Shown: positions 1-64,000 of the stretch, in pieces
How positions within the stretch are numbered: the first letter of the stretch is position 1
Layout of the letters: every line of letters begins with the position of its first letter
Source of the DNA: Pelotomaculum sp.
GTDB taxonomy: Bacteria > Bacillota > Desulfotomaculia > Desulfotomaculales > Pelotomaculaceae
Direction of reading: 5' to 3'
Length of the DNA: 64,000 nt
Assembly (NCBI GenBank): GCA_018435055.1
Contig: JAHDOA010000017.1
Span: forward strand, 1 to 64,000
Program-made: the position numbers and the translations under genes
The notes under the pieces: model-generated
What the model was told of the DNA's origin: nothing
The model's database searches: none
The model's input: the letters and a program-made list of their open reading frames with translations, nothing else

Positions 1-92
1 GCTGTCTACGCTTAACATCACAAGTTACCCGGTGATGCTCAAGACTCACTATGAGTGATTTGCTAAATCTTGCTCAGCGGGCTTCCCACCCG
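1..92. other. hairpin-rich left edge, no gene seen
   Basis: No coding frame was recognised here. The stretch holds several short inverted repeats in a row: CATCAC/GTGATG near 16-37, TCACT/AGTGA near 46-58, and AGCGGG/CCCGCT near 75-93. A further TGCGCC/GGCGCA pair follows at 101-118 inside the end of addA. Such a run of hairpins could be the end of an insertion element or a small structured RNA, but nothing here identifies it. Confidence 0.3.
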
Positions 93-3000
93 CTATATGA
101 TGCGCCCCTCGTGGCGCACGAACCGTCCCCGTGACACGGTTAGGGCGAGGTCCAGGGAGAAAAGGTAAATTTGTTTTTCCTTGACCGGACGTTCAAGGAT
201 TTCTTCCACGGCCCGGGCGTAAAGGGCCAGTTGCCCCCGGTAGCGGTCAAGCGCCGTTGCCGCCTCTCCGACAGCCAGCGTGTCCGTCTTGTAGTCGACC
301 AGCAGGTAGCCGTCGCCTTCGTCCACCAGACAGTCCACCACCCCCTGGACTATTACTTTTTCGCCGGTACTGCCCGGCAGATCCGGGTATACCTCCGCGG
401 CGGGCAGGGCCAGGGTAAAGGGCAGTTCCCGCAGCACCTTGCGGCCGGCCAGGATCCTCTTGCCCAGCGGTCCGGCAAAAAAGGCGGCTATTTTTTCCAC
501 AGGCGCCGCAGCCGCCTGTTCTTCCGTGAGGATCTCCCGCATCACCATGGCGGCTATTTCCTTTTCTATATCTTCAAGAAGCAGCACCCTGTTTAAATCG
601 ATATTCTGCATCACCTGGTGCAGGGCCGATCCTTTCTCAGCAGCTGTCAGGCCCCGCCTCTCCTGCATGAAGAGCGGGCGGGCGCCAATTATTGGCCGGT
701 AGTCCCGCATCGCCCCGTCTTCTTCAGCAGCCGCCCGGTCCAATTTCCTTTTCAGCTCAGTTACTGAGACTTTGGCCGCCGGACCAACGGTTTCAGCACC
801 CGGGTAGCGCCAGCTGAGCCGGTTATTGACTGTGGCGCTATATGCCCCCGCTGCGGCCAGCGGCTCTTTCTTTTTAATCAGCGTCAAAATTTCCGGCGCG
901 ACAGCCTTCTCTGCGACGGTACTATCCAGCCCGGTATGTATATATATCCGCCAGCGGGAACTATCGGCGGCGGCAGCGGCAAAGGTTTCATCTGCAAATA
1001 AACCTTTATGCCTGATTGCCGCGCCGTCCCTGTGCCTGGCCAGCGCTGCGCCCAACCAGTCCAGGTGCGTAAGAGCGCCGGCCAGGTACCCGTCCGGCAG
1101 GGGCCATCTGTCAGTCCCCGCAGGACCGCACCAACGCCGGGCACAATTTGCCAGGCCCCGCATAGATCCGACGAGGACCAGCTTTTCCCGCGCCCTGCTC
1201 ATGGCCACGTATAAAATGCGCATCTCTTCCGCCAGCGCTTCCAATTTCAACTTTTGTTTTAAAGCAAGCTTGGACATGGCCGGGTAGGTTAACCTGGTTG
1301 CGGTATCCACCAGTTGCAGCCCCAGGCCCAGGTCCTTGTGAAAAAGCATGTCTTTATTCAGGTCGCGGAAATTAAATTTTCTGCCCAGGCCTGCCACAAA
1401 CACCACCGGAAACTCCAGCCCCTTGCTTTTGTGGATACTCATAATCCTGACGACGTTTTCCTTTTCACCAAGAGCCCGGGCGGCGCCGAGATCGCGGCCC
1501 CCTTCCCGCACCCGCTCGATGAAACGGAGAAACAAGAACAGCCCCCGGAAAGAGCCGGCTTCGTACTGCCGCGCCCTGTTGTACAGCGAGCGCAGGTTGG
1601 CCTGTCTCTGCCCGCCGCCGGGCAGGCCGCCGGCAAAGTCGTAATAACCGGTTTCCCGGTAAATGGCCCAGATTAAGTCGGCCAGGGGGCCGCGCCTGGC
1701 GGCGTTGCGCCAGTTTTCCAGTTTCCTCAAAAAACCCATTAGCTTTTGCGAAAGCTCTTCATCGGAGAGACTGGCGGCAACTACCGCGTGAAAATAGTAA
1801 CCCCGGCGTGAATACAGCCTGATCCTTGCCAGTTCACCGGCGTCCAGCCCGACCAGCGGCGACCGCAGCACCGCTGCCAGGGGCACGTCCTGCAGCGGGT
1901 TGTCGATAATTTTTAAAAGGGATAAGATTGTTTCTACCTCGGTGGCTTCAAAATATCCTGTGGCCAGCTCGGCATAAGCCGGTATGTCAAACTGCCTGAA
2001 CTCTTCCACAAAGGTATTGGCGTGCCCGGACGTCGTCCGCAGCAGGACAACCACGTCACGGTAGGCCAGAGGCCGGTATTTTTGCAGGCCCCGGTCATAG
2101 ACGGGCAATGCCTGTCTGCCGCCGGACTGTCCCATCAGTTCCTTTATCCTTGCGGCGATCAGCCGGGCTTCCTTCTGCATGGCGTCAAGATCCTCCTCAA
2201 ACTCGGCCAGATCAGCCCCTTCAGCCTCGCCGGCAGACGCCTGGCCGGCTTCATCGCTTACAAACTGCTGCGCTTCTTGTCCCATCGAGCCGCTATCAGC
2301 AGAGCCGCCTTCATCTGAAGTGCCCGCAACTGAGCCGTTCTCCACCAGGTGCACTTCCACCGCTTCATCCGGTTCCAGGCCTTCCCCGGCGTATGGCGGG
2401 TAATCCGCCCCGTAGACCAGTTCGGAACCGGCTCCATAGTCTATTTCACCGACGACAGGGGTCATCAATTGGCGAAATATAAAATTGACCGCTCGCACCA
2501 GGCCGCGCCGGCTGCGAAAATTTTTGGACAGGTCTATCCGGCGCTCCCGGCCGTCCCGCCCGACCGGGTAGGTGATGTATTTTTGCAGAAAAAGACCGGG
2601 GTCAGCCAGCCTGAAACGGTAGATGCTCTGCTTCACATCTCCAACCATAAAAAGGTTGGGCCTGCCGTTTTCCTGCCTGGAAACAAGCTGCAGGATGGCC
2701 TCCTGCACGGCGTTGATGTCCTGGTACTCATCCACCAGTACTTCTTCATATCTTTCCCGCAGGCTAATCGCCGCCGGCGAGGGGAGCAGCCCCTGCGGTC
2801 CCTTTTCTGACAGTACCTGCAGACTGTATTGCTCCAGGTCGCCAAAGTCCACCACACCCCTTGCTGTTTTGGCTTGCTGATAAGCGGCCGCAAAATTTAT
2901 TACCAGGTCCGCCAGTTCCTGCGCCAGCGGGTGCAGCTTGCTCAAGTCGGCGCAAATCCTTTCCGGTGTGCTGCTGAAATACTCCCTCTGAATAACAGCA

Positions 3001-3941
3001 GCCTTTTTCTTGACACCGTCCCGGAGCTTTCTCACTTGTTCGGTCAGTTGCCGGTCGGCGTCGTTTTCCCTGCAGCGCTTCAGCCTGGCAAAGGAAAGGC
3101 CTTGAAATAATTCATATAGCTCTGACCAGGTAGCTCCGGCGGTACAGCGCTGCAGCAGGCCGGTAAACATCCCCCGGTCTTCTTCCAGATTGGCCAGGTA
3201 AACCTGCGGGCCGCCAGGTTTTAAAGCCAGGCTGATAGCCTGACTCAGGGCAGATATAATCACGGTCAATTCATTTACCAGTGATTTCTTTAATACATCG
3301 CACCAGGGCAGCTGGTCAAAGGCGCAGCCCTCCTCCAGACGGTAGGCTGCCGGCAACCCTTTCAGCCAGCTAACCGGGTCCGCCGTGCTGCGGGCAAAAT
3401 TGTAGGCGCCAAGGACCATTTCCTGCAATGATGAATCGTCCCGCTTACCGCCGTAGCAGTCAACCAGCGTTGTAAAAAGGTGATTATCTTCATCCGCATA
3501 GCGCTGTTCAAAAAGATCTTCCATAGTTTCAGCCTGGAGTAGGGCGCACTCGGTCTCGTCCGCCACCCGGAAGGAAGGGTCCAAGTCGAGGCGGTAAAAA
3601 TGCTGGCGCAGCAGGTCCAGGCAAAACGAGTGGATGGTGCTGATGGAAGCCCGGCTGAGCAGCGCCATCTGCCTGTGCAGGCGCCTTGCCGCCGGGTGTT
3701 TATCAATTTCCGCAGCCAGGGCGCGCCCGATGCGCTCCCTCATCTCAGCCGCGGCGGCGTTGGTGAAGGTCACCACCAGTAAGCGGTCGGCGTCCACCGG
3801 ATCCGTCCGGTCGGTCAGGCGCCGGATGATCCGTTCCACCAGTACCGCTGTTTTTCCCGAACCGGCTGCGGCGGCCACCAGAAGGTTCCCTCCCCGGCAG
3901 GAAATTGCCTCCTGCTGCTCTTCCGTCCACTGATTACTCAA
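93..3941 (-). CDS. addA: AddA, ATP-dependent helicase/nuclease subunit A
   Basis: Large subunit of the AddAB helicase-nuclease, which resects double-strand DNA ends for RecA loading (Gram-positive counterpart of RecBCD). Seen: UvrD-type helicase with Walker A AAAGSGKTAVL (residues 24-34), Walker B VDEYQD, GDVKQSIYRFR, SIHKSKGLEFP and YVAMSRAREKL in the usual order; at the C-terminus a RecB-type nuclease core with GVVDCLVDE and LVDYKTD. The 1282 residues match the family size. The start is TTG behind AGAGGTGA. It lies 80 bp downstream of addB on the same strand, so the two form an addBA operon. Odd: the last 15 or so residues, after YLFSLDLAL, are encoded by a dispersed palindromic repeat (118-140), so the natural C-terminus has been replaced. 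Confidence 0.97.
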   Translation of the reverse strand: MSNQWTEEQQEAISCRGGNLLVAAAAGSGKTAVLVERIIRRLTDRTDPVDADRLLVVTFTNAAAAEMRERIGRALAAEIDKHPAARRLHRQMALLSRASISTIHSFCLDLLRQHFYRLDLDPSFRVADETECALLQAETMEDLFEQRYADEDNHLFTTLVDCYGGKRDDSSLQEMVLGAYNFARSTADPVSWLKGLPAAYRLEEGCAFDQLPWCDVLKKSLVNELTVIISALSQAISLALKPGGPQVYLANLEEDRGMFTGLLQRCTAGATWSELYELFQGLSFARLKRCRENDADRQLTEQVRKLRDGVKKKAAVIQREYFSSTPERICADLSKLHPLAQELADLVINFAAAYQQAKTARGVVDFGDLEQYSLQVLSEKGPQGLLPSPAAISLRERYEEVLVDEYQDINAVQEAILQLVSRQENGRPNLFMVGDVKQSIYRFRLADPGLFLQKYITYPVGRDGRERRIDLSKNFRSRRGLVRAVNFIFRQLMTPVVGEIDYGAGSELVYGADYPPYAGEGLEPDEAVEVHLVENGSVAGTSDEGGSADSGSMGQEAQQFVSDEAGQASAGEAEGADLAEFEEDLDAMQKEARLIAARIKELMGQSGGRQALPVYDRGLQKYRPLAYRDVVVLLRTTSGHANTFVEEFRQFDIPAYAELATGYFEATEVETILSLLKIIDNPLQDVPLAAVLRSPLVGLDAGELARIRLYSRRGYYFHAVVAASLSDEELSQKLMGFLRKLENWRNAARRGPLADLIWAIYRETGYYDFAGGLPGGGQRQANLRSLYNRARQYEAGSFRGLFLFLRFIERVREGGRDLGAARALGEKENVVRIMSIHKSKGLEFPVVFVAGLGRKFNFRDLNKDMLFHKDLGLGLQLVDTATRLTYPAMSKLALKQKLKLEALAEEMRILYVAMSRAREKLVLVGSMRGLANCARRWCGPAGTDRWPLPDGYLAGALTHLDWLGAALARHRDGAAIRHKGLFADETFAAAAADSSRWRIYIHTGLDSTVAEKAVAPEILTLIKKKEPLAAAGAYSATVNNRLSWRYPGAETVGPAAKVSVTELKRKLDRAAAEEDGAMRDYRPIIGARPLFMQERRGLTAAEKGSALHQVMQNIDLNRVLLLEDIEKEIAAMVMREILTEEQAAAAPVEKIAAFFAGPLGKRILAGRKVLRELPFTLALPAAEVYPDLPGSTGEKVIVQGVVDCLVDEGDGYLLVDYKTDTLAVGEAATALDRYRGQLALYARAVEEILERPVKEKQIYLFSLDLALTVSRGRFVRHEGRII
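118..140. repeat. dispersed GTGTCA-GGGGACGGTTC repeat inside addA 3' end
   Basis: Plus strand reads AACCGTCCCCGTGACACGGT at 121-140. Close relatives lie at 9348-9376 (GAACCGTCCCCTTGACACA) and 33270-33298 (GTGTCAAGGGAACGG...CTTGACACGG). Each has GTGTCA/TGACAC or AACCGT/ACGGTT arms and can fold as a hairpin. This copy is translated as the addA C-terminus. Confidence 0.6.
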
Positions 3942-4021
3942 CTAGCTCACCTCTGTTAAAGCCGATTGTCAAATATATTAACATTACACTAGCTAATTTT
4001 ACCCTGTGGGGTATTTCCCCT

Positions 4022-7000
4022 TTACAATTTTAACTGTTGCAGTTTGCTCCAAATGGAGCCCGCGTCCTCCGGCTTAATAATCCGGTAGGTATTGCCCTCC
4101 AGCAAAATATCAAACTGGCATACAGGTTTGTAAGAGCAGTAGCGGCAGGGCCGGTTGGCGCCGCGCCGGTAGGGGGAAATATCAACTACCCCGTCCATGA
4201 TGTCACTGCCGGCGCTGGTCAGCTGCCGGCGCAGGTGCTCCCGCAGCAGGGTAAACTGCGCCGGGGTCAACACAGCGGAACGGGCTGAAAATCCCCCGTC
4301 CTTTTTTATTTGCACAGGGATCAGGTCGGAATCGCCGCTCAGGCTGTTGTCCATCAATTTCACCACCTGCGGGTCCGCCAGCACAATGCCCGTCATCCTG
4401 AATTCCCGCATGATCCTTTTCTCAATTTCTGCCGCCGCCGGTATGGCGCCTTCAGTCCGCACCAGCGGGTCGTCTATGCGAAAATACAATATGGCGCCCG
4501 GCAGCGTACTACCGCCGGCCAGTTTTTCCGCGTAGCGCAGGGCCACGTCCAGGTAGGCCAGCAGCTGCAGTTTCAAACCGTGATAGATATCCTGCAGGCT
4601 GATGGTGACCCGGCCAGATTTATAATCAATAATCCGCAGGTAGAGGCCTGCGTCCCCCTGAGCGGTGTCTATGCGGTCAATCCGGCCGGCCAGGACCATC
4701 TCGGCGCCGCCGGGCAGGACAAAAGTAACAGCAGGCAGATCGCCGCCCGCACCGAAGGCCAGCTCCAGCCCCACCGGTTGGAAGCTGCCGCGCCGTGAAT
4801 GTTCCGCCAGGATCAGGGCCGTTTGCTGGACTGTCCTTTTCAGTTTGCCGGTCAGATAGCGCCGCCTGGCTGTGCTGATGAGAATTTCGTTTTGCAGCCG
4901 CGGCGCCAGCTGGTCTACAACATCACCGGCAAGCGCCCGGCACGCATCATTGTCGAGCTGTCCCCAGTTGACACCCATCTCCCGCACCCGCTCGCCGAAT
5001 AGCTTCAGCGCCGCGTGGAAAAACTGGCCCAGATCAGGCGCGCCTACCTTGTAGACGGCCCGCTCCTGGAGGTTTAATCCTCTGGCTAGAAAGTGGGCAA
5101 ATGGACAGGCCCGGAATTTTTCAATAGCGGACACGCTGGTTTTCAGCCTTCGACCGTAGAGAGCCCTGCCGACGCCGGCGGGCAGCCTGCCTTCCCTGTT
5201 TGACCTGAACAGGCTGGATAAAACATAAGATGCCTTTTCTTTATATTCACTGCGCATAAACCAGGAATAAACGTCTTGCCAGAGCGGATCCACAGAACGA
5301 CCCGCCTTGAACTCCCTCATCCTGGTCACCAGGTGGGACAGCGTGCGACCGGGGCTGCTGACAAAAGAGATTTCATCCACCCCCGCGCCGTCCGGCTCGA
5401 CCGGCCAGGATCTCTCCGCCAGCCCGGGCAGCAGCTCTTTGATCCTGGCCGCTACCGGCGACGGCGCGTTTGCCCCACCTTCGTCATCCGCGAGAGGATA
5501 GCTCAAGTAGAGTTTTTCCGAAGAGCGGGTCAGCGCAATATAGATGAGGTACTGCTCGTCAAAAACCCTGCGACGCGCGCCGGGGGCCAGCTTCAGGCCC
5601 ACAGCCTGCAGCCGCTCCCTTTCTCCTTCGGACAGGATCCCGCTGTCGGCAACCCTGGCCGGCAGCGCCCCGTCGCAGGCGCCCATAACAAAAGCCGCCC
5701 TGGCCTCGGGGCTGCGGGAGCGTTCCAGGGAGCAGACCACAACCTGGTCGAAACCAGGCGGGATTAGACCCAGGCGCATGCCAGCCAGCCCTGCGTCCAG
5801 CACAGCGGCATATTCTTCTATAGTAAGGACCTCATCGCCGAGCGCCTCCACCACCTGATCCAGCAGAGCGGTCAGCCCGTCCCAAATCTGCCCGTGCTCC
5901 CTTGCCAGTTCCAGCAGCCCCTCGCTCTCCGCTAACTTGCTCCAGCTTTCCAGCAATTCCGGCGCCTCCATCCTTTCCAGCAGGTGGAAAAGAGCTTCGC
6001 TAACAGCCCGGACATTGGCGGCCCGGCCGGCGGCCTGGCAAAATTCGTCAAGAAACGCCACAGCCTGGCGGCGGATGCGGTTGATCTCCTCCAGTTCTGC
6101 CGCTTCCGCCTCTGTGATTTCGCTGTCTTCCTCCAGCGAAAGGCGGCGGCGGTATGCCCACAGCCTGCCGTCAGTCCAGCGGCTGCCCCTGATACCGTGA
6201 GCAAGTACGTAGTTTTCCAGCAGGTCGACTTCCTCTCTGGCCAGCGGGGTAAGGTCCGTTTTTAAAAAGCGAAAGACCGGGTCAAAAGACCAGTCTGAAA
6301 CAACCACTTCCAGCGTGGCCCGGACCAGCTCCACCAGCGGGTGGTGCATTACCGGCCGCTTTTGATCGATAAATACCGGGATGCCGTGATCGGCAAAAAC
6401 ACTGGAAATGAGATCTGCGTAATGGTCAAAATCCCGCAGCAGAATAATGATATCGCGGTACCTGTACCCGGCGTCCCGGCAGAGCGCGGTGATCTCGCGG
6501 GCCACTCCCTCTGTCTCGGCCCGGGGGTTGGCCGCCGCAGCCAGGGTAACGCCGCCGCCGGCGCCATTCCATTTTGGCGCCGGGTAACTGAAAAAGTGCT
6601 TTTCCAGGTGGGCTATCTCCGGGCTGAGATACCGCATCCTGCCGGCGTCGTCCAAAACCAGGGGCCTTTCTACCAGGATTCCTTCCCTGGCCGCTAATTG
6701 ACAAAGGGATTCATAGGTTTCCTGGATGGGGTAGAACGCCCCGGTATTATCCAGTTTTCCGCCAAGAGTTTTCAGATCCGCGCATAAGGCGATATTGACC
6801 CGCCGGGCGTGACGCATAAGCGACGCCAGCACCCGGAATTCCTGCGGTGTAAAGCCGGAAAAGCCATCAATCCATACATCGCCGTTACGGACCACGTCCG
6901 ACATGGGCAGGCGGTCAGCCAGGAGGTTCAGGTAGTCATCCGGATCAATAAAGCGGTCCTCCAGAAATTCCTCCAAGTCATTATAGAGCAGGTAAAGGTC

Positions 7001-7483
7001 CTCCAGTTTCTCCGCCAGTGTTTCCGCTCCCTGCAAGTCGCGCAGGGCGGCGGCGGCAGCTGTCAGGTCCGCCGGCTCAATGCAGTAATTTTTTATTTCC
7101 CCCAGGGTGCGGGCCAGGGAGTCGGCAAAACCCGGCCGGCTAATTGAGCGCCGGAATATCCTGATCTCTTTCCGGCGCTGTTCCAACAGGCGCCGCAGGA
7201 GCATGCGCTTGCCCAACTCCCCGATATGGGGCCGGGCCGCTCCTCCCGCCTCCTGCAGCACCCGGTAGGCCAGGCGCCGGAAGCTCAGCGCCTGAGCCCT
7301 GATAAATCCTTTCAGCCCCGGGGTGGTAGCCAGCATATACTCAGTCTGAAAAGTGGCCTGTTCCGGCACAAGCAGCACCAGCGGGGTACCGGCCGGGCGC
7401 GCCTCAAGTTCCGCGCGAATCTCGTCCAGACAGGTCCTGGTTTTACCGCTCCCGGCCCGGCCGATAATAAACCGTAATGACAA
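4022..7483 (-). CDS. addB: AddB, ATP-dependent helicase/nuclease subunit B
   Basis: Second subunit of AddAB; it recognises the recombination hotspot and carries the other nuclease domain. Seen: N-terminal Walker A GRAGSGKTRTC (residues 8-18); helicase-like middle with no complete motif set, as in this family; C-terminal nuclease core with GRIDRID and IIDYKSG; and the four cysteines of the structural 4Fe-4S cluster, one in FRACPFAHFLARGL and three in PCRYCSYKPVCQFD. Length 1153 aa is typical. The start is TTG, preceded by GAGGTG at good spacing. First gene of the addBA pair. Confidence 0.96.
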   Translation of the reverse strand: MSLRFIIGRAGSGKTRTCLDEIRAELEARPAGTPLVLLVPEQATFQTEYMLATTPGLKGFIRAQALSFRRLAYRVLQEAGGAARPHIGELGKRMLLRRLLEQRRKEIRIFRRSISRPGFADSLARTLGEIKNYCIEPADLTAAAAALRDLQGAETLAEKLEDLYLLYNDLEEFLEDRFIDPDDYLNLLADRLPMSDVVRNGDVWIDGFSGFTPQEFRVLASLMRHARRVNIALCADLKTLGGKLDNTGAFYPIQETYESLCQLAAREGILVERPLVLDDAGRMRYLSPEIAHLEKHFFSYPAPKWNGAGGGVTLAAAANPRAETEGVAREITALCRDAGYRYRDIIILLRDFDHYADLISSVFADHGIPVFIDQKRPVMHHPLVELVRATLEVVVSDWSFDPVFRFLKTDLTPLAREEVDLLENYVLAHGIRGSRWTDGRLWAYRRRLSLEEDSEITEAEAAELEEINRIRRQAVAFLDEFCQAAGRAANVRAVSEALFHLLERMEAPELLESWSKLAESEGLLELAREHGQIWDGLTALLDQVVEALGDEVLTIEEYAAVLDAGLAGMRLGLIPPGFDQVVVCSLERSRSPEARAAFVMGACDGALPARVADSGILSEGERERLQAVGLKLAPGARRRVFDEQYLIYIALTRSSEKLYLSYPLADDEGGANAPSPVAARIKELLPGLAERSWPVEPDGAGVDEISFVSSPGRTLSHLVTRMREFKAGRSVDPLWQDVYSWFMRSEYKEKASYVLSSLFRSNREGRLPAGVGRALYGRRLKTSVSAIEKFRACPFAHFLARGLNLQERAVYKVGAPDLGQFFHAALKLFGERVREMGVNWGQLDNDACRALAGDVVDQLAPRLQNEILISTARRRYLTGKLKRTVQQTALILAEHSRRGSFQPVGLELAFGAGGDLPAVTFVLPGGAEMVLAGRIDRIDTAQGDAGLYLRIIDYKSGRVTISLQDIYHGLKLQLLAYLDVALRYAEKLAGGSTLPGAILYFRIDDPLVRTEGAIPAAAEIEKRIMREFRMTGIVLADPQVVKLMDNSLSGDSDLIPVQIKKDGGFSARSAVLTPAQFTLLREHLRRQLTSAGSDIMDGVVDISPYRRGANRPCRYCSYKPVCQFDILLEGNTYRIIKPEDAGSIWSKLQQLKL

Positions 7484-7525
7484 AAGACTACACCTCTATT
7501 AAACGGGGGACAGTTCCCCCCAAAA

Positions 7526-7924
7526 CTATTTTTTCAGTTTACCATAGCTCTTGCTGACAAAGCTGTCAGTTTTAACGATAAAACGTTCATGGGTACCCGT
7601 GCCGATCAGGTCTACCTGGTCCCGCGCCTCAACCTCAAATAGCAGCCTTTTCCCGGCAACTTCAGCCAGGCGGGTGATTATGACTACATCCATGCCTACC
7701 GGGGTGGCAGCCAGGTGCTTTACGTCAACCTTGGTCCCGACTGTTGTTAATCCTTCACCCAGATAAGGCGCGACAGACGACAGGGCCGCCTTTTCCATGA
7801 AGCGGATCAGGGCCGGCGTCGCCAAAACACGCACTGACCCGCTTTCATAAACTACCGCTGTATCCTTTTCATCAACCTTTAACCTGACCTCACCTGTAAT
7901 TCCCGGTTTTATCTCTTTTCCCAT
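7526..7924 (-). CDS. FlK-like hotdog thioesterase
   Basis: A 132-residue single-domain hotdog protein of the fluoroacetyl-CoA thioesterase (FlK) family; it probably hydrolyses or binds an acyl-CoA, substrate unknown. Seen: ATPALIRFMEKAA followed by GLTTVGTKVDVKHLAATPVG, which carry the family Glu and His positions, and the C-terminal GTHERFIV motif. The start chosen is the ATG at 7924 because GGAGG lies 10 nt upstream; a longer frame to 8014 adds 30 residues that contain this ribosome binding site and is unlikely. A clear paralogue lies at 10497-10895. In Clostridia such proteins are usually annotated only as thioesterase; the fluoroacetate activity itself should not be assumed. Confidence 0.85.
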   Translation of the reverse strand: MGKEIKPGITGEVRLKVDEKDTAVVYESGSVRVLATPALIRFMEKAALSSVAPYLGEGLTTVGTKVDVKHLAATPVGMDVVIITRLAEVAGKRLLFEVEARDQVDLIGTGTHERFIVKTDSFVSKSYGKLKK

Positions 7925-8234
7925 CCACTCTCTACCTCCATTAGTTTCTCTTTTGCTAATAAATACTATTTTTCTACTTAAAAACCTTCTGTTATAAAGA
8001 AAAGGCTTACTCACGACCCGCTACTAAAATGACATGTCTGAGGATTACGCTATCGTAAATATGAGATTTTCGGCCGATGACAGATGAGTTACCGGGCCAT
8101 TAAAGAGATAGCACCAGAATATTTTGCATGGAAAGGGAAAAAATATCCTAAATACTTTACTTGGGGCAGTTAAATTTGTAACACCATCAGACGCTGGAAG
8201 AGTATGTCACAGTTCTTTATAGGGGGAATCAAAC
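7925..8234. other. divergent intergenic region
   Basis: 310 bp between two divergent genes. It holds the ribosome binding sites of both (GGAGG at about 7938 on the minus strand and TAGGGGGAA before 8235 on the plus strand). I see no conserved RNA, repeat or convincing sigma-A promoter. Confidence 0.5.
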
Positions 8235-9284
8235 ATGGAAATGCAAACCGTTAAATCCTCATGCGCGGCACAGGAAATTCACCATAACGCCCCGCTGACT
8301 TCATCTGAAATAGCCAGGCTTTGGCAAGTGAATGTTTTTTATTCTATGCTCAGGTGCGTTTTTAAACATTTCTCAAACACACTGCCTGACCAGGACCTCC
8401 GCCTAAATATTGATGAAGCCATATCTATGTTTGAGACGCGGATAAACCAGGCCTCGGAGATACTCAGAAAAGAAGGGCGCCTGATCCCAAAGGGCTTCGC
8501 GGACCAAGACCTGGATTTGGAAACTCCCAGGCTGTTTACGGATTTATATTATTATCATTATATTTTGAATAAGGCCCGGATTGGACTCCAACTGGGCAGT
8601 ATGAACCTGGCCCATTCAGTACGCGCCGATGTCCGGGACTTCCATACAGAATCTGTTGCGTCAACAATGAGGTACTATAACCGGTTTTCTGAAATTATGC
8701 TGGAAAAGGGAATTTATATCCGCCCCCCTGTCACTAATACTTCCAAGGAAGCTGATGTGGTAGAAAGACAGGATTTTTTACGCGGTTTTTTAGGAGAACG
8801 CAGACCGCTCCTTGAGGTAGAAATAGATAACCTTTTCTTCGGGGTAGAAAATAACGAAATCGGAGAAGCTTTGGCAGCCGGTTTTCAGCAGGTGGCCAGA
8901 TCGGAACAGGTCCGGGCATATATGGCCAGGGGCGCCGGGATCGCCCGAAAACACGTGAATACATTCAGCAAGGCTTTGCAAAAGGAAAACCTGCCGGTTC
9001 CGACTCATTACGGGGAATTTGTCACAGATTCAACAATACCGCCGTTCTCTGATAGATTAATGATGCAGCACGTAGTAGTATTAATCGGGATCAGCATTGG
9101 TAACTACGCGGCTGCCATGGCGTCTTCCCTGAGGCATGACCTCAGTGTAAATTATTTGCGGCTGATCGGCGAAGTTGCCCACTACGGGGAGGACGGGATA
9201 AACATCATGATTGAAAACGGCTGGTTTGAGGAGCCGCCCCGCAAAACAGACCGGCGGGACCTGGCTAAAGAACCGGTACATTAG
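8235..9284 (+). CDS. DUF3231 family helical protein
   Basis: 349-residue protein of the DUF3231 family, common in spore-formers and of unknown biochemical role. Seen: two related helical halves, the first ending in FSEIMLEKGIYIRPP and the second in FSKALQKENLPVPT followed by VTDSTIPPFSDRLMMQH, the family signature. Mostly alpha-helical with no signal peptide; a hydrophobic stretch VVVLIGISIGNYAAAMASS lies near residue 285. The ATG is preceded by TAGGGGGAATCAAAC. Monocistronic between genes on the other strand. Probably linked to sporulation, by family distribution only. Confidence 0.8.
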   Translation: MEMQTVKSSCAAQEIHHNAPLTSSEIARLWQVNVFYSMLRCVFKHFSNTLPDQDLRLNIDEAISMFETRINQASEILRKEGRLIPKGFADQDLDLETPRLFTDLYYYHYILNKARIGLQLGSMNLAHSVRADVRDFHTESVASTMRYYNRFSEIMLEKGIYIRPPVTNTSKEADVVERQDFLRGFLGERRPLLEVEIDNLFFGVENNEIGEALAAGFQQVARSEQVRAYMARGAGIARKHVNTFSKALQKENLPVPTHYGEFVTDSTIPPFSDRLMMQHVVVLIGISIGNYAAAMASSLRHDLSVNYLRLIGEVAHYGEDGINIMIENGWFEEPPRKTDRRDLAKEPVH

Positions 9285-9334
9285 ACCCAACATAAAATAA
9301 AAATCAATTACTTGTTTCCGTGAATAACTGCGCT

Positions 9335-10147
9335 TCAATCCCGAAACGTGTCAGAAGAACCGTCCCCTTGACACACTCCCATTATATTAGAGCCTGGCCG
9401 CGCTGACGCAAGGGGGATAAATTTATAACTGGTTTTTTGGCTTTTAAATTCAATATAGAGGACCCTGGGCCTGCGTACCAGTTCCTGTTTTAAATTGGTC
9501 AGGCGGGCCAGCGCGCCGGGGTTAAGAAAATATTTGTCGCCGACCACCTCGTGGTAGCCGAGATGCGCGTGCGCTCCCAGGGTGATGTCCGCCTCCGTGG
9601 AGATTACCTCGGAAATCAGAGTGCAGGGGACCTTCTCGGAGAACGCTCTGGGCAAAAGCATGCCGTGGGTTACGTGGAGGGCTATGTCACAGCGCTTCTT
9701 TTTAACCATGTAATGGTCCTTGTTTTTTTGCCGGTCAATGTTGCCGTAAAAATGCTGTCCGCTAAGCTGCAGCACACAGCCGCCGTCAGCCAGGCAAACC
9801 CTCTCCCCGGGCTGCAGGAGCTTGATCAGTCCCCTCCTGGCCAGGTTGCCGATAGCTGTAGATTCAAGGCTGTCCAGCCGTTGTTCGATAAGATCGTGAT
9901 TGCCTGCCACGCAGTAGGCTGGCAAATCCAGCTCTTTTAAAAACCAGCGGAACAGGTCCAGAGATCTCTGGTCGGGCCGGGGATTGTCAAAAACATCACC
10001 CCCATGAATAATGAAGTCGACCTGATACCGCCGGCAGAGATGCAGGACCTCTGAAAGCTTGACAGAAATAGCATTAAAATAATCATCCCTGCGGTTTTCA
10101 GGGATTCCGCTACGTATATGTGTATCGGCAAGATAAATTAAACGCAT
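9335..10147 (-). CDS. SbcD/Mre11-like metallophosphoesterase
   Basis: Calcineurin-like phosphoesterase, 270 aa, of the DNA-repair exonuclease type. Seen in order: LADTHI (D-x-H), HGGDVFDNP, GNHD, HVTHGML and GAHAHLG, the complete set of metal ligands for a two-metal centre. It lacks the C-terminal capping domain of full SbcD and no SbcC partner is nearby, so it may be a stand-alone nuclease or phosphodiesterase. The last residues (VCQGDGSSDTF) are encoded by the dispersed repeat at 9348-9376, so the native C-terminus has been altered, as in addA. Confidence 0.85.
   Translation of the reverse strand: MRLIYLADTHIRSGIPENRRDDYFNAISVKLSEVLHLCRRYQVDFIIHGGDVFDNPRPDQRSLDLFRWFLKELDLPAYCVAGNHDLIEQRLDSLESTAIGNLARRGLIKLLQPGERVCLADGGCVLQLSGQHFYGNIDRQKNKDHYMVKKKRCDIALHVTHGMLLPRAFSEKVPCTLISEVISTEADITLGAHAHLGYHEVVGDKYFLNPGALARLTNLKQELVRRPRVLYIEFKSQKTSYKFIPLASARPGSNIMGVCQGDGSSDTFRD
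9348..9376. repeat. dispersed GTGTCA...TGACAC repeat at the end of the phosphoesterase gene
   Basis: GTGTCA at 9348 and TGACAC near 9369 form inverted arms around GAAGAACCGTCCCC. Same family as 118-140 and 33270-33298, but read in a different frame here than in addA, so the similarity is at DNA level. Confidence 0.6.
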
Positions 10148-10193
10148 AGCGGTCCCCCAGCGTTACACATATTTTTGCCTCGCCACATCCAGG

Positions 10194-10409
10194 TTAAAAT
10201 ATCGATCGGCCGGTATCCACCCTCTTCTCGTCGTCGGGTCCCAAAGACACAAACAACTCCTTGAATCTTTCAAAATCTTCCAGGTCCATCAACTCTGTGT
10301 GGGAATAAAAAATTCTCCCGGCGTTGTTCATCGCCCCCCAGGTCAGTTTAACGATATCCTTATTTACACCTTTTTTGGTTTCTGTTTTGGCGAACAATTT
10401 TATGGACAT
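10194..10409 (-). CDS. small protein of unknown function
   Basis: I do not recognise this 71-residue protein. It is charged, with a short beta-like N-terminus (MSIKLFAKTE), a central NNAGRIFYSHTELMDLEDFERFKELF segment predicted to be helical, and an acidic-basic tail. The ATG at 10409 is preferred because GGTG lies 8 nt upstream; a TTG two codons earlier would sit too close to it. It lies between the phosphoesterase and a thioesterase on the same strand. Confidence 0.6.
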   Translation of the reverse strand: MSIKLFAKTETKKGVNKDIVKLTWGAMNNAGRIFYSHTELMDLEDFERFKELFVSLGPDDEKRVDTGRSIF

Positions 10410-10496
10410 ATCCAAGCACCTTTATGCACTCGTTTTGTTTCTTTAAAGTCACTTACATTATATCAAGAAGGAAAGGCTTTTTATCATAAAATATTA

Positions 10497-10895
10497 TTAT
10501 TCCCCGGATTTTCCCGCGGTCCTCTTTAAAAAACTGTCCAGTTTTACGATAAATCTTTCGTGCGTGCCTTTGCCGATTTGTTCCGCGTCGTCCCACGCCT
10601 CAAAGGTAAATAGAAGCCTTTTCCCTTCAATTTCAACCAGAGTGGAGCGGACCACCACGTTCATGCCCACCGGCGTCGCCGCCTGGTGCTGCACCTCAAA
10701 CCTCGTGCCGACGGTGATCATCCCCTCTTCCAGATAGGGCAGGACGGATTCCAAGGACGCCTTTTCCATCAGCCCAATCATAGCCGGTGAGGCGTATACG
10801 TTTACTACTCTATTGCCATAGGCGACCGCTGTATTTTGATCAGTTACTACATCCCTGGCTTCCCCCTTGATGCCTGCTTTTAATAACCCGGCCAT
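10497..10895 (-). CDS. FlK-like hotdog thioesterase, second copy
   Basis: 132-residue paralogue of the protein at 7526-7924, similar over its whole length. Seen: ASPAMIGLMEKAS, GMITVGTRFEVQHQAATPVG and GTHERFIVKLDSFL, again keeping the Glu and His of the FlK active site. ATG behind GGGAGGGG. The two copies flank the DUF3231 and phosphoesterase genes, so they come from duplication with insertion of other genes between them, or from separate acquisition. Confidence 0.85.
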   Translation of the reverse strand: MAGLLKAGIKGEARDVVTDQNTAVAYGNRVVNVYASPAMIGLMEKASLESVLPYLEEGMITVGTRFEVQHQAATPVGMNVVVRSTLVEIEGKRLLFTFEAWDDAEQIGKGTHERFIVKLDSFLKRTAGKSGE

Positions 10896-11070
10896 ATTTT
10901 CCCCTCCCTAAATAGTATTTTAATGTTATTTAATTCATGATCTATTTAGAAAAACCTTCCGTTTTCATATAATTTACCAATTAAAATAAGGCCGTTTTTA
11001 TCGTTGCCATTTATGTGATATTTTGGTCCATCTGGCATATCCTATCAATATAATAACGGGGATGATCCGG

Positions 11071-11547
11071 ATGAGCATTCCGCTCCTTAATCATGAAGCT
11101 TCAGAGATAATATTAATAATTCTCCTGTTTCTGGGCCTTTTCGGCCGGTCAAATATTATTGTTGTATCCTCCTGCATTCTTCTTTGTGTCAGATACTTCA
11201 GCCTGGATCAGGTAATCCTGCCTTTGCTGGAAAAACGCGGCCTGGAAATTGGACTGCTTTTTTTAATGCTGCATATTCTCACACCCATAGCAACCGGCAA
11301 ACTCACTAAAGAAGACATATATTCCTCGATATCAATAAAAGGTTTGCTCACCCTGGCGGCGGGGGCGCTGGCCACCAAACTGAACGGGGACGGCCTGAAC
11401 CTGATGAACACGAGCCCCGAGATCATATTCGGCCTGACTGCGGGCAGCGTGACGGGGATTCTCCTCCTGCGCGGCAAACCCTGCGGGCCGGTGATGGCTG
11501 CCGCGGTAACAGCTGTATTCTATAAATTATTTAGTTTTTTCACATAA
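11071..11547 (+). CDS. DUF441 family membrane protein (YtwI/YeaL-like)
   Basis: 158-residue integral membrane protein of the DUF441 family, function unknown. Four or five hydrophobic segments are visible, with the family stretch ILTPIATGKLT near the middle and a glycine-rich AAGALATKLNGDGLNLM and LRGKPCGPVMAAAV later on. The frame is open from 11023, but I start at the ATG at 11071: family members begin just before the first membrane helix, and GGGGATGATCCGG precedes it. The ATG at 11062 is an alternative. Confidence 0.8.
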   Translation: MSIPLLNHEASEIILIILLFLGLFGRSNIIVVSSCILLCVRYFSLDQVILPLLEKRGLEIGLLFLMLHILTPIATGKLTKEDIYSSISIKGLLTLAAGALATKLNGDGLNLMNTSPEIIFGLTAGSVTGILLLRGKPCGPVMAAAVTAVFYKLFSFFT

Positions 11548-11551
11548 GGCA

Positions 11552-11800
11552 TTAATGCAGCGTTCTAAAAACTATTATCTGGATAAATAGAATTAACGGC
11601 ACGCCCAGGGTAAATAGTAATTTTTTAGTTTTATGTTTTAAAATATGCATACCCAGATAAATGCCTATGGAGCCGCCCGCCGCCGCCAGCAGGAGCAGCC
11701 TGATTTCAGGCACCCTGTATTTATGGGCGCGGGCCATGGCTTTGTCATAGCACATGATAAAAAAACAGGCAATATTAATGGCGATGATGTAAATTAACAA
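11552..11800 (-). CDS. DUF1294 family small membrane protein
   Basis: 82-residue membrane protein of the DUF1294 family (B. subtilis YsdA type), function unknown. Seen: the family core CYDKAMARAHKYRVPE, then LLLLAAAGGSIGIYLGMHILKHKTKK and a final hydrophobic helix. Three membrane segments. It converges with the DUF441 gene, with 4 bp between their stop codons. Confidence 0.8.
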   Translation of the reverse strand: MLIYIIAINIACFFIMCYDKAMARAHKYRVPEIRLLLLAAAGGSIGIYLGMHILKHKTKKLLFTLGVPLILFIQIIVFRTLH

Positions 11801-11852
11801 AGGATAAAACCTTCTTTACTTTAGACTTTTGTGAACGCCATGCATAGCAGAA

Positions 11853-12791
11853 ATGCCTTATGCCCACACTATGGCCATGGGAATAATAGCTGTACATGGC
11901 GGGCTTGATACAAGCCGGGAAAAACAGTATATAAAAATTCTCCAGGAGGCGGCCCTGCAGGGTCATGAACTCCTGTCAAAAAACCGTATTCAGGCGCTGG
12001 AAGCCGTCCTCCAGGTACTGGAGGAATCCCCCAGATTTAACTGCGGCTATGGTTCAGTGCTTAATTTTAACGGTATCGTGGAAATGGACGCCGCTATCAT
12101 AGATGGCACATCCAGCCGTTTTGCCGCTGTAGCCGCTATCCAGGATGTCCATCATCCTATTTCTGTGGCCAGGGCGCTGATGGAAAAAACAAAGGACGTC
12201 ATCCTGGCCGGAGACGGCGCGATTAAATTTGCCCGCAAACATGGTTTCCCAACGGCAAACTGCGTTTCCGAGGAGCAGCTCGACGCCTGGCAGAAGGCCA
12301 GGGAAAGCCTGGCCCGCGGGGAAAAACCGACCCAAAACTTGTACACCGGCCTGGCCTATCACGGCGACACGGTCGGATGCGTCGTCTGGGACGGCGAGGG
12401 TCTGGCCGCGGCGTCATCTACCGGAGGCTACTCATTGAAGCCCCCGGGCCGGGTCGGAGATACTCCAAGCCTCGGCGGCGGCATTTTCGCCTCCAGGACA
12501 AGCGCAGTCGTGTGCACCGGTCTCGGCGAAGCATTTATTGAGACCCTGACCTCCAAATATGTCGATGAAGCAATTGCCGCAGGCAGTGTTCCCGAGCAGG
12601 CTATAAAATCCGCTCTCAAGAGACTGCATGCTCAAAAAGGAGCTGAAGGCGGCATCCTGGCCGTTGACTGCCGCGGCAGGGTCGGATCGGCTTTCAATGC
12701 CGGGCAGTTCCCCGTTGTGGTCGTCGTTGACGGTAAAATCCTGGAGGATTACCAGCCGGTCAACCTGCGCCGGGAACTTTCAGTCCACTAG
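11853..12791 (+). CDS. isoaspartyl peptidase/plant-type L-asparaginase
   Basis: Ntn-hydrolase of the asparaginase-2 family, about 304-312 aa, which removes isoaspartyl residues or deamidates L-asparagine and activates itself by cleavage before the nucleophilic threonine. Seen: N-terminal IIAVHGG, PRFNCGYGSVLNFNGIVEMDAAIIDG, then the nucleophile in HGDTVGCVVWD (Thr about residue 173, codon at 12369) and the substrate-binding SSTGGYSLKPPGRVGDTPSLGGG. No strong ribosome binding site marks the start; the ATG at 11853 or the ATG at 11877 (just before the conserved strand) are both possible. Confidence 0.88.
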   Translation: MPYAHTMAMGIIAVHGGLDTSREKQYIKILQEAALQGHELLSKNRIQALEAVLQVLEESPRFNCGYGSVLNFNGIVEMDAAIIDGTSSRFAAVAAIQDVHHPISVARALMEKTKDVILAGDGAIKFARKHGFPTANCVSEEQLDAWQKARESLARGEKPTQNLYTGLAYHGDTVGCVVWDGEGLAAASSTGGYSLKPPGRVGDTPSLGGGIFASRTSAVVCTGLGEAFIETLTSKYVDEAIAAGSVPEQAIKSALKRLHAQKGAEGGILAVDCRGRVGSAFNAGQFPVVVVVDGKILEDYQPVNLRRELSVH

Positions 12792-12871
12792 CAAAAGCCG
12801 TGGCTATTCCTTTATTTTAAACCAGATATTTCATGGTGCCTTGCCTTAACTTATAAAAAATTCTCCCTGAT

Positions 12872-13489
12872 TTAATCAAGTTGTTCTACCACTGTTTTCT
12901 CGGGCAGGATATTGTATTTTTCGTTCAGCCTGACAAACCAGGCGGCAGACTGGCCCTGGAACAGAAAGGCCAGAGAGACCATGAAAGCGGCAGTGACCCC
13001 GAAGGCCGTAGCAGCAAGGCCGATCGAGATGGCCAGGTTGCGCAGGACCGTGCCAAAAACAAGAGTAACGGAATCCTGCCGGTTAAAGTACCTGCGGCCG
13101 GTTTTAATGGAAATCAGGTAATTAAAAGCGTAGAAAAACACCCAGACCATCAGGGATACCAGGAGCAGGCCGGGCTTTGAGACAATGGTATGGGCGTTGG
13201 CGCTGATCCCGGTAAAAATAACGTATACCATACCCCAGGCGCTGAGCGCGGGCAGATATGGTTTTATGTTGCTTTCAAACTTTTCCCTGGTATATTTCCT
13301 CAATATAATATTATAGGTGGTTATGCCCAGAAACAACGGCAGGAAAATAACCAGCGAAACGGTCTGGAGCATGGCCAGGACATCTATTTCAATATAACCG
13401 CCGACCATAATATAAAGGTACCAGGGCGCCAGCAGCGAACCAAAAACCAGGCTTAGAACTGTGAGCTTATTTTTACCCCCACCGGGTTT
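12872..13489 (-). pseudogene. 5'-truncated ACR3/BASS-type transporter
   Basis: The frame encodes only the C-terminal part of an anion/sodium symporter of the ACR3/bile-acid symporter fold: about five hydrophobic helices, with FLPLFLGITTYN, the NLAISIGLAATAFG segment and FLFQGQSAAWFVR. An ATG at 13408 gives 178 aa, but transporter-like sequence continues upstream without a start (LTVLSLVFGSLLAPWYLYI) until a stop at 13490-13492. Families of this fold are about 300-350 aa, so the N-terminal half is gone. The upstream junction, about 13475, abuts the start of an unrelated gene (13453-13551). A short translated remnant cannot be excluded. Confidence 0.55.
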
Positions 13490-13551
13490 TTACTGAGCCG
13501 TTCGGCCAGCGCCCGGTAGACCATGTCTTTGACGTTTGTTATGTGTCCCAT
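13453..13551 (-). pseudogene. N-terminal fragment of another gene fused to the transporter remnant
   Basis: ATG at 13551 opens a 32-codon frame with KDMVYRALAERLSKNPVGV, then ISSQF and a stop. The segment resembles the first residues of certain Fe-S proteins (pattern RLxxRLxxxPxG), but it is too short to be sure. It is in a different frame from the transporter remnant it runs into, which fits a deletion that joined the start of one gene to the end of another. Confidence 0.35.
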
Positions 13552-13732
13552 ATAAATATTCCCGCCCCAGGAAAACTTAGCCTGATAAAAGATTAACACA
13601 TTAAAACATTCTAGCCAAATATTTTATAGTCCCATTTTACACCCTGTAAAATCACAAATAACGCCTGAGCGGCGCCAGGCGTCAAATTATGGCGGTTCTT
13701 TTTTTGAATCAAAACATAGTTCAAAATAAATA

Positions 13733-13770
13733 AAAATTTTTAAGCCCCTGGCTTTTTTAACCAGGGGCTT
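13733..13770 (-). terminator. rho-independent terminator of the CotF-like gene
   Basis: On the minus strand AAGCCCCTGG, a short A-rich loop, CCAGGGGCTT, then AAAAATTTTTATTTATT. It starts 4 bp after the stop codon at 13774. Confidence 0.85.
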
Positions 13771-13773
13771 GGT

Positions 13774-14364
13774 TCAACTGATATGACCCATCTGTTGTCC
13801 CACCTGTTGTCCCATTTGTCCCATGTTTGCGGGCTGGAAAGTATTGATCATCGTTTCGGTTGTCATTTCTTTCATCGTCGGCACCTGGTAATATCCCTTT
13901 TGATTCATAAAATTCCATACCTCAAAAGCCTGTTCAGAACAGTTCATAGCGCCCTGTTGTACCATTCGCCTTAAGAAAGGATCTGCGAATTCAAGCGAAG
14001 CTGTCATCTTGAGGACTGCTGATGACTTGTGCATTCCCAGCATCCCGCTGGCAATATCCCTGTCGTCAATTTCGTCAGCTGAAATATTAGGTGCCACAGG
14101 ACCCGGGGTTCGCAAACCATATGAAGGGCTTACATTACCAATTCTGCGGTAAGGGATAGCTTCTCCCCTGCCCCGCTGGCTGATGGCATTGACCATATTA
14201 TTGTATTCCTGGTAGGCAAAATTTATTTGGTTGTCCAGGATGTTTTTGAGCTGGCTGTCTTTCACGTGAGGACGGTACAGCTGCAGCTGGTTAATACCAT
14301 CGATTGTGTGTGTGAGGATCTCGTGTAATTCCATTGTTTCATGGGCGCCAAGGTTAGCCGGCAT
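13774..14364 (-). CDS. CotF-like spore coat protein
   Basis: 196-residue protein of the coat F (ferritin-like helical) family found on spores. Seen: N-terminal HETMELHEILTHTIDGINQ, a central acid-rich ISADEIDDRDIASGMLGMHKSSAVLKMTA that is the family signature, and a Met/Gln-rich tail (GQMGQQVGQQMGH). ATG behind ATAGGAGGGATATT, an excellent site. Followed directly by its own terminator. It supports a spore-forming host. Confidence 0.85.
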   Translation of the reverse strand: MPANLGAHETMELHEILTHTIDGINQLQLYRPHVKDSQLKNILDNQINFAYQEYNNMVNAISQRGRGEAIPYRRIGNVSPSYGLRTPGPVAPNISADEIDDRDIASGMLGMHKSSAVLKMTASLEFADPFLRRMVQQGAMNCSEQAFEVWNFMNQKGYYQVPTMKEMTTETMINTFQPANMGQMGQQVGQQMGHIS

Positions 14365-14419
14365 AATATCCCTCCTATTTTTTTATGACATTATTATGCT
14401 GCTAATCTGACCTTGTTAT

Positions 14420-14683
14420 TCAAAATACTTTTGGCTCCCACAACTCGAGGTCGATGTATTCCGTATTCGGGTAACCTTCAGGATCACATTGAAAGACATA
14501 TCTATAAAAATCATTCATACTGTCGAACATGGATCCGTCTTCCAGGCTTGATATCACTTGCTCGCTACTGTCGTATCCGAATCTTTCTGGAGAGCCTTAT
14601 ATGGGGTGAGCCTTAAAAATTAGTTCCTGGTTTTTTGCTTCCTTAAAAAAGTTATCCAGTTTTTCCAGAGTGTGAAATCGCAT
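14420..14683 (-). pseudogene. short gene broken by an in-frame stop
   Basis: A single frame of 87 codons is interrupted only by TAA at 14597-14599 (codon 29). Before it: MRFHTLEKLDNFFKEAKNQE; after it: PERFGYDSSEQVISSLEDG and EGYPNTEYIDLELWEPKVF, then TGA. Codon use and residue composition on both sides look like real protein. I do not recognise the family. TAA excludes selenocysteine or pyrrolysine read-through. The downstream part could be restarted at the ATG at 14530. Confidence 0.5.
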
Positions 14684-14817
14684 AAACCGCCGTCTGCTCA
14701 AGTGCTCTCACCCTTTTATTTTACTTATCTAAATCCCGTCTTTAGGATATCCAAATTCCCTACTGCCATCCAGAAGCAAGTGGAAGTAAAGGGACGTTTT
14801 TTTTGCTTGCTTTGGTG

Positions 14818-14850
14818 AGACAAGGGACCTGTCCCTCTGTCCCAGGGGAG
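14818..14850. repeat. GGGACA-type dispersed repeat
   Basis: GACAAGGGACCTGTCCCTCT followed by GTCCCAGGGG: nested inverted GGGAC/GTCCC units. A relative lies at 52534-52576 (GGGACAAGGGAATCCCTCTG and on). This copy sits at the 3' end of the uvsE gene. Confidence 0.5.
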
Positions 14851-14853
14851 AGG

Positions 14854-15822
14854 CTATAAAATTTTTAAGGCCGCGTCGCCGGACCGCTCAACCATGGGGT
14901 AGCCCGCCAGGTCTCTGACCAGCTGGAACATTGCCCTGTCTTTTTGCTTAGCCTCCACCATGATATCAATATCATTATTCAATTCACGCGCCAGCTTCAG
15001 AAACGGGTAAAGGTCGCCCGGATTCACAAAATCATGGTGACTGCGAAAATCAGCCGCACTTTTGGAGCTGGAAACATGGAATTTTGGCGGCAGGCCGGCC
15101 GTATCCCAGGTCGCAGATACAGCCGGCAAAATTTCCGCCAGGCTTTCCCCCTCTTTATTGCATTTATAATGGTGAATATCCAGAACCATGGGCAGTGACA
15201 ACGCATTACAAAGATCCAGCACATTTTTTGCGGTAAATGACTTGTCATCATTCTCGACGGCTATCCGGTCCGCTATATGCCGGGGCACGCGGTCCCAATT
15301 TTGTTTGAACCGCTCCAACGCCTCCTTTTTGTTGCTGTAAGCTCCCCCGGTATGGATCACAAGCTTGGCCCTGTTATCCAATACCATTGCGTCAAGCAGG
15401 CGGCAGTGGTGCCCGAGGTCTTTCAGGGAAGCCTGAAGTATCTCTTCCGCGGGAGAATTCAATAAAGTATAGTGATCGGGGTGAAAGGAAACCCTGAACT
15501 TATTTTCCTTAACAAAACCGCCTATCGTCTCTAATTCTTCTTTAAAATCTGCGATATAATCCCACTCTGACAGCTTGGGATGGGTGGCCAGGGGAATTAC
15601 TTTGGATGAAAAACGGTAGACCTGCACCCCGTATGCCCTGTTATGTCTGAGCAGGCGCAGTGTGTTGAGCAGGTTTCCCCGGGCTACCCTCCGTACTCTG
15701 GCCAGTGCGGCCGCCTCGTCCCTCTCAGCAAGTTTACTGTAAGTTTTAAACGTGACCGTGCTTGAAGGTGAAGCTTTTTCCAGAATAACGGACATGGCCA
15801 CGTAACCGAACCTTATATGCAA
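14854..15822 (-). CDS. uvsE: UvsE, UV DNA damage endonuclease
   Basis: Metal-dependent TIM-barrel endonuclease (UVDE family) that nicks 5' of UV photoproducts; typical of spore-formers. Seen: RFGYVAMSV near the start, RVRRVARGNLLNTLRLLRHN, YRFSSKVIPLATHP, FHPDHYTLLNSP, HTGGAYSNKKEA, VENDDKSFT, DIHHYKCN, SSSKSAADFRSHHDFV and MVEAKQKD, which carry the metal ligands. I choose TTG at 15822 (about 322 aa): GGGGG lies upstream, B. subtilis UvsE begins at this point, and the longer frame to 15879 would overlap the preceding gene. Confidence 0.92.
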   Translation of the reverse strand: MHIRFGYVAMSVILEKASPSSTVTFKTYSKLAERDEAAALARVRRVARGNLLNTLRLLRHNRAYGVQVYRFSSKVIPLATHPKLSEWDYIADFKEELETIGGFVKENKFRVSFHPDHYTLLNSPAEEILQASLKDLGHHCRLLDAMVLDNRAKLVIHTGGAYSNKKEALERFKQNWDRVPRHIADRIAVENDDKSFTAKNVLDLCNALSLPMVLDIHHYKCNKEGESLAEILPAVSATWDTAGLPPKFHVSSSKSAADFRSHHDFVNPGDLYPFLKLARELNNDIDIMVEAKQKDRAMFQLVRDLAGYPMVERSGDAALKIL

Positions 15823-15850
15823 ACCGGCGCCCCCTGTTTTAAATTTATGT

Positions 15851-16057
15851 TTATTCTGTGCCCTTTGACCGGTCAACAATGCGCCGGGCAGCCGAAAAAG
15901 CTCCCGGCGCCTTGTAAAAGTGGCTGTAGCGGTTTAACAGATTTTCAATAAACATTACCTTAGCTTTGTCCGAGGCATACGGCTCCAGCAGCACATTTTT
16001 CATCTCTTGTAATAAGCTTTTTAGCAGTTGTTCATATTCAGGCATAGATTCCACCAC
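15851..16057 (-). CDS. small helical protein of unknown function
   Basis: 68 residues, no recognised family: MPEYEQLLKSLLQEMKNVLL, then SDKAKVMFIENLLNRYSHFY and a basic tail. Predicted mostly helical and soluble. Start is one of two adjacent GTG codons at 16057/16054, with AGGAGG 11 nt upstream. The ribosome binding site is the right arm of a CCTCC-GACA-GGAGG hairpin (16069-16082). It precedes uvsE by 28 bp and probably shares its transcript. Confidence 0.65.
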   Translation of the reverse strand: MVESMPEYEQLLKSLLQEMKNVLLEPYASDKAKVMFIENLLNRYSHFYKAPGAFSAARRIVDRSKGTE

Positions 16058-16068
16058 CCATAAAAATA

Positions 16069-16082
16069 CCTCCTGTCGGAGG
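16069..16082 (-). promoter_or_regulatory. hairpin that pairs with the Shine-Dalgarno sequence
   Basis: Minus strand reads CCTCCGACAGGAGG: five perfect pairs closing a four-base loop, with the right arm being the ribosome binding site of the gene at 15851-16057. In the folded state translation initiation would be hindered. Confidence 0.45.
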
Positions 16083-16144
16083 CATTATAGCAAACATGTG
16101 TTTGGGCAGTCAAGGCCGCTCTAACAGGAAATCAAGCGATAACC

Positions 16145-16762
16145 TTAAAAAAACTTCTTCCACCACGGCAGCTGTTCACTCTCTTGTGATTGCTCTTCCC
16201 GGTATTTACTTTCTTTATCATCAAACATCTGATCGTATGCTTCTTTGATCCGCTGGAACGGATCAACACTGGCGTTATTGTTATTTTCCTTCTGCGGGAC
16301 ATCCGGCGCTGCTGTTGGTTCTGTATATTCGGTATTTAAAATTTTATCGTAGGTGTCCCGGATGTGCTGGACAGGTTCGTCCCGCCGTGCTTCTTCCAGG
16401 CTGTCAATATTATATTTAATATCGTTTATATAATTAGTTCTATCTGCAAAACCTTCTTTGATATTCCGGATTGGTTCGTCCCGCAGCTCATCTTCCAGGG
16501 AGCTGATGCTGACCTGGGACTGACCTTCATCGTCCAGTCTCTTATCGTAACTTTCTCTGATACGCTGGATCGGATCTCCCGGCCGGCCGTCCTGCGGGGG
16601 ATTAATGCCGAGCTCAGTGTTGTATTCATTATCCAGCCTTTGATGGTAACTATCCTTGATATGCTGGACAGGATCTTTTTCCATTGCTTCGTCCAGAGCG
16701 TCTCTGAATAATTTAATCAGGCCGGTCCGCACTTTTCTTTTGGGCCGGTTATCTCCGTCCAT
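16145..16762 (-). CDS. five-repeat acidic protein, unrecognised family
   Basis: About 205 residues. No known domain seen. The protein is built from five copies of a 33-residue unit whose core is D-[EP]-P-[VIF]-Q-[HR]-I-[KR]-[DE]-[STA]-Y-D-[KQ]: DPVQHIKDSYHQRLD, DPIQRIRESYDKRLD, DEPIRNIKEGFADRT, DEPVQHIRDTYDKIL and DPFQRIKEAYDQMFD, starting about residues 30, 63, 96, 129 and 167. Each repeat is preceded by an acidic helix such as SLEDELR or SLEEARR. The C-terminus ends in PWWKKFF, which could touch a membrane. No signal peptide. The ATG at 16762 has AAAGG upstream; a TTG at 16780 is possible. Alone on its strand. Confidence 0.7.
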   Translation of the reverse strand: MDGDNRPKRKVRTGLIKLFRDALDEAMEKDPVQHIKDSYHQRLDNEYNTELGINPPQDGRPGDPIQRIRESYDKRLDDEGQSQVSISSLEDELRDEPIRNIKEGFADRTNYINDIKYNIDSLEEARRDEPVQHIRDTYDKILNTEYTEPTAAPDVPQKENNNNASVDPFQRIKEAYDQMFDDKESKYREEQSQESEQLPWWKKFF

Positions 16763-16883
16763 ACCCTCAAGACCTTTCAATATATTATTTAATTACTACT
16801 AGAACTAGAGTGATTCTTTAGTTCCTTATTAAATTGCCAGATTCCTGCCGGTTATATTCGTGCCTTAATTCTTGCAATTTTAA

Positions 16884-17075
16884 TCAGGGTATTTTATCCA
16901 TATAATCCCCTCTTAAAATAGGCATAATCTTTGTTTTTAACGGTTCCGATAAATCTTTTACCTTCATATCGTCAATTTTTAAAATGTCTATAGTATCGAG
17001 CTTTACTAACTGCGCCAGTTCTCTGCACGTCAAGCCCTGATTTTTCCGCAGCTCCTTTACTTTCTTATTTTTCAT
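16884..17075 (-). CDS. small XRE-like helix-turn-helix protein
   Basis: 63 residues: KVKELRKNQGLTCRELAQLV is the first half of a Cro/CI-type helix-turn-helix, followed by LDTIDILKIDDMKVKDLSEPL, which completes a compact four-helix domain. Probably a DNA-binding or partner-binding protein; no effector domain. The ATG at 17075 lies 20 nt from GAGGAGGGG, which is too far; an ATT codon (Ile 18 of the longer frame, 17090) is much better placed, so a rare ATT start, as in infC, is possible. Confidence 0.6.
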   Translation of the reverse strand: MKNKKVKELRKNQGLTCRELAQLVKLDTIDILKIDDMKVKDLSEPLKTKIMPILRGDYMDKIP

Positions 17076-17334
17076 GCCAAATCTAAAAATATTAACCCCT
17101 CCTCTTTTGAAACTGCGCCCTGCCGGCGCATTATATACCAATTATACCAAATCTATCACAAATTAGGCGAGGAATGTTCTAGGCGGCTTTTATACACGCC
17201 ATGGGGCTATTGGCAGTTACTGCAAAATAAAAGTATTCAGTCCGCAAAAATATGAACCATACGCTATTTTTTAGAAGGATTAAAGAAGAGGGCAGTCGAA
17301 TAATGGTAAAAATAGCTATTTATCGGAGGCTCGG

Positions 17335-18891
17335 ATGATAGCCATCGTAAAAAGTACAGCCCTTCACGGCCTGGACGGGCAGGTCGTGGAAGTAGAGGTT
17401 GACGTGTCGAACGGTCTGCCCTGCTTTGATATCGTAGGCCTGCCAGATGTCTCGGTCAGAGAATCAAAAGACCGCGTCCGCGCGGCAATAAAGAATTCAG
17501 GCTTGGAATTCCCGGTTAAGAAAATTACTGTGAACCTGGCGCCGGCTGATTTAAAAAAAGAAGGCCCCATATATGATCTGCCGATTGCGGTCGGGATCCT
17601 GGCCGCTACCGAACAGCTCACCCCTGAACAATACGGGCGTTTCGCCTACCTTGGTGAACTATCTTTAAACGGCTCACTGCGCAGTATCACCGGGACGCTA
17701 CCCAACATCCTGGCAGCTGTAGGAGCGTCAATAGACGAAATCATTGTCCCCAGAGAAAATGCCGCTGAAGCGGCGCTGGTAGAAGGCGCCGCTATCTTCC
17801 CCGCCGGTAGCCTCGCGGAGCTAACCGGTTTTTTGCGCGGTGAAAACGATATTGCGCCTTATGTTTTGGACTTAGATGGTTATATGAGAACCGCTGCGGC
17901 TGATTGGCCCGATTTCGCCGATGTAAAAGGGCAGCATAGCGCCAGGCGGGCCCTTGAGATAGCCGCTGCCGGCTCGCACAACCTGCTTATGTTCGGCAGT
18001 CCAGGTTCAGGCAAAACAATGCTGGCCCGGCGCCTGCCCGGTATTCTGCCGGACATGACTTTTTATGAATCTATTGAAACAACTAAAATTTACAGCCTGG
18101 CCGGCCTGCTCACGCCGGACACGCCTCTGGTTACCCGCAGGCCGTTCAGGGCGCCCCATCATACCGCTTCTACTATCGGCATCGTCGGCGGCGGCAGAAT
18201 ACCCCGCCCCGGCGAAATAAGCCTCGCCCACCATGGGGTTTTGTTTTTAGATGAGATGCCTGAATTCCAAAAAGACGCACTGGAGGCTCTTCGTCAGCCC
18301 CTTGAGGATGGCGTTATCACAATATCCAGGGCTACCGCCTCTCTTACATACCCCGCCAGGTTAATGCTTGTGGGCGCACTCAATCCATGTCCCTGCGGCT
18401 ATTTGGGCGATTCATTGCGCGAGTGTACGTGCACTCCTTACCAGGTGCAGCGCTATATCTCCCGCCTCTCCGGCCCGCTCCTGGACCGCATCGACATCTG
18501 CATTGAAGTGCCAAGGCTGCCTTACGAAGAAATATCCTCAAGTGTAAAACCGGAGGGTTCAGCGTCGATTAAGAAGCGGGTGGAAACGGCGCGTGGACGC
18601 CAGCGTGAGAGATTTTGCGGCATAGATCAAAAAAACGTCCGTCCTGCCCCTTCCTGCAACGCCCAAATGAGACCTGGAGAAGTACGCCGCTACTGTAAAA
18701 TGACCAAACCGGCCCGGGAACTCTTTAAGTCAGCCTTTAAAAAGCTTTCGCTGAGCGCCCGCTCCCATGACAAAATTTTAAAGGTCTCGAGGACAATAGC
18801 GGACCTTGACGGGTCCGCACTAATAGAAGAATCCCACCTGGCTGAAGCCATCCAGTACCGCTCCCTGGACAGGATTTATTCAAACTATTAG
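17335..18891 (+). CDS. comM: ComM/YifB family Mg-chelatase-like AAA+ ATPase
   Basis: Intact 518-residue YifB/ComM protein; ComM is a hexameric helicase that promotes branch migration during natural transformation. Seen: N-terminal Lon-protease-like fold (GLPDVSVRESKDRVRAA, NLAPADLKKEGPIYDLPIA), Walker A GSPGSGKTMLARRL near residue 222, RPFRAPHHTAS, LFLDEMPEF (Walker B), ALNPCPCGYLGD with the conserved cysteines, and the C-terminal helicase lid ending in [18 protein letters not shown] behind TCGGAGGC. Its 3' end is repeated four more times in this window (28818, 41241, 53757, 55677), always in the same direction. Confidence 0.95.
   Translation: MIAIVKSTALHGLDGQVVEVEVDVSNGLPCFDIVGLPDVSVRESKDRVRAAIKNSGLEFPVKKITVNLAPADLKKEGPIYDLPIAVGILAATEQLTPEQYGRFAYLGELSLNGSLRSITGTLPNILAAVGASIDEIIVPRENAAEAALVEGAAIFPAGSLAELTGFLRGENDIAPYVLDLDGYMRTAAADWPDFADVKGQHSARRALEIAAAGSHNLLMFGSPGSGKTMLARRLPGILPDMTFYESIETTKIYSLAGLLTPDTPLVTRRPFRAPHHTASTIGIVGGGRIPRPGEISLAHHGVLFLDEMPEFQKDALEALRQPLEDGVITISRATASLTYPARLMLVGALNPCPCGYLGDSLRECTCTPYQVQRYISRLSGPLLDRIDICIEVPRLPYEEISSSVKPEGSASIKKRVETARGRQRERFCGIDQKNVRPAPSCNAQMRPGEVRRYCKMTKPARELFKSAFKKLSLSARSHDKILKVSRTIADLDGSALIEESHLAEAIQYRSLDRIYSNY
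18766..18891 (+). repeat. comM 3' end, master copy of a five-copy repeat
   Basis: The last 120 bp of comM recur at 28818-28940, and shorter tails at 41241-41288 and 55677-55724; a 0.5 kb part recurs at 53757-54263. The core CGCTCCCTGGACAGG and the preceding GCCATCCA are kept in all five. This is a candidate attachment site for elements that insert at the end of comM. Confidence 0.65.
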
Positions 18892-18939
18892 TACATCTTG
18901 GGTCAAGGGACTATCCCAATTGCCATATATAATTTAACA

Positions 18940-19944
18940 TCAGCATATTCGTGGAATTATCACTCCACTTGGCATCTGCATTATTCTTTCCGTGCCCAGA
19001 TAAGTTATCATTAAAACTTGACCTGGGATTTCAGCTGTTATTTCACCTATAATGGAGGCTTTTCTTCCTAATGGATGTCCTCTCAGTTTCTCCAGTGCAC
19101 GTTCAGCATCTTTTTTTGAGACAATTATAACTGCTGCCCCCTCGTTGGCCAACTGATAAGGTTCCAGGCCCAGAAGTTCCATAAGGTTAGCGACAGTGGA
19201 ATCTATCGGGATTAATGATTCATCAATCTTAATACCTTTCCTGCCTTTTAAAGCCAACTCATTGAGGACAGCAGCCAACCCTCCCCTGGTCGGGTCACGC
19301 ATACACCGGACTTCCAATGAATTAAGGGGTTCAATGAGTGAAAACAAGCTGGCACAGTCGCTCTGCGGAGGTGGTTCTACCCCCAGGTTGTTCCGTGCTG
19401 CGAAAACTGATAATCCATGTGCGCCTGGCGGCGCAGTGATAATGACCCGGTCTTCAACTTGCATAGCCGATGGTGAATAATTTATCCCGTTTGGTACTAT
19501 CCCTAGCCCTGTTGTTGTGATGTAAACACCATCACAATAACCCCGTTCCACTACTTTTGTATCACCTGCAACAATTGTTAAACCATCTTTTCTTGCTGTG
19601 CTATTCATGCTCTGAACAATTATTTCAAGGTCTCCGATATCAAAACCCTCTTCTATAATAAAAGAGCATGTTAGATATAACGGTGTTGCCCCCATTACAG
19701 CAAGGTCGTTAATCGTACCGCAGACTGATAACTTTCCAATATCTCCTCCGGGAAAGAAAACTGGTTTAACCACAAAACTGTCGGTAGTCATAGCCCATTT
19801 TCCAGCCTTTAGAGATAGCATGGCAGAATCAAGCCCACTATCTAGAATAGAGTTATGGAAATACTTAATAAATAGTTCTTCCACCAACTGCTGAGTCATT
19901 GAACCGCCTGCTCCATGGGAGAGGGTAATTTTTTTATTCTTCAT
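18940..19944 (-). CDS. hypE: HypE, carbamoyl dehydratase of hydrogenase maturation
   Basis: HypE receives the carbamoyl group from HypF on its C-terminal cysteine and dehydrates it with ATP to a thiocyanate, the source of the two cyanide ligands of the Ni-Fe centre. Seen: SHGAGGSMTQQLVEELF at the start, DSAMLSLKAGKWAMTTDSFVV, GTINDLAVMGA, VAGDTKVVERG, RDPTRGGLAAVLNELA and the C-terminal PRIC with the essential last Cys. 334 aa is normal. Last gene of the hyp operon, 3 bp after hypD. Confidence 0.96.
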   Translation of the reverse strand: MKNKKITLSHGAGGSMTQQLVEELFIKYFHNSILDSGLDSAMLSLKAGKWAMTTDSFVVKPVFFPGGDIGKLSVCGTINDLAVMGATPLYLTCSFIIEEGFDIGDLEIIVQSMNSTARKDGLTIVAGDTKVVERGYCDGVYITTTGLGIVPNGINYSPSAMQVEDRVIITAPPGAHGLSVFAARNNLGVEPPPQSDCASLFSLIEPLNSLEVRCMRDPTRGGLAAVLNELALKGRKGIKIDESLIPIDSTVANLMELLGLEPYQLANEGAAVIIVSKKDAERALEKLRGHPLGRKASIIGEITAEIPGQVLMITYLGTERIMQMPSGVIIPRIC

Positions 19945-19947
19945 AAT

Positions 19948-21048
19948 TTACACTTTCATTATTGACGGGTCTTGATAACGGTCGGGATAGTTATAGCTGG
20001 CTGCGCATGACCCTTCAGACGAAACCATACAAGGACCTACGGGGTTGTCCGGTTTGCATACCGAGCCAAAAAGAAGGCACTCCCACGGCATTTTAACCCC
20101 CCGCAGGATTTCTCCACAGGAACAAGTTGCAATTGGCGCCCTTTTAATAATCCTGTTTCCTGGATTAAACCTGTAAAACGCATCAAAGTCCCGAAAGTTT
20201 TTTCGAATTGCCAGTCCACTTTCTGAAATCACTCCTAATCCTCGCCATGAAGTATCACAAACTTCAAAATACTTACTTATATATTCTCTGGCTAAAGGCG
20301 CCCCCTCCTTATTTACCCCCCGTTTATACTGAATCTCAATTCTGCAAGACTTCTCCGAGATTTGTTCTAAAATTGCATAAATACCTTCCAGGATATCTAC
20401 CGGTTCAAACCCCGTAATCACTCCGGGCTTGGACCAAGTCTTAGCAAGAGGTTGATAATCATCTGTCCCGATTACGGTGCTGACATGGCCGGGCAGTAAA
20501 AAACCATCGATATAGTTATTATCCTCTCTAACTAATTCCATTAAAACAGGCGGGATTCTCTTATGAAAGGACAGTACGCTAAAGTTCTTTATCCTTTTTT
20601 TCCGGACTAAATCAATCATAACAGCTGCAACCGGCGCTGTGGTCTCAAAACCTATCCCTATAAAAACAACTTCTCTCGCTTGGTTCTGCTCCGCGTAATA
20701 TACTGCCTCCAGGGGAAAAACTGTAACGCGAACGTCTGCACCCTCTCCATTAAGTTTTTCCAGGCTGCCCCCGCTGCCTGGCACTCTGTATAAATCACCG
20801 AAAGTGAATACGGTTACACCTGTAATCCTTGCCAACTCCTGGATTAAATCAATATCACTTTCTTCTGTAACGCAGACCGGGCAGCCCGGTCCGGAAACAA
20901 GCTTTATTCCGGTAGGGAGAAGCTGCTTTATTCCAAAACGGGCAATATTCATGGTATGCGTACCGCATACTTCCATGATCCTTACCGGATATGATACCTT
21001 GCCGGGGATCTTCTGTGCCAGCTGACTTATTGCTGCCTTGTTTACCAA
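19948..21048 (-). CDS. hypD: HypD, Fe-S scaffold protein of hydrogenase maturation
   Basis: With HypC it assembles the Fe(CN)2CO unit. Seen: MEVCGTHTMNIARFG, SGPGCPVCVTEESDIDLI, the central GFEPVDILEGIY and the C-terminal cysteine set CSCGEILRGVKMPWECLLFG...CKPDNPVGPCMVSSEGSC that holds the 4Fe-4S cluster and redox thiols. The frame opens at 21087, inside hypC; I choose TTG at 21048 because GGGGAGGAAA lies 12 nt upstream and it gives 366 aa, the normal length. Confidence 0.94.
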   Translation of the reverse strand: MVNKAAISQLAQKIPGKVSYPVRIMEVCGTHTMNIARFGIKQLLPTGIKLVSGPGCPVCVTEESDIDLIQELARITGVTVFTFGDLYRVPGSGGSLEKLNGEGADVRVTVFPLEAVYYAEQNQAREVVFIGIGFETTAPVAAVMIDLVRKKRIKNFSVLSFHKRIPPVLMELVREDNNYIDGFLLPGHVSTVIGTDDYQPLAKTWSKPGVITGFEPVDILEGIYAILEQISEKSCRIEIQYKRGVNKEGAPLAREYISKYFEVCDTSWRGLGVISESGLAIRKNFRDFDAFYRFNPGNRIIKRAPIATCSCGEILRGVKMPWECLLFGSVCKPDNPVGPCMVSSEGSCAASYNYPDRYQDPSIMKV

Positions 21049-21052
21049 AATA

Positions 21053-21256
21053 TTAGATTTCCTCCCCACCAAAACAATAAATATCATCCAACCCTTTCAT
21101 CACATGCAGAGCAAAGCCTGCATGCACCAGGACAAAATCACCGATTTCGAGACCGGAAACCAGGGCGGTACATATTTTTATACGGCTGCCCTCCAAGTCC
21201 ACTTCAGCTTCATCCCCTGATAAGGACAAGACCCTGGCAGGAATCGCTATACACAC
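21053..21256 (-). CDS. hypC: HypC, hydrogenase maturation chaperone
   Basis: 67-residue OB-fold chaperone that carries the iron unit with HypD and docks on the large subunit. Seen: MCIAIPARVLSL with Cys2 at the extreme N-terminus, the residue needed for function; AEVDLEGSRIKICTALV; GDFVLVHAGFALHVM. Stop overlaps the upstream part of the hypD frame; start follows the hypF stop by 2 bp. Confidence 0.95.
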   Translation of the reverse strand: MCIAIPARVLSLSGDEAEVDLEGSRIKICTALVSGLEIGDFVLVHAGFALHVMKGLDDIYCFGGEEI

Positions 21257-21258
21257 GG

Positions 21259-23247
21259 CTATAACCTCCCCGCCATAACAGCCTGGCCTAAACTTATTCC
21301 ACCGTCATTGGGAGGTACCTGCCGGTGAATAAGAACAATAAATCCTTCCTTTTCCAGGCTGTTTAAAAGCCCTGATAACAGGAAAGCGTTCTGCATTGAG
21401 CCTCCGCTAAGGGCTGCTGTGCTAATACCAGTCGCCTGACGAAGCACTTTAAAGGTTTCGATAATCATTTTTTCCACAGTACGGTGAAATTTGGCCGCAA
21501 TATACCCTTTATCCCTCTTCTTCTCAAGATCTTTCATAACCAGAGGCCACATTTCCCGTACTGAGATTATCTTCATAGAATCAGAAGCTGCAATAGAAAA
21601 AGGATAATAATCCTCAGTTCTTTCACGGCATAACGCTTCCAGCCTCATGGCCGCCTCTCCTTCATAACTGTTCAAAGTACATATTCCTAAAATGGCCGCC
21701 GCGGCGTCAAAAAGACGCCCACAACTGGAAGTCAGGATACAATTTTGGTTGCTGGCAAGCAGTCTTTTATAGAGTGCCCCCTCCCCTTCCGGTAATTTTA
21801 AGTACCTTGCCAACCTTTTTTCATCCTTGAACTCCCCCTGCTGAAGTAAATACAACAGGGCCATCCTGTCCGGTCTTAGGGCCATGCCGTCACTTGCCAG
21901 GCAGTGTACATATTCCAGATGGGCCACACGTTTAAAGAACCCGTTTTTACCGGCAAAAAATTCAAAGCCCCAAATTGCCCCATCTTGCCCATATCCTGAT
22001 CCATCGCAAACAAGCCCCAGCACGTCTCCACCATAGTTGTTTTCGGCCAGGCAGCTGGCAAGATGCGCCTCATGATGCTGAATGCCAATCATTTCAATTC
22101 CCAGACCTTGTGCGAACCTGGTCGTAATATAATCCGGATGGAGATCATGGGCTGCAACAACAGGATTGGCCTGAAAATACTGCTGATAGTTTACAATAGC
22201 CTTCGCAAACTCATTAAAACAAATCTTATTGCTTAAATCGCCTATATGCTGACTTAGATAAGCGTTATCTCCCTTTAACAAACAAAAGGTATTCTTTAAA
22301 TCGCCACCCAGAGCCAACACAGGATATGGAGTGGATTGAACCTTAATTGGCAAAGGTACATATCCTCGACTCCTCCGGATGATCTGCATTCTATTTCTTG
22401 CAACCCTGGTGATGGAATCATCACAAAGGTTCAAAATTCTGCGGTCATGTAAAAGGAAAAAATCAGCAATTCCTCTCAGCCTGGCCAAAGCTTCTGCATT
22501 ATCGCAGGCAATGGACTCATCGCTCCTATTACCGCTGGTCATTACCAGGATCTCCAGCCGGGAACCAAAAAGAAGATGGTGAAGGGGTGTGTAGGGCAGC
22601 ATAACGCCCAAACTATTCAAACCGGGGTTCAGAAAATATGGAAGTTCCGTCTCTTTTACCTGCTGCAAAATCACAATGGGCGCTTGATCACTATTTAATA
22701 GCTCTTCTTCTGCCTGAGATACTCTGCAGTATCTTTTTACCGTCTCTATATCCCTTGCCATAACGGCAAAAGGTTTTGTTTCTCGCTTCTTTCTGCGCCG
22801 CAGTTTGTTGACAGCATCCCCGTTTTTTGCATCACACACAAGATGAAATCCGCCTATACTTTTTACAGCGCCAATAAGACCTCGTTCCAGTAAAGCCGCA
22901 TAATCTTCAGAGTATGGCCTCATCTCAACATCAAGGCAAACCAATGTGGGGCCACAATCAGGACAAGCATTGGGCTGAGCATGAAAACGCCTGCTTAATG
23001 GTTCCTCATATTCCCCCTGGCACTTTGGGCACATGGTAAAAAAGTCCATGGTTGTATTCTTTCTGTCATAGGGAGTTCTCTCTATTATGCTAAAACGCGG
23101 CCCACAATTTGTACAGTTAATAAAGGGAAACTTATATCTCCTGTCAGCGGGGTCGCTTAGTTCCTTTCGGCATTCCTGACAAATAGCCAGGTCCGGTGAT
23201 ATGTAAACATCATCAAATCCAATCCCCTGCGCCACCCCTGTGACCAT
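21259..23247 (-). CDS. hypF: HypF carbamoyltransferase lacking the acylphosphatase domain
   Basis: HypF makes the carbamoyl group for HypE from carbamoyl phosphate and ATP. Seen: zinc-finger region with CQECRKEL, CTNCGPRFSI, CPKCQGEY and CPDCGPTL; YrdC-like domain with KSIGGFHLVCDA and KPFAVMARD; Kae1-like domain with HDLHPDYITTRFAQ, QHHEAHLASCLAE and GLVCDGSGYG. About 662 aa, where the family has about 750. The missing part is the N-terminal acylphosphatase domain: only its first strand and loop, VTGVAQGIGF (family VxGxVQGVGFRPFV), remain, and they run straight into VYISPDLAICQEC. The ATG at 23247 overlaps the hypB stop as TAATG; a GTG at 23295 would only add 16 residues of hypB sequence in another frame. 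Confidence 0.9.
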   Translation of the reverse strand: MVTGVAQGIGFDDVYISPDLAICQECRKELSDPADRRYKFPFINCTNCGPRFSIIERTPYDRKNTTMDFFTMCPKCQGEYEEPLSRRFHAQPNACPDCGPTLVCLDVEMRPYSEDYAALLERGLIGAVKSIGGFHLVCDAKNGDAVNKLRRRKKRETKPFAVMARDIETVKRYCRVSQAEEELLNSDQAPIVILQQVKETELPYFLNPGLNSLGVMLPYTPLHHLLFGSRLEILVMTSGNRSDESIACDNAEALARLRGIADFFLLHDRRILNLCDDSITRVARNRMQIIRRSRGYVPLPIKVQSTPYPVLALGGDLKNTFCLLKGDNAYLSQHIGDLSNKICFNEFAKAIVNYQQYFQANPVVAAHDLHPDYITTRFAQGLGIEMIGIQHHEAHLASCLAENNYGGDVLGLVCDGSGYGQDGAIWGFEFFAGKNGFFKRVAHLEYVHCLASDGMALRPDRMALLYLLQQGEFKDEKRLARYLKLPEGEGALYKRLLASNQNCILTSSCGRLFDAAAAILGICTLNSYEGEAAMRLEALCRERTEDYYPFSIAASDSMKIISVREMWPLVMKDLEKKRDKGYIAAKFHRTVEKMIIETFKVLRQATGISTAALSGGSMQNAFLLSGLLNSLEKEGFIVLIHRQVPPNDGGISLGQAVMAGRL

Positions 23248-23906
23248 TATGCTTTTGGCGAATCTTGTGTCTTCCTTTTCAGCCAGCAAATCCACGATTC
23301 CATCCCTTCGCCTGTACTTGCGCTCATTTCAAAAACAGTAATCTCAGGGTTTATCTTATTCATATCCTGATAGAACTTTTCCCGGTTAAAATCTGTATAC
23401 TCCAATAAATCAATTTTATTGAGAATACATACTTCAGCTTTCTCAAAAATCGCAGGGTATTTGGCGACCTTATCGCTGCCTTCCGGGACTGACAGTATAA
23501 CTATTTTGCCATCCTCGCCCAGCTCAAAGGCCGCCGGGCAGATTAGATTCCCGACATTTTCAATAAATAAAAGCTGGATTTTTTCCAGGGGCAGTTCTTT
23601 GAGAGCCTCAGCTACCATAGCTGCGTCAAGGTGGCAGGCGCCCTGTGTATTAAGCTGGATTACGGGGACCCCCAACTTCCCAATACGCTCCGCATCCCTT
23701 GCTGTCTGGACATCTCCTTCAATAACGCCAATAGAAATATCAGCGCCTGCCCTCTTGATAGTTTCTTCCAAAAGTGTGGTCTTGCCGGCCCCAGGTGAAC
23801 TGATTAAATTCAGCGCCGTCAGTCCTTTCCCGGCCAACAGCCGCCTGTTTTCCCGGGCTGATTCGGTATTTGCCTTTAAAATGTCCGCAAAAATATTAAT
23901 CTGCAT
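23247..23906 (-). CDS. hypB: HypB, nickel-insertion GTPase
   Basis: SIMIBI-class GTPase that helps HypA deliver nickel to the hydrogenase large subunit. Seen: P-loop SSPGAGKTTLLEETI near residue 36, GVIEGDVQTARDAERI, the metal-binding GACHLDAAMV, IENVGNLICPAAFELG, and the guanine motif ILNKIDLL. 219 aa; no histidine-rich N-terminal extension, so it has no nickel store. Overlaps hypF by 1 nt. Confidence 0.95.
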   Translation of the reverse strand: MQINIFADILKANTESARENRRLLAGKGLTALNLISSPGAGKTTLLEETIKRAGADISIGVIEGDVQTARDAERIGKLGVPVIQLNTQGACHLDAAMVAEALKELPLEKIQLLFIENVGNLICPAAFELGEDGKIVILSVPEGSDKVAKYPAIFEKAEVCILNKIDLLEYTDFNREKFYQDMNKINPEITVFEMSASTGEGMESWICWLKRKTQDSPKA

Positions 23907-23912
23907 CTGCCT

Positions 23913-24254
23913 TCACTCTCCTTCCAGGTATTCGATAATCATTTCCATCCCCTGGATGATCCTGGTCTCCTGGCTTTTGCATTTTGGACAGTGATAACCA
24001 TACTCAAGCCAGGAATACCGGTTGCTGCATGCATCGCATTGTGCCAGAGCTTTTCTATATTCCGCCAAAAGACGTGCTTCTTCAGCCATAGTACCTTTCT
24101 TCAGTACATGAAAAGAGAAATCTAATGCTTCCGGCATGATGTATAAAAGCTCACCGAGAACAACTTTTATTTCGTTAATTTTTTTTAGCCCATATGCGCC
24201 GGCAGCTTCTTCTGCCTGCCACAGGATTTGTTGAGTAAAGGCTAACTCGTGCAT
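23913..24254 (-). CDS. hypA: HypA, nickel metallochaperone
   Basis: Binds nickel through the N-terminal Met-His and passes it to HypB and the large subunit. Seen: MHELAFTQQILWQAEEAA, where His2 is the nickel ligand; VVLGELLYIMPEALDFSFHVL; zinc site CDACSNRY...CPKCKSQET. The true start must be the ATG at 24254, since His2 has to be the second residue; AAAGG lies 8 nt upstream. It overlaps the end of the protease gene slightly. Confidence 0.94.
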   Translation of the reverse strand: MHELAFTQQILWQAEEAAGAYGLKKINEIKVVLGELLYIMPEALDFSFHVLKKGTMAEEARLLAEYRKALAQCDACSNRYSWLEYGYHCPKCKSQETRIIQGMEMIIEYLEGE

Positions 24255-24258
24255 AAAA

Positions 24259-24753
24259 TCAACCTTTTTCAAGAATCCGGTCTATCTCCATGATTACTTC
24301 GGATACCAGGGCTGGAACGGCTAACATTACAGGGGATGAAATCTGGCTGCCAAAGTCCAGGTTAGCAGGCTCCACTCCAAATACAATCAATTCTACAGGC
24401 AATCCCGTTAAGGCCCTGGACCATTCAATAATATCCGCAGGCAACAACCCGTGACTGTCCATGCGTTCATAAATTGAGGAGACATCCTCCCAATTTTCAA
24501 AATGATATACACTCCCTGGTCTGCCTCCCGCACGGACGGCATCAATTATGATTACACAGCGTGAACAGGATATCTCGTGCAAGTAATAAAACATGGCCGT
24601 TCCAACTTCTAAAATACATATGGATTCCGGCCACTTTTTCGTATCACGGAGCAAACTAATGACCATACTTCCGACACCATCGTCAGACCTGAGGATGTTT
24701 CCTGCCCCAAGGACCAGGACTTGATATTGAGGTAATAATTCTAATTTGCCCAT
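24259..24753 (-). CDS. HyaD/HycI-type hydrogenase maturation endopeptidase
   Basis: 164-residue protease that removes the C-terminal tail of the large subunit after nickel insertion. Seen: LVLGAGNILRSDDGVGSMV (nickel-sensing acidic residues), IIIDAVRAGGRPGSVY, MDSHGLLPADI and VFGVEPANLDFG. First gene of the minus-strand hyp operon, divergent from the hydrogenase genes by 64 bp. The tail it would cut is the 12 residues after DPCLACATH in the large subunit at 25774. Confidence 0.92.
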   Translation of the reverse strand: MGKLELLPQYQVLVLGAGNILRSDDGVGSMVISLLRDTKKWPESICILEVGTAMFYYLHEISCSRCVIIIDAVRAGGRPGSVYHFENWEDVSSIYERMDSHGLLPADIIEWSRALTGLPVELIVFGVEPANLDFGSQISSPVMLAVPALVSEVIMEIDRILEKG

Positions 24754-24817
24754 AGTAATTATGTATTCGCTTTCTCATATATTGATACAAAACAAATTTC
24801 GAAAATGGTGAAGACTA

Positions 24818-25777
24818 ATGCAGCAAAAACAATTCGTATCCCTTTGTGAAAATTGGTTAAAAAACCCACGCAGTCCCCTGTCGAAAAAACTTCTTCCTGC
24901 CATAGAACAATACCGCTTGAAAACTGGCGAAAAACTTCCCGTCATCTGGGTAGAAACCAGCGACAGCGGCGACAATAATATCTCTTTTCTGAACACTTCA
25001 GCTCCGGATGCAGGCAGAGTTTTCCGGAAAATAATTGACCTTCTGTACAGCAATACTTTCATGGCCGCCCAGGGCCCGGATGCCATACGTTTACTGCAAT
25101 ATGCAGCCCGGCAATACCAGGGGCAGTTTACCCTGGTAGTGGAAGGAGCAATCCCCATCAAAGATAATGGTGTCTACAACATTATCTTTAAAACTCGGGA
25201 TCATAGTTATACTGCACTGGAAATGGTAAAATGGCTTGGTTCCCTGGCTAAATACGTTGTGGCGCTGGGGACGTGCGCCAGTTTTGGCGGCCCTACGGCA
25301 GCAAGGCCAAATATAACCGAAAGTAAAGGAGTCCGGGATATTCTGGACAGGGAAGTAATCAATGTAAGCGGCTGCCCTATCAATCCCGACTGGTTTGTGG
25401 GAACCCTGGCCCACTTGTTGATGTTTGGCAGGCCTGAGCTTGATGATTTAGGGCGTCCTACTCTTTTTTACGGGTTCACTGTACACCGTCACTGCCAGCG
25501 CCGCTCTTACTTTGACCGGCAAGAATTCGCCCAGGAACTCGGTGATAAAGAGTGCATGTTCTCTTTGGGATGTATGGGTCCCCGTACAGGGGCAGACTGC
25601 CCATACAGGCAGTGGGTAGAAGGGGCCAACTGGCCGGTAAGGGCCAACACTCCCTGCATAGGTTGTACGAATAAAGACTTTCCGGATGGTTCAACACCCT
25701 TTTTTACACCGCTCCCTGAAAAGAATCCAGAACAAAACCAAAATCTATCCGGTCCGAAAAAGGAGGTATCCCGATGA
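24818..25777 (+). CDS. atypical [NiFe]-hydrogenase small subunit without the proximal CxxC
   Basis: Electron-transfer subunit, 319 aa, with no Tat signal, so cytoplasmic. Kept: ALGTCASFGGPTAARPN and NVSGCPINPDWFVG (two proximal ligands); distal-cluster VHRHC, KECMFSLGC; medial-cluster ADCPYRQW and TPCIGCTNKDFPDG. Lost: where families have WLxGxxCxGC, this protein reads VIWVETSDSGDNNISFLNT (residues 42-60), with Ser50 or Asp49 and Asn53 or Asp52 at the cysteine positions. Group 2a enzymes have CxxN and group 1h CxxD; here even the first Cys is absent. The frame is clean, so this is not simple decay. Start ATG 24818 has only a weak GGTG site. Overlaps the large subunit as ATGA. Confidence 0.88.
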   Translation: MQQKQFVSLCENWLKNPRSPLSKKLLPAIEQYRLKTGEKLPVIWVETSDSGDNNISFLNTSAPDAGRVFRKIIDLLYSNTFMAAQGPDAIRLLQYAARQYQGQFTLVVEGAIPIKDNGVYNIIFKTRDHSYTALEMVKWLGSLAKYVVALGTCASFGGPTAARPNITESKGVRDILDREVINVSGCPINPDWFVGTLAHLLMFGRPELDDLGRPTLFYGFTVHRHCQRRSYFDRQEFAQELGDKECMFSLGCMGPRTGADCPYRQWVEGANWPVRANTPCIGCTNKDFPDGSTPFFTPLPEKNPEQNQNLSGPKKEVSR

Positions 25778-27174
25778 CTGAGCGTGTGACATTTAGCCCC
25801 ATCACCCGATTAAGCGGACTATTATCGGCTGAAGCCACCGTGGAAAATGGGAGGATTATAGATGCTAATACCAGCAGTACTATGTTCCGCGGTTATGAGT
25901 GGATCATGTGCAATAGAAAAATAACCGATGCCGTTTACCTCACTCAGAGAGTCTGTGGAATATGTTCTTTAGCCCATGGAGCTGTGTCCAGTTATCTGTT
26001 GGACCAGGTTTTTGACAACGATATATCCGAAAATGCCCAGTACTTAAGAAATATTATGTATGCAGCCGACTTTTTACAAAACCACATCAGGCATTTTTAT
26101 CTTTTCAGCCTGCCGGATTTTGTAGTTATGCCCAATAAGCCGCCCTTTCTAAATCAGAATTTAACCGATGCACGTTTAAATGCCCAGGATAACCAGCGGT
26201 TAGTTAACAACTATTTTGAAGCCATCAAGGCTTCCCAAAAAAGCCACGAAATACTGGTCCTTTTTGGAGGCAAAGCGCCGCACCAGCACAGTTTCGTACA
26301 TGGAGGAGTGGCAGTAGCGCCTACTGCCGATAAAATCAACCGTGCCTTGGCATTACTAAGTGATATAACAGAGTTTGTCAGGGGCTGTATGATCCCTGAT
26401 ACTGAGCTGATTTCCTCTGTTTACGGTGATTACTATAAGATAGGAATAACCCCGGGCCGTTTGCTTTCTTTTGGTTTGTTCAGATTTGGGAACAAAAACG
26501 AGGAAGTGATCTGGCGAAGCGGGGTATTAAACGAAAATAAATTATCAATCCCCGACCTGAGTTTAATACATGAAGATATTACCCATTCCTGGTATGAAGT
26601 TAATAGGGATATCACCTCCCAACCATGTCTGGAACCGGCTCCTTTTAAACCTGGCGCATACAGCTGGATTAAATCTGTTAAATATGCTCATAACTTCTTT
26701 GAGGTAGGGCCACTGGCCAGGATGGTTATCAACGGTTTTTATCGTGGAAGCACATCTACCATGGATAGGATTTATGCACGAACTTTAGAGACATCCCTTA
26801 TTGTTCAACTAATGAAAGACTGGCTGACCCAGCTTATACCCGGTCCCCCTCCTATTGAGCAAAAATCAAAAATTGTTCGTGAACGGGTAATTGCAGTAAC
26901 AGACGCGATGAGGGGAACCCTTTTGCATAGTGCCATCCTTGAAAATGAGCAAATAAAAGAGTACAACATTATTACGCCTACCGTATGGAATTTTTCTCCC
27001 AAGGATCAATACGGAAATAGGGGTCCGGTGGAATCCGCTTTGATCGGCACAGAAATACCCTCCAATGACATGCTTTTCACTATACTGGGGCGGATCATCC
27101 GCTCTTTTGACCCCTGTCTGGCTTGTGCAACTCATGTCCTGGATGCAAATCACAAAAAGTCGGTAGTCTTTTAA
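25774..27174 (+). CDS. atypical [NiFe]-hydrogenase large subunit
   Basis: Catalytic subunit, 466 aa. Both nickel-binding motifs are present: RVCGICSLAHG (Cys61, Cys64) and DPCLACATH (Cys448, Cys451, His454), followed by a 12-residue tail VLDANHKKSVVF for the protease. Also seen: MRGTLLHSAI with the active-site Arg, ITPTVWNFSPKD. Odd: the N-terminal motif, normally TRIEGH with the proton-gate Glu, reads SPITRLSGLLSAEA, so Glu is Ser14 and His is Leu16. Translationally coupled to the small subunit. A partly deleted copy of its 3' end lies at 55421-55585. Could be a normal but divergent uptake enzyme, a sensor, or a changed function. Confidence 0.9.
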   Translation: MTERVTFSPITRLSGLLSAEATVENGRIIDANTSSTMFRGYEWIMCNRKITDAVYLTQRVCGICSLAHGAVSSYLLDQVFDNDISENAQYLRNIMYAADFLQNHIRHFYLFSLPDFVVMPNKPPFLNQNLTDARLNAQDNQRLVNNYFEAIKASQKSHEILVLFGGKAPHQHSFVHGGVAVAPTADKINRALALLSDITEFVRGCMIPDTELISSVYGDYYKIGITPGRLLSFGLFRFGNKNEEVIWRSGVLNENKLSIPDLSLIHEDITHSWYEVNRDITSQPCLEPAPFKPGAYSWIKSVKYAHNFFEVGPLARMVINGFYRGSTSTMDRIYARTLETSLIVQLMKDWLTQLIPGPPPIEQKSKIVRERVIAVTDAMRGTLLHSAILENEQIKEYNIITPTVWNFSPKDQYGNRGPVESALIGTEIPSNDMLFTILGRIIRSFDPCLACATHVLDANHKKSVVF

Positions 27175-27177
27175 ACC

Positions 27178-27270
27178 TTCCCCCCACAGTTGATAAATCG
27201 GTTTCCTGTCCAGGTTTATAAGTCACCTCAAATGAGGTCAGGTACTTTGAGTCCGCACGCTTGCCCCTGC
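27178..27270 (-). pseudogene. remnant of the XRE regulator start and upstream region
   Basis: The sequence just after the large subunit stop matches 53660-53768, which is the first codons and upstream region of the intact XRE regulator. Minus-strand translation gives TSFEVTYKPGQETDLSTVGG against ISFEVTYKLVQEADLSNVGG there. About 16 bp are missing around the start codon (ATGATATCATTT reduced), which removes the start. The upstream piece GGTACTTTGAGTCCGCACGC is kept exactly. Confidence 0.7.
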
Positions 27271-27478
27271 CTCAAAAAGGTTCATTACAGATAAATTACT
27301 ACTTATACGGATTGCATGATATAATTTAATTAATAAATTTCTTGCTGGTTAAAACATACTGGATGAAATTATTGAACCATTCGGAGATAAGAATCCCAAC
27401 GTTAATACTTTACAAAAAAGCCGGTATAACGTTTGTGAAAAATGCAATGAATAAATCATAAAAGGAGTGTGAATAAGA
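27271..27478 (+). promoter_or_regulatory. leader of the flavodiiron gene
   Basis: TATAAT at 27320-27325 is a good -10 element, but no good -35 box stands 16-18 bp before it. AAGGAG lies 11 nt before the GTG at 27479. The region is AT-rich and otherwise featureless. Confidence 0.4.
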
Positions 27479-28663
27479 GTGAAAAAGAAAGTTAAAAACA
27501 ATGTGTTTTGGGTAGGCAAGGTTGACTGGGAGCTTAAAAAATTCCACGGAAACGAGTATTCGACTCACAAAGGCTCAACATACAATTCTTACCTGATACA
27601 AGAAGAAAAGACGGTCTTGATTGATACAGTGTGGGCTCCCTTTGCCGAAGAGTTTGTTGAGAATTTAGTGAAAGAGATTGATCTGAATAAAATTGATTAC
27701 ATTGTGGCAAATCACGGAGAAATTGACCACAGCGGAGCACTACCCGCTTTAATGAAGCATATCCCTGACAAACCAATTTATTGCACAGCAAACGCTGTTA
27801 AATCTTTAAAAGGACAGTACCATCAGGACTGGAATTTTCATGTGGTAAAGACCGGAGATAAATTAGATATCGGGAACGGAAAAGAGCTGGTGTTTGTCGA
27901 AATGACGATGTTGCATTGGCCGGACAGCATGGCAACATATCTTACCAAAGACAATATCCTGTTCAGCAATGATGCTTTTGGGCAGCACTATGCAACCGAA
28001 AAATTATTTAACGATCTGGTAGATCAGTGTGATCTCTTTAATGAATCCATAAAGTATTTCGCTAATATTTTAACTCCTTTCAACCCAATGTTAAGAAAAA
28101 AGCTGGATGAAGTCATGTCTTTAAATTTGCAGATTGACATAATCGCAACAAGCCATGGGATCGTCTGGAGAGACAATCCGATGCAGATTGTCCAGAAATA
28201 TTCCCAGTGGGCAAATGACTATCAAGAGAACCAAATTACCGTTATCTATGATACGATGTGGAATGGCACAAAAATACTGGCTGAAAAAATAGCAGAAGGA
28301 ATTGGTTTGGCAGATCCGGATGTGGTTGTAAAAGTATATAATCTGGCCAAGAGTGATGAAAACGACCTGATAACAGAAGTTTTTAAATCAAAAACAGTTG
28401 TTATGGGTTCGCCGACTATTGCCAAAAGCGTTCTGCATTCGGTAGCAGGATTTATCCACCTGATGAAGGAGTTAAAATTCAAAAATAAAAAAGCAGCGGC
28501 ATTTGGATGTTACGGGTGGAGCGGAGAATCAGTAAAAGTCATTAACGACTTAATGGCAGACGCAGGTTTTGATGTTATTAATGAAGGCTTTAGAAACTCA
28601 TGGAACCCTGATCCCGATTCGCAGAAAGCAGCTTTAGATTTCGGCAAAGAAATAGCTGTCTAG
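27479..28663 (+). CDS. fprA: FprA-type A flavoprotein (flavodiiron protein)
   Basis: Flavodiiron protein, 394 aa, which reduces O2 (or NO) to water in the cytoplasm of anaerobes. Seen: metallo-beta-lactamase-like domain with diiron ligands in ANHGEIDHSG, EMTMLHWPDSM, FSNDAFGQHY and ATSHGIVWR; C-terminal flavodoxin domain with VIYDTMWNGTKILAEKIA and FGCYGWSGESVKVI. GTG start after AAGGAG. It has its own terminator at 28681. Position next to an oxygen-sensitive hydrogenase suggests protection, possibly with H2 as the electron source. Confidence 0.93.
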   Translation: MKKKVKNNVFWVGKVDWELKKFHGNEYSTHKGSTYNSYLIQEEKTVLIDTVWAPFAEEFVENLVKEIDLNKIDYIVANHGEIDHSGALPALMKHIPDKPIYCTANAVKSLKGQYHQDWNFHVVKTGDKLDIGNGKELVFVEMTMLHWPDSMATYLTKDNILFSNDAFGQHYATEKLFNDLVDQCDLFNESIKYFANILTPFNPMLRKKLDEVMSLNLQIDIIATSHGIVWRDNPMQIVQKYSQWANDYQENQITVIYDTMWNGTKILAEKIAEGIGLADPDVVVKVYNLAKSDENDLITEVFKSKTVVMGSPTIAKSVLHSVAGFIHLMKELKFKNKKAAAFGCYGWSGESVKVINDLMADAGFDVINEGFRNSWNPDPDSQKAALDFGKEIAV

Positions 28664-28680
28664 CTGAGCAGAGGATAAGT

Positions 28681-28730
28681 TTTGCAGCCCTTAAAAATGC
28701 TGTTTACGGCATTTTTAAGGGCTGCTTTCA
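28681..28730 (+). terminator. terminator of fprA
   Basis: GCAGCCCTTAAAAATGC, short loop, GCATTTTTAAGGGCTGC, then TTTCATT: a 17-bp perfect stem starting 18 bp after the fprA stop. Confidence 0.9.
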
Positions 28731-28817
28731 TTAAGGGCACGGATTCTTAGTTGAATTTATTGATGGGTATTAAGGTTGCACTATTTTTGGTGCTGTTTTC
28801 AGCAAAACGATGTGGTG

Positions 28818-28940
28818 CATGATAAAATTTCAAAGGTCTCGAGGACAATAGCAGACCTTGACGGTTCCGCACTAATAAATGAATCGAACCTGGCCAAAGC
28901 CATCCAATACCGCTCCCTGGACAGGATTAACCCGATCTAA
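28818..28940 (+). repeat. second copy of the comM 3' end
   Basis: Matches comM from about 18766 to its stop, in the same frame and direction: [18 protein letters not shown] and then AIQYRSLDR, ending INPI and TAA. It shares GGTCTCGAGGACAATAGC with comM exactly, so it is closer to the intact gene than the copy at 53757-54263 is. No start codon or 5' part. The rest of 28664-28997 holds only the fprA terminator and no gene. Confidence 0.85.
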
Positions 28941-28997
28941 CCCAATACCGCATGGTCCGCATCATAAGTTATAAGCAACGGCTTGATTCATCTTATA

Positions 28998-29930
28998 TTA
29001 TTTCACTTCCTGGAATAATGCGGTGCTTAAATACCTTTCACCGGTATCCGGCAGTATCACCACTATCAATTTGCTTTTGTTTTCAGGCCGCTTGGCAATC
29101 TGCAGGGCGGCGAACACCGCCGCGCCTGATGAAATCCCCACCAGCAGGCCTTCCTCCCGGGCCAGCCTCTGCCCGGTTTCAAAAGCTTCTTCATTCTTGA
29201 TTTTAAAAATCTCGTCGACTATGCCAAGGTTCAGCACGTCAGGCACGAAACCGGCGCCGATACCCTGGATCTTGTGGGGGCCGGGCTTTCCTCCGGACAG
29301 CACCGGGGAATCCAGCGGCTCCACGGCGATTGCTTTAAATCCCGGCTTGCGTTTCTTGATTACCTCGCTGATACCGGTGATGGTGCCGCCGGTGCCGATG
29401 CCGCCTACCACAATATCCACCCTGCCGTCGGTGTCCGTCCAGATTTCTTCAGCAGTGGTGATACGGTGAATCTCCGGGTTGGCCGGGTTTTTAAACTGCT
29501 GGGGCAAAAATGAGTTCGGGGTTTGGGCCGCCAATTCCTCAGCCTTCCGGATGGCGCCTTTCATCCCATCCGCGCCCGGAGTCAATACAAGTTCAGCGCC
29601 ATAAGCTTTCAAGAGGTTCCGGCGCTCAATACTCATAGTGTCGGGCATGGTCAGGATCAGCTTGTAGCCCCTGGCCGCGGCCACGAAAGCCAGGGCGATG
29701 CCGGTGTTGCCGCTTGTTGGCTCAATAATGATACTGTCCTTGTTGAGCAGTCCCTTCTCTTCCGCATCCTTAATCATGCTGAAACCAATCCTGTCTTTAA
29801 CGCTGCCGGCGGGATTAAAGGACTCGAGCTTGGCAACGACCTCCGCCTCCAATCCCGCAGTTACCCGGTTCAGTTTCAGCAGAGGAGTTTTCCCGATTAA
29901 ATCAGTCAGGTTGTTCGCGATTTTAGCCAT
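28998..29930 (-). CDS. cysK: CysK, O-acetylserine sulfhydrylase
   Basis: PLP enzyme that makes cysteine from O-acetylserine and sulfide. Seen: [29 protein letters not shown] with the PLP lysine, [16 protein letters not shown], the phosphate loop [14 protein letters not shown], and [22 protein letters not shown]. 310 aa is standard. It has its own promoter with an operator-like dyad (30071-30142). Confidence 0.96.
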
Positions 29931-30070
29931 TGGTTTTTACCTCCCAGGTTTTCGTTAGTGTAAAGTTCGTCTTCGAAATTAATACTTTTAATTGTTTTTC
30001 TCTTTTAATAAGTGTGACTTGTAAAATGGCTGAAATTTTTAAATCCCTCTCACCGAGCATACACCAGTTA

Positions 30071-30142
30071 TTTAGTATGCATTTAATATATACTAAAATA
30101 ATTGATTTATTAAATATTATAATCTAGTAGCCTTTTTGTCAA
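30071..30142 (-). promoter_or_regulatory. cysK promoter and operator-like dyad
   Basis: Minus strand TTGACA (30142-30137), then TAATAT at 17-bp spacing (30119-30114) overlapping a TATAAT at 15 bp. Just downstream is a perfect 8-bp dyad TTTAGTAT (30071-30078) and ATACTAAA (30090-30097). The half-site resembles motifs at the metY, nifS and rrf2 promoters. Confidence 0.6.
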
Positions 30143-30164
30143 TAAAAATATAAAAGCTAAAGAC

Positions 30165-30404
30165 TTATTCCCCTCTTTCAACCAGCATTCTGTTTTTGTC
30201 ACCGACTTTTTCAATTAAAATAACTCTGTGCCCTTCATCGGTAATGCTTTTTGGGACTTTCTGGAGAGGCTCCCCGTCATTCAAAAAAACTTCCAAAATT
30301 TCACCCACCATCATGTCCTCAAGTTTAAGCAGTGTCCTGGCAAAGGTTACAGGACATAAAACATCAGTAATATCCAAAGTAGCATCGACTTTATAGTTAC
30401 TCAT
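30165..30404 (-). CDS. TusA/SirA-like sulfur carrier
   Basis: 79-residue protein with the TusA fold. Seen: ATLDITDVLCPVTFARTLLKLEDM, where Cys-Pro near residue 17 is the persulfide-carrying site, and a beta-alpha-beta core ending in VILIEKVGDKNRMLVE. It likely relays sulfur as a persulfide. It follows the moeB-like gene by 152 bp in the same direction, so it may feed sulfur into that pathway. Confidence 0.88.
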   Translation of the reverse strand: MSNYKVDATLDITDVLCPVTFARTLLKLEDMMVGEILEVFLNDGEPLQKVPKSITDEGHRVILIEKVGDKNRMLVERGE

Positions 30405-30556
30405 TAATTAACCACCTTCTTTGATCACCCAAAGATTTGGGTCTTATATACGAACTTTAATGCGTTCGATTTTCAGCCCAATAAACACGAAAAATTAAAA
30501 CAGACGGATGTTCTAAAATAAAAGAGCGAATCATTCCGAAGTACCCTCTAAAATTT

Positions 30557-31378
30557 TCATCTGGTATTCAAATCACACACCGGCTGCTCATAGTCGGACA
30601 ATTCATAATTTGCCGGATTAACTCCACAGGCAGGACAGTTTGGATTCTTCCGAATCTCAGTCTTGATGAATTCCATGGTCAGGGCATTGTAGGTCAGCAG
30701 TTCACCCACCAGTAAGTCTCCTATCCCCAAAAAATATTTTAAAACCTCGGTAGCCTGGATCAGCCCGATTATTCCCGGGATCACCCCTAAAACACCCGCC
30801 TGCGCGCAAGTCTGCACTTTTGAGGGTGGCGGCGGTGTTTGAAAAACACAGCGGTAGCACGGCCCCTCCCCTGGCAAGATAGTCAAAGCCTGGCCGATAA
30901 ATCTTAGCACAGCGCCATGGAAAAACGGCTTCTTGGTAATAACACAGGCATCGTTAGCCAAGAATCTGGTGCCAAAGTTGTCGGTACCATCAACAACAAC
31001 ATCATAGTCTTTAATAATTTGCAGTATATTCGACGCCTTCAATCTTTCCTGGTAAGCGACTACCTGGCAGCCGGGGTTTAAAGCTGTCAACTTTTCCCTG
31101 GCGGAAACCGCCTTAGGCTTGCCGACGTCATTTGTTAAATACAGTATTTGTCTCTGTAGATTGCTTAAATCCACGACGTCGTCGTCAATGATACCGATGG
31201 TTCCCACCCCTGCCGCAGTCAGGTAATAAGCCACGGGGGAACCCAACCCACCCCCTCCGATAATCAGCACCCTGCCGTTGTTTATTTTTTTCTGACCTTT
31301 AGGCCCCACCTCGGGTAAGATAATATGCCTGCTATAGCGCACAACCTGATCGTCAGTAAAATTCAAGCCTGATAACAC
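30557..31378 (-). CDS. MoeB/ThiF-family adenylyltransferase
   Basis: E1-like enzyme, 273 aa, that adenylates the C-terminus of a ubiquitin-like sulfur carrier. Seen: nucleotide loop LIIGGGGLGSPVAYYLTAAGVG, DDDVVDLSNLQRQILY, DGTDNFGTRFL, the catalytic-Cys region QTCAQAGVLGVIPG, and two zinc-binding CxxC pairs (CYRC, CPAC). Members in this family serve molybdopterin, thiamine or methionine synthesis; no carrier with a C-terminal Gly-Gly is encoded nearby. Its place behind metY-metX-metW suggests a role in sulfur donation for homocysteine. Confidence 0.88.
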   Translation of the reverse strand: MLSGLNFTDDQVVRYSRHIILPEVGPKGQKKINNGRVLIIGGGGLGSPVAYYLTAAGVGTIGIIDDDVVDLSNLQRQILYLTNDVGKPKAVSAREKLTALNPGCQVVAYQERLKASNILQIIKDYDVVVDGTDNFGTRFLANDACVITKKPFFHGAVLRFIGQALTILPGEGPCYRCVFQTPPPPSKVQTCAQAGVLGVIPGIIGLIQATEVLKYFLGIGDLLVGELLTYNALTMEFIKTEIRKNPNCPACGVNPANYELSDYEQPVCDLNTR

Positions 31379-31430
31379 CCCTTTAGTTCCGAATTTTAGC
31401 CAGGAACATATCCTTTTCTTTCAATCTCAG

Positions 31431-32051
31431 TTAGCCCACCCTTGAGACGACAAACAGAATTTCTTCCGCGACAGCCGATTCCTTCTCTTTGAAGGGAACA
31501 ATCTCGCTGCCGGTCCAGGAAAATCCCTTCTCAATCCTGACATTATTGGCCCCGGCCCAGTCAAGGAAGTCTTTCGCCGTGAAAAGGTGGATATTTGGCG
31601 TGTCGTACCATTGATAGGGCAGGTTTTGTGTCACCGGCATTTTCCCGGTGGATAAAAGAGAAAAAACAACCTGCCTGTGCCCGAAATTGGGAAAGCTGAC
31701 AATGCCGGCGGACCCTACCCGTATCATCTCCTCCAGCACGAAAAGCGGCCTTTTTACTGCCTGCAGGGTTTTTTCCAGGATAACGTAATCGAAAAAACGG
31801 TCGGGCAGCCCGGCCAGTCCCTCGTCAAGATCGGAATGAATGACAGGCACACCCCTGGCAATTGTTTCAGCCACCTGGTCGAATTCCTTCTCAATGCCCA
31901 GCCCTTTTACGCCTTTTTGCCTGATCAGCTTGGACAGGAGTTCGCCGTTGCCGCAGCCGAGATCAAGAACGGAACTCCCGCCCGGAACCAGGCCGAATAT
32001 AACCTTATGGTCAAAACGGCATTGTCTATTTACTGTCAATCTGCCCACCAC
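31431..32051 (-). CDS. metW: MetW, partner of homoserine O-acetyltransferase
   Basis: SAM-dependent-methyltransferase-fold protein, 206 aa, found with MetX and needed for its full activity. Seen: SVLDLGCGNGELLSKLI, GLGIEKEFDQ, DFDYVILEKTLQ-like DYVILEKTLQAVKRP, and SFPNFGHRQVVFSLL with PYQWYDTPNIHLFT, the MetW hallmark. Overlaps metX by 26 nt, so the two are coupled. Start is one of the GTG codons at 32051/32048 or a TTG at 32039; GGAGG is close to all. Confidence 0.92.
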   Translation of the reverse strand: MVGRLTVNRQCRFDHKVIFGLVPGGSSVLDLGCGNGELLSKLIRQKGVKGLGIEKEFDQVAETIARGVPVIHSDLDEGLAGLPDRFFDYVILEKTLQAVKRPLFVLEEMIRVGSAGIVSFPNFGHRQVVFSLLSTGKMPVTQNLPYQWYDTPNIHLFTAKDFLDWAGANNVRIEKGFSWTGSEIVPFKEKESAVAEEILFVVSRVG

Positions 32052-33252
32052 CCTCCAGGAAATTCCTCACCAGCAGCGTCAGTTTATCCACCTCGAGCAG
32101 AAAAGCGTCGTGGCCGTATGAAGACTGAATATTGGCATAGCTTACCTGTTTCCTGTTCCGGCCAATGGTCAGCGCCAGGTTCTTCATGTGCTCCGGCAGG
32201 TATAGCCAGTCTGAGGAAAACGATACCAGTAAGATTTTGCCGCTGAGCCTTTCACATGCTTTATCCAGGTCGCCGCCGCCCCAAACAGACGCGTCAAAGT
32301 AGTCGGCGGCCTTCGTAATGTATAGATAACTGTTTGCGTCAAAGCGCTCCACAAATGATTCCGCCTGGTGCCGCAGGTAGCCTTCGACCTCGAAATCCGC
32401 TTCAAACTGGAACCCGGGCTTACTGCCGTTTCTAAACCTGCGGCCAAATTTGCGCTGCATGGAAGTCTCGGAAAGATACGTGATATGGGCCAGCATGCGG
32501 GCGACCGACAGCCCCTGGTCAGGCGAGGCACAGTCATAATAGTCACCGTCTTTAAAGTCGGGGTCTGCTGTGATCGCCTTCCGTGACACAGCGTTAAAGG
32601 CAAGCCCCTGGTCTGTCAGCCAGGCTGTTGAAGCGATAACGATGGCCGATGCCACCCGGTCAGGGTAGGCCAGGGCCCACTCCAGCGCCTGCTGCCCGCC
32701 AAGGGAACCGCCGGCCACGGTGACCAACTGCTCAATGCCCAGATAGCTGATCAGCCGTTCCTGCAACCTGACCCAGTCCCCCACGGTCACTACCGGGAAA
32801 CGGAGGCCGTACGGCCGGCCGGATTCCGGAGCAATGGAGGAGGGACCAGTGGTGCCATAACAGCCGCCAAGAATATTTGAACAGATGACACAGTATTTTT
32901 TTGTGTCAAAAGCCTTACCCGGGCCAATCATATTGTCCCACCAACCGGGACGCCTCACCAGCCAGGACCTTCCCAATTTTTCAGCGTCATGATACCAGCC
33001 GGCTGCATGGGCGTCGCCGGAAAGTGCGTGGAGAACCAGGATAGCGTTGTCCTTATTCTCATTCAGCTTCCCATAAATTTCATACTCAACGTCGACCGGC
33101 CAAATCGCCTTCCCGCATTCAAGAGGAAGCGGGTTTGTTTCATCGGCAAGCCTGACCTTCCGGGGGAATACATAGCCCACGGAAAAGGGAGATTCAGGCC
33201 CGTCGACCTTCTTTGAAGTTTTATCTGTAAGCACATTAAATGCATCGCTCAT
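32026..33252 (-). CDS. metX: MetX, homoserine O-acetyltransferase
   Basis: Alpha/beta hydrolase that acetylates homoserine, first committed step to methionine. Seen: LVLHALSGDAHAAGW, GWWDNMIGPGKAFDT, the nucleophile in TVAGGSLGGQQALEWA, and the C-terminal catalytic Asp/His region with SFSSDWLYLPEH and SSYGHDAFLLE. 408 aa with the ATG at 33252, chosen because GGAGGT lies upstream; the longer frame to 33321 runs through a dispersed repeat. Confidence 0.95.
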   Translation of the reverse strand: MSDAFNVLTDKTSKKVDGPESPFSVGYVFPRKVRLADETNPLPLECGKAIWPVDVEYEIYGKLNENKDNAILVLHALSGDAHAAGWYHDAEKLGRSWLVRRPGWWDNMIGPGKAFDTKKYCVICSNILGGCYGTTGPSSIAPESGRPYGLRFPVVTVGDWVRLQERLISYLGIEQLVTVAGGSLGGQQALEWALAYPDRVASAIVIASTAWLTDQGLAFNAVSRKAITADPDFKDGDYYDCASPDQGLSVARMLAHITYLSETSMQRKFGRRFRNGSKPGFQFEADFEVEGYLRHQAESFVERFDANSYLYITKAADYFDASVWGGGDLDKACERLSGKILLVSFSSDWLYLPEHMKNLALTIGRNRKQVSYANIQSSYGHDAFLLEVDKLTLLVRNFLEGGGQIDSK

Positions 33253-33269
33253 CTTTATTACCTCCAATC

Positions 33270-33298
33270 GTGTCAAGGGAACGGCTCTCTTGACACGG
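33270..33298. repeat. dispersed GTGTCA...TGACAC repeat between metY and metX
   Basis: GTGTCAAGG at 33270 and CTCTTGACAC at 33287-33296 form near-perfect inverted arms around AACGG. Same family as 118-140 and 9348-9376. Confidence 0.6.
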
Positions 33299-33359
33299 TC
33301 CAAGAAATACTCCTTGATCACCTTAATGAATCATTGGGTACCTCCCCGTAATTCTCCGG

Positions 33360-33404
33360 GGTGACAGGAGACGATTATCTGTCACCTGCCCCCTGTCACC
33401 TGCC
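33360..33404. repeat. GTGACAG hairpin repeat after metY
   Basis: GGTGACAG, 11 bases, CTGTCACC, then CCCCCTGTCACC again: a hairpin with a third copy of the arm. It sits directly after the metY stop codon and lacks a T tract, so it is not a standard terminator. Confidence 0.45.
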
Positions 33405-34866
<1,462 letters not shown>

Positions 34867-34906
34867 AAAGTAACCATATACATATTAAACATATTGTTTT
34901 AGTATG

Positions 34907-34935
34907 ATTATATTTAAAGGCGACCCCTTTGTCAA
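34907..34935 (-). promoter_or_regulatory. metY promoter
   Basis: TTGACA (34935-34930), 17 bp, TATAAT (34912-34907) on the minus strand, upstream of the SAM riboswitch. The plus-strand sequence GTTTTAGTATGATTATAT (34896-34913) overlaps the -10 and resembles the repeats at the nifS promoter. Confidence 0.85.
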
Positions 34936-34986
34936 TAAAAAATTAAACCACCTGTTTTAGTCCTCCGAACAAACCGATCGCATTCA

Positions 34987-35736
34987 TCATACTTGTATTT
35001 TATGACCCTTCTTCAAAGCAAACAAGCAGCCCTCACCGCAATTTATCTCTCCATCCTGGCAGACAGTTTCCACCGTTGAGCTGTTTTCCTCCATCTGCAT
35101 GACACGTTTTTCAAGCTTATCAATTTTTTTCTGCAGGCAAAGGATCATTTCCGCCACGGGGTCCGGCAGCAGATCGTGGCGCAGGTCTATTTCATAGTCT
35201 TCCCGCGGTTCGAGCTTCCGTCCGTTCCTGGCCACCACTTTACCGGGCACCCCCACAACCGTGCTGTCGGGCGGAACTTCTTTCAAAACCACAGACCCGG
35301 CTCCGATCCTGGAGTTGTCCCCCACTGTAAATGACCCCAGCACCTTGGCGCCCACGCTGACCACCACGTTGTTGCCGACAGTCGGGTGCCTTTTCCCTTT
35401 TTCCTTGCCCGTGCCGCCCAGGGTAACCCCCTGATATATGGTAACGTTATCACCTACCTCGGCGGTCTCGCCGATCACAACGCCGGAACCGTGGTCGATA
35501 AACAGCCCCTCGCCTATTTTGGCGCCAGGGTGGATCTCAATACCGGTCAGAAAGCGGGATAGGTGGGATATCAGCCGCGCTGTGACAAACCAGCGGCGCC
35601 TGTATAACCGGTGAGCTATCCTGTGCATAATAATGGCATGGAAACCTGGATAGCAGAGAAATACCTCCAATACTGATTTAACGGCCGGATCCCGCGCCAT
35701 AACAGCACGGATATCATTTCTTAGCCGGCTGAACAT
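34987..35736 (-). CDS. cysE: CysE, serine O-acetyltransferase
   Basis: Left-handed beta-helix enzyme that makes O-acetylserine for CysK. Seen: [35 protein letters not shown] with the catalytic His, [37 protein letters not shown], and hexapeptide repeats to VVGVPGKVV. The C-terminus is longer than usual and ends in a coiled-coil-like segment then [14 protein letters not shown] with three Cys. 249 aa from the ATG at 35736, behind GGGAGGT. Last gene of the nifS-nadA-nifU-mnmA run. Confidence 0.94.
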
Positions 35737-35777
35737 TATATTACCTCCCATCCCAACTCTGGTTCATTAAATCTTAA

Positions 35778-36860
35778 TCATCCCTGAATACGCTTGCTGA
35801 TTATACCCCCGCCAATCAGGAAATCATCCCGGTAGTATACTACCGCCTGACCGGGAGTAATAGCCCGCTGTGGCTTGTAAAAATGGACGCGGGCTTTGTC
35901 TCTGTCCAAAGGGATAATAACAGCCGGTGACCCCTTTGCCCTGTAGCGTATTTGGGCCTGTACCTCCATTGGTTTTTCCAGCTCTTCCATAAAAATAAAA
36001 TTGTTTTCCCCGGAAACTAAATCCGCGGACATTAAAGCCTCCTCAGGCCCGACCACTATTGCGTTTTGCCCGGGATCTATATCAATAACGAACATTCTTT
36101 CACCGAGGGATAATCCCAGGCCCCGCCGCTGCCCAATGGTATAAAAGGGGATGCCTTTATGCCGGCCAAGCACCCTGCCTTGCAAATCAATGAACGGACC
36201 AGGCTTAATTTCAACCGCCGCTTCTTCTTTAATGAAGTCCTGATACCTTCCGGTGACAAAACAGATATCCTGGCTTTCAGCTTTATTTGCCACGGGTAAA
36301 TTTTTTTGGGCGGCGATCTTGCGCACCTCTTCCTTGGTGTAATCCCCTAAAGGCATCAACAACCGGGAGGCCTGCCGCTGGGTGAGGCTGTAGAGCACGT
36401 AAGTCTGATCTTTATCTTTATCCTTTGGCCGCTTAAGCAGGTAACGCTTACGCCCGGAATCGAAAAACAACCTGGCATAGTGCCCGGTTGCAATGAAATC
36501 GGCGCCCACACCCAGGGCTCTGTTTAAAAAAACTTCAAACTTGATATACCTGTTACAAGCGATACAGGGATTGGGGGTGCGCCCACGGCTGTATTCGCGG
36601 CAAAAATATGCAATCACTTTTTCCTCAAATGATTGCCTTAAATTCATTACGTAATGTGGTATGCCGAGTATATCAGCAACCCTGCGCGCGTCTTCCACCG
36701 CCTCCAACGAACAACAACCTACATGCTCTCCGTCAATTTCCGTAATAGCCGGATCCCAGATCTGCATGGTAGCTCCGATAACCTCGTAGCCCTCTTCAAC
36801 CAGCAGGGCGGCAGCAACTGAACTGTCCACACCGCCGCTCATCGCAACGAAAACTTTCAC
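35778..36860 (-). CDS. mnmA: MnmA, tRNA 2-thiouridylase
   Basis: ATP-dependent enzyme that thiolates U34 of Lys, Glu and Gln tRNAs. Seen: PP-loop VAMSGGVDSSVAAALL, the first catalytic Cys in NPCIACNRYIKF, GHYARL, KDQTYVLYSLTQ, the second Cys in ESQDICFVTGRY and GQRRGLGLS. 360 aa. Start overlaps the nifU stop by 4 nt, so sulfur transfer from NifS through this operon is likely. Confidence 0.96.
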   Translation of the reverse strand: MKVFVAMSGGVDSSVAAALLVEEGYEVIGATMQIWDPAITEIDGEHVGCCSLEAVEDARRVADILGIPHYVMNLRQSFEEKVIAYFCREYSRGRTPNPCIACNRYIKFEVFLNRALGVGADFIATGHYARLFFDSGRKRYLLKRPKDKDKDQTYVLYSLTQRQASRLLMPLGDYTKEEVRKIAAQKNLPVANKAESQDICFVTGRYQDFIKEEAAVEIKPGPFIDLQGRVLGRHKGIPFYTIGQRRGLGLSLGERMFVIDIDPGQNAIVVGPEEALMSADLVSGENNFIFMEELEKPMEVQAQIRYRAKGSPAVIIPLDRDKARVHFYKPQRAITPGQAVVYYRDDFLIGGGIISKRIQG

Positions 36861-37234
36861 TTAATCACCTGTTCATTATTTCGAAAATTATTAACAGCCG
36901 CCTGCAGGGCGTCAGCAGCCAGGTTGGAGCAGTGCATTTTTATGGGGGGAAGGCCGCCCAAAGCTTCCGCAACCTGTTTGTTGCTGAGCTTTAAAGCTTC
37001 CTCAAGGGATTTACCCTTTGCCATTTCTGTTACCATGCTGCTGGTGGCTATGGCCGCGCCGCACCCGAAAGTTTTAAACTTTATGTCTTCTATAATATTA
37101 TCCTTTACTTTTATATAAATTTTCATAATATCCCCGCAATCAGGGTTGCCAACCTCGCCTACCCCGTCTGCGTCAGGTATTTCCCCAACATTACGGGGAT
37201 TTGCAAAATGCTCCATGACTTTTTCCGAATACAT
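36857..37234 (-). CDS. NifU/IscU-type Fe-S scaffold
   Basis: Scaffold on which NifS-derived sulfur and iron are assembled. Seen: HFANPRNVGEIPDADGVGEVGNPDCGDIM with the first Cys, KFKTFGCGAAIATSSM with the second, and IKMHCSNLAADAL with the third. 125 aa from the ATG at 37234, behind GGGAG; the frame to 37294 adds 20 residues without a site. Confidence 0.95.
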   Translation of the reverse strand: MYSEKVMEHFANPRNVGEIPDADGVGEVGNPDCGDIMKIYIKVKDNIIEDIKFKTFGCGAAIATSSMVTEMAKGKSLEEALKLSNKQVAEALGGLPPIKMHCSNLAADALQAAVNNFRNNEQVIK

Positions 37235-37296
37235 CTTTACAGTCTCCCTTAAGAAAATAAAATAGTTGACATTCATATATCGGCTAAAATCCATCT

Positions 37297-38217
37297 TTAA
37301 GTAACTTCCAACATCCTCTTCAGGCAGGAAATTGCCCGTTCCCTAATCTCCTCGGACACTGTTACCCTGGGCTCAAGGTTTACAAGTGACCTGTAAACCT
37401 TATCCAAAGTAGTCTTTTTCATGTTAGGGCAGACCAGTTTATTTGAAGCTATGTGAAACTTTTTATCCGGGCATTGCTTGCGAAGAGGATGGAGAATGCC
37501 TATCTCGGTGCCTATAATAAATTCACGGGCTTCGCTTTCCCGTGCAAAACGGAGCATTCCGGCAGTACTTGAAACCATGTCCGCCAGGGCCACAACCTCG
37601 GGGCGGCACTCCGGGTGAACCATCACCAGCGCTTCCGGATGTACTTTCTTTGCTTCAATAATGTCATCAGGGGTAAGTCGATCATGGGTGTAACAATAGC
37701 CGTCCCACAGCATCATTTCCCGCCCTGTTTTGGACATAATGTAGTCTCCCAGGTTTTTGTCGGGAACAAATAAAATCGACTTGCCTGCCGGCAAAGACGT
37801 TATGACTTGAACCGCATTTGCGGAAGTACAGGCAATATCGCATTCCGCCTTCACTTCAGCGGAAGTATTCACATAACATACGACGATAGCCCCGGGCATC
37901 TCCCGCTTTTTCCGATCCAGCTGCACCGCGTCAACCATATCGGCCATCGGGCAGCCGGCGTTATCATCCGGCAGGACCACGATCTTGCCGGGGGAAAGGA
38001 TGGACGCGCTCTCGGCCATGAAGTGGACGCCGCAAAAAATTATAACATCTGCGTCTGTTTTGGCTGCCTGCTGGGAGAGGCCGAGGGAGTCGCCGATGAA
38101 ATCCGCCACGTCCTGCACTTCCGGACGCTGGTAAAAATGCGCCAGGATCACTGCTTTGCGTTCTTTTTTTAGATTAAGTATTTTTCCCGATAGTTCCTGA
38201 ATAGTTTTTTGGTCCAC
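37297..38217 (-). CDS. nadA: NadA, quinolinate synthase
   Basis: 4Fe-4S enzyme that condenses iminoaspartate with dihydroxyacetone phosphate for NAD synthesis. Seen: AVILAHFYQRPEVQDVADFIGDSLGLSQ, FCGVHFMAESASILSP with the first cluster Cys, CDIACTSANAV, VHPECRPEV, and KLVCPNMKKTTLDKV with another cluster Cys. 306 aa. No nadB or nadC follows; it sits between nifS and nifU, fitting its need for an Fe-S cluster. Confidence 0.95.
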   Translation of the reverse strand: MDQKTIQELSGKILNLKKERKAVILAHFYQRPEVQDVADFIGDSLGLSQQAAKTDADVIIFCGVHFMAESASILSPGKIVVLPDDNAGCPMADMVDAVQLDRKKREMPGAIVVCYVNTSAEVKAECDIACTSANAVQVITSLPAGKSILFVPDKNLGDYIMSKTGREMMLWDGYCYTHDRLTPDDIIEAKKVHPEALVMVHPECRPEVVALADMVSSTAGMLRFARESEAREFIIGTEIGILHPLRKQCPDKKFHIASNKLVCPNMKKTTLDKVYRSLVNLEPRVTVSEEIRERAISCLKRMLEVT

Positions 38218-38223
38218 TGTATA

Positions 38224-39384
38224 TCAATCCTTTAGCGGAGACATGTCTCTAAGTTTTTCCACAATCGGTTTCATTGCTTCGAGGAAATAGTCAACGTCAT
38301 CCTCTGTATTATCCTTGCCCAGGGTTATGCGCAGCGACCCGTGAGCTTCCTCATGCCGGACCCCCATCGCCAGCAGTACATGAGACGGCTCAAGTGAGCC
38401 GGATGTGCAGGCGGAACCGGTGGAAGCCGCAATTCCTTTCATATCAAGACTGAGCAGCATTGATTCACCTTCAATATATTTAAACAGGAAACTAGCATGG
38501 TTCGGCAGGCGCTTCACGGGATGCCCGGTCAGCCTGACGTCTTCCATGCCGGTAAGCCCCTTGATCAATTTGTCCCGCAGGACCTTCAGCCTGGCGCTTT
38601 CCGTCTCCCTGTTCTCCACGGCCAACTCGATGGCCCTGGCCAACCCCATGATGCCTGGAATATTCTCGGTGCCGGCCCTGCGCAGGCGCTCCTGCGCGCC
38701 GCCGTGGAAAAGGGTCTGCCGCCAGCGAGTCCCTTTGCGGATATATAGAGCTCCGATTCCTTTAGGCCCGTAAATTTTATGCCCGGAGACGGACAGTAAA
38801 TTTACCCCCAGTTCGTCAACGTTAACCGGTATTTTGCCGAAGCTCTGCACCGCGTCCACATGAAATATTATTTTCCGCTCCCGGGCCAGCTTGCCAATCT
38901 CCGCCACGGGCATAATCGTGCCGACTTCGTTATTGGCATGCATAATGGTAATTAAAATAGTCTTGTCTGTAATCGCGGCGGCTACGTCATCCACGCTGAC
39001 CATGCCGTACTGGTCCACCGGCAGGACGGTGATGTCAAAGCCGTCTTTGCCCAGTGCTTTTACCGTATTCAGCACAGCGTGATGTTCCACGGCGCTGGTG
39101 ATAATGTGGTTACCCCTGTTTTTGTTGGTGTATGCCGCGCCGTGAATGGCCATGTTGTCTGATTCGGTGCCGCCGCTTGTAAACACAATCTCCCCGGCAC
39201 TGGCGCCGATAGCCTGGGCTACCTTTTCCCTGGCTTCCGTCACCTTTTTGCGGATTTGGAGCCCGTAATTGTGGACGCTGGAAGGATTGCCGAAATTGTC
39301 CCCGGTAAGGTACCTGTACATTTCTTCGGCCACCGCGGGATGGACAGGCGTGGTCCCGCTGTGATCAAAATAAATACTATGCAC
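38224..39384 (-). CDS. NifS/IscS-type cysteine desulfurase
   Basis: PLP enzyme that takes sulfur from cysteine for Fe-S clusters and tRNA thiolation. Seen: YFDHSGTTPVHP, FTSGGTESDNMAIHGAA, SAVEHHAVL, HVDAVQSFGKIPV, VSGHKIYGPKGIGALYIRKG with the PLP lysine, and ASTGSACTSGSLEPSHVLLAMG with the active Cys. 386 aa. First gene of nifS-nadA-nifU-mnmA-cysE, preceded by a strong promoter with repeated operator-like boxes. Confidence 0.96.
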   Translation of the reverse strand: MHSIYFDHSGTTPVHPAVAEEMYRYLTGDNFGNPSSVHNYGLQIRKKVTEAREKVAQAIGASAGEIVFTSGGTESDNMAIHGAAYTNKNRGNHIITSAVEHHAVLNTVKALGKDGFDITVLPVDQYGMVSVDDVAAAITDKTILITIMHANNEVGTIMPVAEIGKLARERKIIFHVDAVQSFGKIPVNVDELGVNLLSVSGHKIYGPKGIGALYIRKGTRWRQTLFHGGAQERLRRAGTENIPGIMGLARAIELAVENRETESARLKVLRDKLIKGLTGMEDVRLTGHPVKRLPNHASFLFKYIEGESMLLSLDMKGIAASTGSACTSGSLEPSHVLLAMGVRHEEAHGSLRITLGKDNTEDDVDYFLEAMKPIVEKLRDMSPLKD

Positions 39385-39425
39385 TAAACAACCCCCTAAA
39401 CCTAGTCACAAATTTTCAAAACATA

Positions 39426-39488
39426 ATCATAGTAAAACGATTGGATTAATAACAATATTATCATAGTAAAACGCTCGGAATCTGTCAA
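39426..39488 (-). promoter_or_regulatory. nifS promoter with two Rrf2-box candidates
   Basis: Minus strand TTGACA (39488-39483), exactly 17 bp, TATGAT (39465-39460). CGTTTTACTATGAT occurs twice, 39473-39460 overlapping the -10 and 39439-39426 just downstream, a 34-bp spacing that puts both on nearly the same DNA face. The rrf2 gene lies 1 kb upstream. Confidence 0.75.
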
Positions 39489-39517
39489 CATTTTTTAATC
39501 ATGAAACATATAAACGT

Positions 39518-40312
39518 TTAATTGGTGACTCGTTTATGGTGGGTATATACGCTAAGCCTGCCCTCCCGGGCAAAACCGATAACGGTTATCCCCAACTGGT
39601 CTGCCAGTTTCACAGCAAGCTCAGTCGGAGCTGAGCGAGAAACAATTACAGGTATTCCCATTTTGGCAACCTTAATTAGTATCTCTGAAGAAATGCGTCC
39701 GCTGAAAACTAAAATTTTATCGTCATAGCTGATGTCATCCAGAAAACATCTGCCGAATATTTTGTCGACGGCGTTGTGGCGGCCGATATCTTCATAAAAA
39801 AATACAACTCCGTCGCGCGTGCAGAGAGCCGCGCTGTGGGCGCCGCCGGTTGCCTTGAAAACCTCAGAAAGTTTTTCAAGCTGTTCAGACAGATAAAAAA
39901 TATCCCTGGGAGTGACATTTAAACCGGACTCCACCTGGGTCACTCCCCTGGTGTCGTTTATAAAGTAAAAAGAAGCACGGCCCCTGCCGCAGCAGGATGT
40001 AACAAACCTCTTTAGAAACATTCCCTGCGACGTGGATTCAACGGCAGTTTCAACCCAGATGAGCCCGTCATCTTCATTGATCAGTATGCTCTTCAGGTTT
40101 TCCCGCTTCATGAGTACCCCTTCAGAACACAGAAAACCCACAGCCAGTTCTTTAAGTTCGCCCGGCGAACAGACCAGGGTCACAAATTCCTGGTCGTTCA
40201 GATAAAGTGTAACGGGCGCTTCCCTGACCACTATATCTTCACCTTCCGTGAAGCTGCCGTTTTTATAATATGAAACAGGCAGACTGACGGTTTTATCGTT
40301 CTCATCCGACAT
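39518..40312 (-). CDS. fdhD: FdhD, sulfurtransferase for formate dehydrogenase
   Basis: Transfers sulfur from a cysteine desulfurase to the molybdenum cofactor of formate dehydrogenase. Seen: REAPVTLYLNDQEFVTLVCSP, AVGFLCSEG, VTSCCGRGRASF (active cysteines, here CC rather than CxxC), FYEDIGRHNAVDKIFG, FSGRISSEILIKVA and VSRSAPTELAV. 264 aa from the ATG at 40312, chosen for AAGGAGG at 9 nt. It fits with fdhE and the selenocysteine formate dehydrogenase at the right end. Confidence 0.95.
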   Translation of the reverse strand: MSDENDKTVSLPVSYYKNGSFTEGEDIVVREAPVTLYLNDQEFVTLVCSPGELKELAVGFLCSEGVLMKRENLKSILINEDDGLIWVETAVESTSQGMFLKRFVTSCCGRGRASFYFINDTRGVTQVESGLNVTPRDIFYLSEQLEKLSEVFKATGGAHSAALCTRDGVVFFYEDIGRHNAVDKIFGRCFLDDISYDDKILVFSGRISSEILIKVAKMGIPVIVSRSAPTELAVKLADQLGITVIGFAREGRLSVYTHHKRVTN

Positions 40313-40335
40313 GTTTTTCAGCCTCCTTTTTGTGA

Positions 40336-40791
40336 TCAAATATAATACATATCAGCGTCTTTTGAACGGCGCAGGTTCTCAGCCTCTTTGCACATGTCCG
40401 CCAGGGTGGCGCCGTCTAATACGGTTGCAATCGCTACTCTGACTCTTTCCCAAAGCTTCCTCGTAACGCAGAATTCCGCTCTAACACAGTTTTCCGGGTC
40501 TTCCTCGCTTACGCAATCAGTGGGATTAAGTGGGCCCTCCAGGCACCGGACGATCTCGCCGGCTGTTATCCTGGAGGGTTCACGGCTGAGCAGGTAGCCG
40601 CCCTGGGCGCCCCGTACACTGCGCACCAATCCCCCTTTACGCAATACATTCATCATCTGTTCCAGGTAGCCTTCCGAGATTAACTGCCTTTCCGCAATCT
40701 GGAAAAGAGGGATTGGTTCTTTTAGCTCATAATTCAACGCAAGTTCCAACATAGCCCGCAATCCGTACCGTGCCCGCGTAGAAAATTTCAA
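40336..40791 (-). CDS. Rrf2-family Fe-S regulator (IscR/CymR-like)
   Basis: 151-residue winged-helix regulator. Seen: MKFSTRARYGLRAMLELAL, the recognition helix ISEGYLEQMMNVLRKGGLVRSVRGAQGGYLL, and three cysteines in DCVSEEDPENCVRAEFC, the IscR-type cluster ligands; CymR proteins usually lack these. It likely senses Fe-S status and controls nifS and possibly cysteine and methionine genes. A matching box lies in its own promoter. Confidence 0.92.
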   Translation of the reverse strand: MKFSTRARYGLRAMLELALNYELKEPIPLFQIAERQLISEGYLEQMMNVLRKGGLVRSVRGAQGGYLLSREPSRITAGEIVRCLEGPLNPTDCVSEEDPENCVRAEFCVTRKLWERVRVAIATVLDGATLADMCKEAENLRRSKDADMYYI

Positions 40792-40872
40792 TCAATATAC
40801 CCCCTTATTAAGAATATTTAATACCTATCGCACTTTTGGTTCTAATTCCTACTATACTAATATATTTTTTAT

Positions 40873-40902
40873 AGTTTAAATCATAGTATTTATATTTGTC
40901 AA
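40873..40902 (-). promoter_or_regulatory. rrf2 promoter with internal operator-like box
   Basis: Minus strand TTGACA (40902-40897), then a TAAACT -10 at 18 bp (40878-40873). The spacer holds ATACTATGAT (40889-40880), the same core as the nifS boxes, as expected for autoregulation. Confidence 0.55.
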
Positions 40903-41089
40903 CGAGGGATACAGAGGACATATAGTGTGAAGTGCCCTTGCGCACTATCTTGACCTTAATAAATGCTTGTAAACAAAATGGTACATAGTGATTGTTCTCA
41001 GAGCATATGGTACAGTGTATTTCTTTCACCGGCGAAGTTATTGAAGGAACTGCAAAAATTATAATAAGGAAATTGAACTTGTAATTTTA
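40903..41089. other. intergenic, no gene seen
   Basis: Between the rrf2 promoter and the terminators of the B12 operon. A frame at 40808-41029 (minus) has no ribosome binding site and runs across the promoter, so I do not call it. Confidence 0.4.
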
Positions 41090-41171
41090 AAAAACAAATG
41101 CTCCAGTACTACTGGAGCATCACATTGAAGACAAAACCGCTTTTATGCTGCAAGGCATAAAAGCGGTTTCC
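41090..41171 (-). terminator. double terminator of the B12 operon
   Basis: Minus strand: AAACCGCTTTTATGC-loop-GCATAAAAGCGGTTT (41135-41170), then ATGCTCCAGT-loop-ACTGGAGCAT followed by TTGTTTTTT (41121-41090). Both stems are 10 bp or longer and perfect. Confidence 0.85.
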
Positions 41172-41240
41172 CCTTGGAAACATAATTTAATAAATCTACA
41201 TATTACATACTGCACATGCCCTCGGCATCCATATTCCCCT

Positions 41241-41288
41241 GAAGCCATCCAGCACCGCTCCCTGGACAGGCTCTATGTAAACTATTAA
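41241..41288 (+). repeat. third comM tail: last 16 codons
   Basis: In frame EAIQHRSLDRLYVNY and TAA. It begins exactly at GAAGCCATCCAG, the same point as the copy at 55677, and matches comM 18844-18891. Nothing of comM precedes it. Confidence 0.85.
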
Positions 41289-41324
41289 CACGCCATTTCA
41301 ACCTCAGTCGCCACATATCAGCTT

Positions 41325-43013
41325 TTATTGGCCGGGCGGGGTATTATTCAGTATAGCGTCGTAATCAATGTTTTCCAAAAACTTCTTTTCCCTGGCGTCC
41401 GCGGAGTTGAGGCACAGGACGTTGATCGCGTCACCTTTGGCCGGCGATTCCGACCTGAGCATTTTTTCCGGGAACCGGGAGTAACCGAATATGGCGCTTC
41501 CTCCCACGGTATTAAGCCCTCCCGCGTCTCCCCATTGATTGGCTACGGCCAGGTGCGTCTGCTCCCCCAGCCTGGCTTCCCAGATAAACTTGCTCCGGCC
41601 GTCTTCCCAGAGAGCGGGCGCACAGAGCAGATCGGCGCCGCGTTTGGCCAGGGATTCAGCGCATTCAGGAAACATCAGGTCGCAGCCGGCCACCAGGCCG
41701 ATCCTGCCGAAGGGAAGGTCGCAGACAGGAAAAATGCCGTCTCCCTCTTCAGCCCATTTTTGATCACGCGGCGCCAGGTGTACCTTCCTATATTTGCATT
41801 CTACTCCACGGGGGCCGATCAGGACACAGCTGTTATACTGTTTTCCACCTTGACTTTCAGCCATCCCCAGGGCAATATAGACGTTTTTTTCCGCTGCCGC
41901 CCTGGCAAGTATCTCAGTGGTGCGGCCGGGGATCTCTTCGCCCAGGTTCTCCGCCTCCACAGGATCGGAAATTATTCCGGTCGTGCACAACTCCGGCAGC
42001 ACAACCAGGTCCAGCGGCCGCCCCCGGGCTTCAGACATGGCCGCGGCTCTATCGATTAATCCCATTATTTTCCCGGTGTTGGCCAACGGGCTGCCCGGCT
42101 CCGGCTGGAATTGTACTGTCGCCACAGTGAATTCAGCAGGCTCCGGCAAGCCCAGCACCGCGCCGGGATTAAATTGAGAATAGATGTCCAAAGCAATGTC
42201 GCTGTAATAATTTGGCTTCCTCCGGCCAGGGAAACCGTCAGCATCAGGCGGAGCGAACTTACCCCCGACCAGGGGCAGACTGCCGTAGATAATGGTATCA
42301 CCCGGTGAACTTACCTGCTGCAGCGGGCTGCCGTACCTGTCGATGATAAAGGACTCCGCATTACGGCAGTCCATGCCTTTATCCATTCCCGTCCGGTTGC
42401 AGGCTAAAAGGCAGACCCCGTTCTCCGCGGCCCGCGCCCGCCAGAATTTTTCCGGGTTGTGGTGTTCCGGCGGCCAGTTGGCCGGGACCAGCAGGACCCG
42501 GGCGCCTTTCAATGCGGCCGCCCGCGCCGGTTTATAAGAATAGGTATCGGCACAAATCAATACACCCAGCCTGCCGAACTCCGTCTGTGTCACCAGCACC
42601 GGCAGGTTGCCCCTGGCGGCCCACAGGTTTTCCCGGTAAGCCGGCGCCAGCTTGCGGCATTTGCCCACCACGCGCCCGGCGGGGCCGATCAGGGCGGCTG
42701 CGTTGTAAAACACGCCTGTCTTACGGTCCACCTCCGGCAGCCCAACACAGATATAACAGCCGTAATTCCCTGCAATGCGGCCCAAAGCCCTGGTCGCGGG
42801 ACCGGGGATGGTTTCCGCCAGCGGAGCAATCTCCGCCCTGCTTGCAAAAGAATAGCCGGTAACAGCCATCTCCGTGTTTAAAATAACCCGCGCTCCCGCC
42901 CCGGCGGCTTTTTCATTCAGGTCCAGCAGCCTGGCCAGGTTCTTTTCTTTTTCGCCCCAGTCAACTGACGCGTGCACCAGGGCCACTTTTAAACCATCGC
43001 CGTGAATGTTCAC
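41325..43013 (-). CDS. tandem (two-domain) nitrilase-superfamily amidase
   Basis: About 562 residues with two complete carbon-nitrogen hydrolase domains. Domain 1: Glu in LNTEMAVTGY, Lys in GKCRKLAPAYRE, Cys in VLICADTYSYKPA. Domain 2: Glu in VLPELCTTGI, Lys in KYRKVHLAPRDQ, Cys in LVAGCDLMFPE. Both triads look intact, so both could be active; the family hydrolyses amides, nitriles or carbamoyl groups. No NAD synthetase domain follows. GTG at 43013 has AAGG at good spacing; TTG at 43037 is the longest frame. Last gene of the cobalamin-riboswitch operon, after cobO, so a corrinoid amide is a plausible substrate (inference). Confidence 0.82.
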   Translation of the reverse strand: MNIHGDGLKVALVHASVDWGEKEKNLARLLDLNEKAAGAGARVILNTEMAVTGYSFASRAEIAPLAETIPGPATRALGRIAGNYGCYICVGLPEVDRKTGVFYNAAALIGPAGRVVGKCRKLAPAYRENLWAARGNLPVLVTQTEFGRLGVLICADTYSYKPARAAALKGARVLLVPANWPPEHHNPEKFWRARAAENGVCLLACNRTGMDKGMDCRNAESFIIDRYGSPLQQVSSPGDTIIYGSLPLVGGKFAPPDADGFPGRRKPNYYSDIALDIYSQFNPGAVLGLPEPAEFTVATVQFQPEPGSPLANTGKIMGLIDRAAAMSEARGRPLDLVVLPELCTTGIISDPVEAENLGEEIPGRTTEILARAAAEKNVYIALGMAESQGGKQYNSCVLIGPRGVECKYRKVHLAPRDQKWAEEGDGIFPVCDLPFGRIGLVAGCDLMFPECAESLAKRGADLLCAPALWEDGRSKFIWEARLGEQTHLAVANQWGDAGGLNTVGGSAIFGYSRFPEKMLRSESPAKGDAINVLCLNSADAREKKFLENIDYDAILNNTPPGQ

Positions 43014-43046
43014 ACCAATACCTTCTTGATTATGCAATAGCTAATT

Positions 43047-43586
43047 TTAACGCTCGATGCCGTCACGGGCGGGCACACCTTTTTCATAGTAATGCTTCAC
43101 TTCCACCATCTCCGTTACCAGGTCCGCCGCGTCGATGACTTCCTGCGGGGCGTACCTGCCGGTGAATATTACTTCCACCCCGTCCGGCTTGGACCTGATC
43201 ACATCCAGCATTTCTTCGGTGGTAATGAGGTTGAAGAAATGGGCCGTGTTGATCTCATCAAAAACAACGATATCGTATGCCCCGGATAGCATCGCATTTT
43301 TAGCCTTCGCCAGGCCTTCTTGCGCCATCCGCACATCCTCCGCCTCAGGCGGGTTTTTAACGTGAATGAATGTGTCTTTGCCGTACTGCTCGATAGTGAT
43401 GTATGGCCGGCACATCTCCGCTGCTTTCAGCTCGGAGTATTTCTGCCCTTTCATGAACTGGCCCACGTAAGTCTTCATACCCCGCCCCATGGCCCGGAAA
43501 GCCAGGCCCAGGGCCGCCGTGGTCTTGCCCTTGCAGTTGCCGGTGTAGACCTGGACCCACCCTTTTTTAATGTGCTCCTTGTCCAA
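43047..43586 (-). CDS. cobO: CobO/BtuR, cob(I)alamin adenosyltransferase
   Basis: ATP:corrinoid adenosyltransferase, 179 aa. Seen: WVQVYTGNCKGKTTAALGLAFRA (P-loop variant GNCKGKTT), GRGMKTYVGQFMKG, DIVVFDEINTAHFFN and EVIFTGRYAPQEVIDAADLVTEM. Start TTG at 43586 (GAGGGGG upstream); the frame to 43619 adds 11 unlikely residues. It adenosylates corrinoids that the ECF transporter of the same operon brings in. Confidence 0.94.
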   Translation of the reverse strand: MDKEHIKKGWVQVYTGNCKGKTTAALGLAFRAMGRGMKTYVGQFMKGQKYSELKAAEMCRPYITIEQYGKDTFIHVKNPPEAEDVRMAQEGLAKAKNAMLSGAYDIVVFDEINTAHFFNLITTEEMLDVIRSKPDGVEVIFTGRYAPQEVIDAADLVTEMVEVKHYYEKGVPARDGIER

Positions 43587-43653
43587 CTCATTACCCCCTC
43601 TACCGTTTTCTAAGAACATGTATATTTAGAAATAAATTTTTAGACGCCCCGCC

Positions 43654-44925
43654 TCACCTGGCCAAAGACTTCCTGAAAATGAACAGGATTCCGGCAAACA
43701 CAACCACCGCTATGATAGTCGAGTATAAAAAGGCGCTGTTTTTTTGTGAGCTCTCCGGTTTTAATTTTAACATTAATATCTCGCTGGCGGCGCTTTTTTC
43801 GATGCCTTTTTTGCCAGCCACGATCAGGCCGCCGCCGCGGACCTGGGCAACAGTATAGCCGCTGCCCGCGCCGGCGACCTCTACTGTTTTCTCCCAGAGA
43901 AGGCTGCCGTCTTCAGCCGTTTTGACCGCGTACAGGTCGTAGCCGCCGGCGGACTCTATTTTGCCCGTCAGGACGTAGCCGTCACTCACCCGGCAGGCGC
44001 CGTAAAACGAGCTGACCTTACCGCCTCCGTACGTTTTTTCCCAGATCAGGTTCCCGCCGTCGTCGACCTTCAGCAGGTAGGCCGCGAAACCGGCGCCCTG
44101 TTCACCGGACTCTTCCTTTTCCCCGGCAATAACATACCCGCCGCCGGCTGCCTCCAACAGGAACCAGCCGTAATCAGAACCGCTGCCGCCGTAAGTTTTC
44201 TGCCAGATCATTTCTCCCCCGGCGTCAGTCCGCAATAGATAAACGTCAGGTTTGCCGGCGCCGAAGGACTCCGCGTTGCCCGCAATGAGAAAACCCCCGT
44301 CAGCCGTCTGGAGCAGGGAGTAGCCGCAGTCGGAAGCCGCGCCTCCGTAAGTTTTTTCCCATACCACATTGCCGGAGGAATCCAGTTTGACCAGGTAGAC
44401 GTCATATATGCCCGCGCCGGAGGACTCCGTCCCGCCGGCTATGATAAAGCCGCCGTCTTGCGTCTGCCGGACGGACCAGGCATAATCACAGCGCGGCCCG
44501 CCGAACACTTTTTCCCACAGCAGTATGCCCTTGCCGTCAGTCCGCACCACGTACACGTCATGGTCGTAAGCGTCCTTTGACTTCGTCCCGCCGGCGACAA
44601 TGAATCCGCCGCCGCTGACCTCCCTGACGCAGTGGCTGTCGTTGTAACCATAGCCCTGGTATGTCTGAAGCCACAGGTTGCTGCCGCCGCCGTCGTATTT
44701 GGCGAGAAAAACATCGGCGCCGGTTCCGCCTGTATCTATCCAGCCGGTTAGGATTAAGCCGCCGTCTCTCGTCTGCCCCGCAAAATGGCCCTCTCCCCGG
44801 GCAAAGGCGTTAGACCACTCCACTGCCGGAGCGGCGGAACCCGCCTGCTCAGCGCCGGAAACCCCAGCCATGGCGCAGAGGAAAAACGAGACGAGCAGGA
44901 TCAGCGGCATTATTCTCATCTTCAA
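43654..44925 (-). CDS. membrane-anchored beta-propeller repeat protein
   Basis: 423 residues: N-terminal signal peptide (PLILLVSFFLCAMAGVSGAE), then about seven repeats of roughly 48 residues with the pattern GGFxIAGxTxSxGAGxxDVYLVKxDxxGNxxWEKTYGG, then a C-terminal membrane helix (STIIAVVVFAGILFIF) and basic tail. The repeats predict a propeller facing outward. No catalytic motif seen. In the operon between the ECF S component and cobO, so a surface or binding role in corrinoid capture is possible; similar repeats also occur in proteins of unknown function. Confidence 0.75.
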   Translation of the reverse strand: MKMRIMPLILLVSFFLCAMAGVSGAEQAGSAAPAVEWSNAFARGEGHFAGQTRDGGLILTGWIDTGGTGADVFLAKYDGGGSNLWLQTYQGYGYNDSHCVREVSGGGFIVAGGTKSKDAYDHDVYVVRTDGKGILLWEKVFGGPRCDYAWSVRQTQDGGFIIAGGTESSGAGIYDVYLVKLDSSGNVVWEKTYGGAASDCGYSLLQTADGGFLIAGNAESFGAGKPDVYLLRTDAGGEMIWQKTYGGSGSDYGWFLLEAAGGGYVIAGEKEESGEQGAGFAAYLLKVDDGGNLIWEKTYGGGKVSSFYGACRVSDGYVLTGKIESAGGYDLYAVKTAEDGSLLWEKTVEVAGAGSGYTVAQVRGGGLIVAGKKGIEKSAASEILMLKLKPESSQKNSAFLYSTIIAVVVFAGILFIFRKSLAR

Positions 44926-44940
44926 GTAAATTGGCCCCCC

Positions 44941-45570
44941 TTATATATTTTCCAGGTACCGCACATCCATTTTTTTGTGGAAGTGCCGCAGTATTTTAAT
45001 GCTCTGGCTGCCCAGGGCGGCACAGAAGAGCAGGTTGCCCGCGGCACGCAGGGAATCAAAGCTGAAGCCTGCCGCCCAGAGCAAAAAATAGGACTTAAAA
45101 GTCAGCGGGCTGGTAAAAACGCTCCACTGCCATATGTCCATGATGGCGCCGTAAAGGTAGCCCCAGATAAAACAAAGCACGGTGATAGTCTTGTATCCTG
45201 CTCCGGGAAACAGGACCCTGACCGCCGCCCCGGACATGCCCACCAGACCCCAGCAGATCATCTGCCAGGGCGTCCACGGCCCCTGCCCGATAAAAAAATT
45301 GGAAATCAAGGGCGTCATGGCGCCCACAAAGAAACCTACTCGCGCGCCGAACACAAACCCCGTGATCTCCACCAGAAACATGGTGGGCTGCAGAAAAAGC
45401 AGGGCCACGCCGGTCACCGCCCTGCCCGCGGCGCAAAGCGCGGCCAGCATGGCGATGAGCGATACCTGGCGCGCGTTCAGGCCCGCTTTTTTCTCCATCC
45501 CCAGCATGAGCAGGGCCACAGAAAAAATGCCGGCCATAGTTATGTACAGACCCCAGTTCGTCCCCGTCAC
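44941..45570 (-). CDS. ECF transporter S component
   Basis: 209-residue membrane protein with five or six hydrophobic helices. Seen: ARQVSLIAMLAALCAAGRA (the Ala-rich first helix that meets EcfT), FVFGARVGFFVGAMTPLISNFF and GQGPWTPWQMICWGLVGMSG, typical of S components. Substrate is not readable from sequence; the B12 riboswitch upstream makes cobalamin or a precursor likely. Start overlaps the ecfA stop by 4 nt. Confidence 0.85.
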   Translation of the reverse strand: MTGTNWGLYITMAGIFSVALLMLGMEKKAGLNARQVSLIAMLAALCAAGRAVTGVALLFLQPTMFLVEITGFVFGARVGFFVGAMTPLISNFFIGQGPWTPWQMICWGLVGMSGAAVRVLFPGAGYKTITVLCFIWGYLYGAIMDIWQWSVFTSPLTFKSYFLLWAAGFSFDSLRAAGNLLFCAALGSQSIKILRHFHKKMDVRYLENI

Positions 45571-47276
45571 ATCATCACCCCCGGGACTTCACCCGTGGCC
45601 GCGCCGCTGCTCACAAGGGGGTAGATCCGCTCCCGCGCCTCGCTGAAGGTGAGCACCCCGTCACAGATGCCCCGGCACATCTTGCTCAGCTGGGGGGAAT
45701 AAAAGACCGATTTGCCAAGGACCTCGTGCTTTTCCCCGTCGCTGACCACCCTGCCGGAGGACATCATTACGATCCGGGCGGCGTACTCGGCGGCAAACTC
45801 CACGTCGTGGGTCACCACGATCACCGTACGGCCTTTTTCCGCTTCCTGCTGCAGAAACCGGCCCAGCTCCGCCTTGAGGCGGAAGTCGACCCCCCTGGTG
45901 GGCTCGTCCAGGATGATCAGGCCGGGAGACATGACCAGCACGGAGGCCAGGGCGACCCTCTGCCTCTCGCCGCTGCTCAGGTCCCGCGGGTTTGTGCGGC
46001 GGTACCGGGCCAGGCGGAACCTGTCCAGCATTTCATCAACTACGGACGTGTCCTTCAGACCGAAATTTTTCAGGGTAAAGAGCAGTTCCTCCTCCACCGT
46101 GTCCTGAAAGAGGTAGTCGTTGGGGTTCTGGGAGAGGTAGGCGGTGTGCCGTCTGATCTCCTTTAGCCCGTTTCGGCCGACATCTTTTCCCAGGACCTGG
46201 ACTGTGCCCCGGTCCGGCCTGAGCAGGCCGGTCAGCTGCCTGAGCATCGTCGACTTACCCGCGCCGTTTTCGCCCAGGACAGCTGCAAACTCCCCTTCCC
46301 TGACATCCAGGCTGACGTCTTTTAAGACCTCCTGGCCGCCCGGGTAGGTAAACCACAGGTTTTTCAGGCAGACGGCGCTGTCCCGCGCCGCCGGGGCCGT
46401 GGGAGAGCCGCCAACCTTTCCCGCGGCGGGCCGCGCCGCCAGGGCCCGTTCAATATTCACACAGGAGCGCAGCAGCTTCCTGCCCTCCTTTACCGTCAGA
46501 GGCAATGAAGGCGACTCAATGCCGGCAAAGAACCTGGCCACCGGCGGCAGAAAAGGCGAGTCCTCCCTGCTGGTCTTCCGGGCTACCTCACGGGCGCTGC
46601 CGTCACAGGTGATCCTTCCCTTTTCCATCAACAAAATCCGGTCAGCCAGGTGGTAACAGCGCTCCAGCCGCTGTTCGATCATGATCACCGTGAAGCCCAT
46701 CTCCTCGTTCAGACGCTTGACCAGGTTCAGGATATCTTCCGCCGATACGGGATCCAGCTGGGATGTGGGCTCGTCCAGGATTAGCACGCGCGGCTGCATG
46801 GCCAGGACGGAAGCCAGCGCCAGCTTCTGCTTCTGGCCGCCGGAAAGGTTGGCCGTGAAGGCTCCCCTGATCTGCTCCAGGTTCATGAAGCAGACCACCT
46901 CGGCCACCCGGCGCTGCATCTCTTCATTGTCCAGCCCCAGGTTCTCCAGGCCGAAGGCGATTTCCGCCTCGACATAGGTCTGCACGATCTGCTTTTCCGG
47001 GTCCTGGAATACCATGCCCACTTCCCTGGCCAGCTTCCCGCGGTCCATCGTCCTGATATCCTGCCCCTGGAAATAAACCTTTCCGCCGACGCGGCCCCCG
47101 TAAAAATCCGGGATCAGCCCCGCCAGCGCCCTGGCCAGCGAAGACTTGCCCGAGCCGGAGCCGCCGGCCACCAGGATGAATTCTCCTTCCCTGATCTCCA
47201 GGTTGATATGGTTCAGCGCGGCTTTTTCAGCTTCGGGATAACAGTAGGTCAGATTTTCGACTTTATAAAGCGGCAA
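45567..47276 (-). CDS. fused double ECF ATPase (EcfA-EcfA)
   Basis: 569 residues with two ABC domains in one chain. Domain 1: GGSGSGKSSLARALAG, LSGGQKQKLALASVLAMQP, LILDEPTSQLDP. Domain 2: GENGAGKSTMLRQLTG, LSSGERQRVALASVLVMSP, LIILDEPTRGVD. Both sites look competent. A linker with an Ala/Gly-rich stretch joins them at about residue 290. Overlaps ecfT by 28 nt. It powers the S component. Confidence 0.93.
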   Translation of the reverse strand: MPLYKVENLTYCYPEAEKAALNHINLEIREGEFILVAGGSGSGKSSLARALAGLIPDFYGGRVGGKVYFQGQDIRTMDRGKLAREVGMVFQDPEKQIVQTYVEAEIAFGLENLGLDNEEMQRRVAEVVCFMNLEQIRGAFTANLSGGQKQKLALASVLAMQPRVLILDEPTSQLDPVSAEDILNLVKRLNEEMGFTVIMIEQRLERCYHLADRILLMEKGRITCDGSAREVARKTSREDSPFLPPVARFFAGIESPSLPLTVKEGRKLLRSCVNIERALAARPAAGKVGGSPTAPAARDSAVCLKNLWFTYPGGQEVLKDVSLDVREGEFAAVLGENGAGKSTMLRQLTGLLRPDRGTVQVLGKDVGRNGLKEIRRHTAYLSQNPNDYLFQDTVEEELLFTLKNFGLKDTSVVDEMLDRFRLARYRRTNPRDLSSGERQRVALASVLVMSPGLIILDEPTRGVDFRLKAELGRFLQQEAEKGRTVIVVTHDVEFAAEYAARIVMMSSGRVVSDGEKHEVLGKSVFYSPQLSKMCRGICDGVLTFSEARERIYPLVSSGAATGEVPGVMM

Positions 47277-48178
47277 TACTTACACCCCTCGCTTAAAATA
47301 AGCGGTACAGACAGGTAAAAAAGCACAACAACCAGGGCGGCCAGGGTCGAGGCGTCACTGACCAGGGCGTCCGCCACCGGGTAAAAGGCGTAGCGCCCGC
47401 AGCCGTACAACAGCCCCCAGGCTGCGGCAAACAGGGCCAGCAGGCTGGCGCCCATGCTCAGGTAATCCCTGGGCCGCAGCAGGTTCCGGCTGTAGACCGA
47501 GCGCCGGCCGCTGCCGTAAGCCCTGGCCTGCATGGACTCGGCTATCTCCATGGAGTCCTCCAGGGAGGAAAGCAGCATCACGTTGTACAGGCCGGAATAT
47601 TTTTTTACCCTCACCCACAGGCCGCCTTCTTCGAAATCAACACCGCGAAACTGCATCACTTCTTTAATCCGCTTCAGGTCCCTGACCATGGTGGGAAACA
47701 TCCGCGTGGCCAGGGCCACCATCAGCACCGATTTGCCGGCCGCCCGGGAAAAGAGGTTTAGTACATTGTCCGGATTGACCATCAGGTTGTACAGGCAGAA
47801 TACGCTCATGATCACCAGCAGCCTGAGGCCGGACACGGCCCCGAAATACATGGCTTCCATGGATATGTCCAGCCTGCCCAGGAAAGGCACATCCGGACCG
47901 TGCCAGATGATCGTGGCCCCGGCCCTGATCACCAGCGGGTTGACGGCCATGACGACGAGCATCAAAAAGACGCCCGCCTTTAAAAACCCCTCCCAGGCCT
48001 CAAACCCGTCCACCCCCCTGATCAGCAGGGCCAGCAGAAGCAGCAGGGACAAGAGGTAGAGAGGGTTGTCGTAAAGCAGGCTCAGCAAAAGGAGCACAAA
48101 AAGGTACGCCAGGACAGCGGCAGGGTGAAAGCTCTGCAAGAAAAGCCCTTTGTCCTGGTAATAAAGCTTGTCGAACAA
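47249..48178 (-). CDS. ecfT: EcfT transmembrane coupling protein
   Basis: 309-residue membrane protein. Seen: N-terminal SFHPAAVLAYLFVLLLLSLL, a cytosolic part with LATRMFPTMVRDLKRIKEVMQFRG (first Ala-Arg motif region) and ESMQARAYGSGRRSVYS (second Ala-Arg-Gly coupling motif), then two more helices. Start TTG at 48178 behind GGGGCGG. Couples the EcfA ATPases to the S component. Confidence 0.9.
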   Translation of the reverse strand: MFDKLYYQDKGLFLQSFHPAAVLAYLFVLLLLSLLYDNPLYLLSLLLLLALLIRGVDGFEAWEGFLKAGVFLMLVVMAVNPLVIRAGATIIWHGPDVPFLGRLDISMEAMYFGAVSGLRLLVIMSVFCLYNLMVNPDNVLNLFSRAAGKSVLMVALATRMFPTMVRDLKRIKEVMQFRGVDFEEGGLWVRVKKYSGLYNVMLLSSLEDSMEIAESMQARAYGSGRRSVYSRNLLRPRDYLSMGASLLALFAAAWGLLYGCGRYAFYPVADALVSDASTLAALVVVLFYLSVPLILSEGCKYCRFIKSKI

Positions 48179-48198
48179 GTTCCGCCGCCCCTTTACTT

Positions 48199-48834
48199 TT
48201 ATTTAATTAGATCATCCCAGTGGGGCTGGGGCTGCTCCATGCTGTTGCTGTACCACCAGATCACCCTGTCTCCGGCTTTCACCGGGTGCCTGTCAGCCAT
48301 ATGCATGGGGACGTCGCCGTTCACTGAATACATCCAGCCCGATACCCCGCTGTTGGCCTGGCCGCTGATGGAATAGACAAAATCAGGCCACGCCGGCGAA
48401 GTAACATAAGAAATGCCGGCGGCCTCCAGCGCGCCCAGGGCGGTAATACCCCACTTGTTGTCTTTTTTTATAAAGACCTGGCCCGCCTTGTAAAGCTGTT
48501 CGCCGTTTTTGCCCACCACGGCGATCCCTACCGGGCAGCCGTCATCGGGCGGTATTGCAGGCGCATTAACCGCTGCGGCATCACCCGACGCACTTGCTGG
48601 TGAAGCGGCGCCTGACAAAGCAGCCTGTTGCTGTGTTACCGGATCGCCTTGCTTTGCTTCAGTATCAGGCAGACCTTTATCCAATCCGGGAGAATTCTGC
48701 CCCGCCCCGGCGGGGGGTTGGTCCTGGCCGGCCGCGTCATCCTGCGTTTCATAGGCGGTATCCGCGCCGGATATCTTAACAACTGACTGCTTAATGAGCA
48801 GCCCCTGCACAATGAAAAAAACAGCGTATACCAA
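48199..48834 (-). CDS. DUF4430 protein, transcobalamin-like corrinoid binding candidate
   Basis: About 211 residues: an N-terminal hydrophobic segment (VYAVFFIVQGLLI) as signal anchor, an acidic Ala/Gln/Pro-rich linker of about 90 residues, then a DUF4430 domain with GWMYSVNGDVPMHMAD and VKAGDRVIWWYSNS. DUF4430 resembles the C-terminal domain of transcobalamin. The frame is open to 48915, but that part contains the riboswitch terminator, so I start at TTG 48834, just downstream of it. First gene after the B12 riboswitch. Confidence 0.82.
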   Translation of the reverse strand: MVYAVFFIVQGLLIKQSVVKISGADTAYETQDDAAGQDQPPAGAGQNSPGLDKGLPDTEAKQGDPVTQQQAALSGAASPASASGDAAAVNAPAIPPDDGCPVGIAVVGKNGEQLYKAGQVFIKKDNKWGITALGALEAAGISYVTSPAWPDFVYSISGQANSGVSGWMYSVNGDVPMHMADRHPVKAGDRVIWWYSNSMEQPQPHWDDLIK

Positions 48835-48855
48835 CGAGCTGTCAGGATTTACTTG

Positions 48856-48892
48856 AAATAAAAACCTCCGCACGTTTAATGCGGAGGTTATT
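48856..48892 (-). terminator. cobalamin-riboswitch terminator
   Basis: Minus strand AACCTCCGCATTAAACGTGC then GGAGGTTTTTATTTC: an 8-bp GC-rich stem with a T run, between the aptamer and the first gene. Confidence 0.88.
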
Positions 48893-48951
48893 GCCTGATT
48901 CAGAACACTGTACAAGGCCGTTATTCCTTCCCATCAACCGTGGGTAATGGC

Positions 48952-49098
48952 GGATAACAAAGAACAAGCAGATATCCTGGCTCAAGTTCATCGCTCGCTC
49001 TGCGCCTTCCCGGGGTTAACCAGTGGCATTTTGCAGAAGAGCTCCCTCATACAGTGGCGGGACCGCGCCGGCTTTTTGTCCGGCTTCCCTGCTTATCC
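48952..49098 (-). promoter_or_regulatory. cobalamin (B12) riboswitch
   Basis: Minus strand carries the cobalamin aptamer landmarks in order: GCAGGGAAGCCGG, GCGGTCCCGCCACTGTATGA, TGCCACTGG, CCGGGAAGGCGCA, GCGATGA and the B12 box GAGCCAGGATATCTGC (48983-48968). The ends pair as GGATAA/TTATCC. It controls the ECF-cobO-nitrilase operon by attenuation. Confidence 0.92.
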
Positions 49099-49263
49099 TT
49101 TTATTATTAAGTTTTTTTTACTTTACTATAATTAGACAACAGGTGTCAATAATAACCACACAAAATAATTAATGAGCCGCCTTTTCTGATTGATAAATCT
49201 ACTAATACTGAACTCCATGGCATATAAATTACAAATATCAAGCAAGCAAGCGGGTTGAATATA

Positions 49264-49737
49264 ATGAACAGGGAGTTTCATACCTTTCGGGAGTATATGA
49301 AAAAAGATGAAGACCTTTTAACCGCTTCCATGGAAGACTACCTGGAAATGATTTACCGCTTATCCAGAGAAACCGGTTATACCAGGATTAACGACCTATC
49401 CGGGGCCCTCAATGTGCAGCCCCCTTCCGCCACCAGGATGGTACAAAAACTTGCCGAGATAGGGACCTTGGATTACGAAAAATACGGCGTCATAGTATTG
49501 AGCATAAAAGGTAAAAAGCTGGGCGGATACTTGTTCGAACGGCACCAGATGGTCGAAGATTTTCTTAAAATGCTTGGCATAAAAGAAAATCTACTGATGG
49601 AAACTGAAAAAATAGAACATACCATCAGCTCGCAAACTTTAAAATGCCTGGCAGACTTTGTTGATTTTTTCAAGCACAGGCCGGAAGTCTTATCAGATTT
49701 TGAATCATTCAGGAAATCAAGAGGGAAGACCGTTTGA
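49264..49737 (+). CDS. DtxR/MntR-family metalloregulator
   Basis: 157-residue metal-dependent repressor. Seen: TASMEDYLEMIYRLSRETGYTRINDLSGALNVQPPSATRMVQKLAEIG (winged helix), KGKKLGGYLFERHQMVEDFLKMLGI and EKIEHTISSQTLKCLADFVDFF with metal-ligand Glu, His and Cys. No SH3-like C-terminal domain, as in MntR. The ATG at 49264 follows a TTG at 49255; no strong site separates them. Convergent with the feo operon, so iron is the likely effector, manganese the alternative. Confidence 0.88.
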   Translation: MNREFHTFREYMKKDEDLLTASMEDYLEMIYRLSRETGYTRINDLSGALNVQPPSATRMVQKLAEIGTLDYEKYGVIVLSIKGKKLGGYLFERHQMVEDFLKMLGIKENLLMETEKIEHTISSQTLKCLADFVDFFKHRPEVLSDFESFRKSRGKTV

Positions 49738-49757
49738 ACCGGTCCTCCCTTTTTTAA
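49720..49757 (+). terminator. terminator of the DtxR-family gene
   Basis: GAGGGAAGACCG, loop with the stop codon, CGGTCCTCCC then TTTTTT. It may also serve the convergent feoB gene on the other strand. Confidence 0.8.
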
Positions 49758-51151
49758 ACCCAGCCCGCCTGCCTTGCCGCCAGGGCGATAACAAAACAAA
49801 CGGCACAGGCGACACCCAGGGGAATTAACGCGGCAAGAGCGGTCCACTTGACGCTGCCGGACTCACGCCGGATAGTCCAGAGAGTGGTGCCGCAGGGGTA
49901 ATGGAGCAGGGAAAACAGCATCGTGCATAAAACAGTCAGCCAGGTCCAGCCGTGTTCAACCACAAATAACCTGCGCAGCGCCTCGATGCTGTCCATCTCA
50001 ACCATCGAACCCGTTGCCAGATAGCTCATGATCAGTATCGGCAAAACTATTTCATTTGCCGGCAGCCCTAGAATAAAAGCCATTAAAATGAAGCCGTCCA
50101 TTCCCAGGAGCGTGCCAAAGGGGTTCAGCCAGTTGGCGCAGTGTGAAAGGACGCTTAAATCACCCACATAAATATTGGCCAGCAGCCAGGTAACCGCTCC
50201 GGCCGGCGCTGCAACGCATACGGCCCGGCCAAGGACAAAGAGCGTGCGGTCATAAATTGAGCGTATAATGACCCTGCCTACACGGGGCTTGCGGTAAGGG
50301 GGCAGTTCCAGTGTAAACGACGACGGTACCCCTTTCAGGAGCGTTGCAGAAAGGGCCCGTGACACGGCCAGGGTGACTGCTATCCCGAACAGGACAATGC
50401 CCATCACGATTACGGCCGCTCCGAGGGAATATGCCGTTCCCATTACCAGTATACCGGCGAGAGCTATTAAGGTTGGAAAGCGCCCGTTGCACGGCACAAA
50501 GTTATTGGTCAGCATGGCGATTAAGCGTTCGCGCGGAGACTCTATAATCCTGCAGGCTATAACACCTGCGGCATTGCACCCGAAGCCCATGGTCATAGTA
50601 AGGGATTGCTTGCCGTGGGCGCCAGCTTTTTTAAATAAATAATCCAGGTTAAAGGCCACCCTGGGTAAATACCCCAAATCCTCAAGAAGAGTAAAACACG
50701 GAAAGAAAATGGCCATTGGAGGCAGCATAACGGACACGACCCAGGCTACGCAGCGGTATATTCCTTCCACAAAAAATCCTTTTACCCAGGCTGGCGCGCC
50801 CAGCCATGCACACAAGTCAGTCAGACGGTCCTGGCCCCAGAACAGCACGGTCGCCAGGACTGTGGAGGGATAATTGGCGCCGGTTACTGTAATCCAGAAA
50901 ACCAGTGCCAGCAGCAGGAGCATCATTGGGATGCCAAGGGTCCTGGAAGTTAGCACGTCATCAAGTTTTTTGTCCCAGTCTACCCTGGGTTTGCTTTTTT
51001 GGCTGACTACTTTCCGGGTTATCCTTTCCGCGTCTCCGTATATGGTGCTGACTATACTATCATTAAGTTTCAAGGTAACATCAGGGCTTATCCTTTCAAC
51101 TTCCTTCATAATATCTCTTAGCTTACCGGTTGTTGAAGAGGAATGGTTCAT
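49754..51151 (-). CDS. FeoB membrane permease part, encoded separately
   Basis: 465 residues equal to the C-terminal two thirds of FeoB: two Gate domains with FWGQDRLTDLCAWLG, PPMAIFFPCFTLLEDLGYLPR, MGFGCNAAGVIACRII, TNNFVPCNGRFPTLIAL and GLPANEIVLPILIM. It starts with a 90-residue cytosolic helix region where normal FeoB continues from the GTPase. The ATG overlaps the stop of the GTPase gene as ATGA, so both parts are made together. Confidence 0.92.
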   Translation of the reverse strand: MNHSSSTTGKLRDIMKEVERISPDVTLKLNDSIVSTIYGDAERITRKVVSQKSKPRVDWDKKLDDVLTSRTLGIPMMLLLLALVFWITVTGANYPSTVLATVLFWGQDRLTDLCAWLGAPAWVKGFFVEGIYRCVAWVVSVMLPPMAIFFPCFTLLEDLGYLPRVAFNLDYLFKKAGAHGKQSLTMTMGFGCNAAGVIACRIIESPRERLIAMLTNNFVPCNGRFPTLIALAGILVMGTAYSLGAAVIVMGIVLFGIAVTLAVSRALSATLLKGVPSSFTLELPPYRKPRVGRVIIRSIYDRTLFVLGRAVCVAAPAGAVTWLLANIYVGDLSVLSHCANWLNPFGTLLGMDGFILMAFILGLPANEIVLPILIMSYLATGSMVEMDSIEALRRLFVVEHGWTWLTVLCTMLFSLLHYPCGTTLWTIRRESGSVKWTALAALIPLGVACAVCFVIALAARQAGWV

Positions 51152-51939
51152 GCCAGGGCAACGCCTCCCGCTTTAATTTTCAGAGGGACTCTTTCCTCCG
51201 TCCATTTTTGAACGGCGCTGATAACCGTTTGGTCATGCTCCAAAAAACGGAGGGCGAGCCAGCGGCTGTTAAATTCTTCTCCCACCAGCTTCCTGATATG
51301 GGGTTCTACCTTTACTACCGCGTCCTCAATTTTCTTTTCGTATTTAACAGTATAGGGAGCGTTTACAACACTCCCGGTAGCGACGCCTGTTATTGCGGAG
51401 AGCAGTTTACCAAGACCGTGGCCCTCTCTGGCCGCGGTGGGTACAACAGGCACACCCAGCTCCTCCGACAGGGACGCTGTATTTATTTCAATTCCTTTTC
51501 TTTTAGCCTCGTCAACCAGATTAACACAGATAACCGCTTTTGAAGTGATTTCAAGCACCTGCAGCGCCAGGTTGAGATTTCTTTCCAGGCAAGTGGCGTC
51601 CAGTACCACTACCGTGGCGTCCGGTTTACTAAAACACAGGTAATCCCTGGCCACCTGTTCTTCTGCCGAATTTGACAATAAAGAATAGGTCCCCGGCAGG
51701 TCTACCAAATTAAAAGTCATACCCCTGTAGCTACAGCTGCCTTCAGCACGGAGCACGGTTTTACCCGGCCAATTGCCGGTGTGCTGCCTTAAACCGGTAA
51801 GAGCATTGAATATAGTGCTTTTACCTGTATTGGGGTTGCCGGCAAGAGCTATTATGTAACTGGTTTTTTGGTTGTTGGATTTTCGGGCGCTTTCCTCATT
51901 TGCATCCATTCTTCTAAAAAGCCTGTTGATTAAATCCAT
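51148..51939 (-). CDS. feoB: FeoB GTPase part, encoded separately
   Basis: 263-residue G domain of ferrous iron transporter FeoB. Seen: G1 ALAGNPNTGKSTIFNALTG, G2 HTGNWPGKTV, G3 DLPGTYSLL, G4 NLVDEAKR, then the helical GDI-like region EKKIEDAVVKVEPHIRKL. The start at 51939 has AAAGGAGAG 7 nt upstream, inside the feoA stop region; a start at 51963 would overlap feoA. FeoB is usually one chain of 650-750 aa; here it is split exactly between the GTPase and the membrane part. Confidence 0.93.
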   Translation of the reverse strand: MDLINRLFRRMDANEESARKSNNQKTSYIIALAGNPNTGKSTIFNALTGLRQHTGNWPGKTVLRAEGSCSYRGMTFNLVDLPGTYSLLSNSAEEQVARDYLCFSKPDATVVVLDATCLERNLNLALQVLEITSKAVICVNLVDEAKRKGIEINTASLSEELGVPVVPTAAREGHGLGKLLSAITGVATGSVVNAPYTVKYEKKIEDAVVKVEPHIRKLVGEEFNSRWLALRFLEHDQTVISAVQKWTEERVPLKIKAGGVALA

Positions 51940-51943
51940 AAAT

Positions 51944-52213
51944 TTACTCTCCTTTATATTCAACCAAGACCTGGCAGCCCTCTTCTTTTCGCAGGGCTAT
52001 AACAGTTCCACGAATTTTAAAAGCCCTGGGGTCTTTAAAAGGGCTGTACCTTAAAGCCTCAACCTCCGTTCCGGGCACCAGGCCAAGGTCCATCATCCTC
52101 CGCCTCGTTATCCCCCCGGCGTTAAGAGATGTTACTACTGCCGATTTCCCGACAGGCAGGTTGTATAAATATACTGTTTCGCGTGATTGGTATATTTCTT
52201 TGTTGCTTTCCAT
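51944..52213 (-). CDS. feoA: FeoA, SH3-like accessory of ferrous iron uptake
   Basis: 89-residue FeoA. Seen: LYNLPVGKSAVVTSLNAGGITRRRMMDLGLVPGTEVEALRYSPFKDP and IRGTVIALRKEEGCQVLVE. First gene of feoA-feoB(N)-feoB(C). An operator-like palindrome lies 40 bp upstream (52254-52263). Confidence 0.93.
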   Translation of the reverse strand: MESNKEIYQSRETVYLYNLPVGKSAVVTSLNAGGITRRRMMDLGLVPGTEVEALRYSPFKDPRAFKIRGTVIALRKEEGCQVLVEYKGE

Positions 52214-52246
52214 AGCTGCTCCGCCCCTCTCTCTTAATTACATTCA

Positions 52247-52269
52247 CCTAATAAAGTTAACTTCAACTA
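52247..52269 (-). promoter_or_regulatory. palindrome upstream of feoA, candidate metalloregulator site
   Basis: TTAGTTGAAGTTAACTTTAT: perfect 10-bp AAGTTAACTT core at 52254-52263 with partly symmetric TTAG/CTAA flanks, the form of DtxR-family boxes. The DtxR-type gene at 49264 is the natural partner. Confidence 0.45.
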
Positions 52270-52578
52270 AAAAAAATAAAAAAATAAAAATCATCGATTC
52301 CAACCCCTGCATTGAAGCCAGTTATTACAGAAGTATATTGAAAATATTTCTTGCAGTGGATTTATTCCGATAAGATAATACATTTTACGCAAAGATTTTT
52401 TCTTTGCTACATTGCCTGTAATGAAAAGAATAAAAAAGACAACCTGACCACAATCCTTATCTGCCGCAAGAGCGTTTGAGAGGTGGTTAATGCCGCTGTT
52501 GGGAACTGTAACCTGCGCATTTAACAGGCGTTTTTGGGACAAGGGAATCCCTCTGTCCCTGTCCCTCTGTCCCAAAAA
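52270..52578. other. AT-rich intergenic region with a GGGACA repeat
   Basis: No gene seen. At 52534-52576 lies GGGACAAGGGAATCCCTCTG followed by TCCCTGTCCCTCTGTCCC, a nested inverted-repeat element of the same kind as 14818-14850. The rest is AT-rich. Confidence 0.5.
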
Positions 52579-52620
52579 TAATGAACCGGTCCTCGTTTAT
52601 ATACAAGAACCGGTTCATAT
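52579..52620 (-). terminator. terminator of the small membrane protein gene
   Basis: Minus strand TGAACCGGTTCTTG-loop-CGAGGACCGGTTCA followed by TTATTTTT, 15 bp after the stop at 52635. Confidence 0.85.
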
Positions 52621-52634
52621 TTGGGTCTCTGGTT

Positions 52635-52733
52635 TCATGAGGCAGTGCTCCTTTTCTCTGCAATAAAGTTTGTAATAACCGGAATTCCACATACGGCAAA
52701 TACAACAATTAGCACGGCAACCAGCAAATCCAT
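52635..52733 (-). CDS. 32-residue single-span membrane protein
   Basis: ATG at 52733 behind a perfect AAGGAGGAGATAAG. Sequence MDLLVAVLIVVFAVCGIPVI then a short polar tail TNFIAEKRSTAS. One membrane helix with a Cys, C-terminus polar. Excellent ribosome binding site and own terminator argue that it is real. It lies upstream of feoA on the same strand but with its own terminator between. Family not recognised. Confidence 0.7.
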   Translation of the reverse strand: MDLLVAVLIVVFAVCGIPVITNFIAEKRSTAS

Positions 52734-52880
52734 CTTATCTCCTCCTTGTATAAAAAATTTATTAACCCCTTTCTCGTGTTTCAGGCAGTCCAGGCGGTAA
52801 CGGATGCCTGAACGCGTTAGGTTGCCATCTAAACAGTTAGCGAACAAACTGCCTCATAACCGCATAGCCTCCCACCGCCG

Positions 52881-52990
52881 CCTTTACGGGCGAAAGGGAC
52901 AGTACAGCAGCTTTCCCGGCAGACCATGTCAAATTGGCTGATCAAGGCCAGTGAGGACTGGCTTATGCATCGCTTTGGGTTCTGGCAGGG
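52881..52990 (+). pseudogene. IS66 transposase (TnpC) fragment
   Basis: In one frame: LRAKGTVQQLSRQTMSNWLI then KASEDWLMHRF, which matches the IS66 TnpC segment LSRQTMxNWxIxAAEDWL. No other part of the transposase or the accessory genes is nearby. A remnant. Confidence 0.5.
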
Positions 52991-53179
52991 ATAGCCATAA
53001 AAGTTTTGAAAAAGCCGGGCATTAAAGGCATCCACTTTCTCCCGGATGGCGCAATTTAGCCTCAAGCACAGCTTTTTCGAGCAGACACGCATACTATTAC
53101 TGGCAACGGAAGTACATTATTTGCGTAATTCGTACCCATGGGCGGCACAACAAACCGTCATAACGAATCCAAAAACGCC

Positions 53180-53258
53180 AAGAAATCTTCCACTATTTTC
53201 TGCTCCCAATACAGGGCAGAAGGCTGGTATGAGCAACTCGGTGGTAACGACATGTAAA
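53180..53258 (+). pseudogene. possible IstB (IS21) ATPase C-terminal fragment
   Basis: Frame reading KSSTIFCSQYRAEGWYEQLGGND, which resembles the sensor region of IstB (STI-x-SQ-x3-x-WHE-LG). Followed by a stop. Too short to be sure. Confidence 0.35.
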
Positions 53259-53279
53259 GGAGGTCATCTTGATGACCGA

Positions 53280-53729
53280 TTATCGACATTGATCCCTTCC
53301 GGCCTTTATCTTATTTATTAATTCCATTATTTGAAATTCCGAATACTTTCTCGGTTGACTACCTTCCTCCCATTCTTTTATGGTACCTCTGTTTACTCCT
53401 AGCAATGAAGCAAGTTCTCTCCTGGAAAGTCCCATTTCAAACCTTGATCTTTTGAGTTTAGCTGCAAAGGAATAGCTATCCAATTCAGCGAATATGTATT
53501 TTGGGCTTACATCTAATTCTTTACATATGTTCTTTATCTTATCTGGATGGTTCTCGATTTCACCAAGGTCCTTTTCCCAGCGTCCGAGTGTAACCTCACT
53601 GACTTTTATTAACTTTGCAAGGTCTTTTATCGTTAATCCTTTATCTAACCTCGCTTGTTTCAGCCTTCCCCCCACATTTGATAGATCGGCTTCCTGTACA
53701 AGTTTATAAGTCACCTCAAATGATATCAT
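53280..53729 (-). CDS. double XRE-domain transcriptional regulator
   Basis: 149 residues with two Cro/CI helix-turn-helix domains: VGGRLKQARLDKGLTIKDLA with KLIKVSEVTLGRWEKD, and FAAKLKRSRFEMGLSRRELA with SLLGVNRGTIKEWEEG. No sensor domain. The ATG lies inside a perfect palindrome AAATGATATCATTT (53718-53731), a likely autoregulatory site, and no clear ribosome binding site precedes it. A remnant of its start follows the hydrogenase genes at 27178-27270. Confidence 0.82.
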   Translation of the reverse strand: MISFEVTYKLVQEADLSNVGGRLKQARLDKGLTIKDLAKLIKVSEVTLGRWEKDLGEIENHPDKIKNICKELDVSPKYIFAELDSYSFAAKLKRSRFEMGLSRRELASLLGVNRGTIKEWEEGSQPRKYSEFQIMELINKIKAGRDQCR

Positions 53730-53731
53730 TT
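53718..53731. promoter_or_regulatory. palindrome over the start codon of the XRE gene
   Basis: AAATGATATCATTT, a perfect 14-bp palindrome that includes the start codon. Candidate autorepression operator or leaderless start. Confidence 0.4.
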
Positions 53732-53756
53732 CTTGAGTTGGTACTTTGAGTCCGCA

Positions 53757-54263
53757 CGCTTGTCCCTGCGGCTATTTGGGCGATTCATTGCGCGAGTGTA
53801 CGTGCGCTCCTTACCAGGTGCAGCGCTATATCTCCCGCCTCTCCGGCCCGCTCCTGGACCGCATCGACATCTGCATTGAAGTGCCAAGGCTACCTTACGA
53901 AGAAATATCCTCAAGTGTAAAACCGGAGGGTTCAGCGTCGATTAAGAAGCGGGTGGAAACGGCGCGTGGGCGCCAGCGTGAGAGATTTTGCGGCATAGAT
54001 CAAAAAAACGGCCGTCCTTCCCCTTCCTGCAACACCCAAATGAGACCTGGAGAAGTACGCCGCTACTGTAAAATGACCAAACCGGCCCGGAAACTCTTTG
54101 AGTCAGCCTTTAAAAGCTTGCGCTGAGCGCCCGGTCCCACGATAAAATTTTAAAAGTCTCCCGTACCATAGCCGATTTGGAAGGCGCAAAACTTATCGAA
54201 GAATCCCATTTGGCAGAGGCCATCCAGTACCGCTCCCTGGACAGGATTTTTTCAAACCATTAG
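53757..54263 (+). pseudogene. comM fragment with frameshift
   Basis: Matches comM from ALNPCPCGYLGD (18388 in comM) to the stop. Reads CPCGYLGDSLREC, RYISRLSGPLLDRIDICIEV and on to [12 protein letters not shown], where one A of TTTAAAAAGC is missing (near 54111-54116), causing a TGA. Beyond it the frame continues with [17 protein letters not shown] and [14 protein letters not shown]. The final 100 bp are clearly more diverged from comM than the first 350 bp, so this copy is a mosaic. The 5' two thirds of comM are missing. Confidence 0.9.
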
Positions 54264-54435
54264 CAAGTCGTGAAAAATGCTTACTTTACTAATGAGAATT
54301 GTGAGGTACGCTGCAAAGCGTTCCTTTTTTGATCTGCTCCCCGCCTGGCAATTGTCACCTAAATATGGAACTATGAATAAAATGTGGCAGGCATATATCC
54401 TTCCATTATGTGGGGGTAAAATAGGAGGATTGAAA

Positions 54436-55362
54436 ATGTTGTCAAATGAAGACTTTGTTAGACAATCTCTGGATTTAAACCTGTTCTTTCTAAGAATCAT
54501 GAAAGAACATTCCTTCTTTTTAGAAGCAGGCTTCACTCCTGTAAATGCAGACCTGGCCCGTCAGGCAGATGCGTTTAAAACTCAGTTCGAGGCATTGTTA
54601 AAAGAAGTGGTTTTTATTGCTAACGGATTTATCAGTCCGGACGTAGCAACCTCTGGAGAGGTAGTAACCGATTTTACACTTGACGCTGAAAAGGCCACTA
54701 CTTTTTTCACGGGAATTCAACTTGATACCAGCATAACCATGGCGGAGCTTTCTCTGACAAAGGGCGTCCAGCAGTTAAATATGCAACCACTGGTACAACG
54801 AGTCGCTGATATTAACCAGAGAGCCATTGTCCTTTTGCCAGGTTTAATCAATTTAAAGACCATAGTACTGAACAGTATGTTGACTTGCAGAATATTTACG
54901 TTTAACTATCCACTTTTAATAGACCACATACGCAGGGAGGCCATATTATTCCTGGAACTGCTCAATAGATTACAGAACAGGGTTGTCATAGATATCGCCA
55001 GGTTTGCCCTTGAACAAGAATCTTTCTGGAACAGGATTATGGCAGAACATGCGAAATTCATCAGGGGACTCTTAGATCCGACTGAAGAAGCCTTGTTCCA
55101 GACAGCTGATAAATTTGGCAGGGAATTTGATATGCTGACTGCGGAAGCCCTGGCATCACAAAACCAGATCGCACTTTTGCCGCAGGTTACCCAGGAAAGC
55201 CTGACAGAAACCGTGGCGATAAGGAATTTTAAAAGGCAAGGTACGGAAGGCATACTTGCCTGTAAAATAAGATCTATTATCATACCTTTATTGGGTGATC
55301 ACGTTCTTAGGGAGGCTAATCATTACCTGCGATTATTAAAAATATTCAGTACCATTGTTTAA
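54436..55362 (+). CDS. DUF2935 family protein
   Basis: 308-residue helical protein of the DUF2935 family, unknown function, common in spore-forming Firmicutes. Seen: two related halves, each with an acidic/His-containing helix: LFFLRIMKEHSFFLEAGFTP and QESFWNRIMAEHAKFIRGLLDP, a pattern suggesting a ferritin-like metal site (Glu/His). ATG behind AGGAGGATTGAAA. It lies between the frameshifted comM copy and the hydrogenase remnant, i.e. inside the rearranged region. Confidence 0.85.
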   Translation: MLSNEDFVRQSLDLNLFFLRIMKEHSFFLEAGFTPVNADLARQADAFKTQFEALLKEVVFIANGFISPDVATSGEVVTDFTLDAEKATTFFTGIQLDTSITMAELSLTKGVQQLNMQPLVQRVADINQRAIVLLPGLINLKTIVLNSMLTCRIFTFNYPLLIDHIRREAILFLELLNRLQNRVVIDIARFALEQESFWNRIMAEHAKFIRGLLDPTEEALFQTADKFGREFDMLTAEALASQNQIALLPQVTQESLTETVAIRNFKRQGTEGILACKIRSIIIPLLGDHVLREANHYLRLLKIFSTIV

Positions 55363-55420
55363 TGTAAATAAATGAGGCATGCAACGTCCACTCACTTCTT
55401 CGTGGAGGCATGATGTCCCA

Positions 55421-55585
55421 TATTGTTACACTAATGAAAGATTGGCTGAACCAGCTTATACCCGGCCCCCCTTCAATGACATGCTTTTCACTATACTTGG
55501 GCGGATCATCCGCTCTTTTGACCCCTGTCTGGCTTGTGCAACTCATGTCCTGGATGCAAATCACAAAAAGTCGGTAGTTTTGTGA
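55421..55585 (+). pseudogene. internally deleted copy of the hydrogenase large subunit 3' end
   Basis: LMKDWLNQLIPGPP matches residues near 345-360 of the large subunit at 25774, then after a jump of about 210 bp the DNA continues NDMLFTILGRIIRSFDPCLA and CATHVLDANHKKSVVL with a stop. The junction lies in a C-run (CCCCCC/TTC versus CCCCCT), and the two parts are in different frames. About 160 bp, over 90 percent alike to 26797-27175 by eye. Confidence 0.9.
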
Positions 55586-55676
55586 ACAAGAAAAGTTGGC
55601 ATTCCACCTATTTTTTAAAGGCTCTTTATATTGTCGACCTGGACGGCGCAGAGCTTAAACGAGGCGCACCTCGCCC

Positions 55677-55724
55677 GAAGCCATCCAGTATCGCTCCCTG
55701 GACAGGATCCATACAAACTATTAA
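55677..55724 (+). repeat. fifth comM tail: last 16 codons
   Basis: In frame [15 protein letters not shown] and TAA. Begins at the same codon as the copy at 41241-41288. Confidence 0.85.
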
Positions 55725-55999
55725 CATAACATAAAGAGTAATCGGCTTCCTTTATTGTGCCCTGCGCTATATCTTATAATAGTTAGTACCGGCGCCAGCG
55801 AAAAACCGAACTTTTTGAAAAATCGGCTCAAAATTGCAAGGACAACAGCTCTTTACTTTACAATAAATACTGTATATAATAATAAAAAGAAGATATATCA
55901 CTGGTTATTTGAGCTAGACTTATAATTGAACATAAAGATCGGCGGTTACAGAGTAGTCGCCGAATATTTTTTAGCAGTTTATGAAAGGTGGCTTGAGCA
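55725..55999 (+). other. leader of the rnk-like gene
   Basis: No gene seen. TCGGCG (55937) and CGCCGA pair around an 12-base loop followed by ATATTTTTTAG, a possible weak attenuator. AAAGGTGG precedes the ATG at 56000. Confidence 0.4.
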
Positions 56000-56413
56000 A
56001 TGTCAAGACAAATATTCATCACTGAAAAAGACAAAATAAAACTACAGAAACTAATAAATGAGGCTAAAGAATTTCATCCGGGCAACGAAGTATACCTGAG
56101 TAACCTGGAGCGGGAATTAGACCGGGCGCAATTAGTAGCTTCAGAAAAGATCCCTCATAATGTGATTACCATGCACTCAAAGGTATTGTTAAGAGATATA
56201 GACTCCGGTGAAGAAATGACATACACGCTGGTTTATCCCAATGAGGCAAATTTAATGGAAGATAAAATCTCTGTACTGGCCCCTGTGGGTACAGCAATCA
56301 TTGGTTTGCGCGAGAAAGAAGCTATTAACTGGAAAATACCCAGCGGCATGGTCAGACTGGAAGTAAAAAAGATCCTTTATCAGCCGGAGGCAGCGGGCGA
56401 TTTTGACTTGTAA
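56000..56413 (+). CDS. Rnk/GreA-family transcription factor
   Basis: 137 residues with the Rnk arrangement: a short N-terminal coiled coil (KIKLQKLINEAKEFHPGNEVYLSNLERELDRA) and a GreA C-terminal FKBP-like domain (LVYPNEANLMEDKISVLAPVGTAIIGLREKEAINWKIPSG). Such proteins bind RNA polymerase without the long GreA coiled coil, so they do not stimulate transcript cleavage. Monocistronic. Confidence 0.9.
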   Translation: MSRQIFITEKDKIKLQKLINEAKEFHPGNEVYLSNLERELDRAQLVASEKIPHNVITMHSKVLLRDIDSGEEMTYTLVYPNEANLMEDKISVLAPVGTAIIGLREKEAINWKIPSGMVRLEVKKILYQPEAAGDFDL

Positions 56414-56527
56414 AAAAATAGGATTAATAACTTTCATGCTTTTTGACATTACCCTGTTTCCGGATATTGATAGCGTTCCATTTTGGGATGATTGAGATGT
56501 GTCTGCTGTGACTTTTGCATCTGAATC

Positions 56528-56890
56528 CTAGAAGGCGTTTGTGATATGATCCAGCCTGCTTACCCCATCTTCCATATCAAACAAAATGCCAATCACGTCA
56601 AACCGGCAGGTGCTGTCGGTTTTTCCATGTGTGATCAGGTATTGCCAGGCCAACTGCCTGAGTTTATGCTGCTTGCGCTTTGTGACGCTTTCCTGGGGAA
56701 GGCCGTATTCTGCACTGCTGTGTGAACGCACCTCCACGAAGACTATTACCCCCCTGTCCAGCGCTATCAAATCTATTTCACCGATAGCGCAGGTGTAGTT
56801 CCGGCAAATTACCCTGTAACCAATTTTTTTCAGGTACTTAAAAGCCTCTTCTTCTCCTTTTATTCCCAGCCTCTTTCTCCGCACCGTCAT
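56528..56890 (-). CDS. YraN/UPF0102 nuclease-fold protein
   Basis: 120 residues. Seen: GIKGEEEAFKYLKKIGYRVICRN, GEIDLIALDRGVIVFVEVRS (D-ExK core of the restriction-endonuclease fold), and a KRKQHKLRQLAWQYL helix. Holliday-junction-resolvase-like family of unknown role. Start ATG at 56890 overlaps the rnhB stop as ATGA. Confidence 0.9.
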   Translation of the reverse strand: MTVRRKRLGIKGEEEAFKYLKKIGYRVICRNYTCAIGEIDLIALDRGVIVFVEVRSHSSAEYGLPQESVTKRKQHKLRQLAWQYLITHGKTDSTCRFDVIGILFDMEDGVSRLDHITNAF

Positions 56891-57669
56891 AGCTGCAAAC
56901 ACTCCTGCACCGGCCGGTAGCCGGTCCTATGGATCGGGCAGGGCCCATGGGCGGACAGCGCCTGCAAGTGCTCCGCCGTACCGTAGCCTTTATGGCGGTC
57001 AAAGCCGTATTGGGGGTAAAGCTTGTGGAAAGAGTCCATCATACGGTCCCTGGCAACCTTGGCCAGGATCGAGGCCGCTGCTATGGAAGCGCTTAAACCA
57101 TCCCCCGCAATAATTGGCGTCTGCGGGTATGCCAGCTGGTCAATTTTAAAACCGTCCACAAGAAGATGAGCAGGTTTGATAGCTAGCCCTGCAACAGCCC
57201 TGCGCATAGCTTTCAAGGCAGCCTGGTGAATGTTCACGAGAAAAATCTCCTCAACAGATGAGACGCCCACAGACCAGGTCAGGGCAATTTCTTTGATCCG
57301 GACCGCAAGAATTTCCCGTTTGGCGGGGGCCAGTTTTTTTGAATCGTTCAGGTTTATCAGCAGAGCGCCGTCGGGTAGGATTACAGCAGCCGCCACAACC
57401 GGCCCGGCCAGCGGACCCCGGCCTGCCTCGTCCACACCCGCGACGGGATAATATCCCCTGGATTTTAAGTCCTCTTCATATAAAAACATTTTGGCGAGAC
57501 GCTTCATTTCACACGCCATCATGTTCTCTGAGCGTAATAATTTTATGTAAATCTCCCGAACACCCGTCCGTTTGTCTTCCGACAGGGCCAGCCTGAAATT
57601 AGGGTTGACCCCGGCCGGACCCCGGGCTAACTCTTTTATTTGTCCAATGGTTAGTTTAGATAGGTTCAA
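56887..57669 (-). CDS. rnhB: RnhB, ribonuclease HII
   Basis: Removes RNA from DNA-RNA hybrids. Seen: VAGVDEAGRGPLAGPVVAAAVIL, LNDSKKLAPAKRE, VDGFKIDQL, AGDGLSASIAAASILAKVARD and HKGYGTAEHLQALSAHGPCPIHR. 260 aa including the 70-residue N-terminal extension typical of Firmicutes. Confidence 0.96.
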   Translation of the reverse strand: MNLSKLTIGQIKELARGPAGVNPNFRLALSEDKRTGVREIYIKLLRSENMMACEMKRLAKMFLYEEDLKSRGYYPVAGVDEAGRGPLAGPVVAAAVILPDGALLINLNDSKKLAPAKREILAVRIKEIALTWSVGVSSVEEIFLVNIHQAALKAMRRAVAGLAIKPAHLLVDGFKIDQLAYPQTPIIAGDGLSASIAAASILAKVARDRMMDSFHKLYPQYGFDRHKGYGTAEHLQALSAHGPCPIHRTGYRPVQECLQL

Positions 57670-57775
57670 AACAGCTGCCTCCGTATTCCGTTGTAACCCT
57701 TTACTGAATTTAACATAATTTCGACATTAAAATAAAAAGTCCTTGACGAGGCATCATTATAGGAAAAATATTTAA

Positions 57776-57804
57776 TTGACATCTACATATCCGCTTGTTA
57801 TGCT
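57776..57804 (+). promoter_or_regulatory. fdhE promoter
   Basis: TTGACA (57776-57781), exactly 17 bp, TATGCT (57799-57804), 80 bp before the fdhE ATG. A perfect dyad GTATAAACTTTATAC follows at 57838-57852, a possible operator. Confidence 0.7.
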
Positions 57805-57883
57805 CATTTCAGGGAACAAGGACATGCAAACATTATAGTATAAACTTTATACATTATAAAAAGAAAGCAGGCGAAATTTTATA

Positions 57884-58699
57884 ATGCAAACCCCATCAAT
57901 ACAGGAAATGCTGGCAAATTTTCATCAAGAATTTTTGCAGATTACAGTAAAGGCAGACACCGTAACCTTCAACACGCCGGGCGAGGCAATTTTGAGACAA
58001 GCTCAGGAAAAAGCTATTCCACTGGTCAATAAATGTCCACCCAGGGTTAGAGCCGAAGATTTCTTTGCCACCATGAAACAGGTTGCCGGCGTAATTAGAA
58101 ATTTCATGCCCGATTTAGCTGCGGAAACGGATAAGATAGTATCCGCCCTGCCTGTTGATCCTGCTGAACAGGAGAAATTTGCCGCCGGGGCGTTTACGCC
58201 GGGGGTAGATTTATTATCGTATCTAAAAACAGATCCGCCGCCCGAAACCTTTGGCTTTTTATTGAACCACACTATCAAGCCGTTTATGAGGCAGTACGCT
58301 GTCAATGCAAGCAAATACCTCGATACCGGGACCTGGCTGAAAGGTACCTGTCCTGTTTGCGGCGGCAAACCCACCATGGCGCTGCTGGAAAAAGAAAGCA
58401 GCCGCCGTTACTTATATTGCGGTCTTTGTGAAGTGAAATGGCGCTTCCATCGCCTGGGGTGCCCCTATTGTACAAGCTATGAGTCACATTTTTTCACAAT
58501 TGAAGGAATGGAAAAATACAGGGTGTATTATTGTGATCAGTGCCGGGGCTATATTAAAACCATAAACGGGTCCAAAGCAGGTGACAAAGACCCTGATCTC
58601 TTTTGGGAAGATATAAATACAGTACAGTTGGATGTCCTGGCTATGCGGGAAGGTTATGTCAATAGGCAGGTCGAAACGAGGGAAACTGAAAAAAAATAG
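57884..58699 (+). CDS. fdhE: FdhE, formate dehydrogenase accessory protein
   Basis: 271-residue maturation factor that binds the catalytic subunit of exported formate dehydrogenases. Seen: four zinc/iron-binding CxxC motifs, GTCPVCGGKPTMALL, RYLYCGLCEVKWRFHRLGCPYC, and YYCDQCRGYIKTI. N-terminal half helical. Good promoter upstream. Co-directional with tatC and fdhAB. Confidence 0.93.
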   Translation: MQTPSIQEMLANFHQEFLQITVKADTVTFNTPGEAILRQAQEKAIPLVNKCPPRVRAEDFFATMKQVAGVIRNFMPDLAAETDKIVSALPVDPAEQEKFAAGAFTPGVDLLSYLKTDPPPETFGFLLNHTIKPFMRQYAVNASKYLDTGTWLKGTCPVCGGKPTMALLEKESSRRYLYCGLCEVKWRFHRLGCPYCTSYESHFFTIEGMEKYRVYYCDQCRGYIKTINGSKAGDKDPDLFWEDINTVQLDVLAMREGYVNRQVETRETEKK

Positions 58700-58744
58700 T
58701 GGCGCGGGCAGGATACTCAATAACCCAGTGGTAAATTCACTATA

Positions 58745-58816
58745 ATGCTTTTTAAAATCGGTGCAACCAGTTTAATTCTGGTCCCGGCCTTATTTTTAAT
58801 CCCAGTCCACAAATAA
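58745..58816 (+). pseudogene. possible TatA N-terminal remnant
   Basis: A 23-codon frame MLFKIGATSLILVPALFL then IPVHK and TAA, which resembles the membrane helix of TatA (IGxTELILILVIALLLFGP) but stops where the FGP hinge should be. No ribosome binding site. Directly upstream of tatC, where tatA usually lies. Confidence 0.35.
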
Positions 58817-58894
58817 CCGAAGCAGCGAAAATTAATCCCTAGGTATCAGCCGCAGGCTGAGAACCTCCTTTGCTGCTTTTAGAAAGGGTAAGAA

Positions 58895-59668
58895 ATGCCT
58901 AAAAAAACCGACGAAATGCCAGTAATGGAGCACATGGAGGAACTGCGCCGTGTTTTTATAGTATCTATTATCGCTACTATAGCGCTTGCTATTGTCGCTT
59001 ATTTCTTCATCGACCAGATCCTGGCGTTCCTTATGGAACCACTGACCAGGCTTGAACAAAAGGTGAGTTTTCTAGGTGTTACCGAACCGATTTTTGTAAA
59101 ACTCAAGCTGTCGTTTTTCACCGGGTTTTTAGCTGCATTGCCAATCATTTTGTGGCAGATCTGGAGTTTTGTAGTGCCCGCACTCAAAAAGAATGAGAGG
59201 ATAGCCTTTACCACATTTGTGCTGATCTCTTTCCTGTGTTTCATCGGCGGTGTAGCTTTCGGCTTCCTCGGGGTGTTCCGCTACGGCGTTACTTTTTTGC
59301 TTCAGTTCGCCGGTCCCACCTTGGCGCCGATGCTTACGATTGATAAGTATATTTCTTTTACTATCTCTTTTCTTTTACCTTTTGGCATAATCTTTGAATT
59401 GCCTTTAATCAGTTATTTCCTGGCCAGACTTGAGCTTATCAGCTACGCCTTCTTTGCCAAAAACCGGCGTTACGCTATACTTGCGTCCGTGGTCATAGCA
59501 GCTGTGATCACCCCTACACCCGACATCATCACCTGTTTAATAGTCAGCGGCCCCATGTACCTTCTTTTTGAATTCAGCGTTCTTGTGGTTCGTATCACTG
59601 AACGCCGGGTCGCCCGCAGGAAAAAACGGAAGCAGATGGCTGAAATGGCCGACGCGCATCCGCAGTAG
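58895..59668 (+). CDS. tatC: TatC, twin-arginine translocase receptor
   Basis: 257 residues, six membrane helices. Seen: HMEELRRVFIVSIIATIAL, EPIFVKLKLSFFTGFLAALP, FLLPFGIIFELPLISYFLARL, KNRRYAILASVVIAAVITPTPDIITCLIV. Binds the Tat signal of the formate dehydrogenase encoded downstream. No complete tatA is nearby, so it must be elsewhere. Confidence 0.95.
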   Translation: MPKKTDEMPVMEHMEELRRVFIVSIIATIALAIVAYFFIDQILAFLMEPLTRLEQKVSFLGVTEPIFVKLKLSFFTGFLAALPIILWQIWSFVVPALKKNERIAFTTFVLISFLCFIGGVAFGFLGVFRYGVTFLLQFAGPTLAPMLTIDKYISFTISFLLPFGIIFELPLISYFLARLELISYAFFAKNRRYAILASVVIAAVITPTPDIITCLIVSGPMYLLFEFSVLVVRITERRVARRKKRKQMAEMADAHPQ

Positions 59669-60234
59669 CCTTGAGAAAATTTATTTTTAAAAAGATTGAA
59701 ATGACAGGCAGGTGTTTTTAGCCAACATCTTTTCACAAGGCAATGAAAAATATTTTAGCTTATTTGCAGGGATAAGCACACAAATACAGAACTATTTAAC
59801 AGAACTATTTATTAGAAATCCAATAATTAATTATTCTTTTTAACTATTAATAAATTGCTCATACCTTTCAGCACAAAACATGAATGATAGCCAATTATGG
59901 TATAAAACCGTCACGGCTTTCATGAAACAACGGGAGCGACCGCCTGTAAGAAACAGATAACAGCCCGGTGTAGCTTTCGCAATTTTATAGATATAGAAGG
60001 GGGTGAAATTGCAAGTCGGAGTTCCAAGTCTATTTATTTTGAGGGGAAAGGGTAAAATATTTTCTTCAGTATCTTTTCCGCAAAATCTCCGAACCTGGAG
60101 ATCTAAAGTTTTTAAAGCTATGGTTTCCAGGTCGTTAGGGTATGCGGGGAAACCGGTGTGCCTCCCGGACTTGGAAAGGAGATAAAGCGAGATGACTGAA
60201 AACGCGCACTTTTATGTCAAAGGAGGTCAGGTTT
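59669..60234 (+). other. long leader of the formate dehydrogenase operon
   Basis: 566 bp without a convincing gene. It contains hairpins ATCTCCGAACCTGGAGAT (60086-60103) and CCGGTGTGCCTCCCGG (60153-60168) and an AAAGGAGA-ATG (60176-60194) whose 63-codon frame overlaps fdhA out of frame. A Mo/W-cofactor riboswitch would be plausible here but I could not identify the aptamer. Confidence 0.4.
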
Positions 60235-63200
60235 GTGAAGCAAAAAGTCAGTCGTCGCGATTTCTTGAAATTTTTTGGTCTGGGCACTGCCGGAACAGCA
60301 CTCCTGAGCGGCGCGGGCGCTGTGCCGGCTCTAGCCAGCACATCCCCAGACAAACTGCCCACCTTCGAAATGGGCCCCCTTAAAATTAGTAAAGCAAAAG
60401 AGACTGCTTCCGTCTGCGCGTTTTGCGGAGTCGGTTGCGGGCTTATTGTTTATTCTGATGAAAAAGGGGAAAGGGTCCTGCATATCGAAGGCGATCCGGA
60501 CAACCCCAACAACGAGGGCTCCATGTGCTCCAAGGGTATTGCCCTGGGCGACGCCAACACTATCGTTGACAAAAAACGCAAAAGGGTAGTGAACGATCGC
60601 AGGATTATGGACGTGCTTTACCGCGCGCCAGGGAGCGACAAGTGGGAAAAGAAAGACTGGGATTGGGCCCTGAAAGAAATTGCCAGGAGAGTAAAAGAAA
60701 CACGCGACGCAACCTTTGAAGAAAAGGACGAAAATGGCGTCACCGTCAACCGCACTCAGGCTATCTGCCACATCGGCAGCGCGTCCTGCGACAATGAGGA
60801 AAACTATCTCTTCCAAAAAATGCAGCGCGCTTTGGGGGTCATCAATATTGACCACCACGCCCGCCTCTGACACTCCTCCACTGTGGCCGGTCTTGGCCAA
60901 ACGTTCGGCAGGGGTGTTATGACCAACAGTTTTACGGATTATAAAAACTCCGACGTATTTTTAATTATCGGCGCCAACCCTGCGGAAAACCACCCGCAGA
61001 TCATGCGTCATTTAGGTATTGCCGTTGGTACCAGGGGCGCCAAGGTAATAGTGGCTGATCCCAGGTTTACTAAAACGGCAGCCAAAGCTGATATTCACGC
61101 GCCGCTGCGCCCCGGCACTGATATCGCGTTCCTCTACGGCATCATGAACTATGCTATAGAGAACGGCCTGTATTTCTATGATTACGTCCTGAACTATACC
61201 AACGCTTCCTTCATAGTAAACCCGGAATATGGTTTCAGCGACGGCTTGTTTACAGGTTTTGCCGACGGCAAGTACGACACGAAAAAGTGGGCATACCAGA
61301 TGAACGGAGATGCGATTGCCAAAGACCCAACCCTGCAGAATCCCCAATGTGTGTTCCAGATCTTGAAGAGGCACTTATCCCGTTATGATATCAAAACAGT
61401 ATGTAAGATCACCGGCACACCCGAAGATATTTACAAGAAAGTTTGTGAGCTGTACTGCTCCACCGGCAAGCCTGACAAGGCCGGCAACCTCATCTATGCT
61501 ATGGGTATTACCCAGAGCTCGCACGGCAGTCAAAATGTGCGGGCTACAGCTATGCTGCAGCTCCTGCTGGGCAACATCGGCATCGCCGGCGGCGGCGTCA
61601 ACGCCCAGCGCGGTGAGTCAAACGTGCAGGGTTCCACTGATCAGGGCATACTTTACCACCTGTTGACAGGATATCTTGCAGCTGTGAACGCTACAGCGCA
61701 TACCAACCTTAAGGAATATCTGGAAAAAGAAACACCCAAGAGCAGCTTTTGGACCAACAAACCCAAGTTCCTGATCAGTATGCTAAAAGCCTGGTACGGG
61801 GACAAGGCTACCAAAGAAAATGATTTTTGCTTCGACTATATTCCCAAACATGACGGCAAAGACCACTCTCACCAGGCGATATTCCAGGACATGTCTGAAG
61901 GTAAAATCAAGGGCTACTTTGCCTGGGGCCAGAACCCGGCGGTAGGCGGACCCAACTCCACTGTTGCCCGCAAAGCCCTGGAAAACCTGGACTGGATGGT
62001 AGCGGTGGATCTGTTCGAGACTGAAACAGCCTCATTCTGGAAGCGTCCCGGGGCTAACCCGGCTAATATAAAGACCGAGGTTTTCCTGCTACCCACCGCT
62101 TTTTCTTACGAGAAGGAAGGCACAGTATCCAACAGCTCGCGCTGGATCCAGTGGCGCTGGAAAGCGGTTGAGCCGCCCGGAGTAGCCAAGAGCGACCTGT
62201 GGATCGCCTATGAGTTATTTAAGGCGATCCGCAATGAATATAAGGCTGGCGGCAAGTTTCCCGCCCCGATCCTGGATATGGTGTGGGACTACGATATGCC
62301 CGGGCATGACGAACCTGACATTATCAAGATAGCTAACGAAATGAACGGTTATAATGTAGCGGATGGCTCCCTGCTCGATTCTTTCGCCAAGCTCAAGGAT
62401 GATGGCACAACAGCCTGCGGCCAATGGATTTACGCCGGCTACATGTTTATCGACCCTGAGCTGAAGGTGCCTGCCTCGCATAGGCGCAGCCGGGAAGACA
62501 AAAGCAACCTTGGCCTCTTTCCGAAATGGTCCTTTGCCTGGCCGGCCAACCGCCGCATTGTTTACAACCGCTGCTCGGCCGACCCGTCGGGAAGGCCATG
62601 GGATCCGAAGCGGTCGCTGGTTGCCTGGGACGGCGCGCAGTGGGTCAATAACGACGTGCCTGACTTCGGATTTAAAGACGCGGCGACAGGCGCTTTTATC
62701 ACACCGGACAAATCAGCCGCAAACTGTTACATCATGACCACCGAGGGTGTCGGCAGGCTGTTCGCGCCTACCGGCTGCAAGGACGGCCCCCTGCCGGAGC
62801 ACTACGAGCCGGTGGAAAGCCCGATCAATAACCCGCTGGGCAAACAACAAAGCAATCCGGTGACTGTGAAATACCAGGGTGATTTTGCTAAAATCGCGCC
62901 AACGGCGTCCCCGGACTTCCCGTATATCGCCACGACTCACCGCCTGGTTGAACACTACCAGAGCGGCGCCGTAACCAGAAATTGCCCCAATCTGGTGGAA
63001 CTGCAGCCGGAAATGTTCGCAACAATATCTCCGGGCCTGGCCAAGAAAATGGGAGTTAAGCCGGGTGACATGGTGGTTGTAAGCAGCATCCGCGGTGAAA
63101 TTAAATGCAGAGCTAATGTGCTGCCGATAATTAAGCCGTTCAAGGTAGCAGACAGGGAAATCGAGCTTATCGGGCTGCCCTGGCACTATGGCTACTCGGG

Positions 63201-63306
63201 TATAGCAATAGGCAGCTCAGCCAACGACATAACACCCAGCGTCGGGGATCCAAACACGATGATACCCGAATCAAAAGCTTTCCTCTGCAATGTGAAGAAA
63301 GCGTAA
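60235..63306 (+). CDS. fdhA: selenocysteine formate dehydrogenase, catalytic subunit, Tat-exported
   Basis: FDH-N-type molybdo/tungsto enzyme, about 1023 aa including selenocysteine. The in-frame TGA at 60868-60870 (codon 212) lies in HARL-U-HSSTVAGL, exactly the Sec site of this family, and the frame continues unbroken to 63306, so the two frames are one gene. Seen: Tat signal SRRDFLKFFGLGTAGTALL; 4Fe-4S site CAFCGVGCGLIV...SMCSKG; GANPAENHPQIM; SSHGSQNVRATAMLQLLLGNIG. GTG at 60235 is the start, with AAAGGAGGT 7 nt upstream. Oxidises formate outside the membrane or works in reverse with the FdhB partner. Confidence 0.96.
60868..60912 (+). other. bacterial SECIS element of fdhA
   Basis: Directly after the Sec TGA: TGTGGCC, GGTCT, TGGCCA stem-loop with GGU in the apical loop about 20 nt downstream of the UGA, as in other bacterial SECIS elements. 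Confidence 0.75.
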
Positions 63307-63350
63307 AATAATAAACACCTTAAATCCAAGCAGAAACCGGAGGTGTAACG

Positions 63351-64000
63351 ATGTCAAAAGGTGTCCTGGTAGATGTCACCAGGTGTATCGGCTGTCGCAG
63401 CTGTCAGGTTTCATGCAAATCGTGGAATGACCTGCCGGCTAAACTGGGCGAGTTTTCCAACAACTGGGACAGCCCTGGAAAACTAAGCGCAGATACTTGG
63501 ACCAACGTCAACTACTATATAATCGAAGAAGGCGACCAACTAAAATGGCGCTTTGTAAAGAAACAATGCATGCACTGCAATGAGCCCGCCTGTGAATCAG
63601 CGTGCTTTACCCACTCATTTGTCAAGACAAAAGAAGGGGCGGTTATCTACAAGCCGACCGATGCGAACAAAGACTACTGCGTCGGCTGCCGCTACTGCAT
63701 GATCGCCTGCCCGTTCGGCGTACCTGGCTTCCAGTGGGACAAGGCTTTTCCCTATGTACTGAAATGCCGTTTCTGTTACGACCGCATGCAGGAGGGAATC
63801 GAGCCCGCCTGTGTGACGTCCTGCCCCACCCAGACATTAACGTACGGTGACAGGGAGGAACTGCTGGCCCTCGCCTGGAGCATGATTAACAATGACCCCA
63901 GGTATGTTAAACATGTATATGGTGAAAAAGAATACGGCGGTACTTCCTGGCTGTATATATCTGACGTTCCTTTTGATAAACTCGGCTTTAGGACGGAAGC
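63351..64000 (+). CDS. fdhB: FdhB, iron-sulfur subunit of formate dehydrogenase (runs off the window)
   Basis: Open from the ATG at 63351 (GGAGGTG upstream) to the window end, 216 codons and no stop. Seen: four 4Fe-4S motifs, CIGCRSCQVSCK, QCMHCNEPACESACF, YCVGCRYCMIACPFG, and KCRFCYDR...PACVTSCPT. Transfers electrons from FdhA to a membrane or cytoplasmic partner. The missing C-terminus should show whether it has the membrane anchor of FdnH. Confidence 0.93.
   Translation, partial: MSKGVLVDVTRCIGCRSCQVSCKSWNDLPAKLGEFSNNWDSPGKLSADTWTNVNYYIIEEGDQLKWRFVKKQCMHCNEPACESACFTHSFVKTKEGAVIYKPTDANKDYCVGCRYCMIACPFGVPGFQWDKAFPYVLKCRFCYDRMQEGIEPACVTSCPTQTLTYGDREELLALAWSMINNDPRYVKHVYGEKEYGGTSWLYISDVPFDKLGFRTE

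Follow-up and report, generated by a model that had tools for sequence, protein, structure and literature searches.

Organization of the hydrogenase locus

The window (the whole 64,000-nucleotide stretch of Pelotomaculum sp. DNA analysed here) carries the genes for the small and large subunits of a [NiFe]-hydrogenase, which overlap by 4 bases with the large subunit second. On the opposite strand lies a maturation set (18940-24753) made up of a HypA-like protein, a HycI-type protease, HypB, HypF, HypD and HypE (Table 1), so that the full adjoining hyp operon claimed in a first-pass annotation, made from the DNA letters without database searches, was confirmed.

Table 1. Features of the hydrogenase locus, in window coordinates
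Feature	Position	Strand	Basis
hyp maturation genes, from low to high coordinate hypE, hypD, hypF, hypB, hypA	18940..24272	-	named from sequence
Hydrogenase maturation endopeptidase (HycI/HyaD type), divergent from small subunit	24259..24753	-	sequence, neighbourhood clustering
[NiFe]-hydrogenase small subunit, 319 aa, without Tat signal	24818..25777	+	TIGR00391, PF14720, PF01058, AF2 fold match
DSGDNN, residues 49-54, replacing proximal-cluster CxxC	24962..24979	+	sequence and clade alignment
Cys153, third proximal ligand (GTCASFGG)	25274..25276	+	invariant in 61-row alignment
Cys186, fourth proximal ligand (SGCPINPDW)	25373..25375	+	invariant in 61-row alignment
Distal ligands His223, Cys226, Cys246, Cys252	25484..25573	+	invariant in 61-row alignment
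Medial [3Fe-4S]-type ligands Cys261, Cys280, Cys283 (NWPV, Pro at fourth place)	25598..25666	+	invariant in 61-row alignment
[NiFe]-hydrogenase large subunit, 466 aa, C-terminal extension beyond CATH	25774..27174	+	PF00374
Ser14, replacing conserved proton-gate Glu of RxEGH	25813..25815	+	alignment with clade

The small-subunit frame was open over its 319 aa and reads VIWVETSDSGDNNISFLNT at approximately 24941-25000, the translation around the proximal motif being ...KLPVIWVETSDSGDNNISFLNTSAPD.... The protein scored above the curated cut-off of TIGR00391 (223.6 bits against 179.5) and above that of PF14720 (104.3 bits against 27), and PF01058 was also matched. The AlphaFold2 model (mean pLDDT 83.5) superimposed on 1cc1_S, a [NiFeSe] small subunit, with a Z of 31.5 and an rmsd of 2.2 over 261 residues, and the fold is thus predicted to be intact. 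No Tat signal (RRxFxK) was found, the N-terminus being MQQKQFVSLCENWLKNPRSPLSKK; the small subunits of clade C retain a SRREFxKLC Tat motif. In the large subunit, both CxxC pairs of the Ni-Fe site (Cys61/Cys64 and Cys448/Cys451) are kept, and L2 reads DPCLACATH with Cys codons and no selenocysteine, so that the enzyme does not qualify as a [NiFeSe] hydrogenase. By these findings the gene encodes a group-1-type [NiFe]-hydrogenase small subunit, probably of an enzyme with two subunits. The genome holds no other full PF00374 hydrogenase and gave five [FeFe] domain matches.

Elsewhere in the window, pieces of the large-subunit 3' end (26794-26850 and 27058-27176) are copied at 55416-55587 (89-96%), and the 3' end of a ComM/YifB-like gene (18388-18891) is copied at 53761-54263 (93%). 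Both copied segments lie approximately 28-35 kb from their originals and flank an unrelated 361-aa ORF (54277-55362).

The proximal site lacks both CxxC cysteines

The small subunit has no cysteine where the WLxGxxCxGC motif would be expected. Both cysteines of CxxC are gone, and the codons of the polar residues found there lie at 24962-24964 (Asp49), 24965-24967 (Ser50) and 24971-24973 (Asp52) on the + strand. The site therefore fails as a four-cysteine proximal [4Fe-4S] site, having only Cys153 and Cys186, and, with DSGDNN present, it also fails as a group 1h site, in which a proximal CxxD retains the first Cys. The nine other cluster ligands (two proximal, four distal and three medial) were all present, giving the expected medial set of three Cys with Pro and the expected distal set of His with three Cys; the alignment in which they are invariant includes canonical enzymes. 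Two claims of the first-pass annotation thus held, namely that both proximal CxxC cysteines are missing and that the other ligands and the frame are sound.

The altered motif is conserved in genes under purifying selection

Genome searches returned more than 50 relatives at 61-71% identity, hosted by Peptococcia-type Firmicutes, Negativicutes (Sporomusa), Halanaerobacter and others. Nearly without exception, their loop reads ET[NS]DSGDNNI[SA]F. When 52 clade small subunits were aligned, position 49 was Asp in 49, Cys in two and Gly in one; Ser50, Asp52 and Asn54 were found in all 52 and Asn53 in 51, and CxxC occurred in none (0/52). The Gly49 species is intact and also has Asp53 (L014). Cys49 occurs in two species, one intact (L032/L116, NCSGDNNI) and one (L065) in which the large subunit alongside has an in-frame TAG, so that its Cys49 may be drift. 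Intact clade members are found in the cultured Sporomusa ovata, S. malonica, S. silvacetica, Desulfotomaculum gibsoniae, Pelotomaculum terephthalicicum and P. propionicicum.

A sequencing or assembly error was considered as an explanation of the motif, since the window comes from a single draft genome, but a motif common to more than 50 independent relatives all but excludes it. Neither outcome that would have refuted the first-pass claim, a TGC misread as AGC or homologues that all have Cys, was borne out, as the clade shares DSGDNN.

In eight close pairs of intact copies, dN/dS was 0.06-0.20 for both subunits, showing that intact copies are under strong purifying selection. Clade-wide conservation, purifying selection and the intact remaining ligands together speak for a protein that functions with a changed proximal site, although its activity and any cluster are inferred from sequence alone. 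The earlier proposal that the enzyme works, with either a new proximal cluster or none, is supported to that extent; the presence of a cluster could not be read from the sequence. That the trait is clade-wide, that the gate Glu is lost from the large subunit and that some relatives carry broken copies all go beyond that proposal.

Damaged copies in some relatives

Hydrogenase copies damaged by frameshifts, stops or fragmentation were found in approximately 11 of approximately 55 clade species, about one in five. They comprise in-frame TAG codons in the large subunit (L008/L037 and L065), frameshifts (L053, L060, L066, L068/L119 and L051/L121), a gap (L056), a small-subunit frameshift (L026/L070) and wreckage (L073 and L075). 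Some may possibly be draft-genome errors. Broken copies occur in isolates as well (S. schinkii, H. jeridensis, S. acidovorans and D. geothermicus), indicating that some hosts can do without the enzyme. The three in-frame stops that interrupt large subunits are all TAG; pyrrolysine at these codons was rejected because PylS was not above the cut-off in the three genomes, and they were taken as real stops.

These copies are the point in favour of a degenerating enzyme, in which the motif would be decay after the hydrogenase had lost its use. Against this, the same DSGDNN is found in distant Firmicutes, dN/dS is low, the other ligands are kept and maturation genes often adjoin. Decay would not fix one hexapeptide, and we consider this explanation very unlikely.

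Gene neighbourhood

The maturation endopeptidase gene adjoins the small subunit at many clade loci. Apart from the protease and hyp genes the neighbours vary, and neither a recurrent electron-transfer partner gene nor a recurrent sensor-kinase partner was found around clade loci. The downstream cytochrome b gene that is usual in clade B (see below) is likewise absent from the DSGDNN loci. That there are only two genes, with neither a signal peptide nor a constant partner gene, points to a soluble dimer in the cytoplasm, although this is inferred.

In a Sporomusa-type branch (L048, L052, L054, L057, L058, L061, L062, L063 and L074), the large subunits stop exactly at CATH, so that C-terminal cleavage is unneeded; the protease gene was absent beside the large subunit in the loci of this branch that were checked.

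A link with nitrogen fixation through H2 recapture was also considered and rejected: among genomes of the class that carry a clade member, approximately half had nifH above the cut-off, compared to 55/113 overall, and no nifH was above the cut-off in the window's own genome.

Loss of the proton-gate glutamate

At the gate position of the large subunit, Ser was found in 47 of the 49 readable clade members, with Glu and Ala in one each (1/49). The Pro preceding the active-site Arg is Met (AMRG) in every readable clade member. The proton relay of [NiFe]-hydrogenases is described as a Glu near the Ni-bound Cys (PMC11212049), which we take to be the Glu of RxEGH. As the proximal motif is altered and this Glu is Ser14, both the electron exit and the proton exit of the enzyme would be changed.

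Origin of the DSGDNN motif

A tree was built from both subunits with the motif columns and the gate-Glu column left out, using a quick search with SH-aLRT support only. The DSGDNN proteins formed a single clade (clade A; SH-aLRT 100). Nearest to it was L124 (NACSGDSI; 97), which is a long branch, followed by L071/L125/L126/L135 (NACSGDSI; 99) and then by CxGN forms. A second branch, clade B, carries CxGD/CxGN, and the canonical CxxC proteins lie outside, so that the DSGDNN clade is nested within CxGD/CxGN homologues. The CxxC proteins have the Tat signal and the RxEGH Glu, and clades A and B are without both; on the tree, the gate Glu was lost earlier than the second cysteine. Cys49 sits inside the DSGD clade, which is suggestive, though no proof, that Asp and Cys are exchangeable at this position.

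The sisters' NACSGDSI and the clade's NDSGDNNI have the run SGD in common, displaced by one place. With the clade's own residue frequencies, the probability of SGD arising by chance at one given shift is approximately 0.0003. The economical reading of this shared, displaced SGD is a slip of the loop together with a Cys-to-Asp change at position 49. A path from CxxC through CxxD to DxxD with a one-residue slip is thus likely, though inferred, and it makes Asp49 and Asp52 the best ligand candidates together with Cys153 and Cys186; the candidates named in the first-pass annotation (Asp49, Ser50 and Asp52) are narrowed accordingly. In AlphaFold2 models of the window protein and the CSGD sister L124, the helix starts at Asn53 and Gly37, respectively, one place earlier in L124 relative to the Trp, a difference that favours neither loop register.

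The alternative is that no slip occurred and that an SxxN motif holds the cluster through Ser50 and/or Asn53, perhaps with Asp52. The loop from Trp44 to Ile55 is of equal length, so that an ungapped alignment is the default, and standard aligners favour this register, which puts Ser50 and Asn53 on the two cysteine positions. Groups 2a and 1f provide precedents for Asn in place of the second Cys (PMC5364354), Ser50 is invariant in the clade, and Asp52 would align with Cys19 of E. coli Hyd-1, a position that holds a supernumerary Cys in O2-tolerant enzymes (PMC5186783, PMC4747160). But all positions between the Asn and Ile of NACSGDSI must then change, with SGD rebuilt one place over, and intact members show Cys at 49 and never at 50 or 53. 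This register is regarded as unlikely.

Cys10 was rejected as a substitute ligand. Most members have it, left over from the Tat motif (KLC), but it is missing in L040, L060, L122 and the sister L124 and is therefore not a general ligand.

A putative Cys2Asp2 proximal site

Our main reading, which we hold with a probability of only approximately 0.52, is that the enzyme is a soluble hydrogenase with a Cys2Asp2 proximal site that most likely holds an Fe-S cluster; which residues bind the metal, whether a cluster is there, which way electrons flow and what carrier is used are all matters of inference. The proximal metal site would be held by Cys153, Cys186 and the carboxylates of Asp49 and Asp52. 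Asp52 would derive from the Asp of an ancestral CxxD, and Asp49 would take over from the remaining Cys after the one-residue loop slip. The site would most likely house a [4Fe-4S] or [2Fe-2S] cluster that links Ni-Fe to the intact medial ([3Fe-4S]) and distal clusters, beyond which electrons would be exchanged with a soluble carrier whose gene does not adjoin the hydrogenase genes. The proximal cluster lies approximately 11 Å from the Ni (PMC11212049). A redox centre at the proximal site is favoured because the medial and distal sites keep an invariant ligand set, and without such a centre the relay would be interrupted at this spacing.

It remains possible that the proximal site has no Fe-S cluster and is either a mononuclear Fe/Zn site or empty, in an H2 sensor, a low-activity enzyme or a protein with another role. 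Two Cys and two carboxylates also fit a mononuclear metal, the gate Glu is gone as well and broken copies are common. Sensing has been speculated for a cytoplasmic [NiFe] enzyme of S. schinkii, whose identity with the clade member is uncertain (PMC5113046). Against this stand the purifying selection and the invariant medial and distal ligands, which would be of little use without a proximal relay, and the lack of a recurrent sensor-kinase partner in the neighbourhood. No structure, spectroscopy or activity data on any clade member were found in the open-access literature.

What the data show directly are the sequences and how conserved they are, the nested position of the clade in the tree and the loss of the Tat signal and gate Glu. 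A bolder form of the Cys2Asp2 reading, in which a natural Cys2Asp2 Fe-S proximal centre is combined with dispensing with the canonical gate Glu, falls a little short of even odds; if true, the electron and proton exit routes would both differ from those of the textbook enzyme. Next to the Ni-Fe site, the proximal cluster is the first stop for electrons, and the response of known [NiFe]-hydrogenases to oxygen depends on it. With this clade, it can be tested directly how small a number of thiolate ligands still sustains the relay and whether the enzyme can turn over without the gate Glu.

Comparison with known hydrogenases

In the published annotation of D. gibsoniae, Desgi_1231-1230 appears as a 'simple dimeric [NiFe] hydrogenase' (PMC4148979); we infer it to be clade member L025, as the gene position fits. 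The relevant passages of that paper make no mention of its missing cysteines and give the annotation only.

The best PDB match of the window enzyme is to the group 1a periplasmic [NiFe]/[NiFeSe] hydrogenases (Dm. baculatum 1cc1, D. vulgaris HysAB), with 204 bits by sequence and the Z of 31.5 by fold, and it has the medial and distal ligands and the large-subunit L1/L2 motifs in common with them. In contrast to these enzymes, it is without CxxC and the Tat signal and has Ser for the gate Glu, Cys rather than Sec in L2, Met for Pro in AMRG and Pro rather than Cys at the medial site. On the selenocysteine of related enzymes, four canonical-type large subunits (L096, L097, L099 and L104) have an in-frame TGA at the second Cys of L1 (ITQRICGV*PISHGISS), and tRNA-Sec is present in all four genomes, making this a candidate selenocysteine in L1, not L2; in L095 the TGA is in L2, where it is usually found.

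Clade B corresponds to the cytoplasmic cytochrome-b-linked [NiFe] hydrogenase of Desulfotomaculum (Desru_2370-2372, Desgi_1398-1397). It resembles the DSGDNN enzymes in having no signal peptide, in the loss of the gate Glu, in a small subunit 45-51% identical and in the change of the second proximal Cys to Asp or Asn; it differs in that the first Cys is kept (NTCAGD, CHGN) and that a cytochrome b gene usually lies downstream. Clade B genes (L076-L089, L111 and L112) often adjoin apparent spore germination genes of the GerA/GerB type (families F7/F8), a neighbourhood hint of a possible spore-related role for clade B.

Published proximal variants retain the first Cys, with Asp in group 1h and Asn or Asp in groups 1f and 2a (PMC5364354), and FrhG has Asp60 as a single proximal Asp ligand (PMC3591093). 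All proximal variants described in the open-access literature that was searched retain at least three cysteines, and neither a two-aspartate [4Fe-4S] cluster nor the loss of both proximal cysteines was found there; the loss of both CxxC cysteines goes beyond the variants found in that literature. The clade gives a natural graded series from CxxC through CxxD/N to DxxD, in the course of which the gate Glu disappears. The group 1h/5 enzyme of R. eutropha (AH) and FrhG of methanogens are alike in having Asp for one proximal Cys (PMC5364354, PMC3591093), but they retain three proximal cysteines, whereas the DSGDNN clade retains two.
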